In this document: piece after piece, positions 1 through 64,000 of the stretch | How positions within the stretch are numbered: the first letter of the stretch is position 1 | Layout of the letters: every line of letters starts with the position of its first letter | Assembly: GCF_000376945.1 (NCBI RefSeq) | Contig: NZ_AQXU01000024.1 | Coordinates: 186,001 to 250,000 of the forward strand | Length of the DNA: 64,000 nucleotides | Source of the DNA: Leeia oryzae DSM 17879 | GTDB taxonomy: Bacteria > Pseudomonadota > Gammaproteobacteria > Burkholderiales > Leeiaceae | Reading direction: 5' to 3' | Program-made: the position numbers and the translations under genes | The notes under the pieces: generated by a model | What the model was told of the DNA's origin: nothing | What the model saw: only the letters and a program-made list of their open reading frames with translations | Databases searched by the model: none

Positions 1-558
1 AAGGTCAGCAATGGGGCCATCAAGGGTATCAGCATGATTGATACTGTGCAGAAGGCCCAGACCTCGATTAACACCCTGCGGGAAAAAGCCAAGTCTGGGG
101 CCAGCGCCACGGCCAAAACCGAGTTTTCGGATTTGAATGCATCATTCCAGATTGCCAACGGTATTGCCAAAAACTCGGATTTATCCATGGTGGCACCGCT
201 GTTGAAAGCCAGCGGCAAAGGGCAGTTCAATATTCCGGCCAGCGGCATTGATTACAACGTGCTGGCAGGGGTGGAGTACAAGAAAGATGCCGGTTCGCTT
301 GGCGGCATCAATGTACCGGTGCATGTGGGCGGCACATTTACCCAGCCAGTGTTCACGGTAGATTATGCCTCTGTTGCCAAACAGATTTTGCAGAACCAGC
401 TGAATGTGGATACCAAGGCAGCCCAGGAAAAAGCCAAGGCGGCGCTGGCGGCTCAGCAAGACAAACTGAAACAGGATGTCCAGGCCCAGAAAGACCAGTT
501 GAAGACCCAGAGCCAGGATCAATTGAAAAACAAACTGAAAGGTTTGTTTGGAAAATGA
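1..558 (+). CDS. AsmA family protein, C-terminal part (5' end outside window)
   Basis: The reading frame is open from base 1, so the gene begins upstream of the window and only about the last 185 residues are visible. The sequence shows the typical AsmA C-terminal region (K-V-S-N-G-A-I-K-G-I-S followed by a helical stretch and a beta-rich part), then a Lys/Gln/Ala-rich tail (about residues 135-185) that should form a charged helix ending in LKGLFGK. Known AsmA-like proteins are large inner-membrane-anchored periplasmic proteins linked to outer-membrane assembly and lipid transport between the envelope membranes. Which paralogue this is cannot be decided from the fragment. It converges with the marR gene, with a terminator between them. 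Confidence 0.8.
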   Translation, partial: KVSNGAIKGISMIDTVQKAQTSINTLREKAKSGASATAKTEFSDLNASFQIANGIAKNSDLSMVAPLLKASGKGQFNIPASGIDYNVLAGVEYKKDAGSLGGINVPVHVGGTFTQPVFTVDYASVAKQILQNQLNVDTKAAQEKAKAALAAQQDKLKQDVQAQKDQLKTQSQDQLKNKLKGLFGK

Positions 559-587
559 CCGTTTGAACGGACGGTTGTTGCAGAAAC

Positions 588-620
588 AAAAAATGCCGCG
601 TGATCAACGCGGCATTTTTT
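588..620. terminator. Bidirectional Rho-independent terminator between asmA-like gene and marR
   Basis: Two 14-base arms, AAAAAATGCCGCGT and its perfect complement ACGCGGCATTTTTT, flank a 5-base loop GATCA. The A-run on one side and T-run on the other let it work on both strands, which fits its place between two convergent genes. Confidence 0.9.
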
Positions 621-656
621 ATGCGGTCAGCTGTTGGCCGTTGACCTGCGGTGGGA

Positions 657-1193
657 TCAGACCGCGTTTGCGGCGGCACTTTCTTTCAGGTGCAGGGCCT
701 GATCGTGCGCAGCCAGGCGCAGTTTGCCCATCAGGGTTTGCAAGGTTTGGCGTTCTGCTTCGCTGAGCACCGCAAACAGACTGGCAATGCGGGCATAGTG
801 AGGCGGCAGCAAGGTGTCCATCAGCTGTTTGCCGGCGTCGGTCAGGTTGATCATGGCGCTGCGGCGGTCGGTCGGGATGTCGATCCGTTCGACCAGGCCA
901 TCACGGGCCAGACGGTCTACAATCCCGGTCATGGTCGGTGGTGATACGGCCACCCCTTGTGCCAGGCGGGAGGGGGTCAGGCCATCCGGATGGCGTTTGA
1001 GCAGCAGCAGAACAAAGAATTTGGTCTGCGATACACCGTACTCGGCCAGGAATTCGTCAAAAGCGGTCAGTTCATCACTGGCGGTTCGCAGCATAGTCAG
1101 CCAGCTTTCCAGCGCACTGATGTCCAGGTCCGGGTAGCTGCTGGCAAAACGCAGCATGGTGTCGTGACTGGGTAGTTCTCTGAGGTCAAACAT
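657..1193 (-). CDS. MarR family transcriptional regulator
   Basis: A 178-residue protein with the winged-helix layout of MarR repressors: dimerisation helices at both ends, a helix-turn-helix at about residues 71-103 (LTPSRLAQG ... TGIVDRLARDGLVER) and a wing with the DRR signature at 109-111. MarR proteins bind palindromic operators as dimers and usually let go when they bind a small aromatic compound or are oxidised. The ligand cannot be read from the sequence. The gene stands alone; the upstream gap carries a good -35 and a perfect inverted repeat, so autoregulation is likely. It has no obvious target operon beside it except the DUF2789 gene upstream. Confidence 0.9.
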   Translation of the reverse strand: MFDLRELPSHDTMLRFASSYPDLDISALESWLTMLRTASDELTAFDEFLAEYGVSQTKFFVLLLLKRHPDGLTPSRLAQGVAVSPPTMTGIVDRLARDGLVERIDIPTDRRSAMINLTDAGKQLMDTLLPPHYARIASLFAVLSEAERQTLQTLMGKLRLAAHDQALHLKESAAANAV

Positions 1194-1248
1194 GGTGATA
1201 GTGTCTTCTTGTTAATATCGAGCGAAATGTGGCTGAGAAGGCCGGGAA

Positions 1249-1282
1249 TGTCAATCTTCGCTTTGCAATGTGATGTTGCAAA
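1249..1282 (-). promoter_or_regulatory. Candidate marR promoter -35 and adjacent palindromic operator
   Basis: On the minus strand TTGACA (plus 1249-1254) is a consensus -35 for marR; the matching -10 is weak (CACATT at 17 bp spacing). Directly upstream lies a perfect inverted repeat TTTGCAA-N7-TTGCAAA (1262-1282). Spacing of 14 bp between half-site centres is right for a dimeric winged-helix regulator. Assignment to this MarR protein is inference. Confidence 0.45.
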
Positions 1283-1297
1283 AAACGAAATCTGGGT

Positions 1298-1534
1298 TCA
1301 GCCACGATGTAATCGGTTGTTGAGCTGGTCGATTACATGCGACCAGTCTGCATCATCCAGTATTTCTTCTTTTAAAAACTGGGCTTGTGCCGGCAGCCAG
1401 AAAGCGGCTTCACTGAGCGGTGTGTCTGCCGGAATGGGGGAGTGGGTGCTGATAAACGTTTCAATTGAAGCGGTATCGGATGCAAGCCCCAGTTGCTGAA
1501 ACAGGTTTTCCAGCGTGTGTAATCCTGATTCCAT
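1298..1534 (-). CDS. DUF2789 family small protein
   Basis: A 78-residue soluble, acidic protein. Its pattern (HTLENLFQQLGLASD near the start, AFWLPAQAQFLKEEI in the middle and DDADWSHVIDQLN near the end) matches the DUF2789 family as I know it, which is small, single-domain, of unknown function and common in beta- and gammaproteobacteria. The start ATG at 1534 has an AGGAGG-like sequence just upstream on the minus strand (plus AACCTCCTG), a strong ribosome binding site. It lies upstream of marR in the same direction, 104 bases away, but the marR promoter region separates them. No functional prediction is justified. Confidence 0.8.
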   Translation of the reverse strand: MESGLHTLENLFQQLGLASDTASIETFISTHSPIPADTPLSEAAFWLPAQAQFLKEEILDDADWSHVIDQLNNRLHRG

Positions 1535-1701
1535 GGTTAACCTCCTGTCGCTGATGTGTGCGTTGCAGGTGTGGCCACAATGAGCCAGTCAGTTGTATAG
1601 CTTACCTGTAATGGCGGCTAAACAAAACACTTATTATGCCAGCTAAGCAATTCAGTAGGGGGCTTGGTCAAACCTTGGCCCGGGGTATCAGGCCAAGGTG
1701 C
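1535..1701. other. Gap between DUF2789 gene and hut operon end
   Basis: 167 bases without a gene. The last 30 bases hold the hairpin behind hutG (annotated separately). The rest must contain the promoter of the DUF2789 gene, but I cannot pick out convincing -35/-10 boxes. Confidence 0.4.
1672..1699 (-). terminator. Putative terminator of the hut operon
   Basis: A perfect 9-bp stem (ACCTTGGCC / GGCCAAGGT) with a 10-base loop starts two bases after the hutG stop codon. On the minus strand the stem is followed only by a short TTT, so termination may be weak or assisted by Rho. Confidence 0.55.
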
Positions 1702-2496
1702 TCAGGCGAGTTGTTGCAGGCAGGTCGTCAGCAGGTCCTGAATGACGGGCTGTACCTGACTGGCTTTCTCGTCCAGATACGGGTAGGGGCGTGATTCTTG
1801 CATGTAGGTGGCTTGCGAGAGTTCCAGCTGGATGCTGTGGATGTCTTCATCTGGCTTGCCATAAGCGCGGGTAATCTGCCCGCCCTTGAAGCGGCCATTG
1901 AGCACCCCGGTATAAGCCGGGTAGCGAGACACCACGTCCAGCAGGGCTTCTCCAAGCCCGGGCTTGCAGGTATTGCCGTTGAGGGTGCCAAAGTTGAAGT
2001 CCGGAAGCTGGCCCTCAAAAAAACGCGGTACGTGCGACAGGATGGAGTGGGCCTCCCAGATACAGACACGGCCATGCAAGGCCTTGAGGCGTGCTACTTC
2101 TTGCTGCAAGGCCTGATGGTAGGGCTGCCAGTACAACCCCACCCGACGCTGGATTTCGGCCTCTGTCGGCTGGTTGCCTGTGGCGTAGAGCGGTGCCTTA
2201 TGGAAGGTATCGACCGGACACAGGCTGGTGGTATCTTGCCCAGGATACAGGTTGGCATTGTCGGATGGCCGGTTGAGGTCGACCACGTAGCGCGAGTAGG
2301 TGGGGATCAGCACCGATGCCCCCATGCCGATGGCAAAGTCGTACAGGCGAGGCAGGTGCCAGTCGGTATCGTCCAGATGCTGCGCTACCGGTTCCATCTG
2401 CGCCAGAATGTCGGCGGGGATTTCTGTACCGACGTGCGGCATGGAGATCAATAACGGGATGCTGCCTTGGTGCAAGGAAAAAACCGGTGTATTCAT
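1702..2496 (-). CDS. hutG: N-formylglutamate deformylase
   Basis: HutG hydrolyses N-formylglutamate to glutamate and formate, the last step of the five-step histidine pathway, in the cytoplasm. The protein (264 residues) has the FGase-family features: a metal-ligand motif SMPHVGTEIP near the N-terminus, DLNRP, then EAHSILSHVPRFFEG. This is the deformylase type, not the arginase-like formiminoglutamase that shares the name. Two in-frame ATGs lie 6 bases apart; AAAGGA sits directly against the first but 6 bases before the second, so I use the second (2496; the other is 2502). It follows hutF by 12 bases and is the last gene of the hut operon. Confidence 0.95.
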   Translation of the reverse strand: MNTPVFSLHQGSIPLLISMPHVGTEIPADILAQMEPVAQHLDDTDWHLPRLYDFAIGMGASVLIPTYSRYVVDLNRPSDNANLYPGQDTTSLCPVDTFHKAPLYATGNQPTEAEIQRRVGLYWQPYHQALQQEVARLKALHGRVCIWEAHSILSHVPRFFEGQLPDFNFGTLNGNTCKPGLGEALLDVVSRYPAYTGVLNGRFKGGQITRAYGKPDEDIHSIQLELSQATYMQESRPYPYLDEKASQVQPVIQDLLTTCLQQLA

Positions 2497-2508
2497 GATC
2501 ATTCCTTT

Positions 2509-3894
2509 TTATGCGTCCAGCAGGGTTTTCAGTGCGGCTTTATAGCCGGTGCTGGTTTGCGATTCAGTGGCATGTACTTGCTGTTTTACCACAAACTTGC
2601 CGCCAGACATCACATCCCGGATTGGCGTGGTGTTGTGCTGGCAGAAGACCAGCCCTGCCAGCAGCTGGTGCTGTGGTTTGTGGACCAGGTTGGCGTGTTC
2701 GGCATCCAGTACCAGCAAGTCAGCCCGTTGACCTGTTTGCAAGCCGTTGACCGGCCGGCCGGTGGCTTGTGCACCGCCCGCAAGGGCGGATTGATACAGG
2801 TATTCGGCCAGATTCGGATGGTCTGCTGTCGCCAGTGCATTGCGGCGACGGTCGCGCAGGCGCTGGCTGTATTCGAACAGGCGCAGTTCTTCGACCATGC
2901 TGACGCTGATGTGGCTGTCCGAGCCAATACCCCAACGACCGCCCATTTGCAGGTAGTTAACGCCATCAAAAATGCCGTCGCCCAGATTGGCTTCGGTGGT
3001 GGCACAGATACCGGCAATGGCTTGGCTGGCAGCCATGGCGGCAGTTTCTTCCGGTTGCAGGTGGGTGGCATGTACCAGACACCAGCGTTCATCGACTGGC
3101 AGGTGGTCCAGCAGCCATGCCACCGGGCGCTGGCCGGTCAGGGTCACGCAATCATCCACTTCTTTGGTTTGTTCTGCGATGTGGATGTGAATAGGTGCGC
3201 CGGGTAATTGCTGGTGCAGGTGCTGTTGCATGTATTGCAGGGCGGCAGGGCCGACCGCACGCAGCGAGTGAGGAGCAACCCCATAGGTCAGGCCGGTATG
3301 GGCCGGGTGCTGCTGTTCCAGGCTGGCCAGGAGGTTCAGCATCCAGTCCGGGTTGTTGATGAAGCGGGCTTGCTCTGGCAAGGGGGCTTTTTCACCGAAA
3401 CCGCTGTGCTGGTACAGCACCGGTAGCAGGGTCAGCCCCATGCCGGTTTCTGACGCAGCCTTGACCAGCCGGGCAGACAGCTCGGCCGGGTTGGCATAGG
3501 GCTTGCCGCCTACGTCATGGTGTACGTAGTGGAATTCGCACACCGAGGTGTAGCCGGCTTTCAGCATTTCGGTGTACAGCTGGCGCGCGACGGCTTCCAG
3601 GGTATCCGGGTCGATCTTCTGGGCGAACTGATACATCAGTTTGCGCCAGCTCCAGAAACTGTCCTGCGGGTCGCCAAGGTATTCGGTCAGGCCGGCCATG
3701 GCACGCTGGAAGGCGTGCGAGTGCAGGTTAGGCATGCCGGGGATGACCGGGCCGGCAGCCACCTCTGCCCCTGCCGGGCCGGTGGTATCGGTCGTGACGC
3801 TGGTCAGCAGGCCATGTGTGTCCCACTGGAAAAGGACATTCTGGGCCCAGCCGGATGGCAGCAGGGCATCTTGGGCAAATAGCGCATTTGTCAT
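2509..3894 (-). CDS. hutF: Formimidoylglutamate deiminase
   Basis: HutF removes ammonia from N-formimino-glutamate to give N-formylglutamate, the substrate of HutG. The 461-residue protein is an amidohydrolase-fold enzyme: the metal-binding HSH at residues 58-60 (GMPNLHSHAFQRAMAG), then HIHIAEQ, VHATH and GSDSHIS, which carry the remaining histidines and the catalytic aspartate. Its presence together with a deformylase-type hutG shows that this organism uses the two-enzyme route to glutamate. The start ATG is 4 bases after the hutI stop and has no clear ribosome binding site, so translation is probably coupled to hutI. Confidence 0.95.
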   Translation of the reverse strand: MTNALFAQDALLPSGWAQNVLFQWDTHGLLTSVTTDTTGPAGAEVAAGPVIPGMPNLHSHAFQRAMAGLTEYLGDPQDSFWSWRKLMYQFAQKIDPDTLEAVARQLYTEMLKAGYTSVCEFHYVHHDVGGKPYANPAELSARLVKAASETGMGLTLLPVLYQHSGFGEKAPLPEQARFINNPDWMLNLLASLEQQHPAHTGLTYGVAPHSLRAVGPAALQYMQQHLHQQLPGAPIHIHIAEQTKEVDDCVTLTGQRPVAWLLDHLPVDERWCLVHATHLQPEETAAMAASQAIAGICATTEANLGDGIFDGVNYLQMGGRWGIGSDSHISVSMVEELRLFEYSQRLRDRRRNALATADHPNLAEYLYQSALAGGAQATGRPVNGLQTGQRADLLVLDAEHANLVHKPQHQLLAGLVFCQHNTTPIRDVMSGGKFVVKQQVHATESQTSTGYKAALKTLLDA

Positions 3895-3898
3895 GATG

Positions 3899-5107
3899 TT
3901 ATCGCTTATGTAAGGTTTTTCCGGCTTTCACGACCTGTTTGCACAAGGGTCTGCCAGACCAATAGGCAAGCTCGGCCAGGGTCTGGATGTCCCAGACGGC
4001 AAAGTCTGCCTCGCGGCCCACTGCCAGACTGCCGTGACGGGCAGACTGGCCCAGTGCTCGTGCCGCGTGGGTGGTAACCCCGGCCAGCACTTCGGGTACC
4101 GTCATGCGGAACAGGGTGCAGGCCATGTTGAGCATCAGTTGCAGCGAGGTGGTCGGGGAGGTGCCGGGGTTGCTGTCGGTCGACAGGGCCATCGGAACCT
4201 GATGCTTGCGCAGCAGGTCAAGCGGCGGCAGTTTGGTTTCGCGGATGAAGTAAAAGGCACCCGGCAGCAGTACGGCGACGGTGCCGGCTTCTTTCATCTG
4301 AATCACGGCGTCTTCGTCCAGAAACTCCAGATGATCGGCAGACAAGCCTTTGTAACGGGCGGTGAGCGCAGCCCCCCCCATGTTGGAGAGTTGCTCAGCG
4401 TGCATTTTGACCGGCAGGCCCAGTGCTTGCGCCGCTTTGAACAATTGCTCGCTTTGCGCCAGATTAAATCCGATTTTCTCGCAGAAAATGTCTACGGCGT
4501 CGATCAGGCCCTCGCTATGTAGCGTAGGTAGCATGTCGTTGCAGACGTGGTCGATATAGGCATCTGCCCGGCCGGCGTATTCCGGTGGCAAGGCATGTGC
4601 GCCCAGGAAAGTGGTATAGACGGTGACCCCGAAGTGTTCCCCCAGGCGTCTGGCCACACGCAACATGTTGCGTTCTGAAGGCAAATCCAGCCCGTAACCG
4701 GACTTGATCTCCACGGTGGTCACGCCGTCCTGAATCATGGCTTCTAGTCGCGGTGCAGACTGGGCAAACAGTTCGTCTTCGGTCAGTGAGCGGGTCGCGT
4801 TGACGGTGGAGACAATGCCGCCACCCCGCTTGGCAATTTCTTCGTAGCTGACACCCGCCAGCCGCATGGCAAATTCGTCTGCGCGGTTACCGCCATACAC
4901 CAGATGGGTATGGCAATCAATCAGCCCCGGGGTAACCCAGGCGCCTTGCAGATCAATATGGGGCAGGGCGTGATATGCCGCCGGGCATTCTGCCTTAGGG
5001 CCTAGCCAGACCACTTTGCCAGCTTCTACAACCATGGCCGCATCCCGGATGAACTGTTCCGGATGGGCATTGGGGCTTAATGTCATGTGGTGCCAGACAG
5101 CATTCAT
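3899..5107 (-). CDS. hutI: Imidazolonepropionase
   Basis: HutI hydrolyses 4-imidazolone-5-propionate to N-formimino-glutamate. Reading from ATG 5107 gives 402 residues, the normal family length, with amidohydrolase motifs [10 protein letters not shown] (metal-binding His66 and His68), [31 protein letters not shown] and [10 protein letters not shown]. The frame is open for another 48 codons upstream, but that part would run into hutD and does not look like HutI; GGAAG 9 bases before 5107 supports this start. The gene lies 29 bases after hutD. Confidence 0.95.
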
Positions 5108-5136
5108 GGCGATTCTTCCGTATCTTGAATGAGCGC

Positions 5137-5721
5137 CTAACTGGCGCGGATATGGGCGTGGATCAGAAATCCGCTGTCGTTTTTGGTGAGCGTGCCGCGT
5201 TGCGGCTGACTGGTCTCGATCAGCAGGCTGTCTCCGGCTGCCAGCAGCCATGCGCCATGACCGGGGACGTGGATGTCCATGCTGTCATGGATGGCGTGTA
5301 ACAGGTGGGTGCCAGGCAACAGATCCAGCAGTTGGGATGATTCACAGATGGTGACATCACCTTTGACCAGCGAACGGCGCCACATCAGGTTAAAGTCGTG
5401 CGTGGTGCCATGGTGCAAGGTCGACGTAATGCTGGCCTCTCCGGGAAATCTCAGTGCGTCGCCCGGCGATTGCAGCAGGGTAGGGCTACCCTCGGCGTCT
5501 GCCAGTTCCATCCCTTGGCCTTCGACCAGTACCAAGACCCTGTCGATTCCCTCAAAACGGGAAAATGGCCCGGACTGGGCCACTTCGGCAAGGCTGATGC
5601 GCCAGACAAAATCCTCCAGTCCGGCGCCTGTCGGCCACACAGCGACCTCCCGGGTCACCCCGCCGCCATTTTTCCATGGCATGGGGGTCAGGTCGGTCGC
5701 TTTGATCTGTGTGACCTGCAT
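5137..5721 (-). CDS. hutD: HutD family protein (histidine utilisation accessory)
   Basis: A 194-residue cupin-like protein of the HutD/Ves family, recognised by [16 protein letters not shown] near the N-terminus and the [19 protein letters not shown] segment. The family is found inside hut operons. Work on Pseudomonas suggests HutD sets an upper limit on hut expression, possibly by binding N-formylglutamate, but its biochemical role is not settled. Here it lies between hutU (2-base gap) and hutI (29-base gap), so it is surely co-transcribed with them. Confidence 0.9.
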
Positions 5722-5723
5722 GA

Positions 5724-7397
5724 TTACTTGCCCAGCATTGGCAGGTTCAGGCCGGCTTCACGGGCAGTTTTCTGTGCCAGTTCGTAGCCTGCATCGGCAT
5801 GACGCATCACGCCAGTGGCCGGGTCATTGAACAGCACGCGGCCCAAACGCTGGTGCGCTGCGTCGGTACCGTCGGCGACGATCACCACACCGGAGTGCTG
5901 GCTAAAGCCCATGCCTACGCCACCACCGTGGTGCAGGGATACCCAGCTGGCGCCGCCTGCGGTGTTCAGCATGGCGTTCAGCAATGGCCAGTCGGATACG
6001 GCATCAGAACCGTCTTTCATGGATTCTGTTTCGCGGTTAGGGCTGGAAACAGAACCGGTATCCAGATGGTCACGACCAATCACGATCGGGGCCTTCAGTT
6101 CACCGTTCTTGACCATCTCGTTAAAGGCCTGGCCCAGACGATAGCGGTCTTTTACACCTACCCAGCAAATACGGGCTGGCAGACCCTGGAAGGCAATGCG
6201 TTCACGTGCCATGTCCAGCCAGTTGTGCAGGTGAGGATCGTCCGGGATCAGTTCTTTGACTTTCTGGTCGGTCTTGTAGATGTCTTCCGGATCACCACTC
6301 AATGCCACCCAGCGGAACGGGCCTTTGCCTTCGCAGAACAATGGACGGATGTACGCTGGTACAAAGCCCGGGAAGTTGAACGCGTTTTCCACGCCCATTT
6401 CCAGTGCCATCTGGCGGATGTTGTTACCGTAATCGAGTGTTGCAGCACCTGCATCTTGCAGGGCCAACATGGCTTTTACCTGTACAGCCATGGATTGCTT
6501 GGCTGGCAGTACGATGGATTGCGGGTCGTTCTGGCGAGCGGCTTTCCACTGTTCCATGGTCCAGCCTTGTGGCAGGTAACCGTTGATCGGGTCGTGGGCA
6601 GAAGTCTGGTCAGTCACACAATCCGGGGTAATGCCACGGTTAACCAGTTCGGTAAAGACGTCAGCTGCGTTACCCAGCAGACCAACAGAAACTGGTTTGC
6701 CGGTTTGCTTGGCTTCTTCCACAATCGCCAGTGCTTCGTCCAGTGTGGTGGCCTTGCGGTCAACGTAACGGGTCTTGATGCGGAAATCGATACGGGTCTC
6801 GTCGCATTCCACGGCAATCATGGAGAAACCTGCCATAGTCGCGGCCAGTGGCTGTGCGCCACCCATGCCACCCAGACCACCGGTCAGAATCCAGCGGCCG
6901 GCTGGTTTGCCATCAAAGTGCTGGTTCGCCACAGAGTAGAAGGTTTCGTAGGTGCCTTGCACAATGCCCTGGCTACCAATGTAGATCCAGCTGCCGGCAG
7001 TCATCTGGCCGTACATCATCAGACCTTTTTTATCCAGCTCGTGGAAGTGGTCCCATGTTGCCCAGTGAGGTACCAGGTTAGAGTTGGCCAGCAATACGCG
7101 TGGTGCGTTTTCGTGGGTCTTGAACACGCCAACCGGTTTGCCTGACTGGATCAGCAGGGTTTCGTCGTCGTTCAGTTCTTTCAGCGAAGCCAGAATCTGG
7201 TCATAGCATTCCCAGTTGCGGGCTGCACGGCCAATACCGCCGTATACCACCAGAGATTGCGGGTGTTCGGCCACTTCTGCGTCCAGGTTGTTCTGGATCA
7301 TGCGGTAAGCGGCTTCGGTCAGCCAGCTCTTGCAGGTTTTTTCTGAACCGCGGGGGGCGCGGATAACACGGGTAGGGTCAAAACGTGGGTCAGACAT
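5724..7397 (-). CDS. hutU: Urocanate hydratase
   Basis: HutU converts urocanate to imidazolonepropionate with NAD+ as an electrophilic cofactor. The 557-residue product has the family landmarks [13 protein letters not shown] (NAD binding), [22 protein letters not shown] (with the conserved cysteine near the NAD) and the [13 protein letters not shown] motif near the C-terminus. An ATG four codons upstream (7409) is in frame, but GGAG stands 6 bases before ATG 7397 and overlaps the upstream one, so 7397 is the start. A 70-base gap to hutC contains a short GTTGAC-G-GTCAAC inverted repeat (7450-7462). Confidence 0.96.
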
Positions 7398-7467
7398 GTT
7401 GGTCTCCATTCATGAATGCGTGTGGTGCAAACATCAAAATATTCGGTCGGTTGACGGTCAACGTCGG

Positions 7468-8163
7468 TCAAAAATGGCCGGTAAACTGGTAACGGCTACC
7501 CGGGTGCCACAAGTTGGCCACCGAGGCGACCAGTCCTTGCGAGAACGTCCGGCGGTGCAGCAGCAGGCAAGGCTCGCTGCTTTCCATTTTTAATGCGGCA
7601 CGGGTAGAGGCATCCGGGCTTCTGGCTTCGATGCGGTATTCCACTTTTTGTAAAGGGGCTACACGAACCAGGTATTCGTTGGGGGTACTGGTCGTAAAGT
7701 CCTGTGCAGCATAGTCTGGTGCCAGCTCCGGGTTTACCCAGCGCTCTTCCAGCTGGATCGGCGTACCGTTTTCCAGGTGCAATAACACGGAGTGAAACGC
7801 CGGTAGCTTGGGTTTCATGTGCATCTCATGGGCAAGGACTTCATCCAGTACCACGGCATCCAGTTTCAGTACGATGGCCTGATGCTGATGTCCCCGCGCC
7901 ATGATTTCTTCGGCAATGCTTTTGATCTCCACCAGCGTCGACTGATACTTGGGCTGCGCCACAAACGTACCTGCGCCTTGTACCCGGTTCAGAACCTGGT
8001 CGGCCGTCAGCTCGCGGATCGCACGGTTTACGGTCATGCGCGCCACGTTAAACTGCCTTGCCAGTTCATTCTCGGAAGGTACCAGATCACCTTCTTTCCA
8101 TTCGCCGCTTTCAACGCGGGTCAGAATGAAGTCTTTGATGGCCTGATAAGCTGGTGTACTCAT
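7468..8163 (-). CDS. hutC: Histidine utilisation repressor, GntR family
   Basis: HutC is the urocanate-responsive repressor of hut genes. The protein shows an N-terminal GntR winged helix (about residues 1-70; PSENELARQFNVARMTVNRA is the helix-turn-helix) and a C-terminal UTRA ligand domain, including the conserved LEERWVNPELAPDY. It is the second gene of its own operon, directly behind hutH (stop TAA at 8170-8172), so it represses its own synthesis. ATGs at 8169 and 8163 are both in frame; AAGGG is 9 bases from the second and only 3 from the first, so 8163 is preferred. Two matching operators lie upstream of hutH. Confidence 0.95.
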   Translation of the reverse strand: MSTPAYQAIKDFILTRVESGEWKEGDLVPSENELARQFNVARMTVNRAIRELTADQVLNRVQGAGTFVAQPKYQSTLVEIKSIAEEIMARGHQHQAIVLKLDAVVLDEVLAHEMHMKPKLPAFHSVLLHLENGTPIQLEERWVNPELAPDYAAQDFTTSTPNEYLVRVAPLQKVEYRIEARSPDASTRAALKMESSEPCLLLHRRTFSQGLVASVANLWHPGSRYQFTGHF

Positions 8164-8169
8164 TTGCAT

Positions 8170-9699
8170 TTACCCTTGTGACCCGAAACTGAACGGGCTG
8201 TGTTTGACAAACTCAGCACCTTGCACCAGTTGCGTCATCACTTCAATATCTGGCGCAAAATAGCGGTCGATATCGTAGTGTGGTACGCGGCTGCGGATCA
8301 GTTCCATGACCTTTTGCAGGCGCGGGCTGGTCAGGTGTGGTGCGTGCATGTCGACACCTTGCGCAGCAGCCAACAGTTCGATCGCCAGGATGGCGGCGGT
8401 GTTGTACGCCATGTCACCCAGTTTGCGTGCAGCAAACGTGGCCATGGACACGTGGTCTTCCTGGTTGGCAGAGGTTGGCAGAGAGTCAACAGACGCTGGG
8501 TGCGCCAGGGTCTTGTTTTCAGACGCCAGGGCTGCAGCGGTCACGTGGGCAATCATGAAGCCAGAGTTCACGCCGCCGTCTTTCACCAGGAAAGGAGGCA
8601 GGCCGGACAAGGTGGCATCAATCAGCAAGGCAATGCGGCGCTCGGACAAGGCACCGATTTCGGCTGCGGCCAGCGCCAGGTTGTCAGCAGCAAAAGCCAC
8701 TGGTTCAGCATGGAAGTTACCGCCAGACAACACTTCCAGTGTGTCAGGGAACACCAGCGGGTTATCAGATACCGCATTGGCTTCGGTCAACAGGATGCCG
8801 GCAGCGTGGCGGATCTGGTCCAGACATGCGCCCATCACCTGTGGCTGGCAACGCAGAGAGTACGGATCTTGTACCTTGCTGCATTCGCGGTGAGACTGGT
8901 TGATGTCAGAGCCTTCCAGCATGGTGCGGTAAGCGGCAGCAGCGTCGATCTGACCTTGCTGGCCACGCAGTGCGTGGATGCGATGATCAAACGGCTTGAC
9001 CGAGCCGGCAGCGGCGTCCACAGACAGAGAACCGGAAACCAGTGCGGTGTTGTACAGGTCTTCGATGTCAAACAGGTGTTTGATGGCCAGCGCGGTAGAG
9101 GCTTGGGTGCCGTTCAGCAGCGCCAGACCTTCTTTGGCGGCCAGTGTCATTGGCTCCAGTCCAACCGTGGCCAGACCTTCTACGGCAGGTGCGCGACGGC
9201 CCTTGATGAATACTTCACCTACGCCCAGCAGTACAGCCGCCATGTGGGCCAGTGGTGCCAGGTCGCCAGATGCGCCAACAGAGCCTTTCACAGGGATCAG
9301 TGGCAGCACATCGGCGTTGAACAGTTTGATCATGTTTTCGATCACGACCAGACGGATGCCAGAATGGCCACGGCCCATGCTGGACATTTTCATGATCATC
9401 AGCAAACGGACAACAGGCGCAGACATTGGCTCACCCACACCCACGGCGTGAGACAGCACCAGGTTTTTCTGCAACAGTTCCAGCTGGTCGTTAGGAATAT
9501 GGGTGCTGGCAAGACGGCCAAAACCGGTGTTGATACCGTAAGCAGGAGCGCCACGCTCGACGATGGCCTGAACCGCTTTTGCGCCTTCGTTAATGATGGA
9601 AACAGATGCTGGGTCTAATGTTAACTGAACAGACTCACGCGCAACTTTGCGCAGATCGGCGAGGGTCAGTTTGCCTGGGGTAAGGGTCAAGGTTGTCAT
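8170..9699 (-). CDS. hutH: Histidine ammonia-lyase
   Basis: HutH removes ammonia from histidine to give trans-urocanate, the first step of the pathway and the source of the HutC inducer. At 509 residues it has the normal length, with YGINTGFG at 54-61 and the Ala-Ser-Gly triplet at 143-145 (in [11 protein letters not shown]) that cyclises to the MIO electrophile. It is the first gene of the operon; GGAG stands 9 bases before the ATG. The start region lies just behind two HutC-like operators. Confidence 0.97.
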
Positions 9700-9709
9700 T
9701 TCGTCTTCT

Positions 9710-9761
9710 CCTGTCTATACAACTTGAGTGCAGTATAGAACAAACATCTTGTCTATACAAG
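9710..9761 (-). promoter_or_regulatory. hut operon promoter with two HutC-type operators
   Basis: On the minus strand TTGTAT (plus 9755-9760) and TATACT (plus 9732-9737) form a sigma70-type promoter with exactly 17 bp spacing. A palindromic CTTGTCTATACAAG (9748-9761) covers the -35, and a two-mismatch copy (9710-9723) lies just after the expected start point and next to the ribosome binding site. The two copies are 38 bp apart centre to centre. The sequence resembles the HutC site known from other proteobacteria (TTGTATA-type palindrome). Two operators flanking the start point suggest tight repression relieved by urocanate. Confidence 0.75.
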
Positions 9762-10098
9762 TTAAATTTCAAGATTTTTTACACGTAAAAATACGGATAC
9801 GAAAGTGGCGCTACAACCCGCACCAGGACTTGGTCCAGCAGTACTGGCTTTGCGCGTGACAGGGTGTTGCCACGGCAGGCTCATGCATCCATCAGCCTGC
9901 CAGCCGTGTGTCACGCCGGATGAGCATGCCAAAGCGCATATGGGGATGCCAGGTAATGACTGTCTGACGTTCACGGTACGGTAAACGGACCGGATAATGC
10001 ATATAATGCAACTGCTGCCGGGGTGGTTGCACCACCTGTCTGGCTAGACGGCAATCGTTTCTTTTTGACTGCACCTTCAAGATACAGAAAGCAAAAGC
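9762..10098. other. Intergenic region between hut promoter and mutY
   Basis: About 340 bases with no gene. It contains an imperfect hairpin at 9871-9907 (arms GGCAGGCT 9874-9881 and AGCCTGCC 9894-9901, partly extended by CACG/CGTG), the mutY promoter (9970-10007) and a GGTGG-TTGCA-CCACC hairpin (10022-10036) in the mutY leader. I see no open frame with a ribosome binding site. Confidence 0.5.
9970..10007 (+). promoter_or_regulatory. Candidate mutY promoter
   Basis: TTCACG (9970-9975) and GATAAT (9993-9998) are spaced by 17 bp; a second, perfect -10 hexamer TATAAT follows at 10002-10007. The leader to the TTG start would be about 90 bases. Confidence 0.45.
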
Positions 10099-11148
10099 TT
10101 GGTCGACCATTCGTTTTTTACCCGTGTCATCGCATGGCAACAGGTCTCCGGCCGCAAAGGTCTGCCTTGGCAAGCCACGCATGATCCATACCGGATCTGG
10201 CTGTCAGAAATCATGCTGCAGCAGACTCAGGTCAGCACCGTAATTGATTATTACCAGCGTTTTCTGGCCAGTTTTCCGGACGTCAAAAGTCTGGCCGACG
10301 CTTCGACAGAAGCGGTGCTGGCGCACTGGAGCGGTCTGGGCTACTACGCCCGGGCACGTAATCTGCACAAAGCGGCACGCATGGTCATGGAAGAATTCGC
10401 TGGCCAGTTTCCTGGTGCACCAGAGGCACTGGTCCGCTTGCCCGGAATAGGGCGCTCAACGGCAAATGCCATTGCCGCCTTTGCGTTTGGCGTACCAGCC
10501 CCGATTCTGGACGGTAACGTCAAGCGGGTGCTGATGCGTCATCTGGGGATTGAAGCACCGCCCACCGGTGCCGCGCTCGAGCAGCGCCTCTGGGCGGTGG
10601 TACATGATCGCGTGCCGGCCGATGCAACGCATGCACAGATGATTGCCTACACCCAAGGGATGATGGACCTTGGCAATATGGTTTGCGCCCGCAGCAAACC
10701 TGCGTGCCAGCTGTGTCCGGTCGCGTCCGATTGCGAGGCATTGCACCGCGGGTTGCAAAACGTCATTCCGCTGCCCAAACCCAAAAAGACCGTGCCGGAA
10801 CGCGAGACGGTGATGGCTGTCTGGCAGCATGATGGACAACTTGCCTTGCAAAAGCGGCCAGACACCGGTATCTGGGGCGGCTTATGGAGCTTTCCCGAAT
10901 ACCCGGCAGTCGATGATGTGCCTGGCGGCAAGGGGCAGCTGCTGCCGGCTTTTATGCACGTTTTTACCCATTTCAAGCTGCATATCACACCCTTGCTGAT
11001 GCAGGGGCCAAATATCCCGCAGGACCTGTCACTGCAATGGTTTCCGCTGGCAGACGCCCTGGCGCTTGGTTTGCCGCAACCGATACGGCGAATAATTGAA
11101 ACCATCGCCGCATCGCAGCAAGAATATCGTTTACAATCACGTACCTAG
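10099..11148 (+). CDS. mutY: Adenine DNA glycosylase
   Basis: MutY removes adenine mispaired with 8-oxoguanine, the GO-repair step that complements MutT (encoded downstream). The 349-residue protein shows the catalytic Glu in EIMLQQTQV, the helix-hairpin-helix [18 protein letters not shown], the catalytic Asp in [10 protein letters not shown], a 4Fe-4S cluster loop with spacing C-X6-C-X2-C-X5-C, and the C-terminal Nudix-like domain that recognises 8-oxoG ([18 protein letters not shown]). The start is a TTG: the frame has a stop at 10066-10068, no ATG lies between, and alignment with known MutY N-termini (ending GRK-LPWQ) fits this start. A weak start may keep the level low. Confidence 0.95.
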
Positions 11149-11176
11149 ATATATTTCAGTTTTCGGAGAAAACCAA

Positions 11177-12412
11177 ATGCCAGTCAATATCCCCTCCCTT
11201 CAAGCTTCTGATCTGTTACCTGTTGCCGGTGTAGAACTCGGCTGGGCAGAAGCGGGTATCAAAAAGCCAAACCGCAAAGATGTACTGGTGGTGCGATTGG
11301 CTGAGGGAAGTGCGGTCGCTGGCGTCTTTACCGAAAACCGCTTCTGCGCTGCGCCTGTGACGGTGAGTCGTCAGCATTTGGCCAGTAGCGCCATTCGTGC
11401 GCTGGTGGTGAATACCGGCTGTGCCAATGCCGGTACTGGCGAAGAAGGTCTGAAAAATGCACAGGCAACGTGTCAAGCCGTGGCTGACCAGCTGGGTCTG
11501 CCAGCCAGCAGCGTACTGCCATTCTCTACCGGCGTGATTCTGGAACAGCTGCCGATGGATCGCCTGCTGGCCGGCGTGCCAAAGGCTGTTGCGAACCTTA
11601 AGGAAAACAACTGGTTCGATGCTGCGTTTGCCATCATGACAACCGACATTGCACCCAAAGCCATGTCCAAACAAGTCAGCATCGCGGGCAAAACCGTCAC
11701 CATTACCGGTATTGCCAAAGGCGCAGGCATGATTCAGCCTAACATGGCCACCATGCTGGGCTATCTGGCGACCGACGCTGCCATTGACGCCACCACCTTG
11801 CAAAGCTTTGCCAAACGTCTGGCCGATGAATCCTTCAACTGCATTACCGTCGATGGCGATACCTCGACCAACGACTCCTTCATCGTCATTGCGACCGGCA
11901 AAGCCGGCAATGCCCCGCTGCAAGCGGGCGCGGATCTCGATACCCTGTATGCAGCCATGAAAGAAGTCGCCCAGTATCTGGCCAAAGCCATTGTGCGCGA
12001 CGGCGAAGGCGCCACCAAGTTCATGACTATCCAGGTCGAAGGCGGCAAAACCCAGGCAGAATGCAAAGCCGTCGGTTACGCCATTGGCAACTCGCCACTG
12101 GTCAAAACTGCCTTCTTTGCGTCAGATCCTAATCTGGGCCGCATTCTGGCCGCCATTGGCTATGCGCCACGCCAGTGTGACAGTCTGAAAGACCTGAATA
12201 CCGATACCATCAAAGTCTATCTGGGTGATGTGCTGGTGGCCGAAAATGGTGGTCGTGCCGCTTCATACCAAGAGTCCGCCGGGCAGAACGTCATGAACGA
12301 AGCCGAAATCACCATTCGTGTAGTCTTGGGCCGCGGGGCAGAGAACGCCACCGTCTGGGCTTGCGACTTCAGCTACGATTACGTCAAGATCAATGCGGAT
12401 TACAGGAGCTAA
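11177..12412 (+). CDS. argJ: Bifunctional glutamate N-acetyltransferase / ornithine acetyltransferase
   Basis: ArgJ moves the acetyl group from N-acetylornithine to glutamate and, in the bifunctional form, also makes N-acetylglutamate from acetyl-CoA, serving the cyclic arginine pathway. At 411 residues it has the family length and the self-cleavage site: the nucleophile Thr192 in NMATMLGYL, which splits the chain into alpha and beta parts. NTGCANAGTG (residues 79-88) forms part of the oxyanion region. The frame is open further upstream into mutY, but GGAG 9 bases before ATG 11177 fixes the start. It follows mutY by 28 bases. Confidence 0.96.
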
Positions 12413-12415
12413 GCG

Positions 12416-13270
12416 GTGAATGATCTGCTGATGCAAGACATCCTCAGCCAGCTGACGCGGATTGCCGATGCACTGGCGCCAGCACCTGTCACTTCGGTTG
12501 ACTGGAACGCCACTGCATTTCGCTGGCGCAAGCGCGGGCAGCAGGGTTTTTTGCAGGCCATTGCCCATCCGCACAAGGTAACGCTGTCCTCCTTGCAAAA
12601 CATCGAGCCACAAAAAGCCCAAGTGTTGGCCAATACCCGCCAGTTTGTCGCGGGTAAGCCGGCCAACAACGTCCTGCTCACTGGCGGGCGGGGTACCGGC
12701 AAAAGCTCGCTGATCAAAGCCATGCTCAATGAGTTTTCCGCCCAAGGGCTGCGTCTGGTGGAAATCGACAAGGCCGATTTGATTGATCTGGCTGATCTGG
12801 TCGAACAACTCTACGACCGGCCGGAACGGTTCATCGTGTTTTGCGATGACCTCTCGTTTGACGAGGGCGATGCCAGCTACAAGGCGCTGAAAACGGCTCT
12901 GGATGGCACCGTCTCTGCACCGGGTGAAAATGTCCTGATCTATGCCACCAGTAACCGGCGCCATTTGCTTCCGGAGTATTTCGAAGAAAACGCCGCCAGT
13001 CGCAAGGTGGGGGAAGAAATTCACCCGGCCGAAGTGGTCGATGACAAGATAGCCTTGTCCGAACGTTTCGGCCTGTGGCTATCCTTTTACCCGTTCAGCC
13101 AGCCAGAGTATCTGGCCGCGGTTAGCCAATGGCTGTCCAGCCACGGACTGGTGCTGGATGCCCACAATGAGCGTCTGGCGCTGCAATGGGCGCAGGCTAG
13201 GGGCGGACGCAGCGGGCGTATCGCCTGGCAGTTTGCCAGGGATCTGGCCGGTAAACAGGCAAAAGGATAA
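12416..13270 (+). CDS. DUF815 family AAA-type ATPase
   Basis: A 284-residue P-loop ATPase of the DUF815 family. Walker A is GGRGTGKSS at residues 90-98 and Walker B FIVFCDDLSF at 139-148; the sensor-1 region reads IYATSNRRHLLPE. The N-terminal 60 residues contain the family's WRKRG...FLQAI pattern. Family members are widespread, often next to mutT and argJ in betaproteobacteria, but their substrate is unknown; AAA architecture suggests remodelling of a protein partner. The GTG start at 12416 has AGGAG 7 bases upstream and is 3 bases past the argJ stop, so it is co-transcribed with argJ. Confidence 0.85.
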   Translation: MNDLLMQDILSQLTRIADALAPAPVTSVDWNATAFRWRKRGQQGFLQAIAHPHKVTLSSLQNIEPQKAQVLANTRQFVAGKPANNVLLTGGRGTGKSSLIKAMLNEFSAQGLRLVEIDKADLIDLADLVEQLYDRPERFIVFCDDLSFDEGDASYKALKTALDGTVSAPGENVLIYATSNRRHLLPEYFEENAASRKVGEEIHPAEVVDDKIALSERFGLWLSFYPFSQPEYLAAVSQWLSSHGLVLDAHNERLALQWAQARGGRSGRIAWQFARDLAGKQAKG

Positions 13271-13278
13271 GAATCGTC

Positions 13279-13977
13279 ATGACCAAGCGTTTTGTGCATG
13301 TGGCAGCCGGGGTTTTGCTCCAGCCGGATGGCCGCTTTCTGCTGGCCAGTCGCCCGGAAGGCAAACCCATGGCCGGCTATTGGGAGTTCCCCGGTGGCAA
13401 GATCGAGGCAGGAGAAACCCCGTTTCATGCCTTGGTACGTGAGCTGCACGAAGAGCTGGGCATCGTGGTGAAATCCGCTTATCCATGGCTGGTACAGTCG
13501 TTCGACTATACCCACGCCAGGGTTAAACTGCACTTCTTCCAGATTTGCGACTGGGAGGGTGAACTTCATTCCAAAGAACAACAATTGTTTGCCTGGCAGA
13601 CTATCGGCGCGGTCGATGTAGCACCTGTTCTGCCAGCCAATACCGGCATCTTGCGCTGGTTGGCCTTGGCCCCCCGCTTGACGCTCTCCCAAGAAGATGC
13701 GGATGCGGGCGAATCCAGTCTGCCAGTTTTTCCGCAGCAAGACAGACCCTGGAAAGGCCTGCAGGTCCACGATCTGAACGACTTCAAGGCCGCTGTGCAA
13801 TCTGGTCTTGACTATCTGGTCTGGATGCCTGCTACCTTGCCGGAAGAAGATGGGCAAAGTGCGCTGCTGGAACATGCCATTTTGCCGGTTTATGTCCCTG
13901 AGCAGAGTGTGGGCGGGGATGTGAACAGGGCCAGACAGCTGGGGGCGCATGGTATCTGGAGTTTCGGTGACAAGTAA
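13279..13977 (+). CDS. mutT: 8-oxo-dGTP diphosphatase MutT with ThiE-like C-terminal extension
   Basis: MutT cleanses the nucleotide pool of 8-oxo-dGTP. The Nudix box is perfect: G40-X5-E46-X7-REL-H-EELG-I (residues 40-62), and the N-terminal part (about 1-130) is a complete MutT. Residues 150-232 resemble the C-terminal strands of thiamine phosphate synthase (GLDYLVWMPATLPEEDG ... LPVYVPEQSVGGDVNRARQLGAHGIWSF). Betaproteobacterial Nudix proteins are often fused to a full ThiE-like domain giving about 310 residues. Here the fusion is only 232 residues, so the second domain is reduced. It shares a cluster with mutY, its partner in 8-oxoguanine avoidance. Confidence 0.85.
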   Translation: MTKRFVHVAAGVLLQPDGRFLLASRPEGKPMAGYWEFPGGKIEAGETPFHALVRELHEELGIVVKSAYPWLVQSFDYTHARVKLHFFQICDWEGELHSKEQQLFAWQTIGAVDVAPVLPANTGILRWLALAPRLTLSQEDADAGESSLPVFPQQDRPWKGLQVHDLNDFKAAVQSGLDYLVWMPATLPEEDGQSALLEHAILPVYVPEQSVGGDVNRARQLGAHGIWSFGDK

Positions 13978-14419
13978 GACGCAGCAAAAAGCGCATTGGC
14001 TGAACCGGCTGGCGTGGGGTGCGATTATCCTGCTGGTGCTGGCTGCTGGCATCTACTATCAGTATACCCAGCAACAATTAAATCATCTGATGGTCACCCG
14101 CTGTGATCCGGTTCTCGGCTGTACTTTCAGTGATGCGTCCGGCAATGCCATTGCAACGCTCAAGTTTGCCCAGAAACCCAGTCCGGTTCAGGCATTTGGG
14201 GTCAATGTCACGGCAAAGGCCGGGGAGCAGGTGACTTTACGCTTTGACATGAAGGGTATGGCCATGGGACCGGCAGCTTATAAGCTGCAATCTGCATCCG
14301 GTGGCGTGTTCACAGGCAAGGTCATTTTGCCCGTCTGCATTCAGGGTCGGGCAGACTGGCGAGCTACGCTCACGCTGGATCAACAATCCTGGGTGTTTTT
14401 CTTCACCACTCATTCCTGA
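13967..14419 (+). CDS. Membrane-anchored periplasmic protein of unknown function
   Basis: I do not recognise this 150-residue protein. One hydrophobic segment near the N-terminus (LAWGAIILLVLAAGIYYQY) follows a basic start, so the protein is probably anchored in the inner membrane with a mostly beta periplasmic domain. Three cysteines are present (two in TRCDPVLGCTF, one in LPVCIQG), two of which may pair. The domain has a FDMKGMAMG motif rich in methionine. Start choice: GTG 13967 has GGAG 5 bases upstream and overlaps the mutT stop by 11 bases; an in-frame ATG at 13949 is the alternative. It is the last gene of the mutY-argJ-mutT run. Confidence 0.7.
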   Translation: MTSKTQQKAHWLNRLAWGAIILLVLAAGIYYQYTQQQLNHLMVTRCDPVLGCTFSDASGNAIATLKFAQKPSPVQAFGVNVTAKAGEQVTLRFDMKGMAMGPAAYKLQSASGGVFTGKVILPVCIQGRADWRATLTLDQQSWVFFFTTHS

Positions 14420-14454
14420 CCCTGTACATAGCCAGGCCTTGCCAAACGGTGCGC

Positions 14455-14652
14455 TTATTGCAGGGAAGGCGGGTTATCAAACTCGTCCTGTTCAATGACA
14501 GGCACGCGATAAGACTCGTTGGCCCATTGGCCCAGATCAATCATCTTGCAGCGTTCAGAGCAAAAAGGCCGGAAACGGTTGTCTGGTGACCAGATCGTTT
14601 CTTTCTTGCAGGTGGGACAACTGACTTTTTTCGGGGAACTGGAAGTGTTCAA
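14455..14652 (-). CDS. yacG: DNA gyrase inhibitor / zinc-binding protein YacG
   Basis: A 65-residue protein with four zinc-binding cysteines at 12, 15, 31 and 35 (CPTC ... FCSERC) followed by [13 protein letters not shown], the full YacG signature. In E. coli YacG binds GyrB and inhibits gyrase. It is the last gene of the pilB-pilC-pilD-coaE-zapD-yacG group, 40 bases after zapD, an order also found in gammaproteobacteria (coaE-zapD-yacG). The C-terminal tail is acidic. Confidence 0.94.
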
Positions 14653-14692
14653 GGTGAGGCTACCTGATAAAACACGAATGACAGATGACGAA

Positions 14693-15448
14693 TTACAGAT
14701 TGCAATAGGTCAGCGTAAACGGGACATCACAATCCATGGTCTTTGGACGGCCTTCACCACCCTGGGTGGTAAAGCGGACATTGATGGCATACTTGTTGGC
14801 TGACAACTCAGGGACTCCTGCCAGCTCTGGCGATACGTCGACCCGCAGCAGCTGAACCAGCTTGCCACCTGACATCTGCTGAAACATGCCATTACGTGCG
14901 ACAAACTGGTGTGATTTGCCTGAATCTCTCAGTAGTTTTAATACAATGGCAGTTGCATCGCGGATCGGCAATAGTGGCCGGCTCCAGATGCCCAAGTCCT
15001 GCTGGCGGGTTGCTACCTCGTGCCGAAGCCAGAAATGGTAAGAAGGGATATCAAACTCGCACACGCCACCAGGGATACTCATGCGCTGCTTGATACCCAT
15101 GAGCCATTCGTTTTCACGGATGTGCTGGCCGAATTTGCCGGTTACATCCAGCAAACGTCCGCTGGTCTGCTCAATTTCCAGCAAGACCGAGTCAAGTGCC
15201 GCTTCAGAAATCTGCGGGTTATTGCGCAAAGATTCCAGCGAACTGCGCTGACGTTCCAGCTCCTGCAGCAGATCCGATTTCAGATCGGCACGTGCGCCGG
15301 TTTCGATAATCTCAAATAGTGTCTGCAGCGCAAAGTGGTGTTCAAACGCGCCGGTTTTATTCACGAAGTGATCAAAACGCTCATACAAGTCCTCTAGCCG
15401 GAGCAGGCTACGGATTCGTTCGTTTAGCGGAAATTCATATTTGATCAC
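14693..15448 (-). CDS. zapD: Cell division protein ZapD
   Basis: ZapD cross-links FtsZ protofilaments at the division ring. The protein shows [25 protein letters not shown] at its N-terminus (split here as [13 protein letters not shown] and RLEDLYERF) and the conserved [14 protein letters not shown] region. The frame can be read from TTG 15490 or GTG 15487, but family members begin directly before the Y-E-x-P-L-N-E-R block, which puts the start at GTG 15448 and gives 251 residues, the usual length. No strong ribosome binding site supports any of the three. It lies 120 bases after coaE. Confidence 0.9.
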
Positions 15449-15568
15449 GGATGGCTGGGTCTTTATTGATTTTGCGTTATTCTGCACCAAGGCAAGGATT
15501 TATACAAACTGATCCTGCAAAAAACACGTTCTAATTGCCATGGAATTGCAAAAAAGAAATTTAATTAC

Positions 15569-16219
15569 TTAATGCCGGGTTTTTGCACGTGCCAAGTCGA
15601 GTAATTCACGGTGCAACTGGTCTATCAGGGCATGCAGTTCGGGCACGCTACCCTGGTTCAGCAATACCTTGTCTGCCTTGGCTATTCGCGTGGCGCGCGG
15701 CGTCTGGGCGGCCATAATGCGCTGTACTTCATCAGCCGTTAAACCGGAGCGCTGCATGACACGGTCGATCTGCAATTCTTCCGGACAATCCACTGCAATT
15801 GCCAAGTCAAGTAAGTCGGCATAATGCTGGTTTTCAAACAGCAACGGAATGACCACGACAACATAATCAAATACGCCACGACCTGACTGTATTCTGTCGA
15901 ATACAGTCATTTGGATCATGGGGTGAAGAATTCGTTCCAGCTGATGACGTTCTGCCGGGTTCGAAAAAACCAGCTGTCGCATTTTGGCTCTGTCCATTCG
16001 TCCATCATCGGTGATGTAGGCCGGGCCAAACGTCTTGAGGATTTCCGGAATCGCCAGACCATTCGGCCCGGTCAGTTCATGGGCAATCGCATCCGTATCG
16101 ATGACTTGTACGCCTAGCTGCTCAAAATAAGATGATGCGGCACTTTTTCCGGATCCAATACCGCCGGTTAAACCGACCAGCAGTTTGTGGGTATTGGCCG
16201 CAATGTGCTTGGAGGTCAT
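15569..16219 (-). CDS. coaE: Dephospho-CoA kinase
   Basis: CoaE phosphorylates the 3'-OH of dephospho-CoA, the last step of CoA synthesis. The 216-residue protein has the P-loop GLTGGIGSGKS (16-26), DTDAIAHELT for the substrate, and PLLFENQHY. The preceding step enzyme, CoaD, is encoded at 31163 in the same window but in another operon. It starts 3 bases after pilD and is part of the pilBCD-coaE-zapD-yacG transcript, a common arrangement that links envelope and metabolic genes. Confidence 0.96.
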   Translation of the reverse strand: MTSKHIAANTHKLLVGLTGGIGSGKSAASSYFEQLGVQVIDTDAIAHELTGPNGLAIPEILKTFGPAYITDDGRMDRAKMRQLVFSNPAERHQLERILHPMIQMTVFDRIQSGRGVFDYVVVVIPLLFENQHYADLLDLAIAVDCPEELQIDRVMQRSGLTADEVQRIMAAQTPRATRIAKADKVLLNQGSVPELHALIDQLHRELLDLARAKTRH

Positions 16220-16222
16220 GGC

Positions 16223-17122
16223 TTAGAGAATGAAATTGCCGGCAAACAGGGAAATCGCACCACCAATGGCCAGATAGGGGCCGAATGGTATGGCTTGCTG
16301 TCGGGTCTTGTTGCCCAGCACAATCATCGTAATGCCGATAACGGCACCTGCAGCAGAAGCAATCAGAATGGTCTGTGGCAAGACTTGCCAGCCCAGCCAT
16401 GCGCCAATGGCGGCCAATAACTTGAAGTCACCATAACCCATGCCTTCTTTGCCGGTTACCAGTTTAAATAGCCAGTAAACGCTCCACAGCAACAGATACC
16501 CGCCCGCCGCACCCAGTAGCGCACTGCCAAGGCTGGTAAACCCGCCGTGCCAGCTAAACAGCAGGCCAGCCCACATCAGTGGCAAGGTCAGGCTGTCGGG
16601 CAAGAGCATGGTATCCAGATCGATCCAGGCCAATACCAGCAGAACGGCAAGAAAGGCAAATGCGGCCATGGCGATAGACAGGCCATAAGGGGCGAACAGG
16701 GCTGCGGATAGCGCGGCCAGACTGCCCGTGAACAGTTCTATCAGCGGATAACGCACACTGATGCGGGTTTTGCAGTGCCTGCACTTGCCACCCAGAAACA
16801 GGTAGCTGAACACCGGGATGTTTTCCAGTGCACTGATCTGATGCCCGCACTGCGGGCAAGCCGAGCGCGGATGTGCCAGATTAAAGGCCGGTGCTTTCTC
16901 AAGGTGAGCGGCAATGGCACTTCTGGCATTTGCCAACGCAGGGACAGAACCCTCGCCCTGAATAATCAGGCTTGCCTCATCCAGCCCAGCCTGCATGTCA
17001 GTCAACCAGCCTCGTTCCATCATTTTGGGGAGGCGGTAAATCACCACATTCAGAAAGCTGCCAATCAACAAGCCAAAGACAAAAAATACAACAATCAAAA
17101 ACGACAAGGGAAGATTCGACAT
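16223..17122 (-). CDS. pilD: Type IV prepilin peptidase / N-methyltransferase
   Basis: PilD cuts the leader of prepilins after glycine and methylates the new N-terminus. The 299-residue inner-membrane protein has the two CxxC pairs at 89/92 and 114/117 in its cytoplasmic loop (the methylase-type domain) and the two catalytic aspartates in WIDLD (166-170) and GMGYGDFK (227-234), with about eight membrane spans. The ATG overlaps the pilC stop by one base (TAATG). It should process the pilins of the type IVa system and also the two prepilins encoded at 60433 and 61348, as no second peptidase is seen in this window. Confidence 0.96.
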   Translation of the reverse strand: MSNLPLSFLIVVFFVFGLLIGSFLNVVIYRLPKMMERGWLTDMQAGLDEASLIIQGEGSVPALANARSAIAAHLEKAPAFNLAHPRSACPQCGHQISALENIPVFSYLFLGGKCRHCKTRISVRYPLIELFTGSLAALSAALFAPYGLSIAMAAFAFLAVLLVLAWIDLDTMLLPDSLTLPLMWAGLLFSWHGGFTSLGSALLGAAGGYLLLWSVYWLFKLVTGKEGMGYGDFKLLAAIGAWLGWQVLPQTILIASAAGAVIGITMIVLGNKTRQQAIPFGPYLAIGGAISLFAGNFIL

Positions 17123-18357
17123 TAACCACCCACAACCGAGCCCATTTTGAAAATCGGCAGGTACATGGCAATGACCAGACCACCAATCAGCACGCCAAGC
17201 ACGACCATGATCATCGGTTCCATCAGGCTGGACAGACTCTCAACGGCACGGTCGACTTCTTCCTCATAAAAGTCGGCTACCTTGCTCAGCATGGCATCCA
17301 GAGAGCCGGATTCCTCACCAATGGCAGCCATTTGCAGCACCATGTTCGGAAACACCTTGCTGTTCTGCATGGCCACGGTCAAAGACGTACCCATGCTTAC
17401 TTCCGACTGGATATTCTTGGTGGCTTCAACGTAAATCTGGTTGCCGGATGCGCCACCCACGGAGTCCAGCGCTTCTACCAGCGGAACACCCGCAGCAAAC
17501 ATGGTAGACAAAGTACGCGTCCAGCGGGCGATGGTGGCTTTGCGAATGACTTCCCCGAATACCGGGAGCTTCAGCATGATCTTGTCCATTCGGGTCTGCA
17601 GGGTTTTGGAGCGCTTCCATGTATAAAAGAACGCATACAAACCACCACCAAGGATGCTGATAATCATCCACCAGTACTGAACAAAGAAGTCAGACATGGC
17701 AATCACGATTTGCGTTGGGGCTGGCAGGTCAGAACCAAAGTTGCTGAACAGGTCCTTGAACGCCGGAATCACGAAAATCATGATCACAGCAGTAATCACA
17801 AACGCTGCGACCAGAATCGAGGTCGGGTAAAACAAGGCCGATTTGATCTTGCCCTTGATGGACTGGATCTTTTCCTTGTAGGTCGCCAGACGGTCGAGCA
17901 GGGTATCCAGAATACCCGCCTGCTCACCCGCTTCCACCAGATTACAGAACAGGCTGTCAAAATACAGCGGATACTTTCGGAAGGCTTGCGACATGCTGCT
18001 ACCGGTTTCGATATCAGATTTGATATCCATCAGCAGGCGTGTCACGGACGGGTTACCGTGCCCTCTGGCGACAATGTCAAACGATTGCAGCAACGGCACA
18101 CCGGATTTCATCATGGTGGCCAGCTGACGGGTAAAGAGGGTAATGTCCTGATCGGTAATCCGCTTGCCCCGGCTGCGTTTTGCGGGTTTCACCAAGACTG
18201 GTTGCAGGTTTTGGCGGCGTAGCTGTGCAGCAACCACCTCCTTGCTCACCGCGCGCATTTCCCCTTTGACAACCTTGCCAGCCTTGTCTTTGGCTTCCCA
18301 GGCAAACATGCCTTCTTTGGATGAAGCCGTCTTGGCGGTATTCTTTGCAACAGCCAT
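17122..18357 (-). CDS. pilC: Type IVa pilus inner-membrane platform protein PilC
   Basis: PilC is the polytopic platform on which PilB assembles pilin. The 411-residue protein has two GspF domains (about residues 65-190 and 270-395) with LFTRQLATMMKSGVPLLQ and ARWTRTLSTMFAAGVPLVEAL, and three membrane segments. TTG 18366 is in frame, but AAAGG lies 9 bases before ATG 18357, the better start. It is 18 bases after pilB. It is a paralogue of the GspF/MshG-type protein at 55563. Confidence 0.95.
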   Translation of the reverse strand: MAVAKNTAKTASSKEGMFAWEAKDKAGKVVKGEMRAVSKEVVAAQLRRQNLQPVLVKPAKRSRGKRITDQDITLFTRQLATMMKSGVPLLQSFDIVARGHGNPSVTRLLMDIKSDIETGSSMSQAFRKYPLYFDSLFCNLVEAGEQAGILDTLLDRLATYKEKIQSIKGKIKSALFYPTSILVAAFVITAVIMIFVIPAFKDLFSNFGSDLPAPTQIVIAMSDFFVQYWWMIISILGGGLYAFFYTWKRSKTLQTRMDKIMLKLPVFGEVIRKATIARWTRTLSTMFAAGVPLVEALDSVGGASGNQIYVEATKNIQSEVSMGTSLTVAMQNSKVFPNMVLQMAAIGEESGSLDAMLSKVADFYEEEVDRAVESLSSLMEPMIMVVLGVLIGGLVIAMYLPIFKMGSVVGG

Positions 18358-18375
18358 ATCGATCAACCTTTATGG

Positions 18376-20088
18376 TTATTCGTTGGTGACAGACTCGACC
18401 TCTTCCAGGGAGGTCAGTCCTTGTTTTACTTTGCGCAAGCCGGATTGCCGAAGGTCAAGAATGCCTTCTTTCTTGGCTTGGGCCGCGATATCGAGCGCAT
18501 TGCCATTTGTCATGATGATACGCTGAATTTCTTCAGAAATCGGCATGACCTGATAAATACCCACCCGGCCTTTGTACCCGCTACCCTTACAGTGGTCACA
18601 ACCTACATGCTGATAAGGGGTCCAGCTGCCGTCCAGTTCTTCCCGCTCGAAACCGGCACTTAACAGCGCCTCAACAGGGATATTGGCTGGTTTTTTGCAC
18701 TGCGGGCAGAGTTTTCGGGCCAGGCGCTGGGCAGAAATCAGAATCACCGAGCTGGCAATGTTAAATGGTGCCACCCCCATGTTCATCAGACGGGTCAGCG
18801 TCGTGGGTGCGTCGTTGGTGTGCAGGGTAGAGAACACCATGTGGCCTGTTTGCGCCGCCTTGATGGCGATGTCCGCGGTTTCCAGGTCACGAATCTCACC
18901 CACCATGATCACGTCCGGATCCTGACGCAGGAATGACTTCAATGCTGCTGCAAACGTCAAGCCGGCAGCATCATTCACGTTCACCTGGTTGATCCCCGCC
19001 AGGTTAATTTCGGCAGGGTCTTCAGCGGTGGAAATGTTAATGCCGGGTTCATTCAGAATGTTCAGGCAGGTATACAGCGACACGGTTTTACCCGAGCCTG
19101 TCGGACCTGTCACCAGGACCATGCCGTAAGGACGCTTGATGGCCTGCATCAGGAACTCTTTTTGATCCGGATCATAGCCAAGCGCATCAATCCCTAGCGT
19201 GGCACTGCTGGGGTCCAGAATACGCATTACAATCTTTTCGCCATGAATCGTAGGCAGTGAAGAAACCCGGAAATCAATGGCGCGCGTCTTGGAAAGCACC
19301 AGCTTCATGCGGCCATCTTGCGGCACGCGCTTTTCCGCAATGTTCAGTTTGGAAATCACCTTGATACGGGAGGCAATCTTTTCCTTGATGGCCAAGGGAG
19401 GCTGTCCGATTTCGGAAAGTATGCCGTCAATCCGGTACCGTACCCGGTAGAATTTCTCGTAAGGCTCGAAGTGGATATCCGATGCGCCAGCATTAATCGC
19501 ATCCAGCAAAACTTTGTGAATGTAGCGGACGATCGGCGCATCGTCGATATCTACGTTATTACTATCATCCTGGGGTTGTTGCGATTCTTCGTTTTCAAAC
19601 TGCAGATTGATATCATCAATGGCCATCTTCTGGAAGTTGGCGCCACTGGCCTCTGCTTCCATGTTGATGAGTTTTTCCAGCTTGTCGTCTTCGGCGACAA
19701 TGGGCTCAATATTGGTACCCAGCTTGAACTTGATTTCGTCCAGCGCATCCAGGTTGGTCGGATCACTGGTGGCAACAAAGGTGATGTTTCCACGCTTGAA
19801 GAGCGGAATGCACCGGCGGGTCGCGATGATTTTCTGGTCAAGAATGTTCTTGGGCAGATAATCGATATTGAAGGTACTCAGATCAATGATCGGCAGGCAG
19901 AAGGTGCGTGCCGCAAATTCCGCAATCTGGTGAGCATTCAGTTTCCGGCTCTGTACAAGCTGTTGAATAAACTGTTTGCTGTTCTGGTTTGCCTGTTCTT
20001 GAATGGTTAAAGCGTCTGCTTCTGAAAGCAGATTATGCTGAATCAGGGCACGGGCCAGGCCAGTGAGTGAATTTGGGTTAATAGCCAC
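18376..20088 (-). CDS. pilB: Type IVa pilus assembly ATPase PilB
   Basis: PilB powers pilus extension. The 570-residue protein has an N-terminal MshEN-like domain (1-150), the central ATPase with Walker A GPTGSGKT (328-335), the Asp box and Walker B (PDVIMVGEIRDLETA), a His box (STLHTNDA) and a zinc knuckle CPQC ... CDHCKGSGYKGR near the C-terminus. The N-terminal domain lacks the RLG signature that marks tight cyclic-di-GMP binding, unlike the paralogue at 53845. It heads the pilBCD-coaE-zapD-yacG group. No pilA or retraction ATPase lies in the window. Confidence 0.96.
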   Translation of the reverse strand: MAINPNSLTGLARALIQHNLLSEADALTIQEQANQNSKQFIQQLVQSRKLNAHQIAEFAARTFCLPIIDLSTFNIDYLPKNILDQKIIATRRCIPLFKRGNITFVATSDPTNLDALDEIKFKLGTNIEPIVAEDDKLEKLINMEAEASGANFQKMAIDDINLQFENEESQQPQDDSNNVDIDDAPIVRYIHKVLLDAINAGASDIHFEPYEKFYRVRYRIDGILSEIGQPPLAIKEKIASRIKVISKLNIAEKRVPQDGRMKLVLSKTRAIDFRVSSLPTIHGEKIVMRILDPSSATLGIDALGYDPDQKEFLMQAIKRPYGMVLVTGPTGSGKTVSLYTCLNILNEPGINISTAEDPAEINLAGINQVNVNDAAGLTFAAALKSFLRQDPDVIMVGEIRDLETADIAIKAAQTGHMVFSTLHTNDAPTTLTRLMNMGVAPFNIASSVILISAQRLARKLCPQCKKPANIPVEALLSAGFEREELDGSWTPYQHVGCDHCKGSGYKGRVGIYQVMPISEEIQRIIMTNGNALDIAAQAKKEGILDLRQSGLRKVKQGLTSLEEVESVTNE

Positions 20089-20351
20089 TTTAATACATCC
20101 TTTGGGCGCTAAGTCAGCACGTCAAATTCTTGTTTGGCAAGAACAGGGTCGTACCGACAGCCATACAAAATCTATCTGACTTGCAAGTTGTTTCTGTTTG
20201 CATCCCATCTATTGACCTGTGTTCTGGTGTGTAACACAGATCTGATATCGGTCATTACTATCCGGGCATGATGATGGGATGTCTGAATTTATCACATAAT
20301 CACGCGAGCTGGCTTCTGTATGCGCTAATATGATTATACATACTGTCAGCT
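20089..20351. other. Intergenic region upstream of pilB
   Basis: 263 bases with no gene, between pilB and the CNNM transporter, both on the minus strand. It holds a perfect TTCTTG-TTTGG-CAAGAA hairpin (20127-20143) in the pilB leader and the self-complementary ACTTGCAAGT at 20179-20188. I find no GG-N10-GC sigma54 site. The pilB promoter must lie here but I cannot place it. Confidence 0.4.
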
Positions 20352-21614
20352 TTATAGCTTGAGCTTGACTACTTTCACGGTTCTTTCCTGCGTACTGATC
20401 ACTTCAAGAATGTGCTGGTTGATCTTCATGCACGTCCCGGTTTCTGGCAATCCTTCAAAGTGTTCGATGATCAGGCCATTCAGTGTCTTTGGACCCTCTA
20501 GCGGAAACGAGAAGCCAAACTTCCGATTCAGGTCACGCAGCAAGCAGCTGCCTTCCGCCAGCAGGCTGCCATCTTCATGCCGAGTAATGGAGTTGAGCTG
20601 CCCCGGCGCATGGGTGGTGAATTCCCCGATGATTTCTTCCAGAATGTCCTCAATCGTAATCAGCCCCTGAATTTCACCGTACTCATCCACCACCAGACCG
20701 ATTCTGCGCTTGTTTTGCTGAAAATTTTGTAATTGCGTGAATAAAGGGGTGCCGGCAGGAATGAAATAGGGTTCCCTGGCGATTTCTTTCATTTTTTCGA
20801 TGCTGAATTCGTTGGCCTGAGTCAGGTGCAGTACTTTGCGTGCATGGACAATTCCCAGAATACTGTCCGGATTGCCTTCATAAACCGGTATCCGGGTGTG
20901 ATGCGCCGTGGCAAATTCTTTATGCAGTTCATCCAGTGGCTGTTCAAGGTCAATGGCCTCCATCTGGTGTCGGGGCGTCATGACGTCATCGACGGTAATG
21001 TTTTCCAGTTCAAACAGATTCAACAGGATGCTTCGGTGCTTGTTCTCGATCATGTGGCCGGATTCCAGCACCATGATTCGCAGTTCTTCCGGGTCGATGG
21101 ATGTCGTGTGGCTATGCTGAACGGACTTCAGGTGAAGCAGGTGCATTAGCCCCGAGACGAGTATGTTGATAAACCAGACCGCAGGTGCTGCCAGTTTGAG
21201 CAGGGGGGTGAGGATATAGCTGGATACATGGGCAATGGGCTGCGGATACGTGGCTGCAATCACCTTGGGGGTGGCTTCGCTGAAAATGATCAGCGCAAAC
21301 GCCACCAGGCCAGTCGAGATGCCGATGGCAGTATCGTTGTGAATGCCAAAGGCGCGCTGTGCTATCAAAGTGCCCAGCGTTGCAGCCCCTGTTTGCATCA
21401 GGGTGTTGCCCAGCAAAATCACGGCCAGCAGCTTGTCTGTTCTGGCCAGCAGGGATTGTGTCAGCCTGGCGCCCTTATGTCCCTGCTGCGCCTGATGTTT
21501 CAGGCGGTAGCGGTTCAGGGCCATCATGCTGATTTCAGCCAGCGAGAAAAAAGCGACCCCGGCCAGCATGGCCAGCAAGGCAATAATCAGTGTGGAAATC
21601 GGAAAATCGTTCAA
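20352..21614 (-). CDS. HlyC/CorC (CNNM/CBS) family transporter
   Basis: A 420-residue inner-membrane protein in three parts: an N-terminal CNNM transmembrane domain (about 1-190; ALAEISMMALNRYRL-type motif FSLAEISMMALNRYRL and IIFSEATPKVIAATYP), two CBS domains (about 200-330; MTPRHQMEAIDL and GLITIEDILEEIIGE), and a C-terminal CorC_HlyC domain. Members of the YfjD/CorB group move or sense Mg2+ and Co2+; the cargo here is not proven. The gene follows ypjD by 56 bases on the same strand; this pairing beside ffh is common in proteobacteria. Confidence 0.9.
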   Translation of the reverse strand: MNDFPISTLIIALLAMLAGVAFFSLAEISMMALNRYRLKHQAQQGHKGARLTQSLLARTDKLLAVILLGNTLMQTGAATLGTLIAQRAFGIHNDTAIGISTGLVAFALIIFSEATPKVIAATYPQPIAHVSSYILTPLLKLAAPAVWFINILVSGLMHLLHLKSVQHSHTTSIDPEELRIMVLESGHMIENKHRSILLNLFELENITVDDVMTPRHQMEAIDLEQPLDELHKEFATAHHTRIPVYEGNPDSILGIVHARKVLHLTQANEFSIEKMKEIAREPYFIPAGTPLFTQLQNFQQNKRRIGLVVDEYGEIQGLITIEDILEEIIGEFTTHAPGQLNSITRHEDGSLLAEGSCLLRDLNRKFGFSFPLEGPKTLNGLIIEHFEGLPETGTCMKINQHILEVISTQERTVKVVKLKL

Positions 21615-21670
21615 GGGATGCGCTAATAAAGACTGGTAATGTCTTGATTATCAATCCTTTTGGCGCTACG

Positions 21671-22477
21671 TCAAGAGCGATGCAACAAAACTTCGAGTAC
21701 AAATTTGCTACCGACATAGCCCAAGACCAGCATGACGGAGCCAAAAATGGTCAGTCTCGCAGCCAGTCTGCCACGCCAACCCCAAATCAGATGCCCTGCC
21801 AGCAGTATCCCAAATACTACCCACGATAACAGGGAGAACATGTTTTTATGGTTAAGTACAAACCACTGATTGGTCAGAATGTGCGTGAAGTAACTGCCTG
21901 AAATCAGGGTTGCCGTCAGTAGGAGAAAACCGCTCTTCATGATGTGAAACAGCAGTTTTTCCAGTGCCAGGAGTGGTGGCAGATTTCTCAATAGTTTATT
22001 GCCGGACTTCAGGTGGTGCAGGTTGTATTCGATCACGGTAATGAAAACGGCCAACAGCGTCGTGATGGAAAGCAGGCTATAGGCAGACAAGGCTATCAGC
22101 AGATGCACTTTGAACAAAGGCAGGCTGCTGTTTAGCGGGACATGGTGCTCGGGGAGCAGGCTCTGGAAACCGGTGCACAAGGCTGCCAGTGGCAGCAGGG
22201 CGGGGTACAGGCTGGCCAGGTTTTGCAGCAGATTACTGCCAAATACAAAAACCACGACCAGCCATGCAAGCATGGACAGTGTATTCCCGATGCCCAGATC
22301 CAGTCCTTGCGGGGTGATCAGGCTCATGCCCAGTTGCCAGCCATGCAACAAGATGACTGCCCCCATGAGCAGGGTTTCAGATTTCAGAGAGAATGGATTG
22401 GTTTCGTCCTTCCATCTGGTGCGATAAAAATGCCACGCTAAAACCAGATAAAGCAACGTAACTAGAAATGAGAGCAT
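21671..22477 (-). CDS. ypjD: YpjD/CcsA-type cytochrome c biogenesis inner-membrane protein
   Basis: A 268-residue protein with about eight hydrophobic segments and the CcsA-like core: conserved histidines in LLHGWQLG, FKVHLLIAL and LNHKNMFSLLSW, plus GHLIWGWRG near the C-terminus. The CcsA/CcmC group handles haem at the membrane. The YpjD branch next to ffh is conserved by position, but its own task is not established. It is divergent from ffh and followed by the CNNM transporter, the usual arrangement. Confidence 0.88.
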   Translation of the reverse strand: MLSFLVTLLYLVLAWHFYRTRWKDETNPFSLKSETLLMGAVILLHGWQLGMSLITPQGLDLGIGNTLSMLAWLVVVFVFGSNLLQNLASLYPALLPLAALCTGFQSLLPEHHVPLNSSLPLFKVHLLIALSAYSLLSITTLLAVFITVIEYNLHHLKSGNKLLRNLPPLLALEKLLFHIMKSGFLLLTATLISGSYFTHILTNQWFVLNHKNMFSLLSWVVFGILLAGHLIWGWRGRLAARLTIFGSVMLVLGYVGSKFVLEVLLHRS

Positions 22478-22778
22478 GTCAGCTACCAGCGACTAGGGTA
22501 AAATAAGCAAGATACTAACCGTTTTCCCCGGAATAATCCGGATACCCGGCTAGCTAAGATAATATAGTATGACCCAGATGGTAAAAATTTTCCAACCGGC
22601 CGCACAGAAGATTGCTTCCGGTATGTAAACTGGTTTTGCGGCAGTATGGTGGTTTGGATGCTGGCGTGGATCTGTTTTGGAGATGCATTTGCAGCACGGC
22701 TAGATAGTGCAGCCGGGTAAGGTCTGATTAAACGAGGTGGCGTTCCACCGTGCCCGTTCGGGCTGGAGAGTAGAATTT
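22478..22778. other. Divergent ypjD-ffh intergenic region
   Basis: 301 bases with no gene and no sign of the 4.5S RNA that partners Ffh. A TATAGT box lies near 22562-22567 but without a convincing -35. The final part carries two adjacent hairpins just before the ffh ribosome binding site (annotated separately). Confidence 0.4.
22736..22763 (+). promoter_or_regulatory. Tandem hairpins in the ffh leader
   Basis: GGTGG-CGTT-CCACC (22736-22749) and GCCCG-TT-CGGGC (22752-22763) stand two bases apart; the second ends one base before the GGAGAG ribosome binding site of ffh. No U-tract follows, so they are not a terminator. They could influence ribosome access or mRNA stability. Confidence 0.45.
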
Positions 22779-24137
22779 ATGCTGGATAATCTAACCAGTC
22801 GTTTATCGGCTGTGATGAAGAATTTGCGCGGTGAAGCGCGGCTGTCTGAAACCAATATCAGTGATGCCATGCGTGAAGTCCGTATGGCGTTGCTGGAGGC
22901 GGATGTCGCGCTTCCTGTCGTCAAGGAGTTTGTTTCTCACGTCAAGGCTCGGGCACTGGGGCAGGAAGTCATCGGTAGTTTGAGCCCAGGCCAGGCGGTG
23001 ATTGGTGTGGTGCATGATGAGCTCACCAAGCTGATGGGCGAGGCCAATGTCGATCTGAACTTTGCTGCTCAGCCACCGGCAATCATCCTGATGGCCGGTT
23101 TGCAAGGGGCGGGTAAAACCACCACCGTAGGCAAGCTGGCCAAATACATCAAGGAAAAGCACAAGAAGAAGGTGCTGGTGGTTAGTTGTGACGTATATCG
23201 TCCTGCAGCGATCGAGCAGTTACGATTGTTGTCCGAGCAAGTGGCAGTGGAGTGGTTTCCGTCCAGCGACAAGGATGATCCGGTCAAGATTGCACAGGCT
23301 GCAGTCGAGCATGCCAAGCGTCATTTGTTTGACGTGTTGATGGTGGATACGGCGGGCCGGCTGGCCATCGACGAAGCCATGATGAATGAAATCAAGGCAT
23401 TGCATGCAGCACTGAATCCGATCGAAACCCTGTTTGTGGTAGATGCCATGCAGGGTCAGGATGCCGTGAATACCGCCAAGGCGTTTAACGAAGCCTTGCC
23501 GCTCACCGGGGTCGTATTGGCCAAGGTGGACGGGGATTCTCGTGGTGGTGCGGCGCTATCCGTACGTCATGTTACCGGCAAGCCGATCAAGTTCGTCGGT
23601 GTGGCAGAAAAGGTAACCGGGCTTGAGCCGTTTCATCCGGAACGAATGGCATCACGCGTGTTGGGGATGGGCGACGTACTGTCTTTGATCGAAGAAGCGC
23701 AGCGCTCGGTCGATCAGGATGAGGCCAAGAAAACCATTGCCAAACTCAAGTCAGGCAAAGGCTTTGATCTTGAGGACTTCAAGTCGCAAATCATCCAGAT
23801 GCGCAAGATGGGTGGCATTTCCGGTTTGATGGACAAGCTGCCGTCCCAGCTGACTGGTCAGCTAGGTGGCCAGTTGCCTGCCGGTGCGGATGAAAAGGGG
23901 ATTAACCGCATTGAAGGCATCATCAACTCGATGACGCCGCTAGAGCGAGCCAAACCCGAGCTGATCAAGGCATCACGCAAGCGCCGAATTGCCGCAGGGG
24001 CAGGCGTGTCTGTTCAAGAGGTGAACCGTCTGCTGAACCAGTTTGAGCAGATGCAGAAAATGATGAAACAATTCAGCAAAGGTGGCATCGGTAAAATGAT
24101 GCGCGGCATGAAAGGCATGTTGCCTGGCATGCGTTAA
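22779..24137 (+). CDS. ffh: Signal recognition particle protein Ffh
   Basis: Ffh binds 4.5S RNA and the signal sequences of nascent membrane proteins and delivers them to FtsY. The 452-residue protein has the N domain (1-100), the GTPase G domain with GLQGAGKTTT (107-116), DTAGR and the TKVDG-like AKVDGDSRGG, and the Met-rich M domain (about 300-452) ending in MMRGMKGMLPGMR. GGAGAG 8 bases before ATG 22779 fixes the start; an open frame upstream does not belong. It is 144 bases ahead of rpsP. Confidence 0.97.
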   Translation: MLDNLTSRLSAVMKNLRGEARLSETNISDAMREVRMALLEADVALPVVKEFVSHVKARALGQEVIGSLSPGQAVIGVVHDELTKLMGEANVDLNFAAQPPAIILMAGLQGAGKTTTVGKLAKYIKEKHKKKVLVVSCDVYRPAAIEQLRLLSEQVAVEWFPSSDKDDPVKIAQAAVEHAKRHLFDVLMVDTAGRLAIDEAMMNEIKALHAALNPIETLFVVDAMQGQDAVNTAKAFNEALPLTGVVLAKVDGDSRGGAALSVRHVTGKPIKFVGVAEKVTGLEPFHPERMASRVLGMGDVLSLIEEAQRSVDQDEAKKTIAKLKSGKGFDLEDFKSQIIQMRKMGGISGLMDKLPSQLTGQLGGQLPAGADEKGINRIEGIINSMTPLERAKPELIKASRKRRIAAGAGVSVQEVNRLLNQFEQMQKMMKQFSKGGIGKMMRGMKGMLPGMR

Positions 24138-24212
24138 TGTGCCGGGGAATGGTTTGTTTGTGGTTTATGTGTGGTAAATGGTGATTGTCTCAGGTTGTTG
24201 GCAAAGTTTGTC

Positions 24213-24242
24213 TTGCAAATGCTTTGGGATGTATCGTAAAAT
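24213..24242 (+). promoter_or_regulatory. Candidate promoter of the rpsP operon
   Basis: TTGCAA (24213-24218) and TAAAAT (24237-24242) are separated by 18 bp, about 40 bases before the rpsP start. A TTGACG slightly downstream (near 24252) could form an alternative with TATAAG but at only 15 bp spacing. Confidence 0.35.
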
Positions 24243-24281
24243 TGAAAACTTTTGACGTAACCCAATTTTAGGTATAAGACT

Positions 24282-24518
24282 ATGGTCGTTATTCGTTTGG
24301 CTCGCGGTGGTGCGAAGAACCGTCCCTTCTACAACGTAGTTGTTGCTGACTCTCGCAATCGTCGTGACGGCCGCTTCGTAGAGCGCATTGGCTTTTACAA
24401 CCCTGTTGCTCCAGAAGGTACTGAAGCGCTTCGTATTAATGGCGAGCGTCTGACTTACTGGCAAGGCGTTGGTGCACAAGTGTCTGACACTGTTGCACGG
24501 CTGATCAAGCAGAAGTAA
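24282..24518 (+). CDS. rpsP: 30S ribosomal protein S16
   Basis: S16 is a small-subunit assembly protein. The 78-residue chain reads [19 protein letters not shown] at its start, followed by [18 protein letters not shown], the family hallmark. It opens the conserved rpsP-rimM-trmD-rplS operon. Codon use is clearly of the highly expressed type (many CGT, GTT, GCT), unlike its neighbours. Confidence 0.98.
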
Positions 24519-24553
24519 TAAGTTTAAAATTACATCAGGCGCGTTTTTCTGTG

Positions 24554-25090
24554 ATGAAACCTTCATCTGCAGCAAAAACTAACCCGATGCCGCCAACCGA
24601 CCTTGTGCCCATGGCTAAGGTCGGTTCGCCTTTTGGGGTTCGCGGCTGGGTACATGTTTTTGCGGATACTGAATACCCGGACAGTTTGTTTGATTATGAC
24701 GAACTGTGGCTGGGCCGTGATGGTGTCTGGCGTTTGTATACGCTTGAAGAAGCGCAATTGCATGGCAAAGGCATGGTGGCCAAGTTCTCGGGGTGTGAAG
24801 ACCGAGATCAGGCCATGATGCTGAGAAACATGGATGTTGCGATTCCAAGAAGCGATTTGCCTAAACCGGATGAAGACGAGTTTTACTGGGCCGACCTGAT
24901 CGGTCTGGAGGTCAGAAATACGCAAGGTGAGACACTGGGTACAGTGGATAGCCTGATGGAGTCCGGTGCGCACGATATTCTGGTCGTCAAGGGTGACAGG
25001 CAGCGCCTGATCCCGTTTGTGCGGGATATTGTGCTGAACGTGGACAATGACGCAAAAGTCATCGAGGTCGAGTGGGGAAGTGATTACTGA
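24554..25090 (+). CDS. rimM: Ribosome maturation factor RimM
   Basis: RimM helps assemble the 30S head and binds S19. The 178-residue protein has the N-terminal beta-barrel (MAKVGSPFGVRGWVHVFADTE, with the VGxPhGhrGWV signature) and the PRC-barrel (EFYWADLIGLEV ... DILVVKG ... RLIPFVRDIVLNVD). A GTG at 24551 directly precedes the ATG; neither has a visible ribosome binding site and other ATGs lie downstream at 24587 and 24611, so the exact start is open. It sits between rpsP and trmD. Confidence 0.95.
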   Translation: MKPSSAAKTNPMPPTDLVPMAKVGSPFGVRGWVHVFADTEYPDSLFDYDELWLGRDGVWRLYTLEEAQLHGKGMVAKFSGCEDRDQAMMLRNMDVAIPRSDLPKPDEDEFYWADLIGLEVRNTQGETLGTVDSLMESGAHDILVVKGDRQRLIPFVRDIVLNVDNDAKVIEVEWGSDY

Positions 25091-25153
25091 TAACCGGTAG
25101 TTGCTGCTGAGTTCGGTAGTCTCGTGTTTCACTTTTCTCTGTCTGGATGATCT

Positions 25154-25969
25154 GTGTACTTTGATGTCATTACGCTATTTCCTGCCATGTTTGATGCCAT
25201 CACGGCATCAGGCATTGTGAGCCGTGGTTTCAAGAAGCAACTGTGCCACTTTCGTAGCTGGAATCCGCGTGATTTTGTAGCTGATGTGCATCGTACCGTG
25301 GATGACCGGCCTTATGGTGGTGGTCCTGGCATGGTAATGCTGGCAGACCCGCTGGCTCAGGCGGTGGAAGCTGCGAAGCAGGCACAACAGAGTGCAGGCG
25401 TCAGCAAGCCGCATGTGGTGTATATGTCACCGCAAGGCGCCCGCCTGGACCATGCAAAAGTGGCCGAGCTGGTTGAGCGGCCTGGCCTGATCCTGATCGC
25501 AGGGCGCTATGAAGGTGTTGATGAGCGCTTTATCCAGCGTTATGTGGATGAAGAAATCTCGATCGGTGACTATGTGCTATCGGGCGGTGAACTGCCCGCG
25601 ATGGTGCTGATGGATTCGGTGGTGCGACATTTGCCGGGTGTGCTGAACGATGCGCAGTCTGCTGTCGAAGACTCGTTTGTCTCCGGTTTGCTGGATTGTC
25701 CGCACTACACCAGGCCGGAAGAATATGATGGAATGCGGGTGCCAGATGTGTTGTTGTCTGGCAACCACAAAGAGATCAACCGCTGGCGGTTGAAACAGGC
25801 GTTGGGCAGGACCTGGCTGAGAAGGCCGGACATGCTGCAACAACGGCCGCTGAGTAAAACTGAGTCTCGTCTGCTGGCTGAGTTTCAAGAGGAAACAGGG
25901 CAGTCCGGGTTGCGTGAGCGCGGTTCGGATACGGGTAGTCTGCAGCAGGAACAAGATTCTTTAAATTAG
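25154..25969 (+). CDS. trmD: tRNA (guanine-37-N1)-methyltransferase
   Basis: TrmD methylates G37 next to the anticodon and so prevents +1 frameshifting. The 271-residue SPOUT enzyme shows the trefoil-knot motifs [22 protein letters not shown] and [13 protein letters not shown]. The start is GTG (25154), with GGATGA 4 bases upstream. The C-terminal tail after about residue 240 is poorly conserved and polar. It lies 10 bases ahead of rplS. Confidence 0.97.
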
Positions 25970-25979
25970 GAAATGAAGC

Positions 25980-26363
25980 ATGAACCTGATTCAAATTCTA
26001 GAGCAAGAAGAAATCGCTCGTCTGAACAAATCCATCCCTGAATTTGCACCTGGTGATACCGTTGTTGTGCAAGTTAAGGTTAAAGAAGGTAACCGTGAAC
26101 GTCTGCAGGCTTACGAAGGTGTTGTTATCGCCAAACGTAACCGTGGCCTGAACAGTGCTTTCATTGTTCGCAAGATCTCTTCTGGTGAAGGCGTTGAGCG
26201 TACATTCCAGACTTACTCTCCACTGGTTGCTACCATTGAAGTGAAACGTCGTGGTGATGTTCGTCGTGCCAAACTGTACTATCTGCGTGAGCGTTCAGGT
26301 AAATCTGCACGTATCAAGGAAAAGTTGCCAGCACGTAAAGTGGCTGTTGCAGCTGCAGAATAA
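25980..26363 (+). CDS. rplS: 50S ribosomal protein L19
   Basis: L19 sits at the subunit interface of the large subunit. The 127-residue chain shows [24 protein letters not shown]-type sequence early, then [13 protein letters not shown] and [16 protein letters not shown], typical of the family. The C-terminal 12 residues are an Ala/Lys/Val extension. It ends the rpsP-rimM-trmD-rplS operon and has the same high-expression codon use as rpsP. Confidence 0.98.
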
Positions 26364-26381
26364 GTTTTTCTGCCAGCAGGT

Positions 26382-26412
26382 AAAAAACGCGAGGATTTCC
26401 TCGCGTTTTTTT
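26382..26412 (+). terminator. Rho-independent terminator of the rpsP-rplS operon
   Basis: Stem AAAAAACGCGAGG / CCTCGCGTTTTTT with loop ATTT, 18 bases after the rplS stop, followed by T-rich sequence. It is a textbook intrinsic terminator. Confidence 0.93.
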
Positions 26413-26524
26413 ATGTCTGCGCGGTCTGTACGTGCTGGCTTTCTGGCGTTGTTGTGGCTATGACATGGCACGACATCGCGTTATGATGGCGCTACGTTGA
26501 TAACAATGCATTTCAGGTAAATTC

Positions 26525-28195
26525 ATGATGTCTAATGTTAATGCAGCGACCAGGCTTGGTGCATTGGTGATCTGTTCTGTACTGGTTTGTCCGACCCTGA
26601 GTGCGGATGAGTTATCGGATGCTCAACGGCTGCTTCAGCAAGGCATGCCGGATAGCGTCATTATGCTGGCTGACCAATATCAGCCTGCCAAGCGCAGCGA
26701 GGATCCGGCATGGACAACCTGGGAGCAGTTGCGCCTGAATGCCATGATGTCTGGCAAACGTGATCTGGCGCTTCAGAAAATTCTGGCGGCAGGGGATGAA
26801 GCGCTGCTGTCGCCGGATGCCACACTATACAGTGCCGAGCAGCAACTGGAGAAAAGTCCCGAGGCGGCACAACAGTTATTATCCACCTTGCTGGCCAGCG
26901 AGTCGCAGCTCGGCAAGCCGCAATGGCAGCGAGCCAACCAGCTCTTGGTGCAATCGCTGGTGAACCTTGGGCTGATTGATGATGCTTTGAAAGAAGCGGC
27001 CCGGCTTCAGCAAATCAAGGTGCCTTTGCTGGAGAAGACCCAGGCGCAGTTACTGGCCAGTGCACTCGTGATGGGCGGTTCGGATGAGGCGATTCGCTAT
27101 GCGACCAATTTAAAGCCTGACTCCCTGGAGCGACTGGCTTATCAATGGAAATCTGGCAAAAGTGATGATGCGGTGCTTAAAGCTGCATTGATCAAGCAGA
27201 TGTCTGTGAATGAATGGCGCCCGGATGGGGCTGTAGCCAGGCTTCCGCTCTGGCTGGCCGAACAGTTTCATCATGATGCCTTGTCGTATCAGGTGGGGGT
27301 CTGGGCACTCAGTCAGCCGAATCCGCCAGCTGGTATTGATGGCCCTGCTTTCTTGAAACAGCTGAAAGCTTTGGGTGAAAGAGCCGCAAATCGTGCCCAG
27401 CTATTAAGTGGCGATGATGAGTCATGGTGGCAGGTTCAGGCGAGCCAGCCAGCCGAAACGCGGTGGCAGTCTACAGCCTTGCTGGCCGTCTTGCTAACGG
27501 ATGCCCAAACGCCAGAAATGCAGCAAAAGGCCAGGGAGGCTATGCTTGAGTCGCTGTCTGCGACCCCGTTGGTGCAGTGGCGTTTGCTACCGGCACTGGG
27601 CATCGCGCCCCAGACTTGGCTGTCAGCACAACCGCAAGATCAGAGACAACAACTGGCTCTGATGCTGGGTGATGCGGGCTTGCCACAGGAAGCATTGGCT
27701 GTCTGGCAGGGCGTGCCTTTGTCATCTGCGGCGAACATCAACCTGACGCGGGTGAAAATAACGCTTGCGGCGGGTAGTCCGACAGAAGCCGCTGGATTGA
27801 TCTCCCGCTGGGTGGTAGCCAAAGACGCTGCCGCCGATGACTGGCTGCCAGGCGCCAGGCTGGTTGCCAAATGGTGGCTAAAGCAGGGGAGCGCCGAAAT
27901 GGTAGATGACATGTGGCAACACTGGCGTAGCCAGGCGCCTGCGGCACTGTCTGATACGGGATGGCTGGAGCGTGCCCGCTTGGGCGCCTTGTGCAATGCC
28001 TGGCGCTGGGTAGTTCTGGATTCAATCAAGGCGCAGGGAAGCGGTAATGCGGCCATCAGAAGTGAAGCGCTGCAGCTGGCTAGACTGGCACTGGAAAAGC
28101 TGGGTAGTCCGGTTGACCCGGAGGTGATTCAGAAGCAAATCACCGTGCCGGCTGGTCAGACAGCTGCCAAAAAGGGTAAAGCGAAGAAGTCATGA
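26525..28195 (+). CDS. Secreted helical-repeat (TPR-like) protein of unknown function, coupled to xerD
   Basis: I do not recognise a named family. The 556-residue protein starts with a signal-peptide-like segment (LGALVICSVLVCPTLSA before DELSDAQ), so it is probably periplasmic. The rest is almost entirely Ala/Leu/Gln-rich amphipathic helices with repeated patterns such as LLQQGMPDSVIMLADQY, NLGLIDDALKEAARLQQ and GDAGLPQEALAVWQ, as in TPR or SLR superhelices that bind other proteins. The last 12 residues are Lys-rich. AGG stands 7 bases before the ATG. Its stop overlaps the xerD start (ATGA), which means translational coupling to the recombinase. Confidence 0.75.
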   Translation: MMSNVNAATRLGALVICSVLVCPTLSADELSDAQRLLQQGMPDSVIMLADQYQPAKRSEDPAWTTWEQLRLNAMMSGKRDLALQKILAAGDEALLSPDATLYSAEQQLEKSPEAAQQLLSTLLASESQLGKPQWQRANQLLVQSLVNLGLIDDALKEAARLQQIKVPLLEKTQAQLLASALVMGGSDEAIRYATNLKPDSLERLAYQWKSGKSDDAVLKAALIKQMSVNEWRPDGAVARLPLWLAEQFHHDALSYQVGVWALSQPNPPAGIDGPAFLKQLKALGERAANRAQLLSGDDESWWQVQASQPAETRWQSTALLAVLLTDAQTPEMQQKAREAMLESLSATPLVQWRLLPALGIAPQTWLSAQPQDQRQQLALMLGDAGLPQEALAVWQGVPLSSAANINLTRVKITLAAGSPTEAAGLISRWVVAKDAAADDWLPGARLVAKWWLKQGSAEMVDDMWQHWRSQAPAALSDTGWLERARLGALCNAWRWVVLDSIKAQGSGNAAIRSEALQLARLALEKLGSPVDPEVIQKQITVPAGQTAAKKGKAKKS

Positions 28196-29100
28196 CTGCG
28201 GATAAGTCAGCATGCACAGATGCCATCTGGACGGAGCGCTTTCTGAACGCGATCTGGCTGGAAGACGGTTTATCCCGATTGACAGTCGACGCGTATCGGC
28301 GTGATCTGGCCCAATTGATGGTTTATCTGGGTGAAGGCGATGTATTACGTCTCGTGACGCCGGATGCATTGTCCGGATTTCTGTCATTCCGCCTGGGCCG
28401 TGTGAAAGCCAGCAGTGTCAGGCGTACGTTGTCGACAATCAAGCGATTGTTTGCCTATCTGCAGCGTGAGGCGCTGCGTGCGGATAATCCGGCCATGCAA
28501 CTGGAGATGAAGGCACCACCTAGGCTATTGCCGGTTGCCCTGTCTGAACAGGACGTCGAACGACTATTGTTACAACCAGACCTGGATACGGCACTTGGAC
28601 TGCGAGACAAGGCCATGCTGGAGACGTTGTACGCGACAGGGTTGCGGGTTTCTGAGCTGGTAGAGCTAACCATCAATCAGGTGAATCTGAATGATGGCGT
28701 GTTGCGGGTAAGAGGCAAAGGAAACAAGGACCGGCTGGTGCCATTGGGGGATGTAGCCATTCAGTCTGTGCGGCAATATTTGTCTCAGGGGCGCGCTGAG
28801 ATTCTGGGCAAGCATGCGCATGCGATTGCGCTTTTTGTCACGTCCAGAGGTGAGCCCATGAGTCGCCAGCGCTTCTGGCAGCAGGTCAAGTTTTATGTGG
28901 CCCAGGCAGGTATCAATAAACCGGTGTCACCACATACGTTGCGACATGCATTTGCTACGCACCTGATTAACCATGGTGCCGATTTGCGCGTGGTTCAGTT
29001 ATTGCTGGGGCATTCGGATATTTCTACCACACAGATTTACACGCATGTGGCCAAGGCCAGGCTGCAAAGAATGCATGCGATGCACCACCCGAGAAAATAA
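28192..29100 (+). CDS. xerD: Tyrosine recombinase XerD
   Basis: XerD works with XerC at dif to resolve chromosome dimers at division. The 302-residue protein has the SAM-like core-binding domain (about 10-105) and the catalytic domain with all six active-site residues: Arg152, Lys176, His248, Arg251, His274 and the nucleophile Tyr283 (IYTHVAKARL). The length and the HTLRHAFATHL / LGHSDISTTQIYTHV motifs are those of XerC/D; the choice of D over C rests on the spacing and C-terminal sequence and is less certain. The ATG overlaps the stop of the upstream gene. Confidence 0.9.
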   Translation: MTADKSACTDAIWTERFLNAIWLEDGLSRLTVDAYRRDLAQLMVYLGEGDVLRLVTPDALSGFLSFRLGRVKASSVRRTLSTIKRLFAYLQREALRADNPAMQLEMKAPPRLLPVALSEQDVERLLLQPDLDTALGLRDKAMLETLYATGLRVSELVELTINQVNLNDGVLRVRGKGNKDRLVPLGDVAIQSVRQYLSQGRAEILGKHAHAIALFVTSRGEPMSRQRFWQQVKFYVAQAGINKPVSPHTLRHAFATHLINHGADLRVVQLLLGHSDISTTQIYTHVAKARLQRMHAMHHPRK

Positions 29101-29235
29101 GCCGATGCATCATGCTGATGTTTAGTGTTCCATATAGGTGCACAACCACCTCCAAAATGGTGCAATCCCTTTTAACTGGGTCACTAAGCTGATACGATTC
29201 GTGCACTGCAAAAAAGTTGGCAGGGAGCAATAATA

Positions 29236-29253
29236 ATGAAAGTAAATGCATGA
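29236..29253 (+). promoter_or_regulatory. Possible five-codon leader peptide ahead of kup
   Basis: ATG AAA GTA AAT GCA TGA encodes M-K-V-N-A and its stop overlaps the kup start (ATGA). The only strong ribosome binding site in the region, GGGAG at 29223-29227, is 8 bases from this ATG but 22 from the kup ATG. Translation of kup may therefore depend on re-initiation after the leader. Confidence 0.4.
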
Positions 29254-31136
29254 GCAGCAATACGGCAGGGCACGCCAGACAAGGTGCGGGCGGTCTGATC
29301 CTTGGTGCGATTGGGGTTGTTTACGGTGATATTGGCACAAGCCCGCTCTATACGCTGAAAGAGTGTTTTGGCGGTAGCCACAAGATTCCTTTTTCCGCCG
29401 ACAGTGTGTACGGTATCTTGTCCCTGATTTTCTGGGCATTGATGATCGTTGTGTCCATCAAGTACGTGATCTTCATCATGCGGGCGGATAACAACGGCGA
29501 GGGGGGCATTCTGGCGCTGATGGCGCTGGCGCTTCGGGGTACAGAACGGCAGAGAACCCGCTGGATCCTGATGGTATTGGGGATCTTTGGTGCATCCATG
29601 TTCTTTGGCGATGGCATGATTACACCGGCCGTATCGGTACTCTCTGCGGTGGAGGGCTTGTCCCTGATCAACCCGGCCTTCGAGCATTATGTCCTGCCTG
29701 TGGCCATTGTGGTGCTGATCGGCCTGTTTGCCATCCAGAAGCATGGTACCGCGAGCGTCGGCAAGCTGTTTGGCCCGGTCATGCTACTGTGGTTTGGTTC
29801 ATTGGGCCTGCTGGGGGCGCTACAGATCATGGAGCATCCGCAGGTACTGAAAGCCCTGAATCCCTATTATGCTTTGTCGTTTATTGCGGAGCATCGCATC
29901 CAGGCATTCTTTGTCATGGGATCTGTGGTGCTGGCCATTACCGGTGCCGAAGCCCTCTACGCCGATATGGGCCATTTTGGCAGTTTTCCGATTCGTGCTG
30001 CCTGGTTCGGTTTTGTCCTGCCAGCCTTGGTACTTAATTATTACGGGCAGGGCGCGCTGATTATCAACGACCCCAAAGCGGTGACCAGTCCGTTCTATTT
30101 GATGGTCCCGGAGACTATCCGCTGGATGATGGTGCTGCTGGCAACCGGCGCGACCGTGATTGCCTCCCAGGCCGTGATTTCCGGTGCATTTTCTGTTGCC
30201 CGGCAGGCTGTTCAGCTGGGTTATTGTCCGCGTCTGGACATCTTGCATACCTCGGAAAATGAAATCGGCCAGATTTACATCCCGTTCATTAACTGGTTGT
30301 TGCTGACCATTGTGCTGTTATTGGTGGTGTCGTTCCGTTCTTCAAGCAATCTGGCTGCCGCGTACGGTATTGCCGTGACGACCGAGATGGTGATGGCGAC
30401 CATTCTGACATTTGTGGTGATGCGCAGAATCTGGAAATGGCACATCGGCCTGATCAGTGTCGGCATTTCACTGCTGCTGGTTGTGGACATTACCTTCTTC
30501 TCTGCCAATGCGATCAAGATTCCGGAAGGCGGCTGGTTCCCGCTCGCCATTGGGGCGGTCACCTTTACCCTGCTAACGACCTGGAAACGCGGGCGCGAAC
30601 TGCTATTCAAGCGGCTGTCAGAAGATTCGTTGCCGCTGGATATCTTTATTGAGAGCGTGGGTGCGCATCCGCCCCATCAGGTGGAAGGCACGGCCGTCTT
30701 CATGACCGGGAGCCGTTTTGGTGTGCCGCATGCACTGTTGCATAACCTGAAACATAACAAGGTGCTGCATCAGCGTAATGTCTTGTTGACCGTGTCTACC
30801 GAGGACGTACCGTATATCAAGGACGAAGATCGCCTGAAAGTCGAATCCCTTGGGTATGATTTCTGGCGTGTAGAGGCAGTTTACGGGTTCAAGGAAGAAC
30901 CGGACATTCACCAGATTTTGGCATTGTGCGAAGCACAGCATGGGCTCACGTTCGAGATGATGGAGACCTCTTTCTTCCTGGCACGTGAAACCCTGATTGC
31001 CAGCAAGATGCCGGGCATGGCACTCTGGCGTGAGCAGTTGTTTGTCTGGATGTCACGTAATGCAACCAAGGCTACGGATTTCTTCAAGATTCCGACCAAC
31101 CGCGTTGTGGAACTGGGAACCCAGGTTGAGTTGTAA
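29250..31136 (+). CDS. kup: Low-affinity potassium uptake protein Kup
   Basis: Kup is a K+/H+ symporter of the KUP/HAK/KT family. The 628-residue protein begins its conserved core with [18 protein letters not shown], followed by [14 protein letters not shown]-type sequence ([18 protein letters not shown]) and [18 protein letters not shown], all part of the selectivity and coupling region. About twelve membrane spans precede a cytoplasmic C-terminal domain of about 170 residues. I place the start at ATG 29250; the frame continues upstream to a TTG at 29217. The 150-base leader contains an AGGTG/CACCT hairpin (29136-29151). Confidence 0.96.
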
Positions 31137-31162
31137 ATGAATCGCCAGAACAAGGAGTCATC

Positions 31163-31657
31163 ATGACAAAAGCCGTTTATGCGGGTAGTTTTGATCCGGT
31201 GACCAAAGGCCACTTATGGATGATCGAACAGGGAGTGAAACTGTTTGACGAACTGGTGGTGGCTGTGGGTATCAACCCGGATAAAAAGTACTCCTTTACC
31301 AAGGCTGAGCGGCTCCTGATGCTGAGAGATTCCACCCGCCATTTGCCGAATCTGCAAGTCGACGCGTTTGATAACCAGTTTCTGGTGAATTACGCCCAGC
31401 GCATGGGGGCGCAGTACATTCTGCGCGGGATACGGACGGGTAGTGATTACGAATACGAACGCAATATGCGTTATGTGAACGATGACCTGGTTCCCAGCGT
31501 TAATACCGTGTTCCTGATGCCGCCACGGGAAATTGCCGAGGTCAGTTCGACCATGGTGAAAAGTCTGGTGGGACCGGAGGGATGGGAGTCCATCCTGGGC
31601 AAATATGTACCGGAACCGGTACTCGAATTATTCAAAGCAAAGACCGTAGATCGATGA
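31163..31657 (+). CDS. coaD: Pantetheine-phosphate adenylyltransferase (divergent CoaD)
   Basis: CoaD joins 4'-phosphopantetheine and ATP to dephospho-CoA. The 164-residue protein has the nucleotidyltransferase motif [14 protein letters not shown] (the T/H of the TxGH signature), the [15 protein letters not shown] loop and EVSSTMVK, equal to the ISSTxVK motif. The middle and C-terminal parts are unlike the usual betaproteobacterial CoaD, which has R-x-V-S-D-F-E-Y-E and a GGDVSKFVP-type ending. The family call is safe; the subgroup is unusual. It starts 26 bases after kup and overlaps the next gene by ATGA. Confidence 0.88.
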
Positions 31658-32640
31658 AGCCAGCAGTACAGTTACCCGATACCCTGATCCCTGTCGGGAT
31701 AGACACCGCACCGCTCAGAAACCGTCTGGGCAAGAATGCCAAGCACTGGGGTAAATGGGCACGGCGTCAGCAGATCAGCTGCTATCGCATTTATGACCGG
31801 GATATTCCCGAGTTTCCAGTCGCAATCGACATGTATGAAGACAAGGTCTGTATCCAGGAGTTTGATACGGGCTGGAAGCAGACGGATGCAGAACATGCCG
31901 CATGGGGTGTTGCTGTCAAAACGGCTGTATCTGACGTGCTGGGTGTGTCCGAATCACAAGTCTGGTTCAAATTGCGTCAGCGCCAGAAGGGCGAAGAGCA
32001 ATATGAAAAGACCGGGGAAATGGGGGAGGATTTCATCGCCCATGAAGGCGGGCATCTGTTCTGGGTCAATCTGGGGGCGTATCTGGATACCGGCTTATTC
32101 CTCGACCATCGCCCGACCCGCATGCGGGTTGGCAGCATGGCTCAGGGCAAGCGGTTTCTCAACCTGTTTGCCTATACTGGCAGCTTTTCTGTCTATGCGG
32201 CCAAGGGAGGTGCAGTTTCTTCTGAGACGGTAGATTTATCCAATACCTATCAGGCATGGACGGCCCGCAATTTTGAGCTGAACCAGATCGACCGTACGCA
32301 GCATATTCTGACCCGTGCAGATGTCTTTACCTGGCTGCGTGAAGCGGTGGATGAGGGAAAACGCTTTGACCTGATTGTGCTAGACCCGCCTACCTTCTCG
32401 AACTCCAAGAAGATGCTGGGGATTCTGGACATTCAGCGTGACCACCCATGGCTGATCCGTCAATGTTTGTCGCTGCTGACCCGGGGTGGGACGTTGTTCT
32501 TTTCGACCAACCTGCGTAGTTTCGAGCTAGACCCTGGTATCCAGGCCATGGCGGACGTGAAGAATATCTCTGCCCAAAGTGTGCCAGAGGACTTCCGTAA
32601 CAAGAAAATACACCAGTGTTTTAGCATTCAGCATCGCTAA
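31654..32640 (+). CDS. Class I SAM-dependent rRNA methyltransferase, RlmK-like
   Basis: The 328-residue protein is colinear with the C-terminal half of E. coli RlmKL, the part that makes m7G2069 in 23S r[33 protein letters not shown] (SAM-binding motif I), [33 protein letters not shown] (catalytic DPPxF motif) and [11 protein letters not shown]. The N-terminal THUMP/RlmL half is absent, so this is a stand-alone RlmK-type enzyme. The ATG at 31654 overlaps the coaD stop (ATGA). Target specificity is inferred from similarity only; RlmI-type activity is the main alternative. Confidence 0.85.
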
Positions 32641-32703
32641 ACGAGATTTTTAGCCGGCATGGATGCATCATGCCGCTTTGATGGTTTTATAGAGATATCC
32701 CAA

Positions 32704-33243
32704 ATGAACGCAGCAACATACATTCGCGACAATATTCGTACCGTACCGGACTGGCCGCAACCCGGGGTTCAGTTTCGCGATATCACGCCCCTGCTACAGA
32801 ACCCGAAAACCTTCCGTGTGCTGGTAGACATGTTTGTCCACCGTTATATGGATGCCAATCTCAGTCTGGTTGCCGGTGTGGATGCGCGCGGTTTTATCCT
32901 GGGCGCGGTGGTGGCGTACGAGCTTAATCTGGGATTTGTACCGATCCGTAAAAAAGGCAAGTTGCCATTCCATACCGTGTCAGAAGAATATGAGCTGGAG
33001 TATGGCAGCGCGACGGTCGAATTGCATTCCGATGCCTGCAAGGCCGGTGACCGGGTATTGCTGATCGATGATCTGGTTGCGACTGGAGGTACCATGCTGG
33101 CAGCGGCCAAGCTGCTGAATCGTTTGGGTGCCACCGTGGTGGAAGCGGCAGCGATTGTGGACTTGCCCGAGCTGGGCGGGTCGGACTTGATCAAAGCGCA
33201 AAATATTCCGCTGTATACCGTGTGTGATTTTTCGGGTCATTGA
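32704..33243 (+). CDS. apt: Adenine phosphoribosyltransferase
   Basis: Apt salvages adenine with PRPP to AMP. The 179-residue protein has the PRPP loop [14 protein letters not shown], the hood sequence [25 protein letters not shown] and [10 protein letters not shown], all diagnostic. AGAGA 7-11 bases before ATG 32704 supports this start; the frame is open 15 codons further up but without conserved residues. It is preceded by a 63-base gap from the methyltransferase gene. Confidence 0.97.
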
Positions 33244-33285
33244 ACCGTTTTTCTCGGCTGTGTGCACAGGTTGTCAGGAAGACTG

Positions 33286-33329
33286 CCTGTATCAGCATAG
33301 GCGTTACGCCTACCAATTCTGCTGACAGG
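33286..33329. other. Nested double hairpin downstream of apt
   Basis: Outer arms CCTG-TA-TCAGCA (33286-33297) and TGCTGA-CAGG (33320-33329) pair perfectly except for a 2-base bulge and enclose a second perfect hairpin TAGGCG-TTA-CGCCTA (33298-33312). No T-run follows on the plus strand, so it is not a standard terminator. It lies 43 bases behind apt. Confidence 0.6.
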
Positions 33330-33477
33330 GCAGGGCTTCATTTGGATTGTCCTTGCCGCCTTCAGAGTCTCCATTCCTGTTAGTTGCGTGTTTACCTCGG
33401 ACTGATACTACCGCATTGGTGCGCCATGGTTCGGGTCGGTACAATAGCAACTCCAAATTCAGTCAAAAAGTGATGTT

Positions 33478-34671
33478 GTGGTGAAAAACAAAGTCGTGGA
33501 TGTCGTGGTCATTGGCGCAGGTGCAGCCGGGATGATGTGCGCCGGGGTTGCCGGACAGCGGGGACGTCGTGTCCTCCTGATTGATCATGCCGAAAAACTG
33601 GCCGAGAAAATTCGTATCTCGGGGGGCGGCCGCTGCAACTTCACCAATCTGCATACATCTCCTCAGCAATTCTTGTCCGAGAATCCGCACTTTTGCCGCT
33701 CTGCATTGGCCAGATATACCGCGCAGGATTTCCTGAAACTGGTACAAGCCTACGGTATCCGCTGGCATGAGAAACACAAGGGGCAGCTGTTTTGTGACGA
33801 GAGTAGCCAGTCCATCATTGATTTACTGGCCAGTGAATGTGACAAGGGGGGCGTGGAATGGTGGATGCCAAGCACCGTACTGGATGTGACCCAGCAACCA
33901 CTTGGTCACTGGCTGATCAGCACCGATAGAGGCCTTGTGGAAGCCACATCAGTGGTGATTGCGACAGGCGGGATGTCGATTCCCAAAATCGGCGCAACTG
34001 ACTTTGGCCTGAAGATAGCAAAAGCCCAAGGCCTGAAGCTGATTGATCCGCGACCTGCACTGGTTCCGTTGACATTCTCCCCGGAGACCTGGGCACCCTT
34101 TGTGGCGCTGGCAGGGGTCTCATTGGAGGTTAATATTACCTCTTCGCAAGGTGGCGAGTTCCGTGAAGACTTGCTATTCACCCACCGGGGCTTGTCCGGG
34201 CCCGCCGTACTGCAGATATCTTCTTATTGGCAACATGGAGATCAGCTCGAAGTCGACCTGGTACCGGATGTGGCATTGGAAGATTATCTTGTCGAGCATA
34301 AACCGGGTAACCGCCAACATGTGGCCAATGTACTGGCACATCTGATGCCTCGCAAACTGGCAGAGTTCTGGGTGACCAATGCGGGACTGGAGGGCAAGCA
34401 CATGGCCGATGTCAGTGATAAGGCCTTGCGTAGCCTGGCAAATTCCTTGAAACACTGGAAGATTACCCCCAATGGTTCCGAAGGTTTCAAGAAAGCGGAG
34501 GTCATGCGGGGCGGGGTAGATACGCGACAGCTAGATTCCAAAACCATGATGGCCAAGCATCGGCCGGGGCTGTATTTTGTAGGCGAGGTCATGGACGTTA
34601 CCGGCTGGCTGGGGGGGTATAACTTCCAGTGGGCCTGGGCGAGTGGTCAGGCAGCCGGTTTGGCAGTCTGA
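33478..34671 (+). CDS. BaiN/HI0933-type flavoprotein (NAD(P)/FAD-dependent oxidoreductase)
   Basis: A 397-residue FAD enzyme of the HI0933/YhiN/BaiN group. It starts with the Rossmann motif VVVIGAGAAGMM (10-21), then KIRISGGGRCNFTN, VIATGGMSIPKIGATDFG, LFTHRGLSGPAVLQIS and ends with the family signature DVTGWLGGYNFQWAWASGQAAG. The substrate is unknown for most members; one relative reduces bile-acid intermediates in gut clostridia, which says little about this one. Two GTG codons (33478 and 33481) are possible starts; no ATG fits. It stands alone and converges with tatC. Confidence 0.9.
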   Translation: MVKNKVVDVVVIGAGAAGMMCAGVAGQRGRRVLLIDHAEKLAEKIRISGGGRCNFTNLHTSPQQFLSENPHFCRSALARYTAQDFLKLVQAYGIRWHEKHKGQLFCDESSQSIIDLLASECDKGGVEWWMPSTVLDVTQQPLGHWLISTDRGLVEATSVVIATGGMSIPKIGATDFGLKIAKAQGLKLIDPRPALVPLTFSPETWAPFVALAGVSLEVNITSSQGGEFREDLLFTHRGLSGPAVLQISSYWQHGDQLEVDLVPDVALEDYLVEHKPGNRQHVANVLAHLMPRKLAEFWVTNAGLEGKHMADVSDKALRSLANSLKHWKITPNGSEGFKKAEVMRGGVDTRQLDSKTMMAKHRPGLYFVGEVMDVTGWLGGYNFQWAWASGQAAGLAV

Positions 34672-34692
34672 CTATCGGCAGGATGGTCAGAC
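34666..34692. terminator. Hairpin at the convergent end of the flavoprotein gene and tatC
   Basis: Arms GTCTGACTATC and GATGGTCAGAC form an 11-bp stem (one T-G wobble) around loop GGCAG; the stop codon of the flavoprotein gene lies inside the first arm. There is no T-run on either strand. It may stop or pause polymerase from both sides, or simply protect mRNA ends. Confidence 0.5.
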
Positions 34693-34702
34693 GTTAACAG
34701 GA

Positions 34703-35428
34703 TTAACTGGCAGTCTTGGGTTTCACCAGCACGAAAGCGGCCAGAATGCCAGCCTCGTACAGTAGCCACAAGGGAATGGCCAGCATCAGTTGGGATGCAA
34801 CATCCGGCGGGGTGACCACCGCTGCAATCGCGAAAGCCGCGACAATGATATATGGACGCACTTCGGTCAGCTGCTTGACGCTGACGACCCCGATCTTGGC
34901 CATCAGCACGACCGCCACCGGTACTTCAAAAGTCAGCCCGAACATGAAGAACATGTTCAGGATAAATTCGAAATACGTGCCTGAATCCGGCATCCAGCGC
35001 ATGTTGGGGGGCAGGATGCTGGCAATAAACTTGAACACCATGCCAAAGACAAAGAAGTAGGCAAAGCACATTCCCAGCAGGAACAGCAGGGTTGCCGAGA
35101 TGATGAAGGGCAGCAACAGGCGTTTCTCGTGCGCATACAAGCCCGGTGCGACAAATGCCCAGATCTGGTAGAGGGTATGTGGCAAGGTCAGCACAAATGC
35201 AACCAGCGCCGATATTTTCATCAGTACCACAAACGGTGAAGTAATACCGGTTGAAATCAGGCCGCCCGGCAAGAATTTCATCAACGGTGCGGTCAGCAGA
35301 GTGTACAGGTTCTCAGAGAAGTAAATGGCAACCAGGAACACGACAGTAAAAACCGCCAGGGTTCTGACGAGGCGGTTTCTGAGTTCGATCAGGTGGGATA
35401 GCAGGCTTTCCGGGGCGTGCTCGGTCAT
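34703..35428 (-). CDS. tatC: Sec-independent protein translocase TatC
   Basis: TatC receives twin-arginine signal peptides and nucleates the TatA pore. The 241-residue protein has six membrane segments and the family landmarks HLIELRNRLVRTL near the N-terminus and FGLTFEVPVAVVLM with the conserved Phe-Glu pair. Its ATG overlaps the tatB stop (ATGA). It is the last gene of the long colinear block on the minus strand. Confidence 0.97.
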   Translation of the reverse strand: MTEHAPESLLSHLIELRNRLVRTLAVFTVVFLVAIYFSENLYTLLTAPLMKFLPGGLISTGITSPFVVLMKISALVAFVLTLPHTLYQIWAFVAPGLYAHEKRLLLPFIISATLLFLLGMCFAYFFVFGMVFKFIASILPPNMRWMPDSGTYFEFILNMFFMFGLTFEVPVAVVLMAKIGVVSVKQLTEVRPYIIVAAFAIAAVVTPPDVASQLMLAIPLWLLYEAGILAAFVLVKPKTAS

Positions 35429-35964
35429 GCGTCACTCTTTGCGCTGGTGGGAGTATCAAACAAGTCCAACTGGGTTTCTGTATAAGCAGGCGAAGTGTCT
35501 ACCGGTTTGCTTTTCTGTGGAACAACCACGTCGGCTTCCGGTTGGCTGACCGCTGTCACCAGCGGTGCTGCTGCTACAGTCGTCTCAGTCACCTCTGGTT
35601 CAGGGCTAGGCGCTGCCACAGCCTGAGCATCGGTTGTGATTGTCGCATCGGGCAGCGGTGCATCCACTGTGCCATGTGTCACTTGATGAATATCATGCCG
35701 CAGTTGCTGTTCCGCTTCTGTCAGCGGGGCAATCATCTGTTGCCCGACTTCCTGCAACGACCGGCTGGTTTCTTCATGAATTTTGCGCAGCTCGGCCAGC
35801 TCGCCCTCTTTGGCCAGCTCCTGCTTCAGATTGGCTGCATGCATCTGCAACTGGCCGATCATTTTACCTACCATGCGGGCCACCTTGGGCATCCGTTCTG
35901 GCCCCAGTACCAATAAGGCGACAATGAAGATCACCATCAATTCGCCAAAACTGATGTCAAACAT
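35425..35964 (-). CDS. tatB: Sec-independent protein translocase TatB
   Basis: TatB forms the receptor complex with TatC. The 179-residue protein starts with MFDISFGELMVIFIVALLV followed by LGPERMP, the TatB hinge, then an amphipathic helix (KVARMVGKMIGQLQMHAANLKQE split over about residues 27-49) and a long polar, Val/Ala/Glu/Pro-rich cytoplasmic tail of about 100 residues that is not conserved. It lies 68 bases after tatA. Confidence 0.95.
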   Translation of the reverse strand: MFDISFGELMVIFIVALLVLGPERMPKVARMVGKMIGQLQMHAANLKQELAKEGELAELRKIHEETSRSLQEVGQQMIAPLTEAEQQLRHDIHQVTHGTVDAPLPDATITTDAQAVAAPSPEPEVTETTVAAAPLVTAVSQPEADVVVPQKSKPVDTSPAYTETQLDLFDTPTSAKSDA

Positions 35965-36032
35965 GATCTGGCACCTTGTATGTGCAACCGGGCAAGCCGG
36001 GTAAACGCATGGACATGGTCATGAGAATGCGG

Positions 36033-36278
36033 TTAATCCGGTTTCTTGGTGCTTTGGTCTTCAATGGTTTGCGTTTCTTTGCTGGCGGGTTTGGTAGTGT
36101 CATCCCCCTCGCCATTCATGCCATCTTTGAACCCTTTGACAGCCGAGCCAAGGTCCTTGCCCAGGTTTTTCAGTTTGCCGGTGCCAAAAATCAGCACCAC
36201 AATCACCAGTAGAATCAATAGATGCTGAATGCTCAAAAAGCCACGTTGACGGGCTAGGGTATTGCGCTGGAATTTCAT
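36033..36278 (-). CDS. tatA: Sec-independent protein translocase TatA, with N-terminal extension
   Basis: TatA oligomerises into the protein-conducting assembly. The core [21 protein letters not shown] plus the amphipathic helix [18 protein letters not shown] is typical (given here in two parts). The chain carries about 11 extra residues in front of the usual M-G-x-F-S start, among them one Lys and three Arg. AGGAG stands 7 bases before ATG 36278, and one base before an earlier ATG (36284), so the extension appears real; no good internal start is seen. Total length from 36278 is 81 residues. Confidence 0.92.
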
Positions 36279-36336
36279 GTTCATACTCCTGATTCGGTAA
36301 GTTCAGTCATCCTGCCTTTGACAGGTGCTGTTCTGC

Positions 36337-36669
36337 TTATTTGACAACCGGGCCGCCACCATAGACGTGAATGTGCAGGTGGAATACTTCCTGGCCACCG
36401 GCAAGGCCGGTATTGATGCTGGTCTTGAAACCGTCACCCAAGCCGTGCTCACGGGCCAGCTTGGGCACCAGCAGCATCATTTTCCCGAGCAGGGCTTCAT
36501 GTGCCTCGGTCACTTCCAGCATGGAAGCCACATGCAGCTTGGGGATGATCAGAAAATGTACGCGTGCCGCTGGGCGAATGTCATGGAATGCCAACAGTTC
36601 GTCGTCTTCGTAAATTTTGTTGCAAGGGATCTGGCCTGCTGCAATTTTGCAAAAAATACAATCCGTCAT
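36337..36669 (-). CDS. HIT family protein (HinT-like purine nucleoside phosphoramidase)
   Basis: A 110-residue histidine-triad protein with the signature HLHIHVYGG at the C-terminal end and CIFCKIAAGQIP at the start. HinT proteins hydrolyse AMP-lysine and other adenosine phosphoramidates, and position between hisE and tatA is conserved in betaproteobacteria. The cysteine pair near the N-terminus may bind zinc, as in some relatives. It lies 60 bases after hisE and 58 before tatA. Confidence 0.94.
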   Translation of the reverse strand: MTDCIFCKIAAGQIPCNKIYEDDELLAFHDIRPAARVHFLIIPKLHVASMLEVTEAHEALLGKMMLLVPKLAREHGLGDGFKTSINTGLAGGQEVFHLHIHVYGGGPVVK

Positions 36670-36729
36670 GGCGTGTCCTGTGTCATCAAAGGGGATGGTT
36701 TCTGTCTATCTACAAGTAATTGTTCAGTG

Positions 36730-37065
36730 TCAGCCGTCTTTACGGGCGGCTTTTTCTGCCAGGCCGGAAAGACCTTCTCGCCGGCCTAGTTCGTTGACGA
36801 CATCGACAGGGGAGAGTCCATGCTGTGCCAGCAGGACCATGGTATGAAACCACAAGTCTGCTACCTCATAAACAATGTGTTCCTTGTCGGCATCCTTGGC
36901 TGCCAGCACCACTTCTGTCGCTTCTTCACCAATTTTCTTCAGGACTGCATCAGGTCCTTTGGCGAACAGCTTGGCCACATAAGAGCTGTCTGGTGATGCG
37001 GTTTTGCGCGCATCAATGGTGGCTGCCACCCGCAATAAAACATCATTCAACTCAGCGTTTTCCAT
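36730..37065 (-). CDS. hisE: Phosphoribosyl-ATP pyrophosphatase
   Basis: HisE removes pyrophosphate from PR-ATP, step two of histidine synthesis. The 111-residue all-alpha protein has [16 protein letters not shown] and [14 protein letters not shown], the conserved MazG-like metal-binding helices. Three in-frame ATGs lie at 37092, 37071 and 37065; AAAGG is 8 bases from the last and too close to the second, so 37065 is chosen. It overlaps the hisI end by 14 bases. Confidence 0.95.
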
Positions 37066-37477
37066 GGTCATGGCCTTTATGATCTGCACCATATATCTGG
37101 GCTGGATCTTTCAATACTTTATCAACGGCTTGCCACTGGCCCTCTTTCAGCACAGAGAAAAAGCAGCTTTCTCTGCCGGTATGACAGGCGATGCCGCCTT
37201 CTTGTTCAATCTGCAGCAAAATAACATCTCCATCACAATCAAGACGGATTTCGCTGACGCGCTGGAAATGGCCGGATTCTTCGCCTTTATGCCATAGTTT
37301 GCTGCGAGATCGGCTGAAATAGTGGGCGGTGCCTTTTTCGGCCGTCAGGCGCAAGGCTTCCGCGTTCATCCACGCCACCATCAGGATGCGTCCTGTCTTT
37401 TCATCCTGGGCGATGGCCGGCACCAATCCATCGGCGTTCCAGCTTACCTGTGTTAACCAGTCAGGGTTCTGTGTCAT
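37052..37477 (-). CDS. hisI: Phosphoribosyl-AMP cyclohydrolase
   Basis: HisI opens the purine ring of PR-AMP, step three of the pathway. The 141-residue protein has [31 protein letters not shown] and the metal-binding D-C-D-G-D segment ([15 protein letters not shown]) with [14 protein letters not shown]. It is a separate gene, not the HisI-HisE fusion of enteric bacteria. It begins 48 bases after hisF. Confidence 0.96.
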
Positions 37478-37525
37478 ATCAAGAAATGTATCCGGCTTGG
37501 TGTGAATCTGTCGTTGGCAGCTTGC

Positions 37526-38296
37526 TTACAATCGTACTTCGATACCAGCTGCACGCATGGCTTCTTTGGCTTGCTGAACCGTGTATTCGCCAAAGTGGAA
37601 AATACTGGCTGCCAGTACCGCATCAGCGTGACCTTCCAGTACGCCGTCGACCAAATGCTGCAAATTGCCAACGCCGCCGGATGCAATGACCGGAATATTG
37701 ACGATGTCGGATACCGAACGGGTGAGCGGCAGGTTAAAACCGATCTTGGTGCCATCACGGTCCATGCTGGTCAGCAGGATTTCTCCTGCGCCCATGGCTT
37801 CCATTTTCAGCGCCCATTCAATGGCATCCAGCCCGGTATTTTTGCGGCCACCATGGGTAAAGACTTCCCATTTCGGGAATTCTTCACTACCGGTGTTTTT
37901 GGCATCAATCGCCACCACAATGGCTTGGGAGCCAAATTTTCCGGCTGCGTCTGCGACCAGCTGCGGGTTGGTGACGGCAGAGGAGTTGATGCTGACTTTG
38001 TCTGCGCCGGCATTTAACAGTCTGCGGATGTCTGCAACTTCCCTGACCCCGCCGCCAACCGTGAGCGGAATGAAAACCTGGCTTGCCACATCTTCAATGA
38101 TGTGCAAAATCAGGTCGCGGTTATCCGAACTGGCCGTAATATCCAGGAAAGTCAGCTCATCGGCGCCTTGCTCCTGATAGCGGCGCGCAATTTCTACCGG
38201 GTCCCCTGCATCACGCAAGCCGACAAAATTGACACCCTTGACCACGCGGCCGTCAGTGACATCCAGACAAGGGATAATGCGTTTAGCTAATGCCAT
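37526..38296 (-). CDS. hisF: Imidazole glycerol phosphate synthase, cyclase subunit
   Basis: HisF combines PRFAR with ammonia from HisH to give imidazole glycerol phosphate and AICAR. The 256-residue TIM barrel has the catalytic Asp in [13 protein letters not shown] and the second in [12 protein letters not shown], plus the phosphate loops TVGGGVR and ASGGVG. AGGAA 3 bases before ATG 38296 and the family start [13 protein letters not shown] place the start; an upstream in-frame codon at 38314 is not used. It lies 54 bases after hisA. Confidence 0.97.
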
Positions 38297-38350
38297 GTTT
38301 CCTGAGGGCTGCATTTGTTATGCAGCACACTTCCTAAAGTAGGTTGTCGA

Positions 38351-39091
38351 TCAGAGATCGGATAACTCGTCCGCCAGGTTTTGAGCGCTGGCAAAATCGA
38401 TGGTGCCTTCGTAGATGGCACGACCGGTAATGGCGCCAGAGATGCCTTCGCCTTCTACTTCGCACAGGCGACGGATATCATCCAGCCCGGTCAGGCCCCC
38501 AGAGGCAATCACCGGAATGGTCAGGTGTTGCGCTAGTCGCACAGTGGCTTCAATGTTGACACCGGTCAGCATGCCATCGCGACCGATATCGGTATAAATG
38601 ACACCTTCCACACCATAGTCCTGAAAGCGACGGGCCAGGTCTACGACCTCATGCTTGGTGATCTTGCTCCAGCCGTCGGTGGCCACCATGCCATCCTTGG
38701 CATCCAGTCCCACAATGATGTGGCCCGGGAAAGCATCGCAAGCTTCGTGCAGGAAGCCCGGGGTTTTTACCGCAGCCGTGCCGATGATGACGTAGCTGAT
38801 CCCGGCATCCAGGTATTTCTCGATGGTTTCCAGATCACGGATACCCCCGCCGAGCTGTACGGGCATGTCACCCGCCTCGGCCAGGATTTCCCGGATGGCG
38901 GGCAGGTTTTTGGGTTTACCGGCAAATGCACCATTCAGGTCGACAACGTGAAGGCGACGTGCCCCCTGGTCGCGCCAGTGCTTAGTGGTTTCACCAGGGT
39001 TTTCAGAAAAAACGGTCGACGCATTCATGTCGCCTTGTTTCAGGCGAACGCACTGTCCATCTTTTAGGTCAATAGCAGGAATTATCAGCAT
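38351..39091 (-). CDS. hisA: ProFAR isomerase (HisA)
   Basis: HisA isomerises ProFAR to PRFAR. The 246-residue TIM barrel is homologous to His[18 protein letters not shown] with the catalytic Asp, [12 protein letters not shown], and [14 protein letters not shown] with the second Asp, then [10 protein letters not shown]. It lies between hisH and hisF with gaps of 21 and 54 bases. Confidence 0.97.
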
Positions 39092-39112
39092 GATCGAATC
39101 ACGTGTGAGTTG

Positions 39113-39763
39113 TTAGGAGGACGACTTGCCGTCCCAGTTTACAAAATTACGGTACAACTGCAGGCCAGCCGTATCGCTTTTCTCCGGGTGGAACTGCACG
39201 GCAACCAGTTGCCCTTGTGCGACTGCACCACAGAAAGTAAATGGATAGTCCGAGACGCCGATCACCAGATCGGTATCTGCCGGGTGCACAAAGTAACTGT
39301 GCACATAGTAAAAACGGGCATTGTTTTCAATGCCTTGCCAGATCGGGTGCTGGCGCACCTGTTTGACATTGTTCCAGCCCATGTGCGGCACTTTGAGTTT
39401 TTGCCCGTTTTCGTCGATCATCAGGGCGGCAGGGAAGCGCAAGCTCCGGCCTTTGAAAATGCCCAGCCCGGTGGTATCGGCTTCTTCACTGTGTTCAAAC
39501 AGCATTTGCATGCCGACACATACACCCAGAAATGGCTTTTCCCTGGCGGCGGTTTCTACCACCGCACGCAATCCGGATTCGTTCAGGTTTTTCATGCAAT
39601 CGCGCATGGCGCCCTGACCGGGGAAAACCACTTTGTCTGCAGACGCCACAACATCCGGGTCATGCGTCAGGACGACTTCATGGCCATCGGCAACATGTTT
39701 GACGGCCTGATAGACAGAACGCAGGTTACCCATACCATAATCGACAATGGCAATTTTTTGCAT
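39113..39763 (-). CDS. hisH: Imidazole glycerol phosphate synthase, glutaminase subunit
   Basis: HisH releases ammonia from glutamine and passes it through HisF. It is a class I glutamine amidotransferase: the nucleophile Cys in FLGVCVGMQMLFE, and the His/Glu pair in VQFHPEKS. Two ATGs compete: 39772 overlaps the hisB stop (ATGA), while 39763 has AGGA 8 bases upstream and fits the family start MQKIAIVDYGMGNL; I prefer 39763 (216 residues). Confidence 0.96.
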   Translation of the reverse strand: MQKIAIVDYGMGNLRSVYQAVKHVADGHEVVLTHDPDVVASADKVVFPGQGAMRDCMKNLNESGLRAVVETAAREKPFLGVCVGMQMLFEHSEEADTTGLGIFKGRSLRFPAALMIDENGQKLKVPHMGWNNVKQVRQHPIWQGIENNARFYYVHSYFVHPADTDLVIGVSDYPFTFCGAVAQGQLVAVQFHPEKSDTAGLQLYRNFVNWDGKSSS

Positions 39764-39768
39764 TTGAC

Positions 39769-40362
39769 TCATCCTGCCAGTGTCCCTTTGGTGGAGGGCG
39801 TAATGCCTGCCATGCGCTCATCAAAGGCAACAGCCATGCGCAGTGCGCGGCCAAATGCCTTGAAGACGGTTTCTGCCTGGTGGTGGCTGTTAACCCCGCG
39901 CAGGTTGTCGATATGCAAGGTCACTGCCGCGTGGTTGATGAAACCGCGGAAGAACTCCAGAAACAGATCGACATCAAAGGTGCCAATGGTGGCCCGGGTA
40001 AAGGGGATGTGATACTCGATGCCGGGGCGTCCAGACAGGTCAATCACGACACGCGACAGGGCCTCGTCCAGTGGGACATAGCTGTGTCCGTACCGGGAGA
40101 TTCCCTTTTTGTCGCCCAGTGCCTTGGCAAACGCCTGGCCGAAGGTAATGCCTACATCTTCGACGGTATGATGCGCATCGATATGCAAATCGCCAGTGGC
40201 TTTGATATCCAGGTCGATCATGCCATGCCGGGCGATCTGGTCCAGCATGTGATCAAAAAAGGGAACGCCGGTATCCAGTTTGGAGACGCCGGTGCCATCC
40301 AGATTGATCGTGATCGTGATCTGGGTTTCCAACGTGTTTCGCGTGACGGTTGCTTGACGCAT
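39769..40362 (-). CDS. hisB: Imidazoleglycerol-phosphate dehydratase
   Basis: HisB dehydrates imidazole glycerol phosphate. The 197-residue protein contains the manganese-binding repeats [13 protein letters not shown] ... [10 protein letters not shown] ... and [13 protein letters not shown] ... [13 protein letters not shown]. The N-terminal phosphatase domain of the enteric bifunctional HisB is missing, so a separate histidinol-phosphatase must be encoded elsewhere. The ATG at 40362 lies 8 bases after the hisC stop. Confidence 0.97.
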
Positions 40363-40370
40363 AGTGGGGC

Positions 40371-41444
40371 TCAACTTGCAAAAAAATCAGAAATGGCGGC
40401 TAGCAAGACTGCATTTTCCGCATCGGTGCCGGTAGAAATGCGAATGCAGTTTTCCAGCAGCGGATGCCAGTTATAGGCCTGACGAACCAGAATCTTGCGC
40501 TCGCGCAGGTACGCATGCAGCGCCTGTACTCTGGGGCATCGCACCACAAACATATTGGCCTGGGACGGATAGACCGTCAGTTCCTTGAACTGCCGGAGCT
40601 TGTCGATCAGGTTATCCCGAGCGGTTACCACCTCATCTACCTGTGCCTGAATCGCATCATAGTGGTCGAGCATGAACTCGGCGGCGACCTGGGTCAGGGT
40701 GTTGATGTTGTATGGCATGCGCAATTTGTCGAGTTCGACCAGCCATTCCGGCCGCCCGACCAGGTAGCCGAGCCGCAAGCCTGCGCCACCAATTTTGGAG
40801 AAGGTGCGCATGATCAGCAGGTTCTGGTGTTCATCCAGTAAATGCAGCAGCCGATGGCTGGCAAATGCTTCATACGCTTCGTCAATCACGACCAGACCAG
40901 GTGTAGCACGGATCAGGCGTGACACGTCTTCTGCACTGATGATGTTGCCGGTAGGGTTGTTGGGCGGGGTGATGAACAGCAGTTTAGGCTGGTGCTCTTG
41001 GATGGCTGCCAGCGTGCGTTCCACATTGACGGAGAAGTCTGCGTTTAGCTCGACACCGATATAGTCCAGACGCTGGGCGCGGGCGGCAATGCCATAGACC
41101 ACAAATGTGGGTTCCAGTGCCATGACCTTGACACCATCCCCTGCAATGGCCTGGATCAGCAAGGCAATGCATTCGTCAGAGCCGTTGCCAAACAGGATAT
41201 CGTATTGGTCAGACAGGCCCAGGTGCTGTTTCAGCCGGGCCTTGAGCTGACTTGCCGCTCCATCCGGATAGCGGTTCAGCTCGACTGCAGCCAGTTTTTC
41301 TGCCAATGCCTGTCTGAGTGATTCGGGAAGCGGATGCGGGTTTTCGTTTGCATCCATCTTGATACAACCAGTGCTATCGTGAACCTGATAGGCTTTTTGT
41401 GCTATCACGTCTGCGCGGATGACGGATGCCGGAGTAATGGACAT
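40371..41444 (-). CDS. hisC: Histidinol-phosphate aminotransferase
   Basis: HisC transaminates imidazole-acetol phosphate with glutamate. The 357-residue PLP enzyme shows [48 protein letters not shown] and [15 protein letters not shown] with the PLP lysine. It follows hisD with the largest gap inside the his genes (104 bases), in which I see no terminator or gene. Confidence 0.96.
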
Positions 41445-41548
41445 AGCCAGGACTTCTTTTGGGTCAGTAGTGTACGGGATAGGTTTGATTGTAACAGATC
41501 ATGTCAAATAGGGTAGGTTTCTAGTCGACATGGCTGCAACAACCGTCA

Positions 41549-42856
41549 TCATGCCTCAGCTCTTACACGCAAGCGTGCGGCCAGTGCGTGGGCCGGCAAG
41601 CCTTCGCCAGTCGCAAGGGTGTCGGCAATCTGTCCTAGCTGATGTGCACCATCGGCTGATACGCAAATCAGACTGCTGCGTTTCTGGAAATCATACACGC
41701 CCAGAGGGGATGAGAAACGCGCGCTGCGAGCCGTCGGCAGGACATGATTCGGACCTGCACAGTAATCACCCAGCGATTCTGAGGTATAGGCGCCCATGAA
41801 GATGGCACCTGCATGGCGAATCTTGCTTACCAGCTGGTGCGGGTCAGCGACCGATAGCTCCAGATGCTCCGGGGCGATCTGGTTGGCAATCTCGCATGCC
41901 TCATCCAGGTCTGCTACCTGAATCAAGGCACCACGGTTGCCGAGGGATGCACGGATGATGTCTGCACGTGGCATGCCGGGCAGCAGCTTTTCAATGCTGG
42001 CTTCGACCTTGGCAATATAGTCTGCATCCGGGCAGAGCAAAATGGCTTGCGCCACTTCATCGTGTTCTGCCTGGCTAAACAGGTCGATAGCTACCCAGTC
42101 CGGGTTGGTGTGACCATCACAAATCACCAGAATCTCAGAAGGACCCGCTACCATGTCGATGCCGACCTGACCAAAAACCTGGCGTTTGGCGGCTGCAACG
42201 TATGCATTGCCCGGGCCGGTGATTTTATCGACAGCCGGCACGGTCTCTGTCCCGAAGGCCAATGCCGCGACCGCCTGCGCACCACCAATGGTGAATATCC
42301 GTGTTACGCCGGCAAGCCAGGCGGCTGCCATGACACGGTCTTGTTCTGCACCGCCACGCAGCGGCGATACCATGATGATTTCCGGTACCCCCGCGACATG
42401 TGCGGGGATCGCGTTCATGATGACGGAAGACGGGTAGGCTGCCGTTCCACCTGGCACATAAATGCCGACGCGGTCGAGGGGGGTGATCTGCTGGCCGAGC
42501 AGAGTGCCGTCTTCATCTTCATACTGCCAGGATGGCTGTTTTTGGTGCTCATGATACTTGCGTACCCGTTCGCAGGCCGTCTTTAGGGCGTTCTGTTCTT
42601 TGGTTGGCAGGCGTTCATAAGCGGCTTTCAGATCTGTCTGGGTGACTTCCAGATCGGCCATGCTGGTCGCGGAGAGCTTGTCGAAGCGATTCGTGTATTC
42701 TACAACTGCTGCATCACCACGGTGTTTCACATCGGCCAGAATGGCCGCTACCCGCTGTTCGATTTCAGGTGAAAGCGTGGCATCAAATGACAGCAATTGC
42801 TGGAGTTGTTGTGCAAAGTCGGGCTGTGCGGCACTGAGTTTACGAACGGTCGTCAT
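41549..42856 (-). CDS. hisD: Histidinol dehydrogenase
   Basis: HisD oxidises histidinol to histidine in two NAD+-dependent steps. The 435-residue protein has the family signature region [16 protein letters not shown] ... [17 protein letters not shown], with the zinc-binding Gln/His in QAEHDE, and [20 protein letters not shown] with the other zinc ligands. It lies 21 bases after hisG. Confidence 0.97.
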
Positions 42857-42877
42857 GATGGTTTCTTAAAATGAAGG

Positions 42878-43519
42878 TCAGTCTTGTTTAATGGCACTGG
42901 CAAAAGCATCAAGGATGGGCTGGATGCGGTCACGTTTGAGTTTGAGTGCAGCCTGGTTGGCGATCAGGCGCGAGCTCACTTCGTAGATGTGTTCAACCGC
43001 TTCCAGGTCGTTGGCTTTGAGGGTGCCGCCAGTGCTGACCAGATCCACAATGGCATCGGCCAGCCCGACGAGCGGAGCCAGTTCCATTGAGCCGTACAGC
43101 TTGATCAGGTCTACGTGTACGCCTTTGGCGGCAAAGTGTTTGCGGGCAGAATCGGTATACTTGGTGGCTACCCGCAAACGTGCGCCCCGTTTGACCGAGC
43201 CTTCGTAGTCAAAGCCCTTGCGTACGGCCACCATCAGCTTGCAGCGGGCAATATTCAGATCCAGCGGCATATACAGGCCGTTACCACCGTGTTCTTGCAG
43301 GACATCCTTGCCGGCAATGCCCAGATCCGCGGCCCCGTATTCCACATAGGTAGGCACATCCGACGCGCGGACAATAATCAGCCGTACGTCTTCGCGGTTG
43401 GTCCCGATAATGAGCTTTCTGGATTGCTCCGGTGCTTCTTGAGGCACAATGCCCGCCGCAGCCAGCAGGGGGACGGTTTCTTCAAAAATGCGACCTTTGG
43501 ACAGCGCTAAAGTAATCAT
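42878..43519 (-). CDS. hisG: ATP phosphoribosyltransferase, short form
   Basis: HisG makes PR-ATP from ATP and PRPP, the committed step of histidine synthesis. At 213 residues it is the short form: [18 protein letters not shown] at the start and [19 protein letters not shown] (PRPP loop) near the end, without the C-terminal ACT-like regulatory domain. Short HisG needs the regulatory subunit HisZ, which is not in this window. The frame extends 11 codons upstream, but ATG 43519 gives the standard N-terminus; the ribosome binding site is weak. Confidence 0.96.
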
Positions 43520-43527
43520 GGTTTCAA

Positions 43528-43908
43528 TCAGTAATATATCCAGATGGCACAAAACAGCAAAAGTGCCAGTAACAAAATAAATGGCAAGGTGCTTGCCAGC
43601 AAGGCTTGCTGCAGCTGCTTATGCAAGGCTGCTACCTGCATGTGTTCAGGGCCGGATCTTGCAAAGAGACCAAGCTGGGCAATGGCCTGCTGTGCGGTCT
43701 TTCTGTGCCTGAACTTGCCTAACAGGACACGGCGGCCAATGAGTTCATACAGCGTGCTTTCCGTCTGCATGGTGCGCAGGCGAAAAGCAGACTTCCTGAA
43801 TTTCTCGGCGACTAGCGGAGACTCGGCCTTGTGGCTCAAAGTTTCCAGCTCGGCTATTTTTGCCTCGAGGCCTTGCGAGACCGTCTCCGCGCGTGTTGGC
43901 AACTTCAA
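43528..43908 (-). CDS. Tail-anchored protein of unknown function between murA and hisG
   Basis: I do not recognise this 126-residue protein. The first 100 residues are polar, basic and mostly helical ([31 protein letters not shown] region, about 14-44, can form a coiled coil). Residues 103-125 are one strong hydrophobic segment at the very C-terminus ([19 protein letters not shown]), so it is probably a tail-anchored inner-membrane protein with its body in the cytoplasm. The start seems to be a TTG 12 bases after the murA stop; no better start is present before Met47. It is likely co-transcribed with murA and hisG. Confidence 0.6.
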
Positions 43909-43920
43909 AAGTCCGCGCTC

Positions 43921-45186
<1,266 letters not shown>

Positions 45187-45205
45187 TCAATTCTATCAAT
45201 ATCGC

Positions 45206-45346
45206 TCAAGGCCAGAATCGCCAGATCAGATAGGCCACCAGGGCAATCACGAAAGGCAAATTGGACAGCAGGATCAGTCCGGCTAGAGATCCATCTTTTT
45301 TCGGTTGCTTGTCTGGCTCGTTGTCTGATCCGGACTGCTTCTGCAT
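45206..45346 (-). CDS. Small membrane protein (46 residues) between ibaG and murA
   Basis: A 46-codon frame starts 2 bases after the ibaG stop (TAA-CC-ATG) and ends 31 bases before murA. The first 20 residues are polar and charged (QKQSGSDNEPDKQPKKDG); the rest is one hydrophobic span, LAGLILLSNLPFVIALVAYL, ending IWRFWP. The layout, with a soluble cytoplasmic head and one membrane helix, and the tight coupling to ibaG argue for a real gene. I know no name for it. Confidence 0.6.
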   Translation of the reverse strand: MQKQSGSDNEPDKQPKKDGSLAGLILLSNLPFVIALVAYLIWRFWP

Positions 45347-45348
45347 GG

Positions 45349-45594
45349 TTACTGGCCGTTGGCGGCTGCCCATTCAGACGGGCTGTAGGTTTTCATCGAA
45401 AGCGCATGAATCTCTTCACGCATCCGCTCTCCCAGTGCCTGGTAGACGCGCTGATGCTGCTTGATTCTGGAGAGGCCGGTAAATGCCTCGCTAACGATAA
45501 TGGCTTCAAAATGATGCCCATCACCTTTGACGTCCAGCACGTCGCATGGCAGACCGGCGGCAATATAATCTTGAACTTGTTGTGGAGTTACCAT
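45349..45594 (-). CDS. ibaG: BolA family protein IbaG
   Basis: An 81-residue BolA-like protein with GDGHHFEAIIVSEAFTGLSRIKQHQRVYQAL (in parts: GDGHHFEAIIVS and SRIKQHQRVYQAL) and MREEIHALSMKTYSP. BolA-type proteins pair with monothiol glutaredoxins through a [2Fe-2S] cluster; the conserved His residues are present. Its position between mla/ABC genes and murA is that of ibaG (yrbA) in E. coli, hence the symbol. Confidence 0.88.
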   Translation of the reverse strand: MVTPQQVQDYIAAGLPCDVLDVKGDGHHFEAIIVSEAFTGLSRIKQHQRVYQALGERMREEIHALSMKTYSPSEWAAANGQ

Positions 45595-45608
45595 AATGAC
45601 TTACATCC

Positions 45609-46364
45609 TCAGTGGCGTAGCTTGTAGCCTGTTTTGATCAATTGCAGTGCAATCACTGTCAGTACGAATGTGCAACCACTGACAACCGCCAGGCTTTGCC
45701 AGACAGGGACATCTGATGCACCGATAAACCCGTATCTGAAGCCGTCAATCATATAAAAAAACGGGTTCAGGTGGGAAAATTGTTGCCAGACTTCCGGCAA
45801 GGAGTGAATCGAATAGAATACTCCGGCGAGGAAGGTCAGCGGCATGATGATAAAGTTCTGGAAGCCTGCCAGCTGGTCGAATTTTTCTGCCCAGATCCCG
45901 GCGATCAGTCCCAGAATGCCCAGCATGATGCTGCCTAGCAAGCCGAACAGAATCGACCACAAGGGGTGGGGCAGGGAAACAGGAACAAACCAGATTGCGA
46001 CAACAAAAACACCTGCACCAACGACGAGGCCGCGAACAACCGCCGCCAGGACGTACGCCATGAAGAACTCGAAATGCGAGAGTGGCGGCAGCAAAATAAA
46101 GACCAGGTTGCCGGTAATCTTTGACTGGATCAGGCTGCTGGAGGTGTTGGAGAAGGCATTCTGCAGCATCGCCATCATCACCAGGCCCGGAACGAGAAAG
46201 CCATTGTAAGGCACGCTGTTATAGACTTTCACGTGGCTGCCAATGGCATGCCCGAAAATGGTCAGGTATAGAAGCGCAGTAATCACCGGCGCCAGAATCG
46301 TTTGCAGACTGACTTTCCAGAAACGCAATACCTCTTTGTAGAACAGGGTGTAAAAACCGGTCAT
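45609..46364 (-). CDS. ABC-2 type transporter permease (YadH-like)
   Basis: A 251-residue integral membrane protein with six hydrophobic segments of the ABC2_membrane family. The NGFLVPGLVMMAMLQNAFSNTSSSLI segment (split: NGFLVPGLVMMAMLQ, NAFSNTSSSLI) and PLTFLAGVFYSIHSLPEVWQ are the conserved ABC-2 parts. It overlaps the ATPase gene by 4 bases. This YadG/YadH-like pair is an exporter of unknown cargo; its place behind mlaA suggests an envelope role but does not prove one. Confidence 0.9.
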   Translation of the reverse strand: MTGFYTLFYKEVLRFWKVSLQTILAPVITALLYLTIFGHAIGSHVKVYNSVPYNGFLVPGLVMMAMLQNAFSNTSSSLIQSKITGNLVFILLPPLSHFEFFMAYVLAAVVRGLVVGAGVFVVAIWFVPVSLPHPLWSILFGLLGSIMLGILGLIAGIWAEKFDQLAGFQNFIIMPLTFLAGVFYSIHSLPEVWQQFSHLNPFFYMIDGFRYGFIGASDVPVWQSLAVVSGCTFVLTVIALQLIKTGYKLRH

Positions 46365-47266
46365 GATTGTGATTCCTGCATCAGGCGGACAAAGGCATCT
46401 TCAAGTGATGCTTCAGGCAAGGAAATGTCTTTGATCTGCCGGCCAGCCATTCTGACCAGCGACATGATGTCTTCCAGTTCGCCCAGGTTATCCAGAGTGA
46501 AATGGAAAGTATCTTTATCCTGCGACTTGCAGCGAGACCGCAACTGTTCCGGCAGTTCAGCCGAGTCCAGACGCAGATGAAGTTCACGCTTGCCAGTCTT
46601 GTTCAGGAAATGGGTCTTGTCATCCAGCGCAAGGATACGACCTTGCTTCATCATGGCAATCCGGTTACACAGTGTTTCGGCTTCTTCCAGATAGTGGGTG
46701 GTCAATACGATGGTATGGCCTTCGCGGTTCAGGCGCTGGATGAATTCCCACAAGGATTGCCGTAATTCGACATCCACGCCAGCGGTTGGCTCGTCCAGTA
46801 CGATGACCGGTGGTTTGTGAACCAGCGCTTGAGCCACCAGTACGCGACGTTTCATGCCGCCAGACAGGCTACGCATGTTGACATTGGCCTTGCTGGTCAG
46901 TCCCAGATTTTCCAGTAGCTCATCAACCCAAGCGTCATTATGCTTGAGGCCAAAGTAGCCGGACTGGAAGACCAGGGTTTCCCTGACAGTAAAGAAGGGG
47001 TCAAAGACCAGCTCTTGCGGCACCACGCCAATGGCACGTCGGGCATGACGGTAATCGCTAACAACATCATGGCCCATGACCTGAATATGGCCGCTGTCAG
47101 CGCGAGTTAACCCGGCCAGTATGGAGATAAGCGTCGTTTTTCCGGCACCGTTGGGGCCGAGGAGGGCAAAAAACTCACCTTGATTGACGGTAAACGAAAC
47201 CTGATCAAGGGCTTTTAGAGAGCCAAAGCTTTTGCTGATGGACTGAATATGGATAGCTGCCGACAT
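46361..47266 (-). CDS. ABC transporter ATP-binding protein (YadG-like)
   Basis: A 301-residue ABC ATPase with Walker A LLGPNGAGKTTLIS, the signature LSGGMKRRVLVAQAL, Walker B VIVLDEPTAGVD and the H-loop VLTTHYLEEAE. The C-terminal 80 residues form the extension usual in exporters of the CcmA/DrrA class. It pairs with the permease directly downstream (4-base overlap). A 127-base gap with a hairpin separates it from mlaA. Confidence 0.92.
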   Translation of the reverse strand: MSAAIHIQSISKSFGSLKALDQVSFTVNQGEFFALLGPNGAGKTTLISILAGLTRADSGHIQVMGHDVVSDYRHARRAIGVVPQELVFDPFFTVRETLVFQSGYFGLKHNDAWVDELLENLGLTSKANVNMRSLSGGMKRRVLVAQALVHKPPVIVLDEPTAGVDVELRQSLWEFIQRLNREGHTIVLTTHYLEEAETLCNRIAMMKQGRILALDDKTHFLNKTGKRELHLRLDSAELPEQLRSRCKSQDKDTFHFTLDNLGELEDIMSLVRMAGRQIKDISLPEASLEDAFVRLMQESQS

Positions 47267-47353
47267 GGGGCAATGAACCTGAGCGCCAAATGGGCTATTG
47301 TACCTGATTTATAAGCCGAATTTACGTGCGTGCTCGGGATTTATTGTTGCATT

Positions 47354-47384
47354 TGCTGCCAGGGTTTCTGGTCTTCTGGCAGCA
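47354..47384 (-). terminator. Hairpin downstream of mlaA
   Basis: A perfect 9-bp stem, TGCTGCCAG (47354-47362) with CTGGCAGCA (47376-47384), stands 10 bases after the mlaA stop on the minus strand. It has no U-run, so termination would be partial or Rho-dependent. Confidence 0.4.
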
Positions 47385-47393
47385 GTCCTGATT

Positions 47394-48128
47394 TTATGGG
47401 GTGACTTCTGAAGCCGGAGCTTCTGGTGTCGGGCCCGGATCGTCTTCCAGTGGTGCGGGTTCAACCTGCCCGATAATCTTGTTTTGTCTGCCTTGCAGGT
47501 AAGTGCTTCTGACAAAAGCATATTCATCCGGTCCACTGGACTCCAGCAAGCTATCAACGCCCAGAAGTTGAGCCCGGGCATCCAGCACCCTCACCGGATT
47601 GATTTTGTCCCTGGTAGACGCTTCCGGCGAGATGTGCTGATACAGGGCAATGTTGGCTACAATATCAGAGCTATCCCGCAGTGTTGTGCTGCCAAAGAAA
47701 GGGAGGACCAGGTACGGGCCTGAGCCGAGTCCCCATTTTCCAAGCGTCTGGCCGAAGTCGGCGTCGTGTTTTTCAAGCCCCACTTTGCTGGCAACATCCA
47801 CCAGACCGACAACACCGACCGTTGAGTTGATGACAATGCGTCCCAGGTCACTGGCTGTCTGGTCCGGGTGTCCTTGCAGCAGGTTGTTCAGGCTGACAAA
47901 AATATCTCCAATATTATTGAAGAAATTGTGAACCCCCGTTCTGGCAGGTCTTGGCACTACCGCCGCATAGCCTTGGGCCAGCGGCTTGAGAGCAGCTTTG
48001 TCAACGGCAGAGTTGAACCGGTAAACCTGACGATTCAGCCCCTCAAGCGGGTCCCCCTGGTTTTCGGGTGTGGCACACCCTGCGAGCAGGAATGAACAGC
48101 ATAGGGTAACTGGCAATAATCGGCGCAT
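47394..48128 (-). CDS. mlaA: Phospholipid-binding outer-membrane lipoprotein MlaA
   Basis: MlaA removes misplaced phospholipids from the outer leaflet of the outer membrane and hands them to MlaC. The 244-residue precursor has a lipobox LLAGC and the family motifs DPLEGLNRQVYRFN, NFFNNIGDIFVSLNNLLQG, GLGSGPYLVLPFFGSTTLRD. An acidic, Pro-rich tail ends the protein. The frame continues 6 codons upstream to a TTG, but ATG 48128 (MRRLLP) gives a proper signal peptide. It closes the mlaFEDCBA series; in E. coli mlaA is unlinked. Confidence 0.95.
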   Translation of the reverse strand: MRRLLPVTLCCSFLLAGCATPENQGDPLEGLNRQVYRFNSAVDKAALKPLAQGYAAVVPRPARTGVHNFFNNIGDIFVSLNNLLQGHPDQTASDLGRIVINSTVGVVGLVDVASKVGLEKHDADFGQTLGKWGLGSGPYLVLPFFGSTTLRDSSDIVANIALYQHISPEASTRDKINPVRVLDARAQLLGVDSLLESSGPDEYAFVRSTYLQGRQNKIIGQVEPAPLEDDPGPTPEAPASEVTP

Positions 48129-48201
48129 GATATTCAAGTAAGTCAATGTTTGGTGAGGGGGCTGCTACTACAATTACATTAGCACGTGTGTTTTCTGCAG
48201 G

Positions 48202-48501
48202 CTAGGGTGCCAGGCAAAGCATTTCTTCCACGTGATACAACGCGACCAGTTGCAGCAAGGCGTCGGACGGCGAGGTGATCTTGAGGGGAAGATTGTATCT
48301 CAGCGCGAGACGTTTTGCATGGAGAAGCAGGCTGACAGTGGCCGAGTCTACTTTGGTTGCTTTGGCGCAATCCAGTTCGACAGAAGACCCGGCCAGACTG
48401 GCCAGGCCTTGTTCCAGCGAGGAAGCCAGCTTGCTAATGACGGCTAGCGAACTGTCTTCCGGCAGGAAAAATGTATTACCTGTCTGTGTCAGGGCAGTCA
48501 T
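48202..48501 (-). CDS. mlaB: STAS-domain protein MlaB
   Basis: MlaB is the cytoplasmic STAS subunit that supports the MlaFE complex. The 99-residue protein has the STAS pattern ELDCAKATKVDSATVSLLLHAKR, given here as VELDCAKATKVDSAT and VSLLLHAKRLA. Its ATG overlaps the mlaC stop (ATGA). Confidence 0.9.
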   Translation of the reverse strand: MTALTQTGNTFFLPEDSSLAVISKLASSLEQGLASLAGSSVELDCAKATKVDSATVSLLLHAKRLALRYNLPLKITSPSDALLQLVALYHVEEMLCLAP

Positions 48502-49109
48502 GGTTTGGCTTGCGGTTGCTGGTTTTTACTGGCCAGTTCCTTGATCAGGCCATCAATGCCGCTTTGCGTGACGACTTGGGAATAACTGCTGCGTTGCGCC
48601 GTGACAATAGAGCGACCTTCGGCGATGACGTCATAAACTTTCCATGTGCTGCCATTGCTGGCCATGTGATAGTCGACAGGAATGGCGGCTGCACCCGAGC
48701 GATTGACGACGGTTTTGACCATCACGTCTGTGCTGGTATCCGGGTCCTGAACCGGCTTGACGGTAATGTTGTCCACCTTGGTCGAGGTCAGTACATTGGA
48801 GTACGTCTGGATCATTAGCGTCTTGAATTCTTTAGTCAGGCTGGCTTGTTGGGCCGGGGTGGCGGAACGCCAGTTTTTGCCTACGACCAGTGCAGTCATG
48901 CGGGTGAAGTCAAAATACGGCAATAACTTCGCAGTGACTTGATCCCTGACCAGTTTTTCGTTGCCGGGCTTGTTATCCCGTTTCAGAATGGTCAGGACAT
49001 CCTGGGTGGTGGTTTTGACAAGGTCTTCTGCCGGATGGGCGTAAGCCGCTACCGAGACAAGACAGGCTGCGCCAGCCAGTAACCGGGTCATGTATTGAGT
49101 GTTCAGCAT
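48498..49109 (-). CDS. mlaC: Periplasmic phospholipid-binding protein MlaC
   Basis: MlaC ferries phospholipids between MlaA and the MlaFEDB complex. The 203-residue precursor has a signal peptide (MTRLLAGAACLVSVAAYAHP, cut after AYA) and the Tol_Tol_Ttg2 domain with YFDFTRMTALVVGKNWR and KVYDVIAEGRSIV. ATG 49109 has AGGAA 5 bases upstream; the frame also extends upstream into mlaD without sense. It lies 37 bases after mlaD. Confidence 0.95.
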   Translation of the reverse strand: MLNTQYMTRLLAGAACLVSVAAYAHPAEDLVKTTTQDVLTILKRDNKPGNEKLVRDQVTAKLLPYFDFTRMTALVVGKNWRSATPAQQASLTKEFKTLMIQTYSNVLTSTKVDNITVKPVQDPDTSTDVMVKTVVNRSGAAAIPVDYHMASNGSTWKVYDVIAEGRSIVTAQRSSYSQVVTQSGIDGLIKELASKNQQPQAKP

Positions 49110-49146
49110 GTGTTTTCCTGAATTCGATAATAATGTTGCTTTGATG

Positions 49147-49617
49147 CTATTGAGATGCTTTAGTTTCGGCCGCTTTGTCCAGCATGAACTTGCTGATAAG
49201 CTGTTCAAGTACCAGCGCGGATGACGTAATGCTGATGGTGTCGCCGTTTTTCAGCATGGCTTCATCGCCACCTGTCTCAAGTCCTACATACTGTTCACCC
49301 AGCAGGCCTGCGGTCAAAATGTCTGCAGAACTGTCTTTGCTGAAGTCAATGCCCTTAAACAGGAGAATGGTCACTTCTGCCTGATAGCGTTTCGGGTCGA
49401 AGCGGATGTCGGCAACCCGGCCAACCACCACGCCAGAGCTCTTGACTGGTGCATTGAGTTTGAGTCCGCCAATGTTGTCAAATCGTGCAATGACGCTGAT
49501 ACCATCATCCGACGTAAAACTGCTGGGGCTGCTTACCCGCAGGGCCAGAAAAATCACGGCAGCAATACCCGCTGCGACAAAGATTCCTACCCAGATATCA
49601 ATGGTAGAACGGTTCAT
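49147..49617 (-). CDS. mlaD: MCE-domain protein MlaD
   Basis: MlaD forms a hexameric ring on the periplasmic side of MlaFE. The 156-residue protein has one N-terminal membrane anchor (IWVGIFVAAGIAAVIFLAL) and one MCE domain (about 39-115; GGLKLNAPVKSSGVVVGRV, GLLGEQYVGLE). The C-terminal helical tail (LVLEQLISKFMLDKAAE) is shorter than in E. coli. It starts 1 base after the mlaE stop. Confidence 0.95.
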   Translation of the reverse strand: MNRSTIDIWVGIFVAAGIAAVIFLALRVSSPSSFTSDDGISVIARFDNIGGLKLNAPVKSSGVVVGRVADIRFDPKRYQAEVTILLFKGIDFSKDSSADILTAGLLGEQYVGLETGGDEAMLKNGDTISITSSALVLEQLISKFMLDKAAETKASQ

Positions 49618-49618
49618 G

Positions 49619-50398
49619 TTAGTTTCCTTGAAACATCAGTGCGGTAAGTACGAAGTCCAGCATCAGGATGACGACTGAGGACGTGACAACAGTGCGGGTG
49701 GTTGCGGCCGAAACCCCTTCTGCGGTTGGTTGGGCGTCATACCCTTCAAATACGGCAATCAACGACACGGCAATGCCGAATACCAGGCTTTTGATGCCGC
49801 CATTGACCAGGTCATAATGAAAGTCGACATTGGCCTGCATTTGCCCCCAGAAGATCCCATTGTCAATGCCGATGAGGGGGACCGCAATCAGGTATCCGCC
49901 AAAAATGCCGACCACATTAAAGAGAGCCGCCAGCAAAGGCATGGAGAAAACACCTGCCCAGAAGCGAGGTGCCACCACACGGGCGACTGGTTCAACGGCC
50001 ATCATTTCCATGGCGCGTAGCTGTTCGGTTGCCTTCATCAGGCCGATTTCCGCCGTGATGGCTGAGCCAGCGCGGCTGGCGAACAGCAGCGCAGCCAGTA
50101 CCGGGCCCAGTTCGCGTAGCAAGGACAGTGCGACCACTGTACCAACGCCGTCTCCGGAGCCAAAGCGTTTGAGCACTTCATACATCTGCAGGCCAAGCAC
50201 CATACCGACAAACAGCGCCGAAACACCGATGATGACCAGCGACATGACGCCAGTAAAATACATCTCGCGGATGGTCAGATGAAAGCGGCGGAAACTGGTG
50301 CCAGACTGGGTCAGCAAAAAGCCCATAAACCGGGCTGCAAACCCAAGACGAGCCAGTGAGCGGAGGGTGATCCTGCCAAGCCATGCAAAAAAATTCAT
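49619..50398 (-). CDS. mlaE: Phospholipid transport permease MlaE
   Basis: MlaE is the membrane subunit of the Mla ABC transporter. The 259-residue protein has the N-terminal amphipathic segment and about five membrane spans, with the family stretches VLALQ-type GMVLGLQMYEVLKRFG, LLRELGPVLAALLFASRAGSAITAEIG (in parts: LLRELGPVLAALL, SRAGSAITAEIG) and TEQLRAMEMMAVEPV. Its ATG overlaps the mlaF stop. Confidence 0.96.
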   Translation of the reverse strand: MNFFAWLGRITLRSLARLGFAARFMGFLLTQSGTSFRRFHLTIREMYFTGVMSLVIIGVSALFVGMVLGLQMYEVLKRFGSGDGVGTVVALSLLRELGPVLAALLFASRAGSAITAEIGLMKATEQLRAMEMMAVEPVARVVAPRFWAGVFSMPLLAALFNVVGIFGGYLIAVPLIGIDNGIFWGQMQANVDFHYDLVNGGIKSLVFGIAVSLIAVFEGYDAQPTAEGVSAATTRTVVTSSVVILMLDFVLTALMFQGN

Positions 50399-51207
50399 TG
50401 TTTGGCGCCCAATCCCAAGTCGGAAGAATAATCGTTGGCGGCGATATGGAAAGGAACCGGGCCGTCCGGTTCTGCATGAACAAACTGATGCACAAACGCA
50501 TCTGACGAATTGGAAATGTCAGCAGGCGTGCCTTCTGCAACCAGTTTGCCGGCAGACATGAAGTACACATAGTCGACGATTTTCAATGACTCGGGAATAT
50601 TGTGGGTGACCAGGATCGAACCGGTACCCAGTGCGTCATTCAGTTCTTTGATCAGGTTGGCAATGATACTCAGAGAGATCGGATCCAGACCTGTGAAGGG
50701 TTCGTCATACAGCATCAAAAGCGGGTCAAGTGCAATGGCCCTTGCAAGCGCTACCCGTCTGGCCATCCCCCCCGACAGTTCATGCGGCATCATGCGGGCA
50801 GCGCCTCGCAATCCGACGGCATGCAGCTTCATGAGGACCAGGTCTTTGACCATGTGTTCGGGTAGCTGAAAATGTTCCCGCAGCGGAAATGCAATATTGT
50901 CAAAGACATTTAAATCCGTGAACAGTGCGCCAAACTGAAACAGCATGCCCATTTGTTTACGCATCGCGTATTGATCGGCATGACTTTGTCCCAGTGTGGA
51001 CTTTCCCCGAAAGCGAATATCTCCGCTTTGTGGTTTTAATTGCCCGCCAATCAGTCTTAGTAAGGTGGTTTTCCCGCTACCACTGCCACCCATCAGAGCC
51101 GCTATCTGTCCTCGCTTAACATGTAGCGAAATATCTTGCAGCAAGGCAAGTTTGCCATATGAAAAGCAAACGTGGTCTAGCTCAAGCAGCGGCGCAGATG
51201 AAGTCAA
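50395..51207 (-). CDS. mlaF: Phospholipid transport ATPase MlaF
   Basis: MlaF powers the Mla transporter. The 270-residue ABC ATPase has Walker A LMGGSGSGKTTLLR, signature HELSGGMARRVALARAIA, Walker B LLMLYDEPFTGLDP and H-loop LVTHNIPES. It is the first gene of the mla operon and is divergent from the secretin gene at 51451; the 243-base gap holds both promoters. Confidence 0.96.
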   Translation of the reverse strand: MTSSAPLLELDHVCFSYGKLALLQDISLHVKRGQIAALMGGSGSGKTTLLRLIGGQLKPQSGDIRFRGKSTLGQSHADQYAMRKQMGMLFQFGALFTDLNVFDNIAFPLREHFQLPEHMVKDLVLMKLHAVGLRGAARMMPHELSGGMARRVALARAIALDPLLMLYDEPFTGLDPISLSIIANLIKELNDALGTGSILVTHNIPESLKIVDYVYFMSAGKLVAEGTPADISNSSDAFVHQFVHAEPDGPVPFHIAANDYSSDLGLGAKQ

Positions 51208-51450
51208 AAGTTACTCCGGAGCAATATTGAAAGTGGATGACAATTTTACAGACATGGTGCGACCTAGCCAAGTTATTGAATTGTAAATAATAGTTTTTTT
51301 CATGGTTTTGTCATTTAACAACAGTTATTGGCAGATATTGCCATATCAGCAGGGTGTTTTCATGTAGTTTCATGACAAATAAATTTTTGATTGACGGCAT
51401 AATGACATGTGTATATATTGCGCATCTTTTGAAAATACAATGTCATAAAT
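51208..51450. other. Divergent mlaF / secretin regulatory region
   Basis: 243 bases, AT-rich from about 51280 onward compared with flanking genes. It contains a strong plus-strand promoter (51391-51419) and four copies of ATGACA/TGTCAT (51309-51314, 51372-51377, 51402-51407, 51441-51446). The mlaF promoter on the other strand must lie near 51220-51290 but is not clear. Confidence 0.6.
51391..51419 (+). promoter_or_regulatory. Promoter of the MSHA-like operon
   Basis: TTGACG (51391-51396) and TATATT (51414-51419) with exactly 17 bp between them, about 31 bases before the secretin ATG. An ATGACA hexamer (51402-51407) lies inside the spacer and another TGTCAT (51441-51446) in the leader. Confidence 0.7.
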
Positions 51451-53211
51451 ATGAAGTCGTGTGCGGTACGCTTAACATCTGCTGCGGTGCTCATGCTGCT
51501 CCTGAGTGGCTGTGCGTCGCAGTCATTGCCTGTGGTCGATGGGCATCCTGCCCCTGCTACGGATATGCCATTAGCGCCGACATCATCAGCGATGCCTGAC
51601 ATTGTTGGTCCCAAGCCACAACCTGTGATCCAGCAAGAACGCATGAACGTGATTGTCAGCAAGGCCCCGGTTCATGATTTGCTGTTTGCCCTGGCGCGTG
51701 AAGCAAACATGAATGTAGACATCCAGTCAGGCGTTGATGGCCTAGTCACCCTGAATGCTATCGACCAGACCTTCCCGCAAATTCTGGCCAGAATCTCAGA
51801 ACAAGTCGATATCCGCTATGGGTTAAAGCATGGAACCCTGGTGATCGAGCCTGATACCCCTTTCCTGAAAAATTACCCCATCGATTATGTCAATCTGAGC
51901 AGAACGGCAAAGGGAGATGTGTCCATCTCGACGTCGATTGCCAGTCCCGGTAATGCTGGTGCAGCCAGTTTGAACAGTTCATCCACCGTCCTGACCAATA
52001 CAGTCGAGCATAATTTCTGGCGGACGCTGACGGAAAATGTCCAGGCGATATTGCGGGAAGAGGATCGCCTGGTTGTGGTCAGCCGGGCTGTGAATACCAA
52101 CCCGAGTGGTTCCAACAGCACAGCCAGTACACAAGCAGTGCCGGTGGGCAGTTCCGGGGCAATGCAGGTTCAGGCTGCAGCGGCACCGGCCAATCAGGAG
52201 GTATCAGTCAATGAGCGAGTCGTCAATGTGATCGCTAGCCCTGAAGGTGGGGTACTGGCTGTGAGGGCAACGGCCAGACAACACGAAAAGGTAAAGGCTT
52301 TCCTTGACAAGGTCATGCAAAGCGCGGGCAAGCAGGTGCTGATTGAAGCGACAATTGTCGAAGTGCTGCTGTCTAACGACTTCCAGGCCGGGGTGGACTG
52401 GAGCCGTTTGATGCAAGGCGGCAATGGATTCGGCATCTCGCAGCAACTCTCTGCTGGCAGGCTTTCTGCGGCGCCTGCTACTACGCTGACGTATAACAAC
52501 AAGGATAACGCGCTGTTTTCCGGGCAGTTCTCGGCCACTATCCGTTTGCTCGAGTCGTTTGGCAAAACCAAGGTGTTGTCCAGCCCCAAGGTCATGGCCC
52601 TGAATAATCAGACGGCTTTGCTGAAGGTGGTGGATGAGAAGGTGTATTTCACAGTCACGCTGGATGAATCCCATAATGACAAAGGCGATATTACCGACCG
52701 GAAATATACCAGCGCCTTGCATACCATTCCTGTCGGCGTGGTCATGAGTGTAGTGCCGCAAATCGGTGAGGACGACCAGATTACGCTCAATATCCGTCCG
52801 ACCATTTCGAGAATCACCGGTTACAAAGCCGATCCGGTGCCGCAATTGATGAATGCCAGTTTCCAGAATCTGGTACCGGAAATCCAGATGCGGGAAATGG
52901 AGTCCATCCTGAAGGTGCCTAACGGGCAAACCGTTGTACTGGGCGGGCTGATGCAGGACGAACTGATTTCTCAGAAAGATGGTGTGCCGCTATTAAGCCG
53001 TGTGCCCTGGATTGGTGACTTGTTTACCTATCAGAGTCAGACCAACACCAAAAGCGAGCTGGTGATTTTCTTGCGTCCGATGCTGGTCAATGGCGGGTTG
53101 AAACCCTCGACGCAGGCTGGTTATTCATCATTATTGCCTGACGCCAATTCCCTGGCCTCCCCTCAAGAGGTGCGCTCTCCTTCGACTATATTGTTTCCGG
53201 AGGGATCATGA
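51451..53211 (+). CDS. mshL: MshL-type pilus secretin lipoprotein
   Basis: A 586-residue outer-membrane secretin. It has a signal peptide with lipobox LLSG-C21, an N-terminal STN-like domain (about 65-130; NVIVSKAPVHDLLFALAREA), a Ser/Thr/Ala-rich linker (about 200-250), a secretin N1-like domain (ASPEGGVLAVRATARQHEKV) and the C-terminal secretin core (about 290-550) with VLSSPKVMALNNQTALLKV and VPNGQTVVLGGLMQDE. The order matches MshL of the MSHA pilus rather than PilQ or GspD. It opens the operon; its stop overlaps the next ATG (ATGA). Confidence 0.85.
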   Translation: MKSCAVRLTSAAVLMLLLSGCASQSLPVVDGHPAPATDMPLAPTSSAMPDIVGPKPQPVIQQERMNVIVSKAPVHDLLFALAREANMNVDIQSGVDGLVTLNAIDQTFPQILARISEQVDIRYGLKHGTLVIEPDTPFLKNYPIDYVNLSRTAKGDVSISTSIASPGNAGAASLNSSSTVLTNTVEHNFWRTLTENVQAILREEDRLVVVSRAVNTNPSGSNSTASTQAVPVGSSGAMQVQAAAAPANQEVSVNERVVNVIASPEGGVLAVRATARQHEKVKAFLDKVMQSAGKQVLIEATIVEVLLSNDFQAGVDWSRLMQGGNGFGISQQLSAGRLSAAPATTLTYNNKDNALFSGQFSATIRLLESFGKTKVLSSPKVMALNNQTALLKVVDEKVYFTVTLDESHNDKGDITDRKYTSALHTIPVGVVMSVVPQIGEDDQITLNIRPTISRITGYKADPVPQLMNASFQNLVPEIQMREMESILKVPNGQTVVLGGLMQDELISQKDGVPLLSRVPWIGDLFTYQSQTNTKSELVIFLRPMLVNGGLKPSTQAGYSSLLPDANSLASPQEVRSPSTILFPEGS

Positions 53212-53876
53212 GTGCAGTTGGAGACGATCGTCGTCCGGTTGTTAAGACAGAGATGAATCAGGCGTTACCCGCATGGGTACGGCCATCTGCCAGTGGGTGG
53301 CAAATGTCACGGCCGTTTTTGGCCTACGGTATTTTGTTGTTGGGTGCAGGCGTGGGTATTGGGTGGTTCTGGGCCGATTGGACGGAAATGATGGGGCTAT
53401 CCACTCATGATGCGCACCAGACCGTTACTGCAGTTATGTCATCAGTAGTCAATCCTCAGCCTACGGTGGGACTGATGCCTGTTACCAAGGCTACGCAGCC
53501 GGTGAGTGGAGACGCATTTGCAGGCATCTCGCTAACAACCGAAGTGTCCAATACTTCGCAGAGCTTGCCTGCCACAAACGACTGGGTGCATGTTTTATCA
53601 CGGCAAGAGCGTGCACATTACAAACAGCATACGCCACTTTCCACTTTGTTTGCTGCGTTTGCTGAGCGGGCCGATGACATATACAGCATGTCAGCCATCC
53701 CGGAGATGAGTGAAGAAGCGATACCCCGTGAAGTGGTGCAAACGCATTGGTGTGTTCACACCGGTCGGCCGGATGAGGCATGGGTGGTTTTGCCTTCCGC
53801 TATTTCCAGCGTATCTGAGGCGGGGTCTGATAGGGTAAGTCGCAATGACGGGGAGCTTGACCGCCATGGTTGCTAA
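53208..53876 (+). CDS. Bitopic membrane protein of unknown function in the MSHA-like operon
   Basis: I do not recognise this 222-residue protein. A 35-residue polar start is followed by one hydrophobic segment (PFLAYGILLLGAGVGIGWFW, about 36-55) and a periplasmic, Thr/Ser/Val-rich part, then a small region with SRQERAHYKQHTPLSTLF. The layout, with a short cytoplasmic part, one span and a periplasmic tail, recalls MshN or GspC/PilP-type linkers without visible similarity. It overlaps mshL by 4 bases and the ATPase gene by up to 32. Confidence 0.75.
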   Translation: MSAVGDDRRPVVKTEMNQALPAWVRPSASGWQMSRPFLAYGILLLGAGVGIGWFWADWTEMMGLSTHDAHQTVTAVMSSVVNPQPTVGLMPVTKATQPVSGDAFAGISLTTEVSNTSQSLPATNDWVHVLSRQERAHYKQHTPLSTLFAAFAERADDIYSMSAIPEMSEEAIPREVVQTHWCVHTGRPDEAWVVLPSAISSVSEAGSDRVSRNDGELDRHGC

Positions 53877-55560
53877 TGATGATCAGCGACTGGGCGGGAA
53901 ATTATTGCAGCAAGGTGTGCTGACAGCCGATCAGCTGGGTATTGCCTTGAAGGAGCAGCAGCATTCCGGCTTGTTGCTGGGACAACAACTGGTGCATCTG
54001 GGGTTCGTGACTGACACGGCCATTCAGCAGGCACTGGAAGCGCATTTGGGTCATAAAGTGATTTTGATGCTGGACCGGGTCGTTGCGGATAATGACGCGC
54101 TGGCCCTGGTCCCGGAAGAGCTGGCCAGACGTTTAAAGGTATTCCCATTAAGTTGGGACGTGGCCAGCCAGGTACTGGTGCTGGCCATGCAGACCCCCTC
54201 AGACGTCATGGCCCAAGACCTGATTCAATCTCGGCTAGCACGGCCTGTCATTCTGGATGTCTATCAAGCAGCTGCATCAGATATTTTGGCCGCTATCGAC
54301 ATGCATTACGGTAACCAGAATTCTGTAGATGACATTGCTGATGAATTGGAACACAACGTATCGCATGATGTCTCTGGCCCCCTTTCCGAACAGCCCGTTG
54401 TAAGGTTGATTGATGCATTCCTGATGGATGCCGTGCGGTCACGGGCATCGGATCTGCATTTTTCGCCAGAGCAGGGCTTTATCCGGGTGCGCTACCGGAT
54501 TGACGGTGTGCTACAGCAAGTCAGGTGTTTGCACAAGCGTCATTGGCCGGCCATGCTGGTACGGCTAAAAGTCATGACTGACATGAATATTGCGGAAACC
54601 CGGGCCCCTCAGGATGGCCGGATGTCCATGCTATTGCTGGGGAGAATGGTGGACTTCCGGGCATCCGTTTTCCCGACCCGACATGGCGAAAATGTCGTGT
54701 TAAGGGTACTGGATCGCTACAAAAAGCAATTGTCCCTATCCATGCTGGATGTGCCGGACTATCCCGAGTCGCAGCTAAAGGCGTTATTGCGACAGGTGAA
54801 TGGGCTGATTCTCGTTTGTGGCCCCACGGGCAGCGGAAAAACCACCACCTTGTATGCCATGCTGGGCGAGCTTAGCCATATGGGGGTGCATATCATGACC
54901 CTCGAAGATCCTGTGGAATATCCGGTGCCCTTGATTCGGCAAACGTCGATCAGCGATGCCGTCAAACTGGATTTTGTTTCGGGGATCCGTGCCATGATGA
55001 GACAAGACCCGGACGTGATGCTGATTGGTGAGGTGAGGGATGATGAAACTGCCGCCATGTCTTTTCGGGCAGCGATGACAGGGCATCTGGTGCTGAGTTC
55101 TTTGCATGCGCATTCGGTTGTGGGCGTGATTGCCCGCCTCAAAGAGCTGGGTATCAGCCATGCCGCCATGGCAGGGCAAATCAAAGGCATTATTGCTCAG
55201 CGTTTGTTACGCAAACTCTGCCCTGTCTGCAAAACCGGTTATACCGCAAATGAAGATGAAATAGCCGCATTGGGTGTGTCGGGCGAGGGCGCTAGTCCAG
55301 TTTTGTTCCGTGCTGTTGGTTGCAGGCAATGCCACGGTACCGGCTATCAGGGGCGGTTTCCCTTGATGGAAGTCTTGATCATGGATGACGAGCTGGCTGA
55401 ATGCCTGGAGCAGCAGGTCAGCCAGCTTCATCTGCATCGGATTGCTGTCAAGAAGGGCATGCAGACCTTGGCACGGCAGGCACAGTCCGCTGTGCTGCAC
55501 GGGCTGACCTCGCTGGAAGAGGCATCCCGTGTGGTGGTGATATACCAAGGGATGGTGTAG
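53845..55560 (+). CDS. mshE: MshE/GspE-type assembly ATPase with MshEN domain
   Basis: A 571-residue secretion/pilus ATPase. Residues 15-38 read RLGGKLLQQGVLTADQ then LGIALKEQ, followed by LGQQLVHLGFVTDTAIQQAL at 45-64, the two 24-residue motifs of the MshEN cyclic-di-GMP-binding domain. The ATPase core has the Arg-rich VRYRIDGVL, Walker A GPTGSGKT (326-333), MTLEDPVEY, Walker B DPDVMLIGEVRDDETA and the His box SSLHAHS; a zinc knuckle CPVC ... CRQCHGTGYQGR follows. It is a paralogue of PilB at 18376. ATG 53845 (AGGG 9 bases upstream) and ATG 53866 (GGGGAG 10 bases upstream) are both possible starts. Confidence 0.88.
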   Translation: MTGSLTAMVANDDQRLGGKLLQQGVLTADQLGIALKEQQHSGLLLGQQLVHLGFVTDTAIQQALEAHLGHKVILMLDRVVADNDALALVPEELARRLKVFPLSWDVASQVLVLAMQTPSDVMAQDLIQSRLARPVILDVYQAAASDILAAIDMHYGNQNSVDDIADELEHNVSHDVSGPLSEQPVVRLIDAFLMDAVRSRASDLHFSPEQGFIRVRYRIDGVLQQVRCLHKRHWPAMLVRLKVMTDMNIAETRAPQDGRMSMLLLGRMVDFRASVFPTRHGENVVLRVLDRYKKQLSLSMLDVPDYPESQLKALLRQVNGLILVCGPTGSGKTTTLYAMLGELSHMGVHIMTLEDPVEYPVPLIRQTSISDAVKLDFVSGIRAMMRQDPDVMLIGEVRDDETAAMSFRAAMTGHLVLSSLHAHSVVGVIARLKELGISHAAMAGQIKGIIAQRLLRKLCPVCKTGYTANEDEIAALGVSGEGASPVLFRAVGCRQCHGTGYQGRFPLMEVLIMDDELAECLEQQVSQLHLHRIAVKKGMQTLARQAQSAVLHGLTSLEEASRVVVIYQGMV

Positions 55561-55562
55561 CC

Positions 55563-56765
55563 ATGCCTGTTTATCATTATCGTGCACTCAATGCGGGGGG
55601 GATGGTTGTGCGCGGGCAGTTGCATGCCGACACGCGACACGCACTTGAAGCCTATCTGCAAGCTGCCGGACTGGATGTGCTATCGGCCCGCAGAGCCTGG
55701 GTCAGCAAGTACAGTTTCAGGGGGTATCAGACCCTGAAGGTGGATGTATGTACTTTCCTGTTTCATCTGCAACGCATGCTGGATGCCGGCATACCCTTGC
55801 TAGCGTCGCTGGCATTATTACAGTCTCAAGCGTCTCCTGTGTTAAGTAGCAAGATTCTTTGTGTCCGGCAACGGGTAGAAAGTGGCGATCAGCTATCGAC
55901 TGCGCTACACAAGTCTATTGCGCATATGGATGCTGTCACGATTGCGTTGATCCATGCTGGCGAGCAGGGAGGCCTGCTAACGAGCCTGCTGCTTCTGGCC
56001 GCCCGCCGTTTGCAAGCGCAGGAGAACCGCAGGCGCCAGTTGCTGACCCTGCTCTTGTACCCTCTGCTGACACTGGTGTTGACAGGAATGGCTCTTCTCG
56101 TGCTGTTGATAAAGGTGGTACCCGAATTAGCCCTCTTTTTAAGAAATCTGCAGATACCAGCCCCCTGGTACACACAGGGATTGCTCGGATTGTCGGGCAT
56201 GATTGTGACCCATGGTGTCACGATCATGATCGTTTCAAGTGTATTACTACTGGTGCTGGGGGCTGCGTATCTGATGTTCCCCGTGTGCCGTCTATGGGTG
56301 GCTCATGGTGCTTTGAAGGTCTGGATACTGGGAAAGCTTAATCAAAAGGTCCAATTATCAAGATTCATTCATGCGCTGGGTGCTTTGTATGAGGCAGGTG
56401 TGCCCTTGCTGGATGCATTGGGCACCTCGCTGGCGGTTGTGACGAATCCGGTATTGAAGACCGGGTTGGCAACAGCCAGACATTCCATTGTGCAGGGCAT
56501 GGGGTTGGCACAAGCCTTTGCTGGTGCAGGTTGTTTCCCTCCCTTGATGCGAGAGATGCTGCATGTTGGCGAGCAGACGGGCACATTAGCCAGCGCACTT
56601 CAGCATCTGCAGGCACTCTATGAGCAAGATATTCAGGCCACCGAGGCCAGACTGTTGGCCTTGATACAGCCCACTATCATGGTTCTGCTGGGTGCCATGC
56701 TCGGCTGGATGTTGATGGCAGTGTTTGGCGTGATTTATGACAACCTTGACCGCATGGTGCTGTAG
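55563..56765 (+). CDS. mshG: MshG/GspF-type inner-membrane platform protein
   Basis: A 400-residue platform protein with the family N-terminus YHYRALNAGGMVVRGQL and two GspF domains (about 60-185 and 260-390; CTFLFHLQRMLDAGIPLLASL and FIHALGALYEAGVPLLDAL), with three membrane segments. ATG 55563 lies 2 bases after the ATPase stop and gives the normal N-terminus; the frame is open upstream but only as a shadow of the ATPase gene. It partners the ATPase at 53845 and is a paralogue of PilC. Confidence 0.88.
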   Translation: MPVYHYRALNAGGMVVRGQLHADTRHALEAYLQAAGLDVLSARRAWVSKYSFRGYQTLKVDVCTFLFHLQRMLDAGIPLLASLALLQSQASPVLSSKILCVRQRVESGDQLSTALHKSIAHMDAVTIALIHAGEQGGLLTSLLLLAARRLQAQENRRRQLLTLLLYPLLTLVLTGMALLVLLIKVVPELALFLRNLQIPAPWYTQGLLGLSGMIVTHGVTIMIVSSVLLLVLGAAYLMFPVCRLWVAHGALKVWILGKLNQKVQLSRFIHALGALYEAGVPLLDALGTSLAVVTNPVLKTGLATARHSIVQGMGLAQAFAGAGCFPPLMREMLHVGEQTGTLASALQHLQALYEQDIQATEARLLALIQPTIMVLLGAMLGWMLMAVFGVIYDNLDRMVL

Positions 56766-56767
56766 CA

Positions 56768-58219
56768 ATGGCACACTGGTATTTGCTGAGCGATGAAGCA
56801 GGGATGCAGGTATGGCGAAAACAGCATGCCAACATGCAGCAACACGCTTTTTACCCGGCGGATGATGCAGGCATCACCTCGTTCCGCTTTTTCCTGAACA
56901 CACATGCACGTGACCGGTTTAGCTGGTTATTCGAGACAGCACAAGAGACCGTGCATCATGAACGCCTGCCGGCAATTGCCAGAAAACTGGCCACCCGGGT
57001 GTTAAACAGGCGGTTGCTACAGCGTTTTGCCACTGCAACCTATCGGATGAGCATTCTGCAGCAACCGTTCCTCACTGCAGATCACCAATGGTTGGGGCAA
57101 TTATTGGTACTGGAAGAGGAGGGGGGCTTAGCACCCTGGGCAGCGTTGATTCAGGCATCCGCCATTCAAGTGGATACCATGCAGTCCGTATTTGGTGTGA
57201 TGGCAAGGCCAAAGCTGCCTGTGCCGGTACCGTCGCATAGGCATGCGGTCTGGGTCGTGATGGAGAACCGCTATCTTCGCGTGCTTGTATATAGCGATGC
57301 CGGGTTGTTGTTGATCCGTAAATTACCAGCCAGTCTCGTGCAGGAACATACCAAGCTGGGTAAAGAAATTCAGAAAACCTGTGATTTTGCCTTTCAACAG
57401 GCAGGCATTGCCACCATAGCGGATGACGTGCCGGTATTGGTCTCTCTGGAAAGTGTGCGCGCCGCAGAAAGCCGGTTTGTGTTTGAGCAGTTAGGGTGGC
57501 AGATTGATGATCGACCGACGACCGGCCTGACGCCGCTTATGCTGCATGCGTTGGCTGACCTGCAAAACGAGCCGGGTTTTTTACCGGATGTTGCCAAGCA
57601 GATGCGCAAGCACAAGCAAGTGAAGCAACAACTATGGTGTGCTGCTGCTGCGCTCTTGCTCGTCCTGCTATTGGTCTCTGGGTTTGTCTATCAGCGTAGT
57701 CATGTCAAGCGCTACGAGCAAACGCGGCTTGAGCACGATTATGCAAGGCTGCTGACTCAGCCTGAGAGCAAGATCGCCTTGTTGGCCCCTGATAATGTTG
57801 ATGTTGCCCAAGCCCAAGCGGTTGTTCAGACCGCGCGATTGTTAGCGCAATGGCCTGAACCTGCTGACATATTAACCAGGCTGAGTCAGGGAATTGCTGC
57901 TTTTCCCTCTATCCGGCTTGACGAAATCAACTGGCAGCTTGGGGTGGCAGACAAATTGCATACGTGGCCGCCACAGCAGATGAGTCTGGTGTTGCAGGGG
58001 CATTTTGTCGATGTTGCTTCAGATCTGACTGCGCATAATGCGCAGGTGGTCGGGTTGCAGTCGGCATTGTCTCGTCTCTTTCCCCAGACCAGCATCCTGA
58101 TACTGAAATGGCCAGTGGATACCGGGTCCACGGTTGAAATTTCTAATGAAGCACTGCATGGAGACACAGCAAACCGCTTTTCCATGCAGCTAAACCATCC
58201 ATTGATCAGCCGCAAATGA
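56768..58219 (+). CDS. PilM/PilN- or GspL-like assembly protein of the MSHA-like operon
   Basis: A 483-residue protein with one membrane span at about residues 290-309 (WCAAAALLLVLLLVSGFVY). The first 280 residues are cytoplasmic and contain beta-alpha patterns with VWVVMENRYLRVLVYSDAGLL (in parts: HAVWVVMENRYLRVLV, YSDAGLLLIRKLP) that could be an actin-like fold; the last 170 residues are periplasmic, starting with a helical linker. This is the layout of GspL, or of PilM joined to PilN. I see no decisive motif, so the role is inferred from architecture and from its place between the platform gene and the PilO-like gene. Confidence 0.7.
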   Translation: MAHWYLLSDEAGMQVWRKQHANMQQHAFYPADDAGITSFRFFLNTHARDRFSWLFETAQETVHHERLPAIARKLATRVLNRRLLQRFATATYRMSILQQPFLTADHQWLGQLLVLEEEGGLAPWAALIQASAIQVDTMQSVFGVMARPKLPVPVPSHRHAVWVVMENRYLRVLVYSDAGLLLIRKLPASLVQEHTKLGKEIQKTCDFAFQQAGIATIADDVPVLVSLESVRAAESRFVFEQLGWQIDDRPTTGLTPLMLHALADLQNEPGFLPDVAKQMRKHKQVKQQLWCAAAALLLVLLLVSGFVYQRSHVKRYEQTRLEHDYARLLTQPESKIALLAPDNVDVAQAQAVVQTARLLAQWPEPADILTRLSQGIAAFPSIRLDEINWQLGVADKLHTWPPQQMSLVLQGHFVDVASDLTAHNAQVVGLQSALSRLFPQTSILILKWPVDTGSTVEISNEALHGDTANRFSMQLNHPLISRK

Positions 58220-58839
58220 AACGACAGGCCACAGTCATCTCATGTTTGCCCGTGATTGCGAGTCTGGTTGTGCTTGCGATTTGCTTGTGCGCAGTCATCG
58301 GTTATGGGGCCTGGTATCAGACCCGTATTGATGAGCGAATGTCTGGCCTCAGAGTGCGCATAAAGGCGATTCAGTCTGCCCGGCTGGAGGCGAAGGCTCG
58401 CCAGCAATGGCTGCTGGCGCATCAGGGGGAGCTGAGCCGCTTAAGCAGTTATGGCTGGATGAGGCCTGAGTCACGCACCCTGTGGCTGCAACGGCTGGAT
58501 CACTGGCAGGTACAGCACCCGTATGCACAGCTTGAGTACCATCTTTCTCCCAGACAGCCCGTGTCAGAAGGAGGGCTGGGAGGTTGGCAACCCGTCTTTA
58601 CCCGCATGTCGGTATCCCTGCAGATTGTGCAGGAAGGGGAATGGTTTGACTTTCTGGATGCTATCCGCGGGACGGAAGGTACTGCAAAGGTGCATCAATG
58701 CCAGTTGCAGCGGCATGCGGCAGAAGAGAGGACGGCCTCCGAGATGGATGCACCTACCCTCTCTTTACATTGTGAAATTGACTGGTTTGGCGTTGAACGG
58801 TTACCCGCCAAGACCGGCACGCAGGAAGTCCTTCCTTGA
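58216..58839 (+). CDS. PilO/GspM-like protein
   Basis: A 207-residue bitopic protein: short basic start, one membrane span (about 11-32, PVIASLVVLAICLCAVIGYG), a periplasmic coiled coil (about 36-75; RIDERMSGLRVRIKAIQSARLEAK in parts) and a small alpha-beta domain with FTRMSVSLQIVQEGEWFDFLDAI, the pattern of the PilO/GspM ferredoxin-like fold. The symbol is left open because the similarity is structural. Its ATG overlaps the stop of the upstream gene (ATGA). Confidence 0.72.
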   Translation: MKRQATVISCLPVIASLVVLAICLCAVIGYGAWYQTRIDERMSGLRVRIKAIQSARLEAKARQQWLLAHQGELSRLSSYGWMRPESRTLWLQRLDHWQVQHPYAQLEYHLSPRQPVSEGGLGGWQPVFTRMSVSLQIVQEGEWFDFLDAIRGTEGTAKVHQCQLQRHAAEERTASEMDAPTLSLHCEIDWFGVERLPAKTGTQEVLP

Positions 58840-59264
58840 GGCAGAAACATCATTCCGTTAAAAGCCTAATGGTTATTGTTTGGGCAAGCATGCTGGCGGG
58901 ACAACTGTTTGCCAGTCCGTTGGGAACATTGGTCTTTTCTGCCGAAGAGCGGCATGCCGTGCTTGCGGGGCGTAGTCATGAGACGGCATCAGGGCAGATT
59001 GTCCATGTTGCAGGCATGATCCAGATACGGCATCGCCCAAAAAAATTATTGTTGAACGGGCAATGGATATCTGCTGGTGAACAAGCGACAGAGGATGTGG
59101 TGATCGAGCCAACAGGAGGTCGTCTGGTGCGGGTGATACACAAGCGTGCAGAAAAAAAGCAGGGGATCTATACGCTAAAAGTCGGCCAGCACCTGGATAT
59201 GGCCAATGGCCGTGTTCAGGAAGGCCCGCCGCCTGAGGATAAAGCTCGGCAGGCTATGCCATGA
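58836..59264 (+). CDS. PilP/MshK-like periplasmic protein
   Basis: A 142-residue protein with an N-terminal signal or anchor (LMVIVWASMLAGQLFASP) and a small beta domain: LGTLVFSAEERHAVLAGR followed by VHVAGMIQIRHRPKKLLLNGQW, typical in order (ER-x-x-L-x-x-R, then G-x-I-x-R ... W/L-x-N-G) for MshK/GspC-HR-like proteins. They bind the secretin and link it to the inner-membrane parts. The start is TTG 58836, with AGGAAG 7 bases upstream and overlapping the previous stop (TTGA); ATG 58869 is the alternative. Confidence 0.65.
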   Translation: MRQKHHSVKSLMVIVWASMLAGQLFASPLGTLVFSAEERHAVLAGRSHETASGQIVHVAGMIQIRHRPKKLLLNGQWISAGEQATEDVVIEPTGGRLVRVIHKRAEKKQGIYTLKVGQHLDMANGRVQEGPPPEDKARQAMP

Positions 59265-60439
59265 GTATACGTTGCAAACACCTGCGGGGGGCCGTATTGC
59301 TGCTGATGTGCATGGTGTGGCTGGTTTTGCTGGCCGGCTGGTGGCTCATGCACTGGCAGCAAAGTGCAACCGTGATGCATGGTATCCGTCAACAGCAATC
59401 GCATTTGCAACACATCAAGCAGAGTTTGCTCGATGCCATGGCATCCGATGATGCTGGGTCAGTGCTGGGCAGCGCATTTGCCCCGGACATTTTGCTGAAT
59501 GGGTCATCACATGGCATCGGTGATTATGGTGTCTGCCTGGATGCCCTGGCTGCGGATGGTTTGCCTTATGCAAAGTATGGTATCAATGCCACGGCTTATG
59601 CGGGCTTGCGCTGTATCGGCCGATTACCAGTCCGGGATGTCAGGATACCGACGACGTCAGGCATGTGGCAAGGCGACCCGACCGGGGAGTCGATCTGGTA
59701 TGCCGTATCCCCTAATTTGCTGGATGTGGCGAGTGACCCGGCCTCACCAGGCGGGGCTTGTCTTGATTTCCTGAATGCAGACATCTTGAGTCAACCTGCA
59801 GGGACTGCCATATGCCAGCATGGCGCGTTGCCTTATCCTTGGTTAGTCATTCGTGATACGAATGGCAAGGTGATTAGCGATCAGGTCGCCATGATTCTGA
59901 TCGCGCCTGGTCGTGCTGATGCACCAAGGACATCTCAATGGACCCAGCTTAGCCGCTCCATACTGTCGCAGTATCTGGATAACATCACCATTGGGGCTGG
60001 GCATGCATTCATGGTATCGGGGCACTATGACAATGCGGCACTCACTTTGAGCCTGATTCAGGCGCCCATCAGCCGGGATGATGCTTCATCCGCATTGTAT
60101 GAGTCACCCTATCGGTTCAATGATCAACTGGTCTGGATTACCCGTCAGGAGCTGGTGGATCGATTGGTGTGGCATGTGGTGCAGGTACTGGCACATGACC
60201 TGAACTATCCATATCCGCCTTTTCGCCCGCCGCTGGATACGCTGCACCCGTCCGCACCAGGAAAAATCAACCGCTGGACTCGCCTGGAAAGGCATTGGGG
60301 CTATACCTTCCGCTATCAAAAACTTACAGATGATCACGTTCAGGTGCAGTTATCCGGATGCCAAAGCGAGTTTGATCTTGTGTACGTTGCGGCCGGCAGT
60401 CAGCCATATACCCAGATAAGGAGAACGGGGCCATGTTGA
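59261..60439 (+). CDS. GspK/PilX-like large minor-pilin candidate
   Basis: A 392-residue protein starting IRCKHLRG-AVLLLMCMVWLVLLAGWW. The R-G followed by a hydrophobic helix resembles a prepilin leader, but position +5 after the glycine is Leu, not Glu. GspK, the large tip pseudopilin of type II secretion, also lacks Glu5 and is unusually big, so a GspK-like role is plausible. The large C-terminal part has at least six cysteines that may form disulfides. It overlaps the previous stop (ATGA) and the next gene by 7 bases. Confidence 0.6.
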   Translation: MSIRCKHLRGAVLLLMCMVWLVLLAGWWLMHWQQSATVMHGIRQQQSHLQHIKQSLLDAMASDDAGSVLGSAFAPDILLNGSSHGIGDYGVCLDALAADGLPYAKYGINATAYAGLRCIGRLPVRDVRIPTTSGMWQGDPTGESIWYAVSPNLLDVASDPASPGGACLDFLNADILSQPAGTAICQHGALPYPWLVIRDTNGKVISDQVAMILIAPGRADAPRTSQWTQLSRSILSQYLDNITIGAGHAFMVSGHYDNAALTLSLIQAPISRDDASSALYESPYRFNDQLVWITRQELVDRLVWHVVQVLAHDLNYPYPPFRPPLDTLHPSAPGKINRWTRLERHWGYTFRYQKLTDDHVQVQLSGCQSEFDLVYVAAGSQPYTQIRRTGPC

Positions 60440-61260
60440 GATATGCACAGGTGTCCGGTAGGTGTCGTTTGGGACGCTGCCGCTCAGCGGGCTTTTCTTT
60501 GCTGGAACTCGCGATTGTTCTGCTGGTAATCAGTATCCTGACAGCGGGAGCCTTGCGGCTATTGGGCACCATGAATCAAAACCGTCAACAGGATGAAACC
60601 CGTCAGCGATTAGACATTGCACGCATTGCTGTACTGGATTATGTGGCGTTATATGGTCAATTGCCTTGTCCTGCCTCTGCCGCTAGTGCGGGTCAGCCAG
60701 ATGTGGATGCCCAAGGACATTGTACGCATCCTTACGATGGTTTTTTACCCGCAGCGGCCTTGGGAATTAGTGGTGTTGATGGTCAGGGCTTTATAGCGGA
60801 TGCCTGGGGGCAGACAGCCAATCGTGTCCGGTATGCCGTGGCGGTCAATGCTTTTTCCGGCGCAGTTTCTTGTCTGTCTGCACCCGGCAGCAATTATGCC
60901 GGACTATGGACGGCGAACCGACAAGCCTCGCCAAATCTGGCGTCCAATTTTTATCAGGCCACACCACTTTTACCCGAGTTATGCGTATGTAGTACCGCGA
61001 GTTGTTCACCATCCGCTACCTGGCTGGCACCAGGCGTAGCGGTGGTTCTGTATTCGACGGGTGGTAATGCGCTTGCAGGGGGTAAAAGCAAGGATGAAGC
61101 TCAGAATCCGAATCAGAATGGAGGAAGCGCAGACCGTATCTTTGTGTACCACGCACCGACAATGGCAGGGACGATTGGTGGCGAATTTGACGATCAAATG
61201 ACCTGGATTTCATCGGCGGAAATTTATGGCCGCATGTTAATGGCAGGGCGTTTGCCCTGA
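60433..61260 (+). CDS. Prepilin-type protein, cysteine-rich
   Basis: A 275-residue type IV prepilin. The leader ends SAG20 and the mature protein begins FSLLELAIVLLVI with the conserved Glu5, so PilD should cut after Gly20. An N-terminal helix continues to about residue 80 (RQRLDIARIAVLDYVALYG), then a globular part with six cysteines (LPCPAS, GHCTHP, VSCLSA, ELCVCSTASC). It is longer than a standard major pilin (about 150), so a minor or adhesive pilin is likely. It is the ninth and last gene of the tightly overlapping series. Confidence 0.85.
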   Translation: MLRYAQVSGRCRLGRCRSAGFSLLELAIVLLVISILTAGALRLLGTMNQNRQQDETRQRLDIARIAVLDYVALYGQLPCPASAASAGQPDVDAQGHCTHPYDGFLPAAALGISGVDGQGFIADAWGQTANRVRYAVAVNAFSGAVSCLSAPGSNYAGLWTANRQASPNLASNFYQATPLLPELCVCSTASCSPSATWLAPGVAVVLYSTGGNALAGGKSKDEAQNPNQNGGSADRIFVYHAPTMAGTIGGEFDDQMTWISSAEIYGRMLMAGRLP

Positions 61261-61285
61261 CAGGATAGCTTGCCCTTCTTCTAAT

Positions 61286-61330
61286 TTGACGCATGATTTG
61301 TTTCTTTATAAAATGACATTGTCATTTTAT
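61286..61330 (+). promoter_or_regulatory. Promoter with overlapping 23-bp palindromic operator before the last prepilin gene
   Basis: TTGACG (61286-61291) and TAAAAT (61309-61314) with 17 bp spacing form a near-consensus promoter. A perfect inverted repeat covers 61308-61330: arm ATAAAATGACA, one central T, arm TGTCATTTTAT. It overlaps the -10 and the expected start point, the classical place for a repressor. The half-site TGTCAT recurs in front of the operon at 51309-51446. Confidence 0.75.
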
Positions 61331-61347
61331 GGTTGGGTGAAAAATCA

Positions 61348-62079
61348 ATGCGGTACAAATGTTTAGAGCGACTGAAACCATATGCCTCATATACCGGTTT
61401 TACCATGGTCGAGATGGCCATCGTACTGGTGATCATGGGGCTGCTGCTGGGTGGTATTCTCAAGGGGCAAGCAATGATCAATAATGCCAAGGTCAATAGC
61501 CTGATCGCTGATGTTAAAGGCATCCAGACAGCTTTCCTTGCATTTCAGGACCGCTACCATCATGTACCGGGGGACTGGGATCAGGCCAGTACGGCAATAC
61601 CCGGGGCCGTTAATTGCAGCAGTAACTGCAATACCGGCGCGATTGATACGGCACAAAAATCCGTGCTGGCATTTAATCACCTCAGTGCCGCAGGGTTTCT
61701 GGCGGGAGATTATAGCGGGGCAGGGGCGATCAATACGGCGGCAAATTCACCCGTAAACCGCTGGGGTGGCGTCATGCAAATTGCGTTTGACGGAAACTAT
61801 GCGACAGCCACTGCGACCAGTGGAAATACGCCAAGGCACAACATCAAAACCGGCAACATGATGCCGGTGAGCGTGCTACGGGAGCTGGATACCAAACTGG
61901 ATAATGAAAGTCCGGTGTCGGGTGGCTTTCGCTTCAGTGCTTGGTCCTCTGGTTCTACTGCGCCGGCTGTGGCTGGGGCGGGTGGCTGCACGACGAATGG
62001 GGCAGCGGCAGATTCTCTCTGGGATGCAGGTAATACCTCTGCGGCCAGTAATTGCGGTGGTGCCCTGCTATTGGACTGA
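61348..62079 (+). CDS. Prepilin-type protein with its own promoter
   Basis: A 243-residue type IV prepilin. The leader of 17 residues ends SYTG17; the mature chain starts FTMVEMAIVLVIMGLLLGG with Glu5. The segment FQDRYHHVPGDWDQA follows the N-terminal helix and recalls pilins of large size; four cysteines (NCSSNC, GGC, SNCGG) are near the ends of the globular part, which is rich in Ala, Gly, Ser and Asn. A GGGTGA sequence precedes ATG 61348. Its separate promoter suggests that this is the major or the most strongly regulated subunit of the cluster. Confidence 0.87.
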   Translation: MRYKCLERLKPYASYTGFTMVEMAIVLVIMGLLLGGILKGQAMINNAKVNSLIADVKGIQTAFLAFQDRYHHVPGDWDQASTAIPGAVNCSSNCNTGAIDTAQKSVLAFNHLSAAGFLAGDYSGAGAINTAANSPVNRWGGVMQIAFDGNYATATATSGNTPRHNIKTGNMMPVSVLRELDTKLDNESPVSGGFRFSAWSSGSTAPAVAGAGGCTTNGAAADSLWDAGNTSAASNCGGALLLD

Positions 62080-62101
62080 TCTTGCCTGCTTGTCATGCTG
62101 A

Positions 62102-62127
62102 CACGGTGGGGTTTGTAAACCACCGTG
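62102..62127. terminator. Hairpin between the prepilin gene and the antiporter gene
   Basis: Arms CACGGTGG-GG-TTT and AAA-CCACCGTG pair around GT, with a GG bulge. It lies between two convergent genes and lacks a long T-run. It probably serves both as transcript end. Confidence 0.5.
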
Positions 62128-62155
62128 CCGGTATTAGCCTATCAATGTGACGTTT

Positions 62156-64000
62156 TCAGTGACCTTGCAGCAGCAGGCTTTCAGCCAGGCTTAAGGTTTC
62201 TGGTGTGCCTAACAGCACCAATGTGTCGTCACTGAGAATTTCAGTTTCTGCTTCTGGAGATACCGTTCTGGTATTGCGTCTGCGGATGGCGCGAACCTCA
62301 ACGTCAATGCGCTCAAAATTCAGGGTGCTCAGGGTTTTCCCCACGGCCGATGCCCCAGGCGGGATGTGGACAGTATGCAACCTTGGCTGGTTGATGTCGG
62401 CACCGCTTTCCTGAACATCGCTTTCCCCCACAAAGAATCCCTTGAACAAGGCGTATTGCTCCTCCCTTGTTTGCCGAATACGACGAATCACCCGCGAAAG
62501 CGGGACCCCCAGCAACATCAGGGTATGACTGGCGAGCATTAGGCTGCCTTCTTGCAGTTCGGCGACCACTTCGGCCGCACCTGCATCCTTGAGCTTGTCA
62601 ATGTCCGTGCCGTCCACGGTGCGTACTATGATGGGCAGTTCGGGTCGTATGCTTTGGACATGACTCATGATTTTCTGGGCCAGATGGGTATCAGAAAATG
62701 CCACCACCACGGCACTGGCCCGCTTCAGGCCGGCGGCCAGCAGCGCTTCTTTCTTGCCTGCATCGCCGAAGACTACTGACTCCCCGGCAGCGGTCGCTTC
62801 AGCAATTCTTTCCGGGTCAAGGTCCAGTGCCATGAAGGGGACATTTTCCTGTGCAAGCAATCTGGCCAGGTTTTGCCCGCTACGTCCATAACCACAGATC
62901 AGCACATGGCCTTCGGAATCCATGCTCTGCATGGCAATGCGGGTCAGTTGCAGAGACTGGGACATCCACTCGGATTTGACAAACTTGAGCACCAGCTTGT
63001 CACTTTTCTGGATCAGCAATGGTGCAACAAACATGGCGATGACCATCGCGCTGAGCAGGCTTTGTTGTAGGTAGTCCGGCAATAGCTGTTGGCCACTTTG
63101 CGTGGCCAGGGCCAGTAACACAAACCCAAACTCACCAGCTTGGGCCAAGTAAATGCCGGTTCTGAGCGAGACCCCGGCAGGCAAGCCAAATGCTTTACCA
63201 AGGCCTGCGATCATGAGCATTTTCCCTGGAATCAGTAACAGCAGGAAAATGGCGATCCAGCCTGCATGTTGCCAGATTGTCAGGATATTCAGCTTCATAC
63301 CGATGGTGACAAAGAACAAGCCCAGCAGTACATCCCGGAACGGACGAATGCTGTCTTCCACCTCAAACCGGTATTCGGTCTCGGAAATCAGCATACCGGC
63401 GAGGAAGGCGCCCAGTGCTAAAGAGAGTTCTGCCTGCGCGGTAAGCCAGGCGATACCAAGCGTGACCAATAACACGTTCAGGATAAAGAGTTCTGAGGAT
63501 TTCTGCCTTGCAACCAGATGAAACCAGCGGCGCAGCAATTTATCCCCCAGATAGAACACAATCACAAGGACGATAGTCGCCTGTACCGCCGCAATACCCA
63601 GTTGCATGAACAAGGCTTTGCTGCTCGGATTTGAGGCCAGTGCAGGAATCAGGATCAGCAAGGGGACCACAGATAAATCCTGAAATAGCAACACCCCGAA
63701 GATCTGACGACCATGCGGTGATTCAAGTTCCATCCGTTCAGAAAGCAGCTTGCTGACAATGGCGGTGGACGACATGGCAATCATCCCGCCAATAGCCAAC
63801 CCGCTTTGCCATTCCAGTCCGATCAATATGCCCAATAGTGTCAGGCTTAACAGGCTGATGATGACTTGGGCGCTGCCGAGTCCGAATACACTGTGACGCA
63901 TGGCCTTGAGTTTGCCCAAGCTGAATTCCAGACCAATCGAGAACATCAGAAAGACAACGCCGATTTCTCCCAGTACTTCGCTGCCGGTAGACTCCTGTAT
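62156..64000 (-). CDS. KefB/KefC-type monovalent cation:proton antiporter, 5' end outside window
   Basis: The frame is open to the end of the window (base 64000), so the N-terminal part is missing; 614 residues are visible. They show the Na+/H+ exchanger domain of the CPA2 family (GEIGVVFLMFSIGLEFSL, LLFQDLSVVPLLIL, LALGAFLAGMLISETEYR), a TrkA-N/RCK domain with the NAD-binding HVLICGYGRSGQNLARLL, and a TrkA-C domain at the C-terminus (VDVEVRAIRRRN, LSDDTLVLLGTPE). This is the layout of KefB/KefC/YbaL K+ efflux systems. Whether it answers to glutathione adducts cannot be told here. Confidence 0.93.
   Translation of the reverse strand: MQESTGSEVLGEIGVVFLMFSIGLEFSLGKLKAMRHSVFGLGSAQVIISLLSLTLLGILIGLEWQSGLAIGGMIAMSSTAIVSKLLSERMELESPHGRQIFGVLLFQDLSVVPLLILIPALASNPSSKALFMQLGIAAVQATIVLVIVFYLGDKLLRRWFHLVARQKSSELFILNVLLVTLGIAWLTAQAELSLALGAFLAGMLISETEYRFEVEDSIRPFRDVLLGLFFVTIGMKLNILTIWQHAGWIAIFLLLLIPGKMLMIAGLGKAFGLPAGVSLRTGIYLAQAGEFGFVLLALATQSGQQLLPDYLQQSLLSAMVIAMFVAPLLIQKSDKLVLKFVKSEWMSQSLQLTRIAMQSMDSEGHVLICGYGRSGQNLARLLAQENVPFMALDLDPERIAEATAAGESVVFGDAGKKEALLAAGLKRASAVVVAFSDTHLAQKIMSHVQSIRPELPIIVRTVDGTDIDKLKDAGAAEVVAELQEGSLMLASHTLMLLGVPLSRVIRRIRQTREEQYALFKGFFVGESDVQESGADINQPRLHTVHIPPGASAVGKTLSTLNFERIDVEVRAIRRRNTRTVSPEAETEILSDDTLVLLGTPETLSLAESLLLQGH

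Follow-up and report, generated by a model that had tools for sequence, protein, structure and literature searches.

An MSH-type filament operon of Leeia oryzae with signs of reduction and fast evolution

This work identified a ten-gene operon (51451-62079, + strand) in a window of 64,000 nucleotides from Leeia oryzae DSM 17879, the window being the whole stretch of DNA that was analyzed. The operon is assigned to the MSH (MSHA-type) filament loci, since it has their gene order and its MshL secretin exceeds the cut-off of an NCBIfam equivalog model. The reading that we favor, with good though not full confidence, is that of a reduced and fast-evolving MSH-type machine deprived of mshM and mshN, and hence of a derived version rather than a new machine. 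MSH pili are known mainly from work on Vibrio. The locus described here is an ordinary-type MSH locus with a derived, lineage-specific reduction, and it leaves the wider picture of type IV filaments unchanged. Three points are worth keeping: MshM and MshN have been lost, the operon diverges fast, and betaproteobacterial MSH loci repeatedly contain a prepilin pair that has no name. The locus with this pair is widespread in betaproteobacteria, several protein families of the operon are not covered by Pfam and are ready to be defined, and a genus devoid of MshM and MshN provides a natural test of the purpose of both proteins. A literature search, limited and therefore proving little, did not turn up any account of such loci in betaproteobacteria.

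All ten reading frames are intact and none contains an internal stop. Genes 1 to 9 overlap by 4-11 bases or are separated by 2-base spacers, and gene 10, encoding a prepilin, comes after a gap, which confirms the compact nine-gene block followed by a second prepilin that the first-pass annotation had described. The frame of a 222-aa protein (53208-53876) overlaps the end of mshL (51451-53211) by 4 bases and is followed by mshE (53866-55560). The genes of the platform protein MshG (55563-56765) and of a 483-aa protein (56768-58219) each begin 2 bases past the preceding gene, and the frames of 207 (58216-58839), 142 (58836-59264), 392 (59261-60439) and 275 aa (60433-61260) each overlap the preceding gene by 4-7 bases. 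The gap before the last prepilin gene, which ends at 62079, is 72 bases when measured from a TTG at 61333; the ATG at 61348 is the likelier start and gives a protein of 243 aa. For mshE, 53866 is a better start than 53845, because GGGGAG lies upstream of it and the resulting N-terminus resembles those of relatives. The 142-aa gene starts with a TTG within the TTGA overlap, and we consider it real because its family alignment shows LGxLxFxxxER after the signal peptide.

The secretin (586 aa, lipobox LLSGC) matches PF00263 and reaches 271.2 bits against TIGR02519, the MshL equivalog model, whose cut-off is 250.2. Genome contigs were scanned with MshL. The operon was compared with 80 named loci, chiefly beta- and gammaproteobacterial, and with 11 loci from the same order (L018-L027 and L029). 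Apart from cuts at edges and small exceptions, complete loci show the order mshM-mshL-mshN-mshE-mshG-mshI-mshJ-mshK, usually with the 392/275-aa prepilin pair downstream of mshK. Both sets of loci share the order L-E-G-I-J-K. Among the loci with room downstream of K, the genes I, J, K and that of the 275-aa prepilin are present in 26/26 and that of the 392-aa protein in 25/26; in Massilia and Duganella, the 392-aa protein was not seen and the loci hold other prepilins. Dozens of other genomes show the same order, which is therefore not a product of chance. The description of the operon as MSHA-like in the first-pass annotation is thus borne out. The families and order of MshI, MshJ and MshK match those of MSH loci, MshK by its position and motif only. 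In the published MSH model, mshM and mshA, which may lie elsewhere, are mandatory, although three mandatory genes suffice (PMC6668835); the absence of mshM here, and the fact that no mshA orthologue was recognized, speak against our reading. It should also be mentioned that, of 100 genomes of the order, 42 contain a secretin that exceeds the TIGR02519 cut-off. Several of them (G049, G062, G067, G092 and others) have two such secretins and may therefore carry two MSH-type machines side by side. Furthermore, the MSH locus L136, filed under a Janthinobacterium MAG, is near-identical to the Iodobacter loci L129 and L131 in the MshE and MshL trees, and its contig is probably misbinned.

The genes adjoining mshL encode a T2SSE-family ATPase with an N-terminal MshEN domain (gene 3, MshE, 564 aa) and a T2SSF protein (gene 4, MshG, 400 aa). 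MshE passes the cut-offs of PF00437, PF05157 and NF053729, and MshG matches PF00482 in two stretches. MshE is 45-51% identical to its counterparts in MSH loci of other families, and its Walker A and four-Cys motifs are present both in the window genome and in G002, a second species of the genus. The MshEN domain scores 45.6 bits against NF053729 (cut-off 38), and its motif I exactly matches the published 24-residue c-di-GMP pattern (PMC5013675); the Arg and Gln of motif II are missing. In G002, the Arg and second Gly of motif I are gone and the domain model reaches 36.9 bits for the same cut-off of 38. Near-invariant positions were taken as the 150 at which 68 other MshE proteins show at least 98% identity: the window genome is non-consensus at 17 of them and G002 at 52, compared to nine or fewer for any other MshE. 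Judging from these substitutions, the function of MshE could be impaired in the window genome. Because of their long branches, the window genome and G002 could not be placed in the MshE tree.

The predicted structure of the 483-aa protein (pLDDT 84) contains an actin-like domain that matches PilM, the cytoplasmic domain of EpsL/GspL, and FtsA. The modeled protein consists of this actin-like cytoplasmic domain, a long membrane-crossing helix and a PilN-like periplasmic part with a weak profile link to PilN. Such a predicted layout is that of GspL and plausibly that of MshI too. Comparison of its family with PilM by hhalign gave no sequence match (0.2-0.4%), so that its link to PilM is one of predicted fold and not of sequence. 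The family of the 207-aa MshJ/PilO-like protein matches the PilO family of the same genome with 81% probability (61% after column trimming), and two of its members show a weak T2SSM match; searches of the MshJ sequence against the PDB yielded chance matches only. The 142-aa protein, which has a signal peptide, occupies the position of MshK and has no database match; since hhalign found no match between MshK and PilP, its initial designation as PilP-like is positional. Pfam scans of the MshI, MshJ and 392-aa families and NCBIfam scans of the 392-aa and MshI families gave nothing useful. Four proteins had initially been left unnamed; the lack of database matches holds for these and extends to a fifth, the 142-aa protein. 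Most of them can nevertheless be assigned to MSH or GspL/PilO roles or recognized as a prepilin paralogue, and the 222-aa protein is the sole true orphan.

The 392-aa protein carries a class III signal with Gly-1, which its family retains, and a hydrophobic helix, lacks Glu5 as do the listed relatives, and is larger than the other prepilins of the operon. These features agree with the GspK-like character initially proposed, but no sequence or fold homology to GspK was found (the fold model being of low confidence) and the protein is a paralogue of the 275-aa prepilin: the two family profiles align over 205 columns with 99.9% probability (E = 8.7e-31). It has no sequence match in Pfam, NCBIfam or the PDB, and we claim no fold for it because its model (pLDDT 69) gave no match in the fold search. 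Given that Glu5 is needed for homopolymers and dispensable for processing, and that the T2SS tip complex is capped by GspK (PMC4471445), a role in the tip or in initiation is reasonable and, by analogy, the 392-aa protein is probably a tip/initiation subunit. The 275-aa prepilin has Glu5 (GFSLLE) and passes the PF07963 cut-off with 25.7 bits. The 243-aa prepilin (61348-62079) also has Glu5 (GFTMVE), passes TIGR02532 and, with 20.3 bits for N_methyl, falls just below the Pfam cut-off; it is retained in G002 and is probably the main subunit. Two promoter-like sites agree with the consensus at 10 of 12 positions, one upstream of mshL (TTGACG, 17 bases, TATATT; 51391-51419, + strand) and one before the last prepilin gene (TTGACG, 17 bases, TAAAAT; 61286-61314, + strand). 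As such sites show no excess over shuffles in the region as a whole, these putative promoters are suggestive only. The second one is overlapped by a near-perfect 23-base palindrome with 11-base arms, ATAAAATGACATTGTCATTTTAT (61308-61330). This operator-like sequence has no other perfect copy in the genome, and G002 lacks it at the corresponding position.

The first-pass annotation had noted that the operon lacks its own prepilin peptidase, which PilD encoded at 16-20 kb should supply, and lacks a retraction ATPase. Both observations hold: the genome encodes a single prepilin peptidase, at 16331-16657 of the window, and its PilT/PilU-type ATPases are on other contigs. A prepilin peptidase is not part of the published MSH model, none being identifiable in the locus (PMC6668835), and as MSH loci are generally devoid of one, its absence here is normal. 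With a single peptidase and PilT/PilU homologues elsewhere, processing by PilD and retraction by PilT are probably shared. The genome encodes two secretins, PilQ and the MshL of the operon. A 594-aa GspE/PilB-type ATPase is also encoded in this genome (C15, L180:7408-9192), with no filament genes beside it, and ATPases of similar size were matched in G001, a third species of the genus, and G002.

The main peculiarity of the operon is the absence of mshM and mshN. MshN is located between L and E in 70/70 spanned loci (script count) and in the 11/11 others, i.e., 81/81, and MshM is upstream in 54/62 loci (script count). Searches with MshM found no match in the window genome or in G002; those with MshN found TPR-like stretches in unrelated proteins of the window genome only and nothing in G002. 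The initial view of a self-contained minimal filament machine therefore gives way to that of an MSH locus that lost mshM and mshN. This loss need not disable the machine, since V. cholerae mutants deleted for mshM or mshN have pilus amounts similar to those of the wild type (PMC4624765). Elsewhere, eight loci (L078, L079, L091, L095, L137, L139, L143 and L145) have MshN and no MshM in the upstream sequence fetched, and MshM may be lost on its own more often than MshN is lost.

The slot of MshN is occupied in the window genome by the orphan 222-aa protein, which has one predicted membrane helix, and is closed in G002, where mshL and mshE are 9 bases apart. The 222-aa protein has no family match in Pfam or NCBIfam and a single weak partial match across 399 genomes of the order. 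Its frame has a good ribosome site, every other frame contains 7-12 stops, and codon bias is positive in its own frame only. It represents either the remains of MshN or a new protein; a relationship to MshN was considered and found unconvincing (about 5 bits to the MshN profile). It is possible, if doubtful, that this protein functionally replaces MshN, or both MshM and MshN, within a rewired secretin-assembly module: it lies in the MshN slot with the same likely topology (short N-terminus, membrane helix, periplasmic tail) and is coupled to mshL by an ATGA overlap, but it has no TPR, its codon bias is below that of its neighbors, and G002 has neither this gene nor mshN. We view with similar reserve the proposal of an MSH pilus working without MshM and MshN in which the 222-aa protein would handle the secretin and the 392/275-aa pair would form an undescribed tip-initiation module conserved among the MSH pili of betaproteobacteria.

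The operon lies between mlaF and an antiporter gene in both the window genome and G002. In G001, an empty stretch of about 105 bases separates the two, and the operon was thus lost there or gained later elsewhere. Breakage of the operon in close relatives, which the first-pass annotation had named as refuting its view, is half true, as one of two congeners lacks it. Another, distinct operon of type IV filament-like character is found in G001 (L179:6703-15648); it encodes a pilin, a platform, an ATPase, a 754-aa secretin-like protein and further pilins, which may indicate that filament systems turn over within the genus. Between the window genome and G002, proteins of the operon are 20-54% identical, compared to 72-84% for PilM, PilN, PilO and PilP and 75-86% for the adjoining mla and antiporter genes. 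This divergence, the number of near-invariant MshE positions changed in both species and the empty site of G001 would fit a decaying operon whose frames are still open, with constraint relaxed after the loss of mshM and mshN and no useful pilus. Such a decay is nevertheless unlikely, for the genes have no internal stop in either species, MshE keeps its Walker A and four-Cys motifs, and gene overlaps, start signals and signal peptides are all intact.

In the reduced MSH-type machine that we favor, MshE would hydrolyze ATP and, with the MshG platform, polymerize prepilins cleaved by the single PilD of the genome, while MshL would serve as the pore of the outer membrane, with MshI, MshJ and MshK as the alignment complex of the inner membrane. 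Filaments would probably be initiated at a tip made of the 392-aa prepilin, which lacks Glu5, and the paralogous 275-aa prepilin; the last prepilin, separately promoted, would probably be the main subunit. As motif I of MshEN is intact, assembly may be stimulated by c-di-GMP; retraction could rely on the shared PilT. The genus has lost mshM, encoding an ExeA-like ATPase, and mshN, encoding a TPR protein. On this sequence-based view, the machine is probably an accessory attachment pilus, possibly dispensable, given its fast evolution and the fact that it was lost or never gained in one congener.

The MSHA locus of V. cholerae (mshI-F and mshB-Q; PMC4624765, PMC6668835) shares with the operon a cluster encoding an MshL-type secretin, MshE with MshEN, MshG and I/J/K-type proteins, and neither has its own peptidase or retraction ATPase. 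The operon differs from it by the lack, as far as compared, of mshM, mshN and the mshA-D/O-Q prepilins, by the addition of the 222-aa orphan and of the 392/275-aa pair, and by the location of I-J-K, which follow G here and in other betaproteobacterial loci whereas they precede L in V. cholerae. The MSH loci of Chitinibacteraceae, Gallionellaceae, Rhodocyclaceae and Methylotenera (L020, L022, L129, L132 and others) share the order from MshL to the 392/275-aa pair, but MshN is present in all spanned cases and MshM in most, whereas the operon has neither. Its GspL-, GspE- and GspF-like parts and a Glu5-less prepilin, as in GspK, recall type II secretion systems. However, the possibility, initially left open, of a secretion system or pseudopilus exporting proteins is highly improbable: GspE and GspF are the top-scoring ATPase and platform models and there are only two or three prepilins, but both scores are far below the cut-offs (447 vs 630 and 210 vs 424 bits), the secretin passes the MshL equivalog and not GspD (172 vs 351 bits), no GspC- or GspG-type gene was found in the operon, and the genes are ordered as in MSH loci. 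Finally, the type IVa pilus of the same genome (PilMNOPQ, PilBCD) belongs to the same superfamily and probably shares PilD and PilT with the operon; it has its own secretin, ATPase and platform, encodes PilM and PilN by separate genes, and its PilMNOP proteins are highly conserved in the genus, at the 72-84% identity given above.

Follow-up and report, generated by a model that had tools for sequence, protein, structure and literature searches.

Organization of the pilus locus

The 64,000-nucleotide stretch of Leeia oryzae DSM 17879 DNA analysed here (the window) carries an MSHA-type pilus operon (Table 1). Two model matches above their cut-offs identify its type: the secretin matches the MshL model TIGR02519 at 271 bits (cut-off 250), and the operon ATPase has the MshE-type c-di-GMP motif (NF053729, 45.5 bits; cut-off 38). 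In the MSHA locus of Vibrio cholerae, the pilin genes follow the assembly genes and form a second operon (PMC4624765). The MshL secretin, the MshE ATPase with its c-di-GMP-binding motif and the placement of pilins after the assembly genes are common to both loci, whereas in the present operon an internal promoter is predicted just for the last prepilin gene, and in the congener G002 that gene has none.

The two prepilin genes are separated by an 87-bp gap, the last one most likely starting at the ATG at 61348. Within the gap lies a sigma70-type promoter match comprising a -35 hexamer, TTGACG (61286-61291), a 17-bp spacer and a -10 hexamer, TAAAAT (61309-61314). It agrees with the consensus in 10 of 12 letters and is the best of five promoter-like matches between 53000 and 62700, a region in which the scan overall was not enriched (7.9 matches in shuffled sequence). 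We recognized no regulator in the operon, five proteins of which remained without a match in the model libraries scanned; this agrees with the first-pass annotation, which had been made from the sequence and had reported no regulator encoded adjacent to the last prepilin gene.

Table 1. Coordinates of the features at the pilus locus (window numbering)
Feature	Position	Strand	Remark
Half-site ATGACA	51237..51242	+	
Half-site ATGACA	51309..51314	-	doubles as the first hexamer of a promoter match on the minus strand
Half-site ATGACA	51372..51377	+	
Operon promoter match, sigma70-type, TTGACG-17-TATATT	51391..51419	+	consensus match only; one ATGACA in spacer
Half-site ATGACA	51402..51407	+	within operon promoter spacer
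Degenerate dyad AAATACA-A-TGTCATA	51433..51447	-	3 mismatches to AATGACANTGTCATT; just 5' of start codon
MSHA-type pilus operon	51451..62079	+	MshL-type secretin, MshE-type ATPase, GspF-type protein, family-less proteins, two prepilins
First of the two prepilin genes	60433..61260		
Internal pilin promoter match, sigma70-type, TTGACG-17-TAAAAT	61286..61314	+	consensus match only
Palindrome	61308..61330		ATAAAATGACA-T-TGTCATTTTAT
Last prepilin gene	61348..62079	+	243 aa; N-terminal methylation motif; PF07963 20.4 bits (cut-off 21.2)

A perfect palindrome on the predicted internal promoter

The gap also contains a perfect 11-1-11 palindrome of 23 bp, the centre of which (61319) lies 5 nt past the -10 hexamer, approximately at the start point of the promoter. 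The first-pass annotation had described a perfect 23-bp palindrome with arms complementary around one T, beginning on the last base of the spacer, overlapping the -10 TAAAAT and passing the probable transcription start of a TTGACG-17-TAAAAT promoter. Sequence and register were confirmed, the promoter was recovered as a consensus match, and its start is predicted near the dyad centre.

We then asked how readily such a palindrome would arise by chance. Under the base composition, palindromes with arms of at least 11 and a spacer of 1 are expected 0.016 times per window and 0.95 times per 3.785-Mb genome; a first-order Markov model of the local DNA gave P = 2.2e-4 for arms of at least 11 and a spacer of 0-3 in an 87-bp gap. 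The inverted repeat therefore exceeds chance locally, though about one is expected genome-wide. A 942-kb sample of the genome held 13 palindromes with arms of at least 11 and a spacer of 0-1 (0.49 expected), namely the pilin dyad, four to five terminator-like structures, the operator-like TTATAGAACG..CGTTCTATAA (twice) and five in open frames. The palindrome is unusual for the window, and its rarity by itself is no proof of function; long palindromes exceed chance in this sample, yet the dyad alone is still compatible with a chance origin.

The genome-wide search for the motif that the first-pass annotation had proposed placed the 23-mer, at up to 3 mismatches, at a single position in its own genome (G000). 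Matches occurred in 3 of 60 genomes, its own included, and the other two carry 2 and 3 mismatches. Besides the query and its reverse dyad, a search of G000 with a 96-bp stretch returned only five short fragments of 14-27 nt; a repeated or mobile element was rejected, since the genome holds no further full copy. A viral origin was likewise rejected (0 exact matches in viral_contigs), and the plasmid search gave one 32-nt match (E 0.3). Literature searches covering openly licensed PMC papers listed none that presents the palindrome as a pilus-gene operator.

An alternative is that the dyad acts in RNA, as a hairpin with a 10-bp stem in transcripts reading through the operon, where it would mark a boundary for RNA processing or stability ahead of the pilin frame. 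The 23-mer does fold at -7.0 kcal/mol with a z of -4.5. This z falls to -1.3 in sequence context, however, and the A-U-rich stem is weak by comparison with terminators in the window (-20.1 and -18.1 kcal/mol). An intrinsic terminator was rejected, as the dyad has no G+C-rich stem followed by a T run and is not among the 9 matches of the scan; Rfam returned no match for the palindrome. Moreover, because the predicted start lies at about the dyad centre, a transcript from the internal promoter would contain just one half of the dyad and so lack the hairpin, and a hairpin leaves the half-sites before the operon, described next, unexplained. We regard this alternative as improbable.

Half-sites cluster upstream of the operon

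Within the 243 bp preceding the operon there are five copies of the hexamer ATGACA or its complement, against 0.27 expected (Poisson P 9.7e-6); the fifth copy (51441-51446) sits inside the degenerate dyad. ATGACA is the most repeated hexamer of this region, and the remaining five arm hexamers occur 0 to 2 times each, so that P is approximately 6e-5 after allowing for six words. Among 232 sampled intergenic gaps this region has the highest ATGACA count, none of the others exceeding three, and a hexamer of any kind reaches five copies in just 3 of the 188 gaps no longer than 350 bp. The half-site thus recurs at a promoter functionally linked to that of the last prepilin gene. Four half-sites near L097:1744 were examined as a further candidate and explained as a terminator and a coding start.

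The core recurs at two other promoter-like sites

The core TGACANTGTCA is present six times in G000: three copies are intergenic and overlap promoter-like sites, and three lie in open frames, the latter counting against an operator. Upstream of a DUF4124 gene (C20:125464; 22.9 bits, cut-off 22), the sequence TATAATGACAATGTCA has its dyad centre 5 nt beyond the -10, a register identical to that at the pilin gene. The third intergenic copy, TTGACATTGTCATT (C25:588073), precedes a MORN-repeat gene, where TATGAT follows TTGACA by 16 nt and the core covers the -35.

The MORN-gene site is kept in the congener G002. The MORN proteins of G000 and G002 are identical at 288 of 558 aligned positions (52%), and the region upstream of the G002 orthologue also contains TTGACATTGTCATT, with TATGCT at equal spacing. 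This 14-nt word is the longest common to the two 160-bp upstream regions (at most 11 nt in 300 shuffles), the flanks having diverged; the -35 accounts for six letters of the conserved 14-mer, not for the next eight. At 23 loci beyond the genus, where more distant relatives of the MORN gene lie and start codons were assigned mechanically, TTGACATTGTCATT was not found. As for the other core matches in relatives, four of five in G002 lie in open frames, and the three inspected of the four in G001 comprise one intergenic, one in an open frame and one at a frame edge. The MORN-repeat gene itself (L127:2312-4015, on C25) has a conserved C-terminal part and adjoins a LuxR-family (GerE) gene in G000.

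Enrichment of the dyad as a whole was assessed against permuted arms in the 942-kb sample, omitting stretches of contig C14 that had been picked for their matches. The 15-bp dyad showed no general excess, with 4 matches against 2.5 at up to 2 mismatches, and 7 intergenic matches against 5.3 at up to 3 mismatches. Two apparently stronger results were set aside. A reversed-pattern control gave 24 sites against 5 in G000, but a pattern with a 4-nt spacer showed a like excess (234 against 87); as the excess persists with that spacer and vanishes against permuted arms, the control is biased. A count of 4 against 0.05 at 1 mismatch came from a sample that held the C14 stretches picked for matches. 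We inspected 21 of the 24 G000 sites with up to 2 mismatches: most 2-mismatch sites lie in genes, and all four sites with 0-1 mismatch are intergenic, three of them on C14 near unrelated genes.

These data bear on the possibility that a palindrome without a binding protein happens to lie on a promoter and that the upstream ATGACA repeats are unrelated to it. The genome-wide expectation of about one such palindrome, the uniqueness of the 23-mer and its lack of conservation at the last prepilin gene (see below), and the unenriched dyad in the 942-kb sample are all in keeping with chance. The local P of 2.2e-4, the half-site cluster before the same operon (P about 1e-5) and the retention of the dyad's core at the promoter of the MORN gene argue against it. 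On balance we consider chance unlikely, though a somewhat more serious contender than the hairpin.

The palindrome at the last prepilin gene is not conserved

The family comparison covered three species (G000, G001 and G002); a genome_contigs scan added a single distant relative, which was left out. G002 is the one congener that has the operon; it is syntenic, with the same gene order, and its last two genes are 6 bp apart, leaving no room for a promoter or a palindrome. G001 has a pilin match at E 9.6e-4 only, no convincing orthologue, and the neighbouring gene is absent. Among 30 upstream regions, its own included, the dyad was found in its own region only. Absent conservation had been named in the first-pass annotation as an outcome that would speak against the palindrome, and on this point the expectation was disappointed: the core is kept at a different gene, that for the MORN-repeat protein, and not at the orthologous one. 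Judged from the genomes compared, the promoter and dyad at the last prepilin gene are peculiar to this species.

Two ATGACA copies lie upstream of the G002 operon, one of them likewise at the start codon, as part of a dyad with 3 mismatches. When compared with shuffled sequence, such dyads are marginal in the two operon upstream regions (P 0.059 and 0.045). Separately, the G002 region has a perfect dyad, CATATTGACATCAATATG, over its TTGACA (L107:4866-4883), a distinct candidate operator in the corresponding position.

Comparison with known regulatory sites

Dimeric-repressor operators at -10/+1 of sigma70 promoters resemble the palindrome in having an equal-armed, perfect inverted repeat on the start region and half-sites at other promoters; they differ in that the candidate site here has no regulator encoded beside it. 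The PilR (TGTC) and Pho-box motifs, compared by eye, presumably do not apply, as flanks and spacing do not fit.

A more specific possibility is that an OmpR-family response regulator binds the palindrome as a shifted site of the CusR/HprR type. E. coli CusR prefers the sequence AAAATGACAAnnTTGTCATTTT (PMC11195947), and the CusR/HprR box has 9-nt arms, AAAATGACA and TGTCATTTT, identical to those of the pilin dyad, and likewise few targets (PMC11195947, PMC8249747). The arms of that box are separated by 4 bp rather than 1, which changes the helix face, and the genes differ. We rejected a canonical CusR box because the arms lack the 4-bp spacing and no exact ATGACANNNNTGTCAT is among the G000 matches listed, the best of which has 1 mismatch; no metal genes were seen adjoining the sites. 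A binder of this type seems very remote to us.

The core TGACATTGTCA of the E. coli matS consensus GTGACATTGTCAC, the MatP site, is identical in the pilin dyad, whereas the outer G/C positions of the consensus are A/T here (PMC8669397). MatP was rejected: PF06303 has no match in G000, with a working positive control in E. coli, and the matS core is not enriched in G000 (23 against 14 in the control). An NrtR site was also considered. In G001, a perfect palindrome, TTAGTTGACAATGTCAACTAA (L153:1618-1638; C1 ~1022417), lies between the gene for an NrtR-like Nudix regulator and a divergent gene (names given by eye), and this dyad has its core in common with the pilin palindrome. The G001 NrtR-like protein has no close homologue in G000, where it gave only a weak match (E 2.8e-9; 37% identity across 113 residues within a longer frame), and the reading was dropped. 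The palindrome is operator-like, and these comparisons assign it to no named regulator's site class.

A candidate operator for a dimeric regulator

A dimer bound over the -10 and +1 occupies the classic position for repression. Our preferred reading, held with moderate confidence, is that the palindrome serves a dimeric regulator as its operator, and that this protein probably represses transcription from the internal pilin promoter and has a second point of action at the promoter of the operon. A homodimeric DNA-binding protein recognizing the half-site core ATGACA would bind the palindrome, covering the -10 and the start point of a promoter dedicated to the last prepilin gene. The bound dimer would most likely block RNA polymerase, and its release, presumably on a signal, would yield extra pilin transcript. 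The same protein would probably act at the main promoter of the operon through the half-site cluster (51237-51446), in which case a single regulator could couple the supply of pilin with that of the assembly machine.

The first-pass annotation had called this the ideal position for a dimeric repressor. Its placement over the -10 and start stands, as does a likely dimer site; we infer repression rather than activation from that placement. The dimer site draws support from the half-sites clustered upstream of the operon and from TGACANTGTCA at two other promoter-like sites, one of them kept in the congener, while the missing conservation at the pilin gene and the lack of a general excess of the dyad count against an operator. 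The cluster before the operon and the two other promoter-like sites are new here.

More tentatively, an undescribed ATGACA regulator may exert two-tier control over the MSHA-type pilus, through a half-site array at the operon promoter and a perfect dyad at an internal pilin promoter specific to this lineage. Its 11-bp core operator would be common to the MORN-repeat and DUF4124 genes, making up a small cell-surface regulon; we hold this broader scheme to be possible but doubtful.

To our knowledge, little has been worked out about how MSHA-type pili are regulated outside Vibrio-like bacteria. The palindrome is a well-defined bait of 23 bp that comes with a predicted second promoter and a small number of other candidate targets, so that a single experiment could suffice to isolate the regulator; the recurrence of its core word upstream of the whole operon and at other promoters adds to its usefulness. 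The predicted internal pilin promoter is present in one species and absent in its congener.

Other palindromes

Two near-identical perfect palindromes in G000, TTATAGAACGATCGTTCTATAA (L075:3283-3304, on C25) and TTATAGAACGTACGTTCTATAA (L125:14428-14449, on C21), probably represent the operator of a different, multi-target regulator. The window itself contains a further inverted repeat, TGACTGTATTC-TGTC-GAATACAGTCA (15884-15909; arm 11, spacer 4), located within a called open frame.
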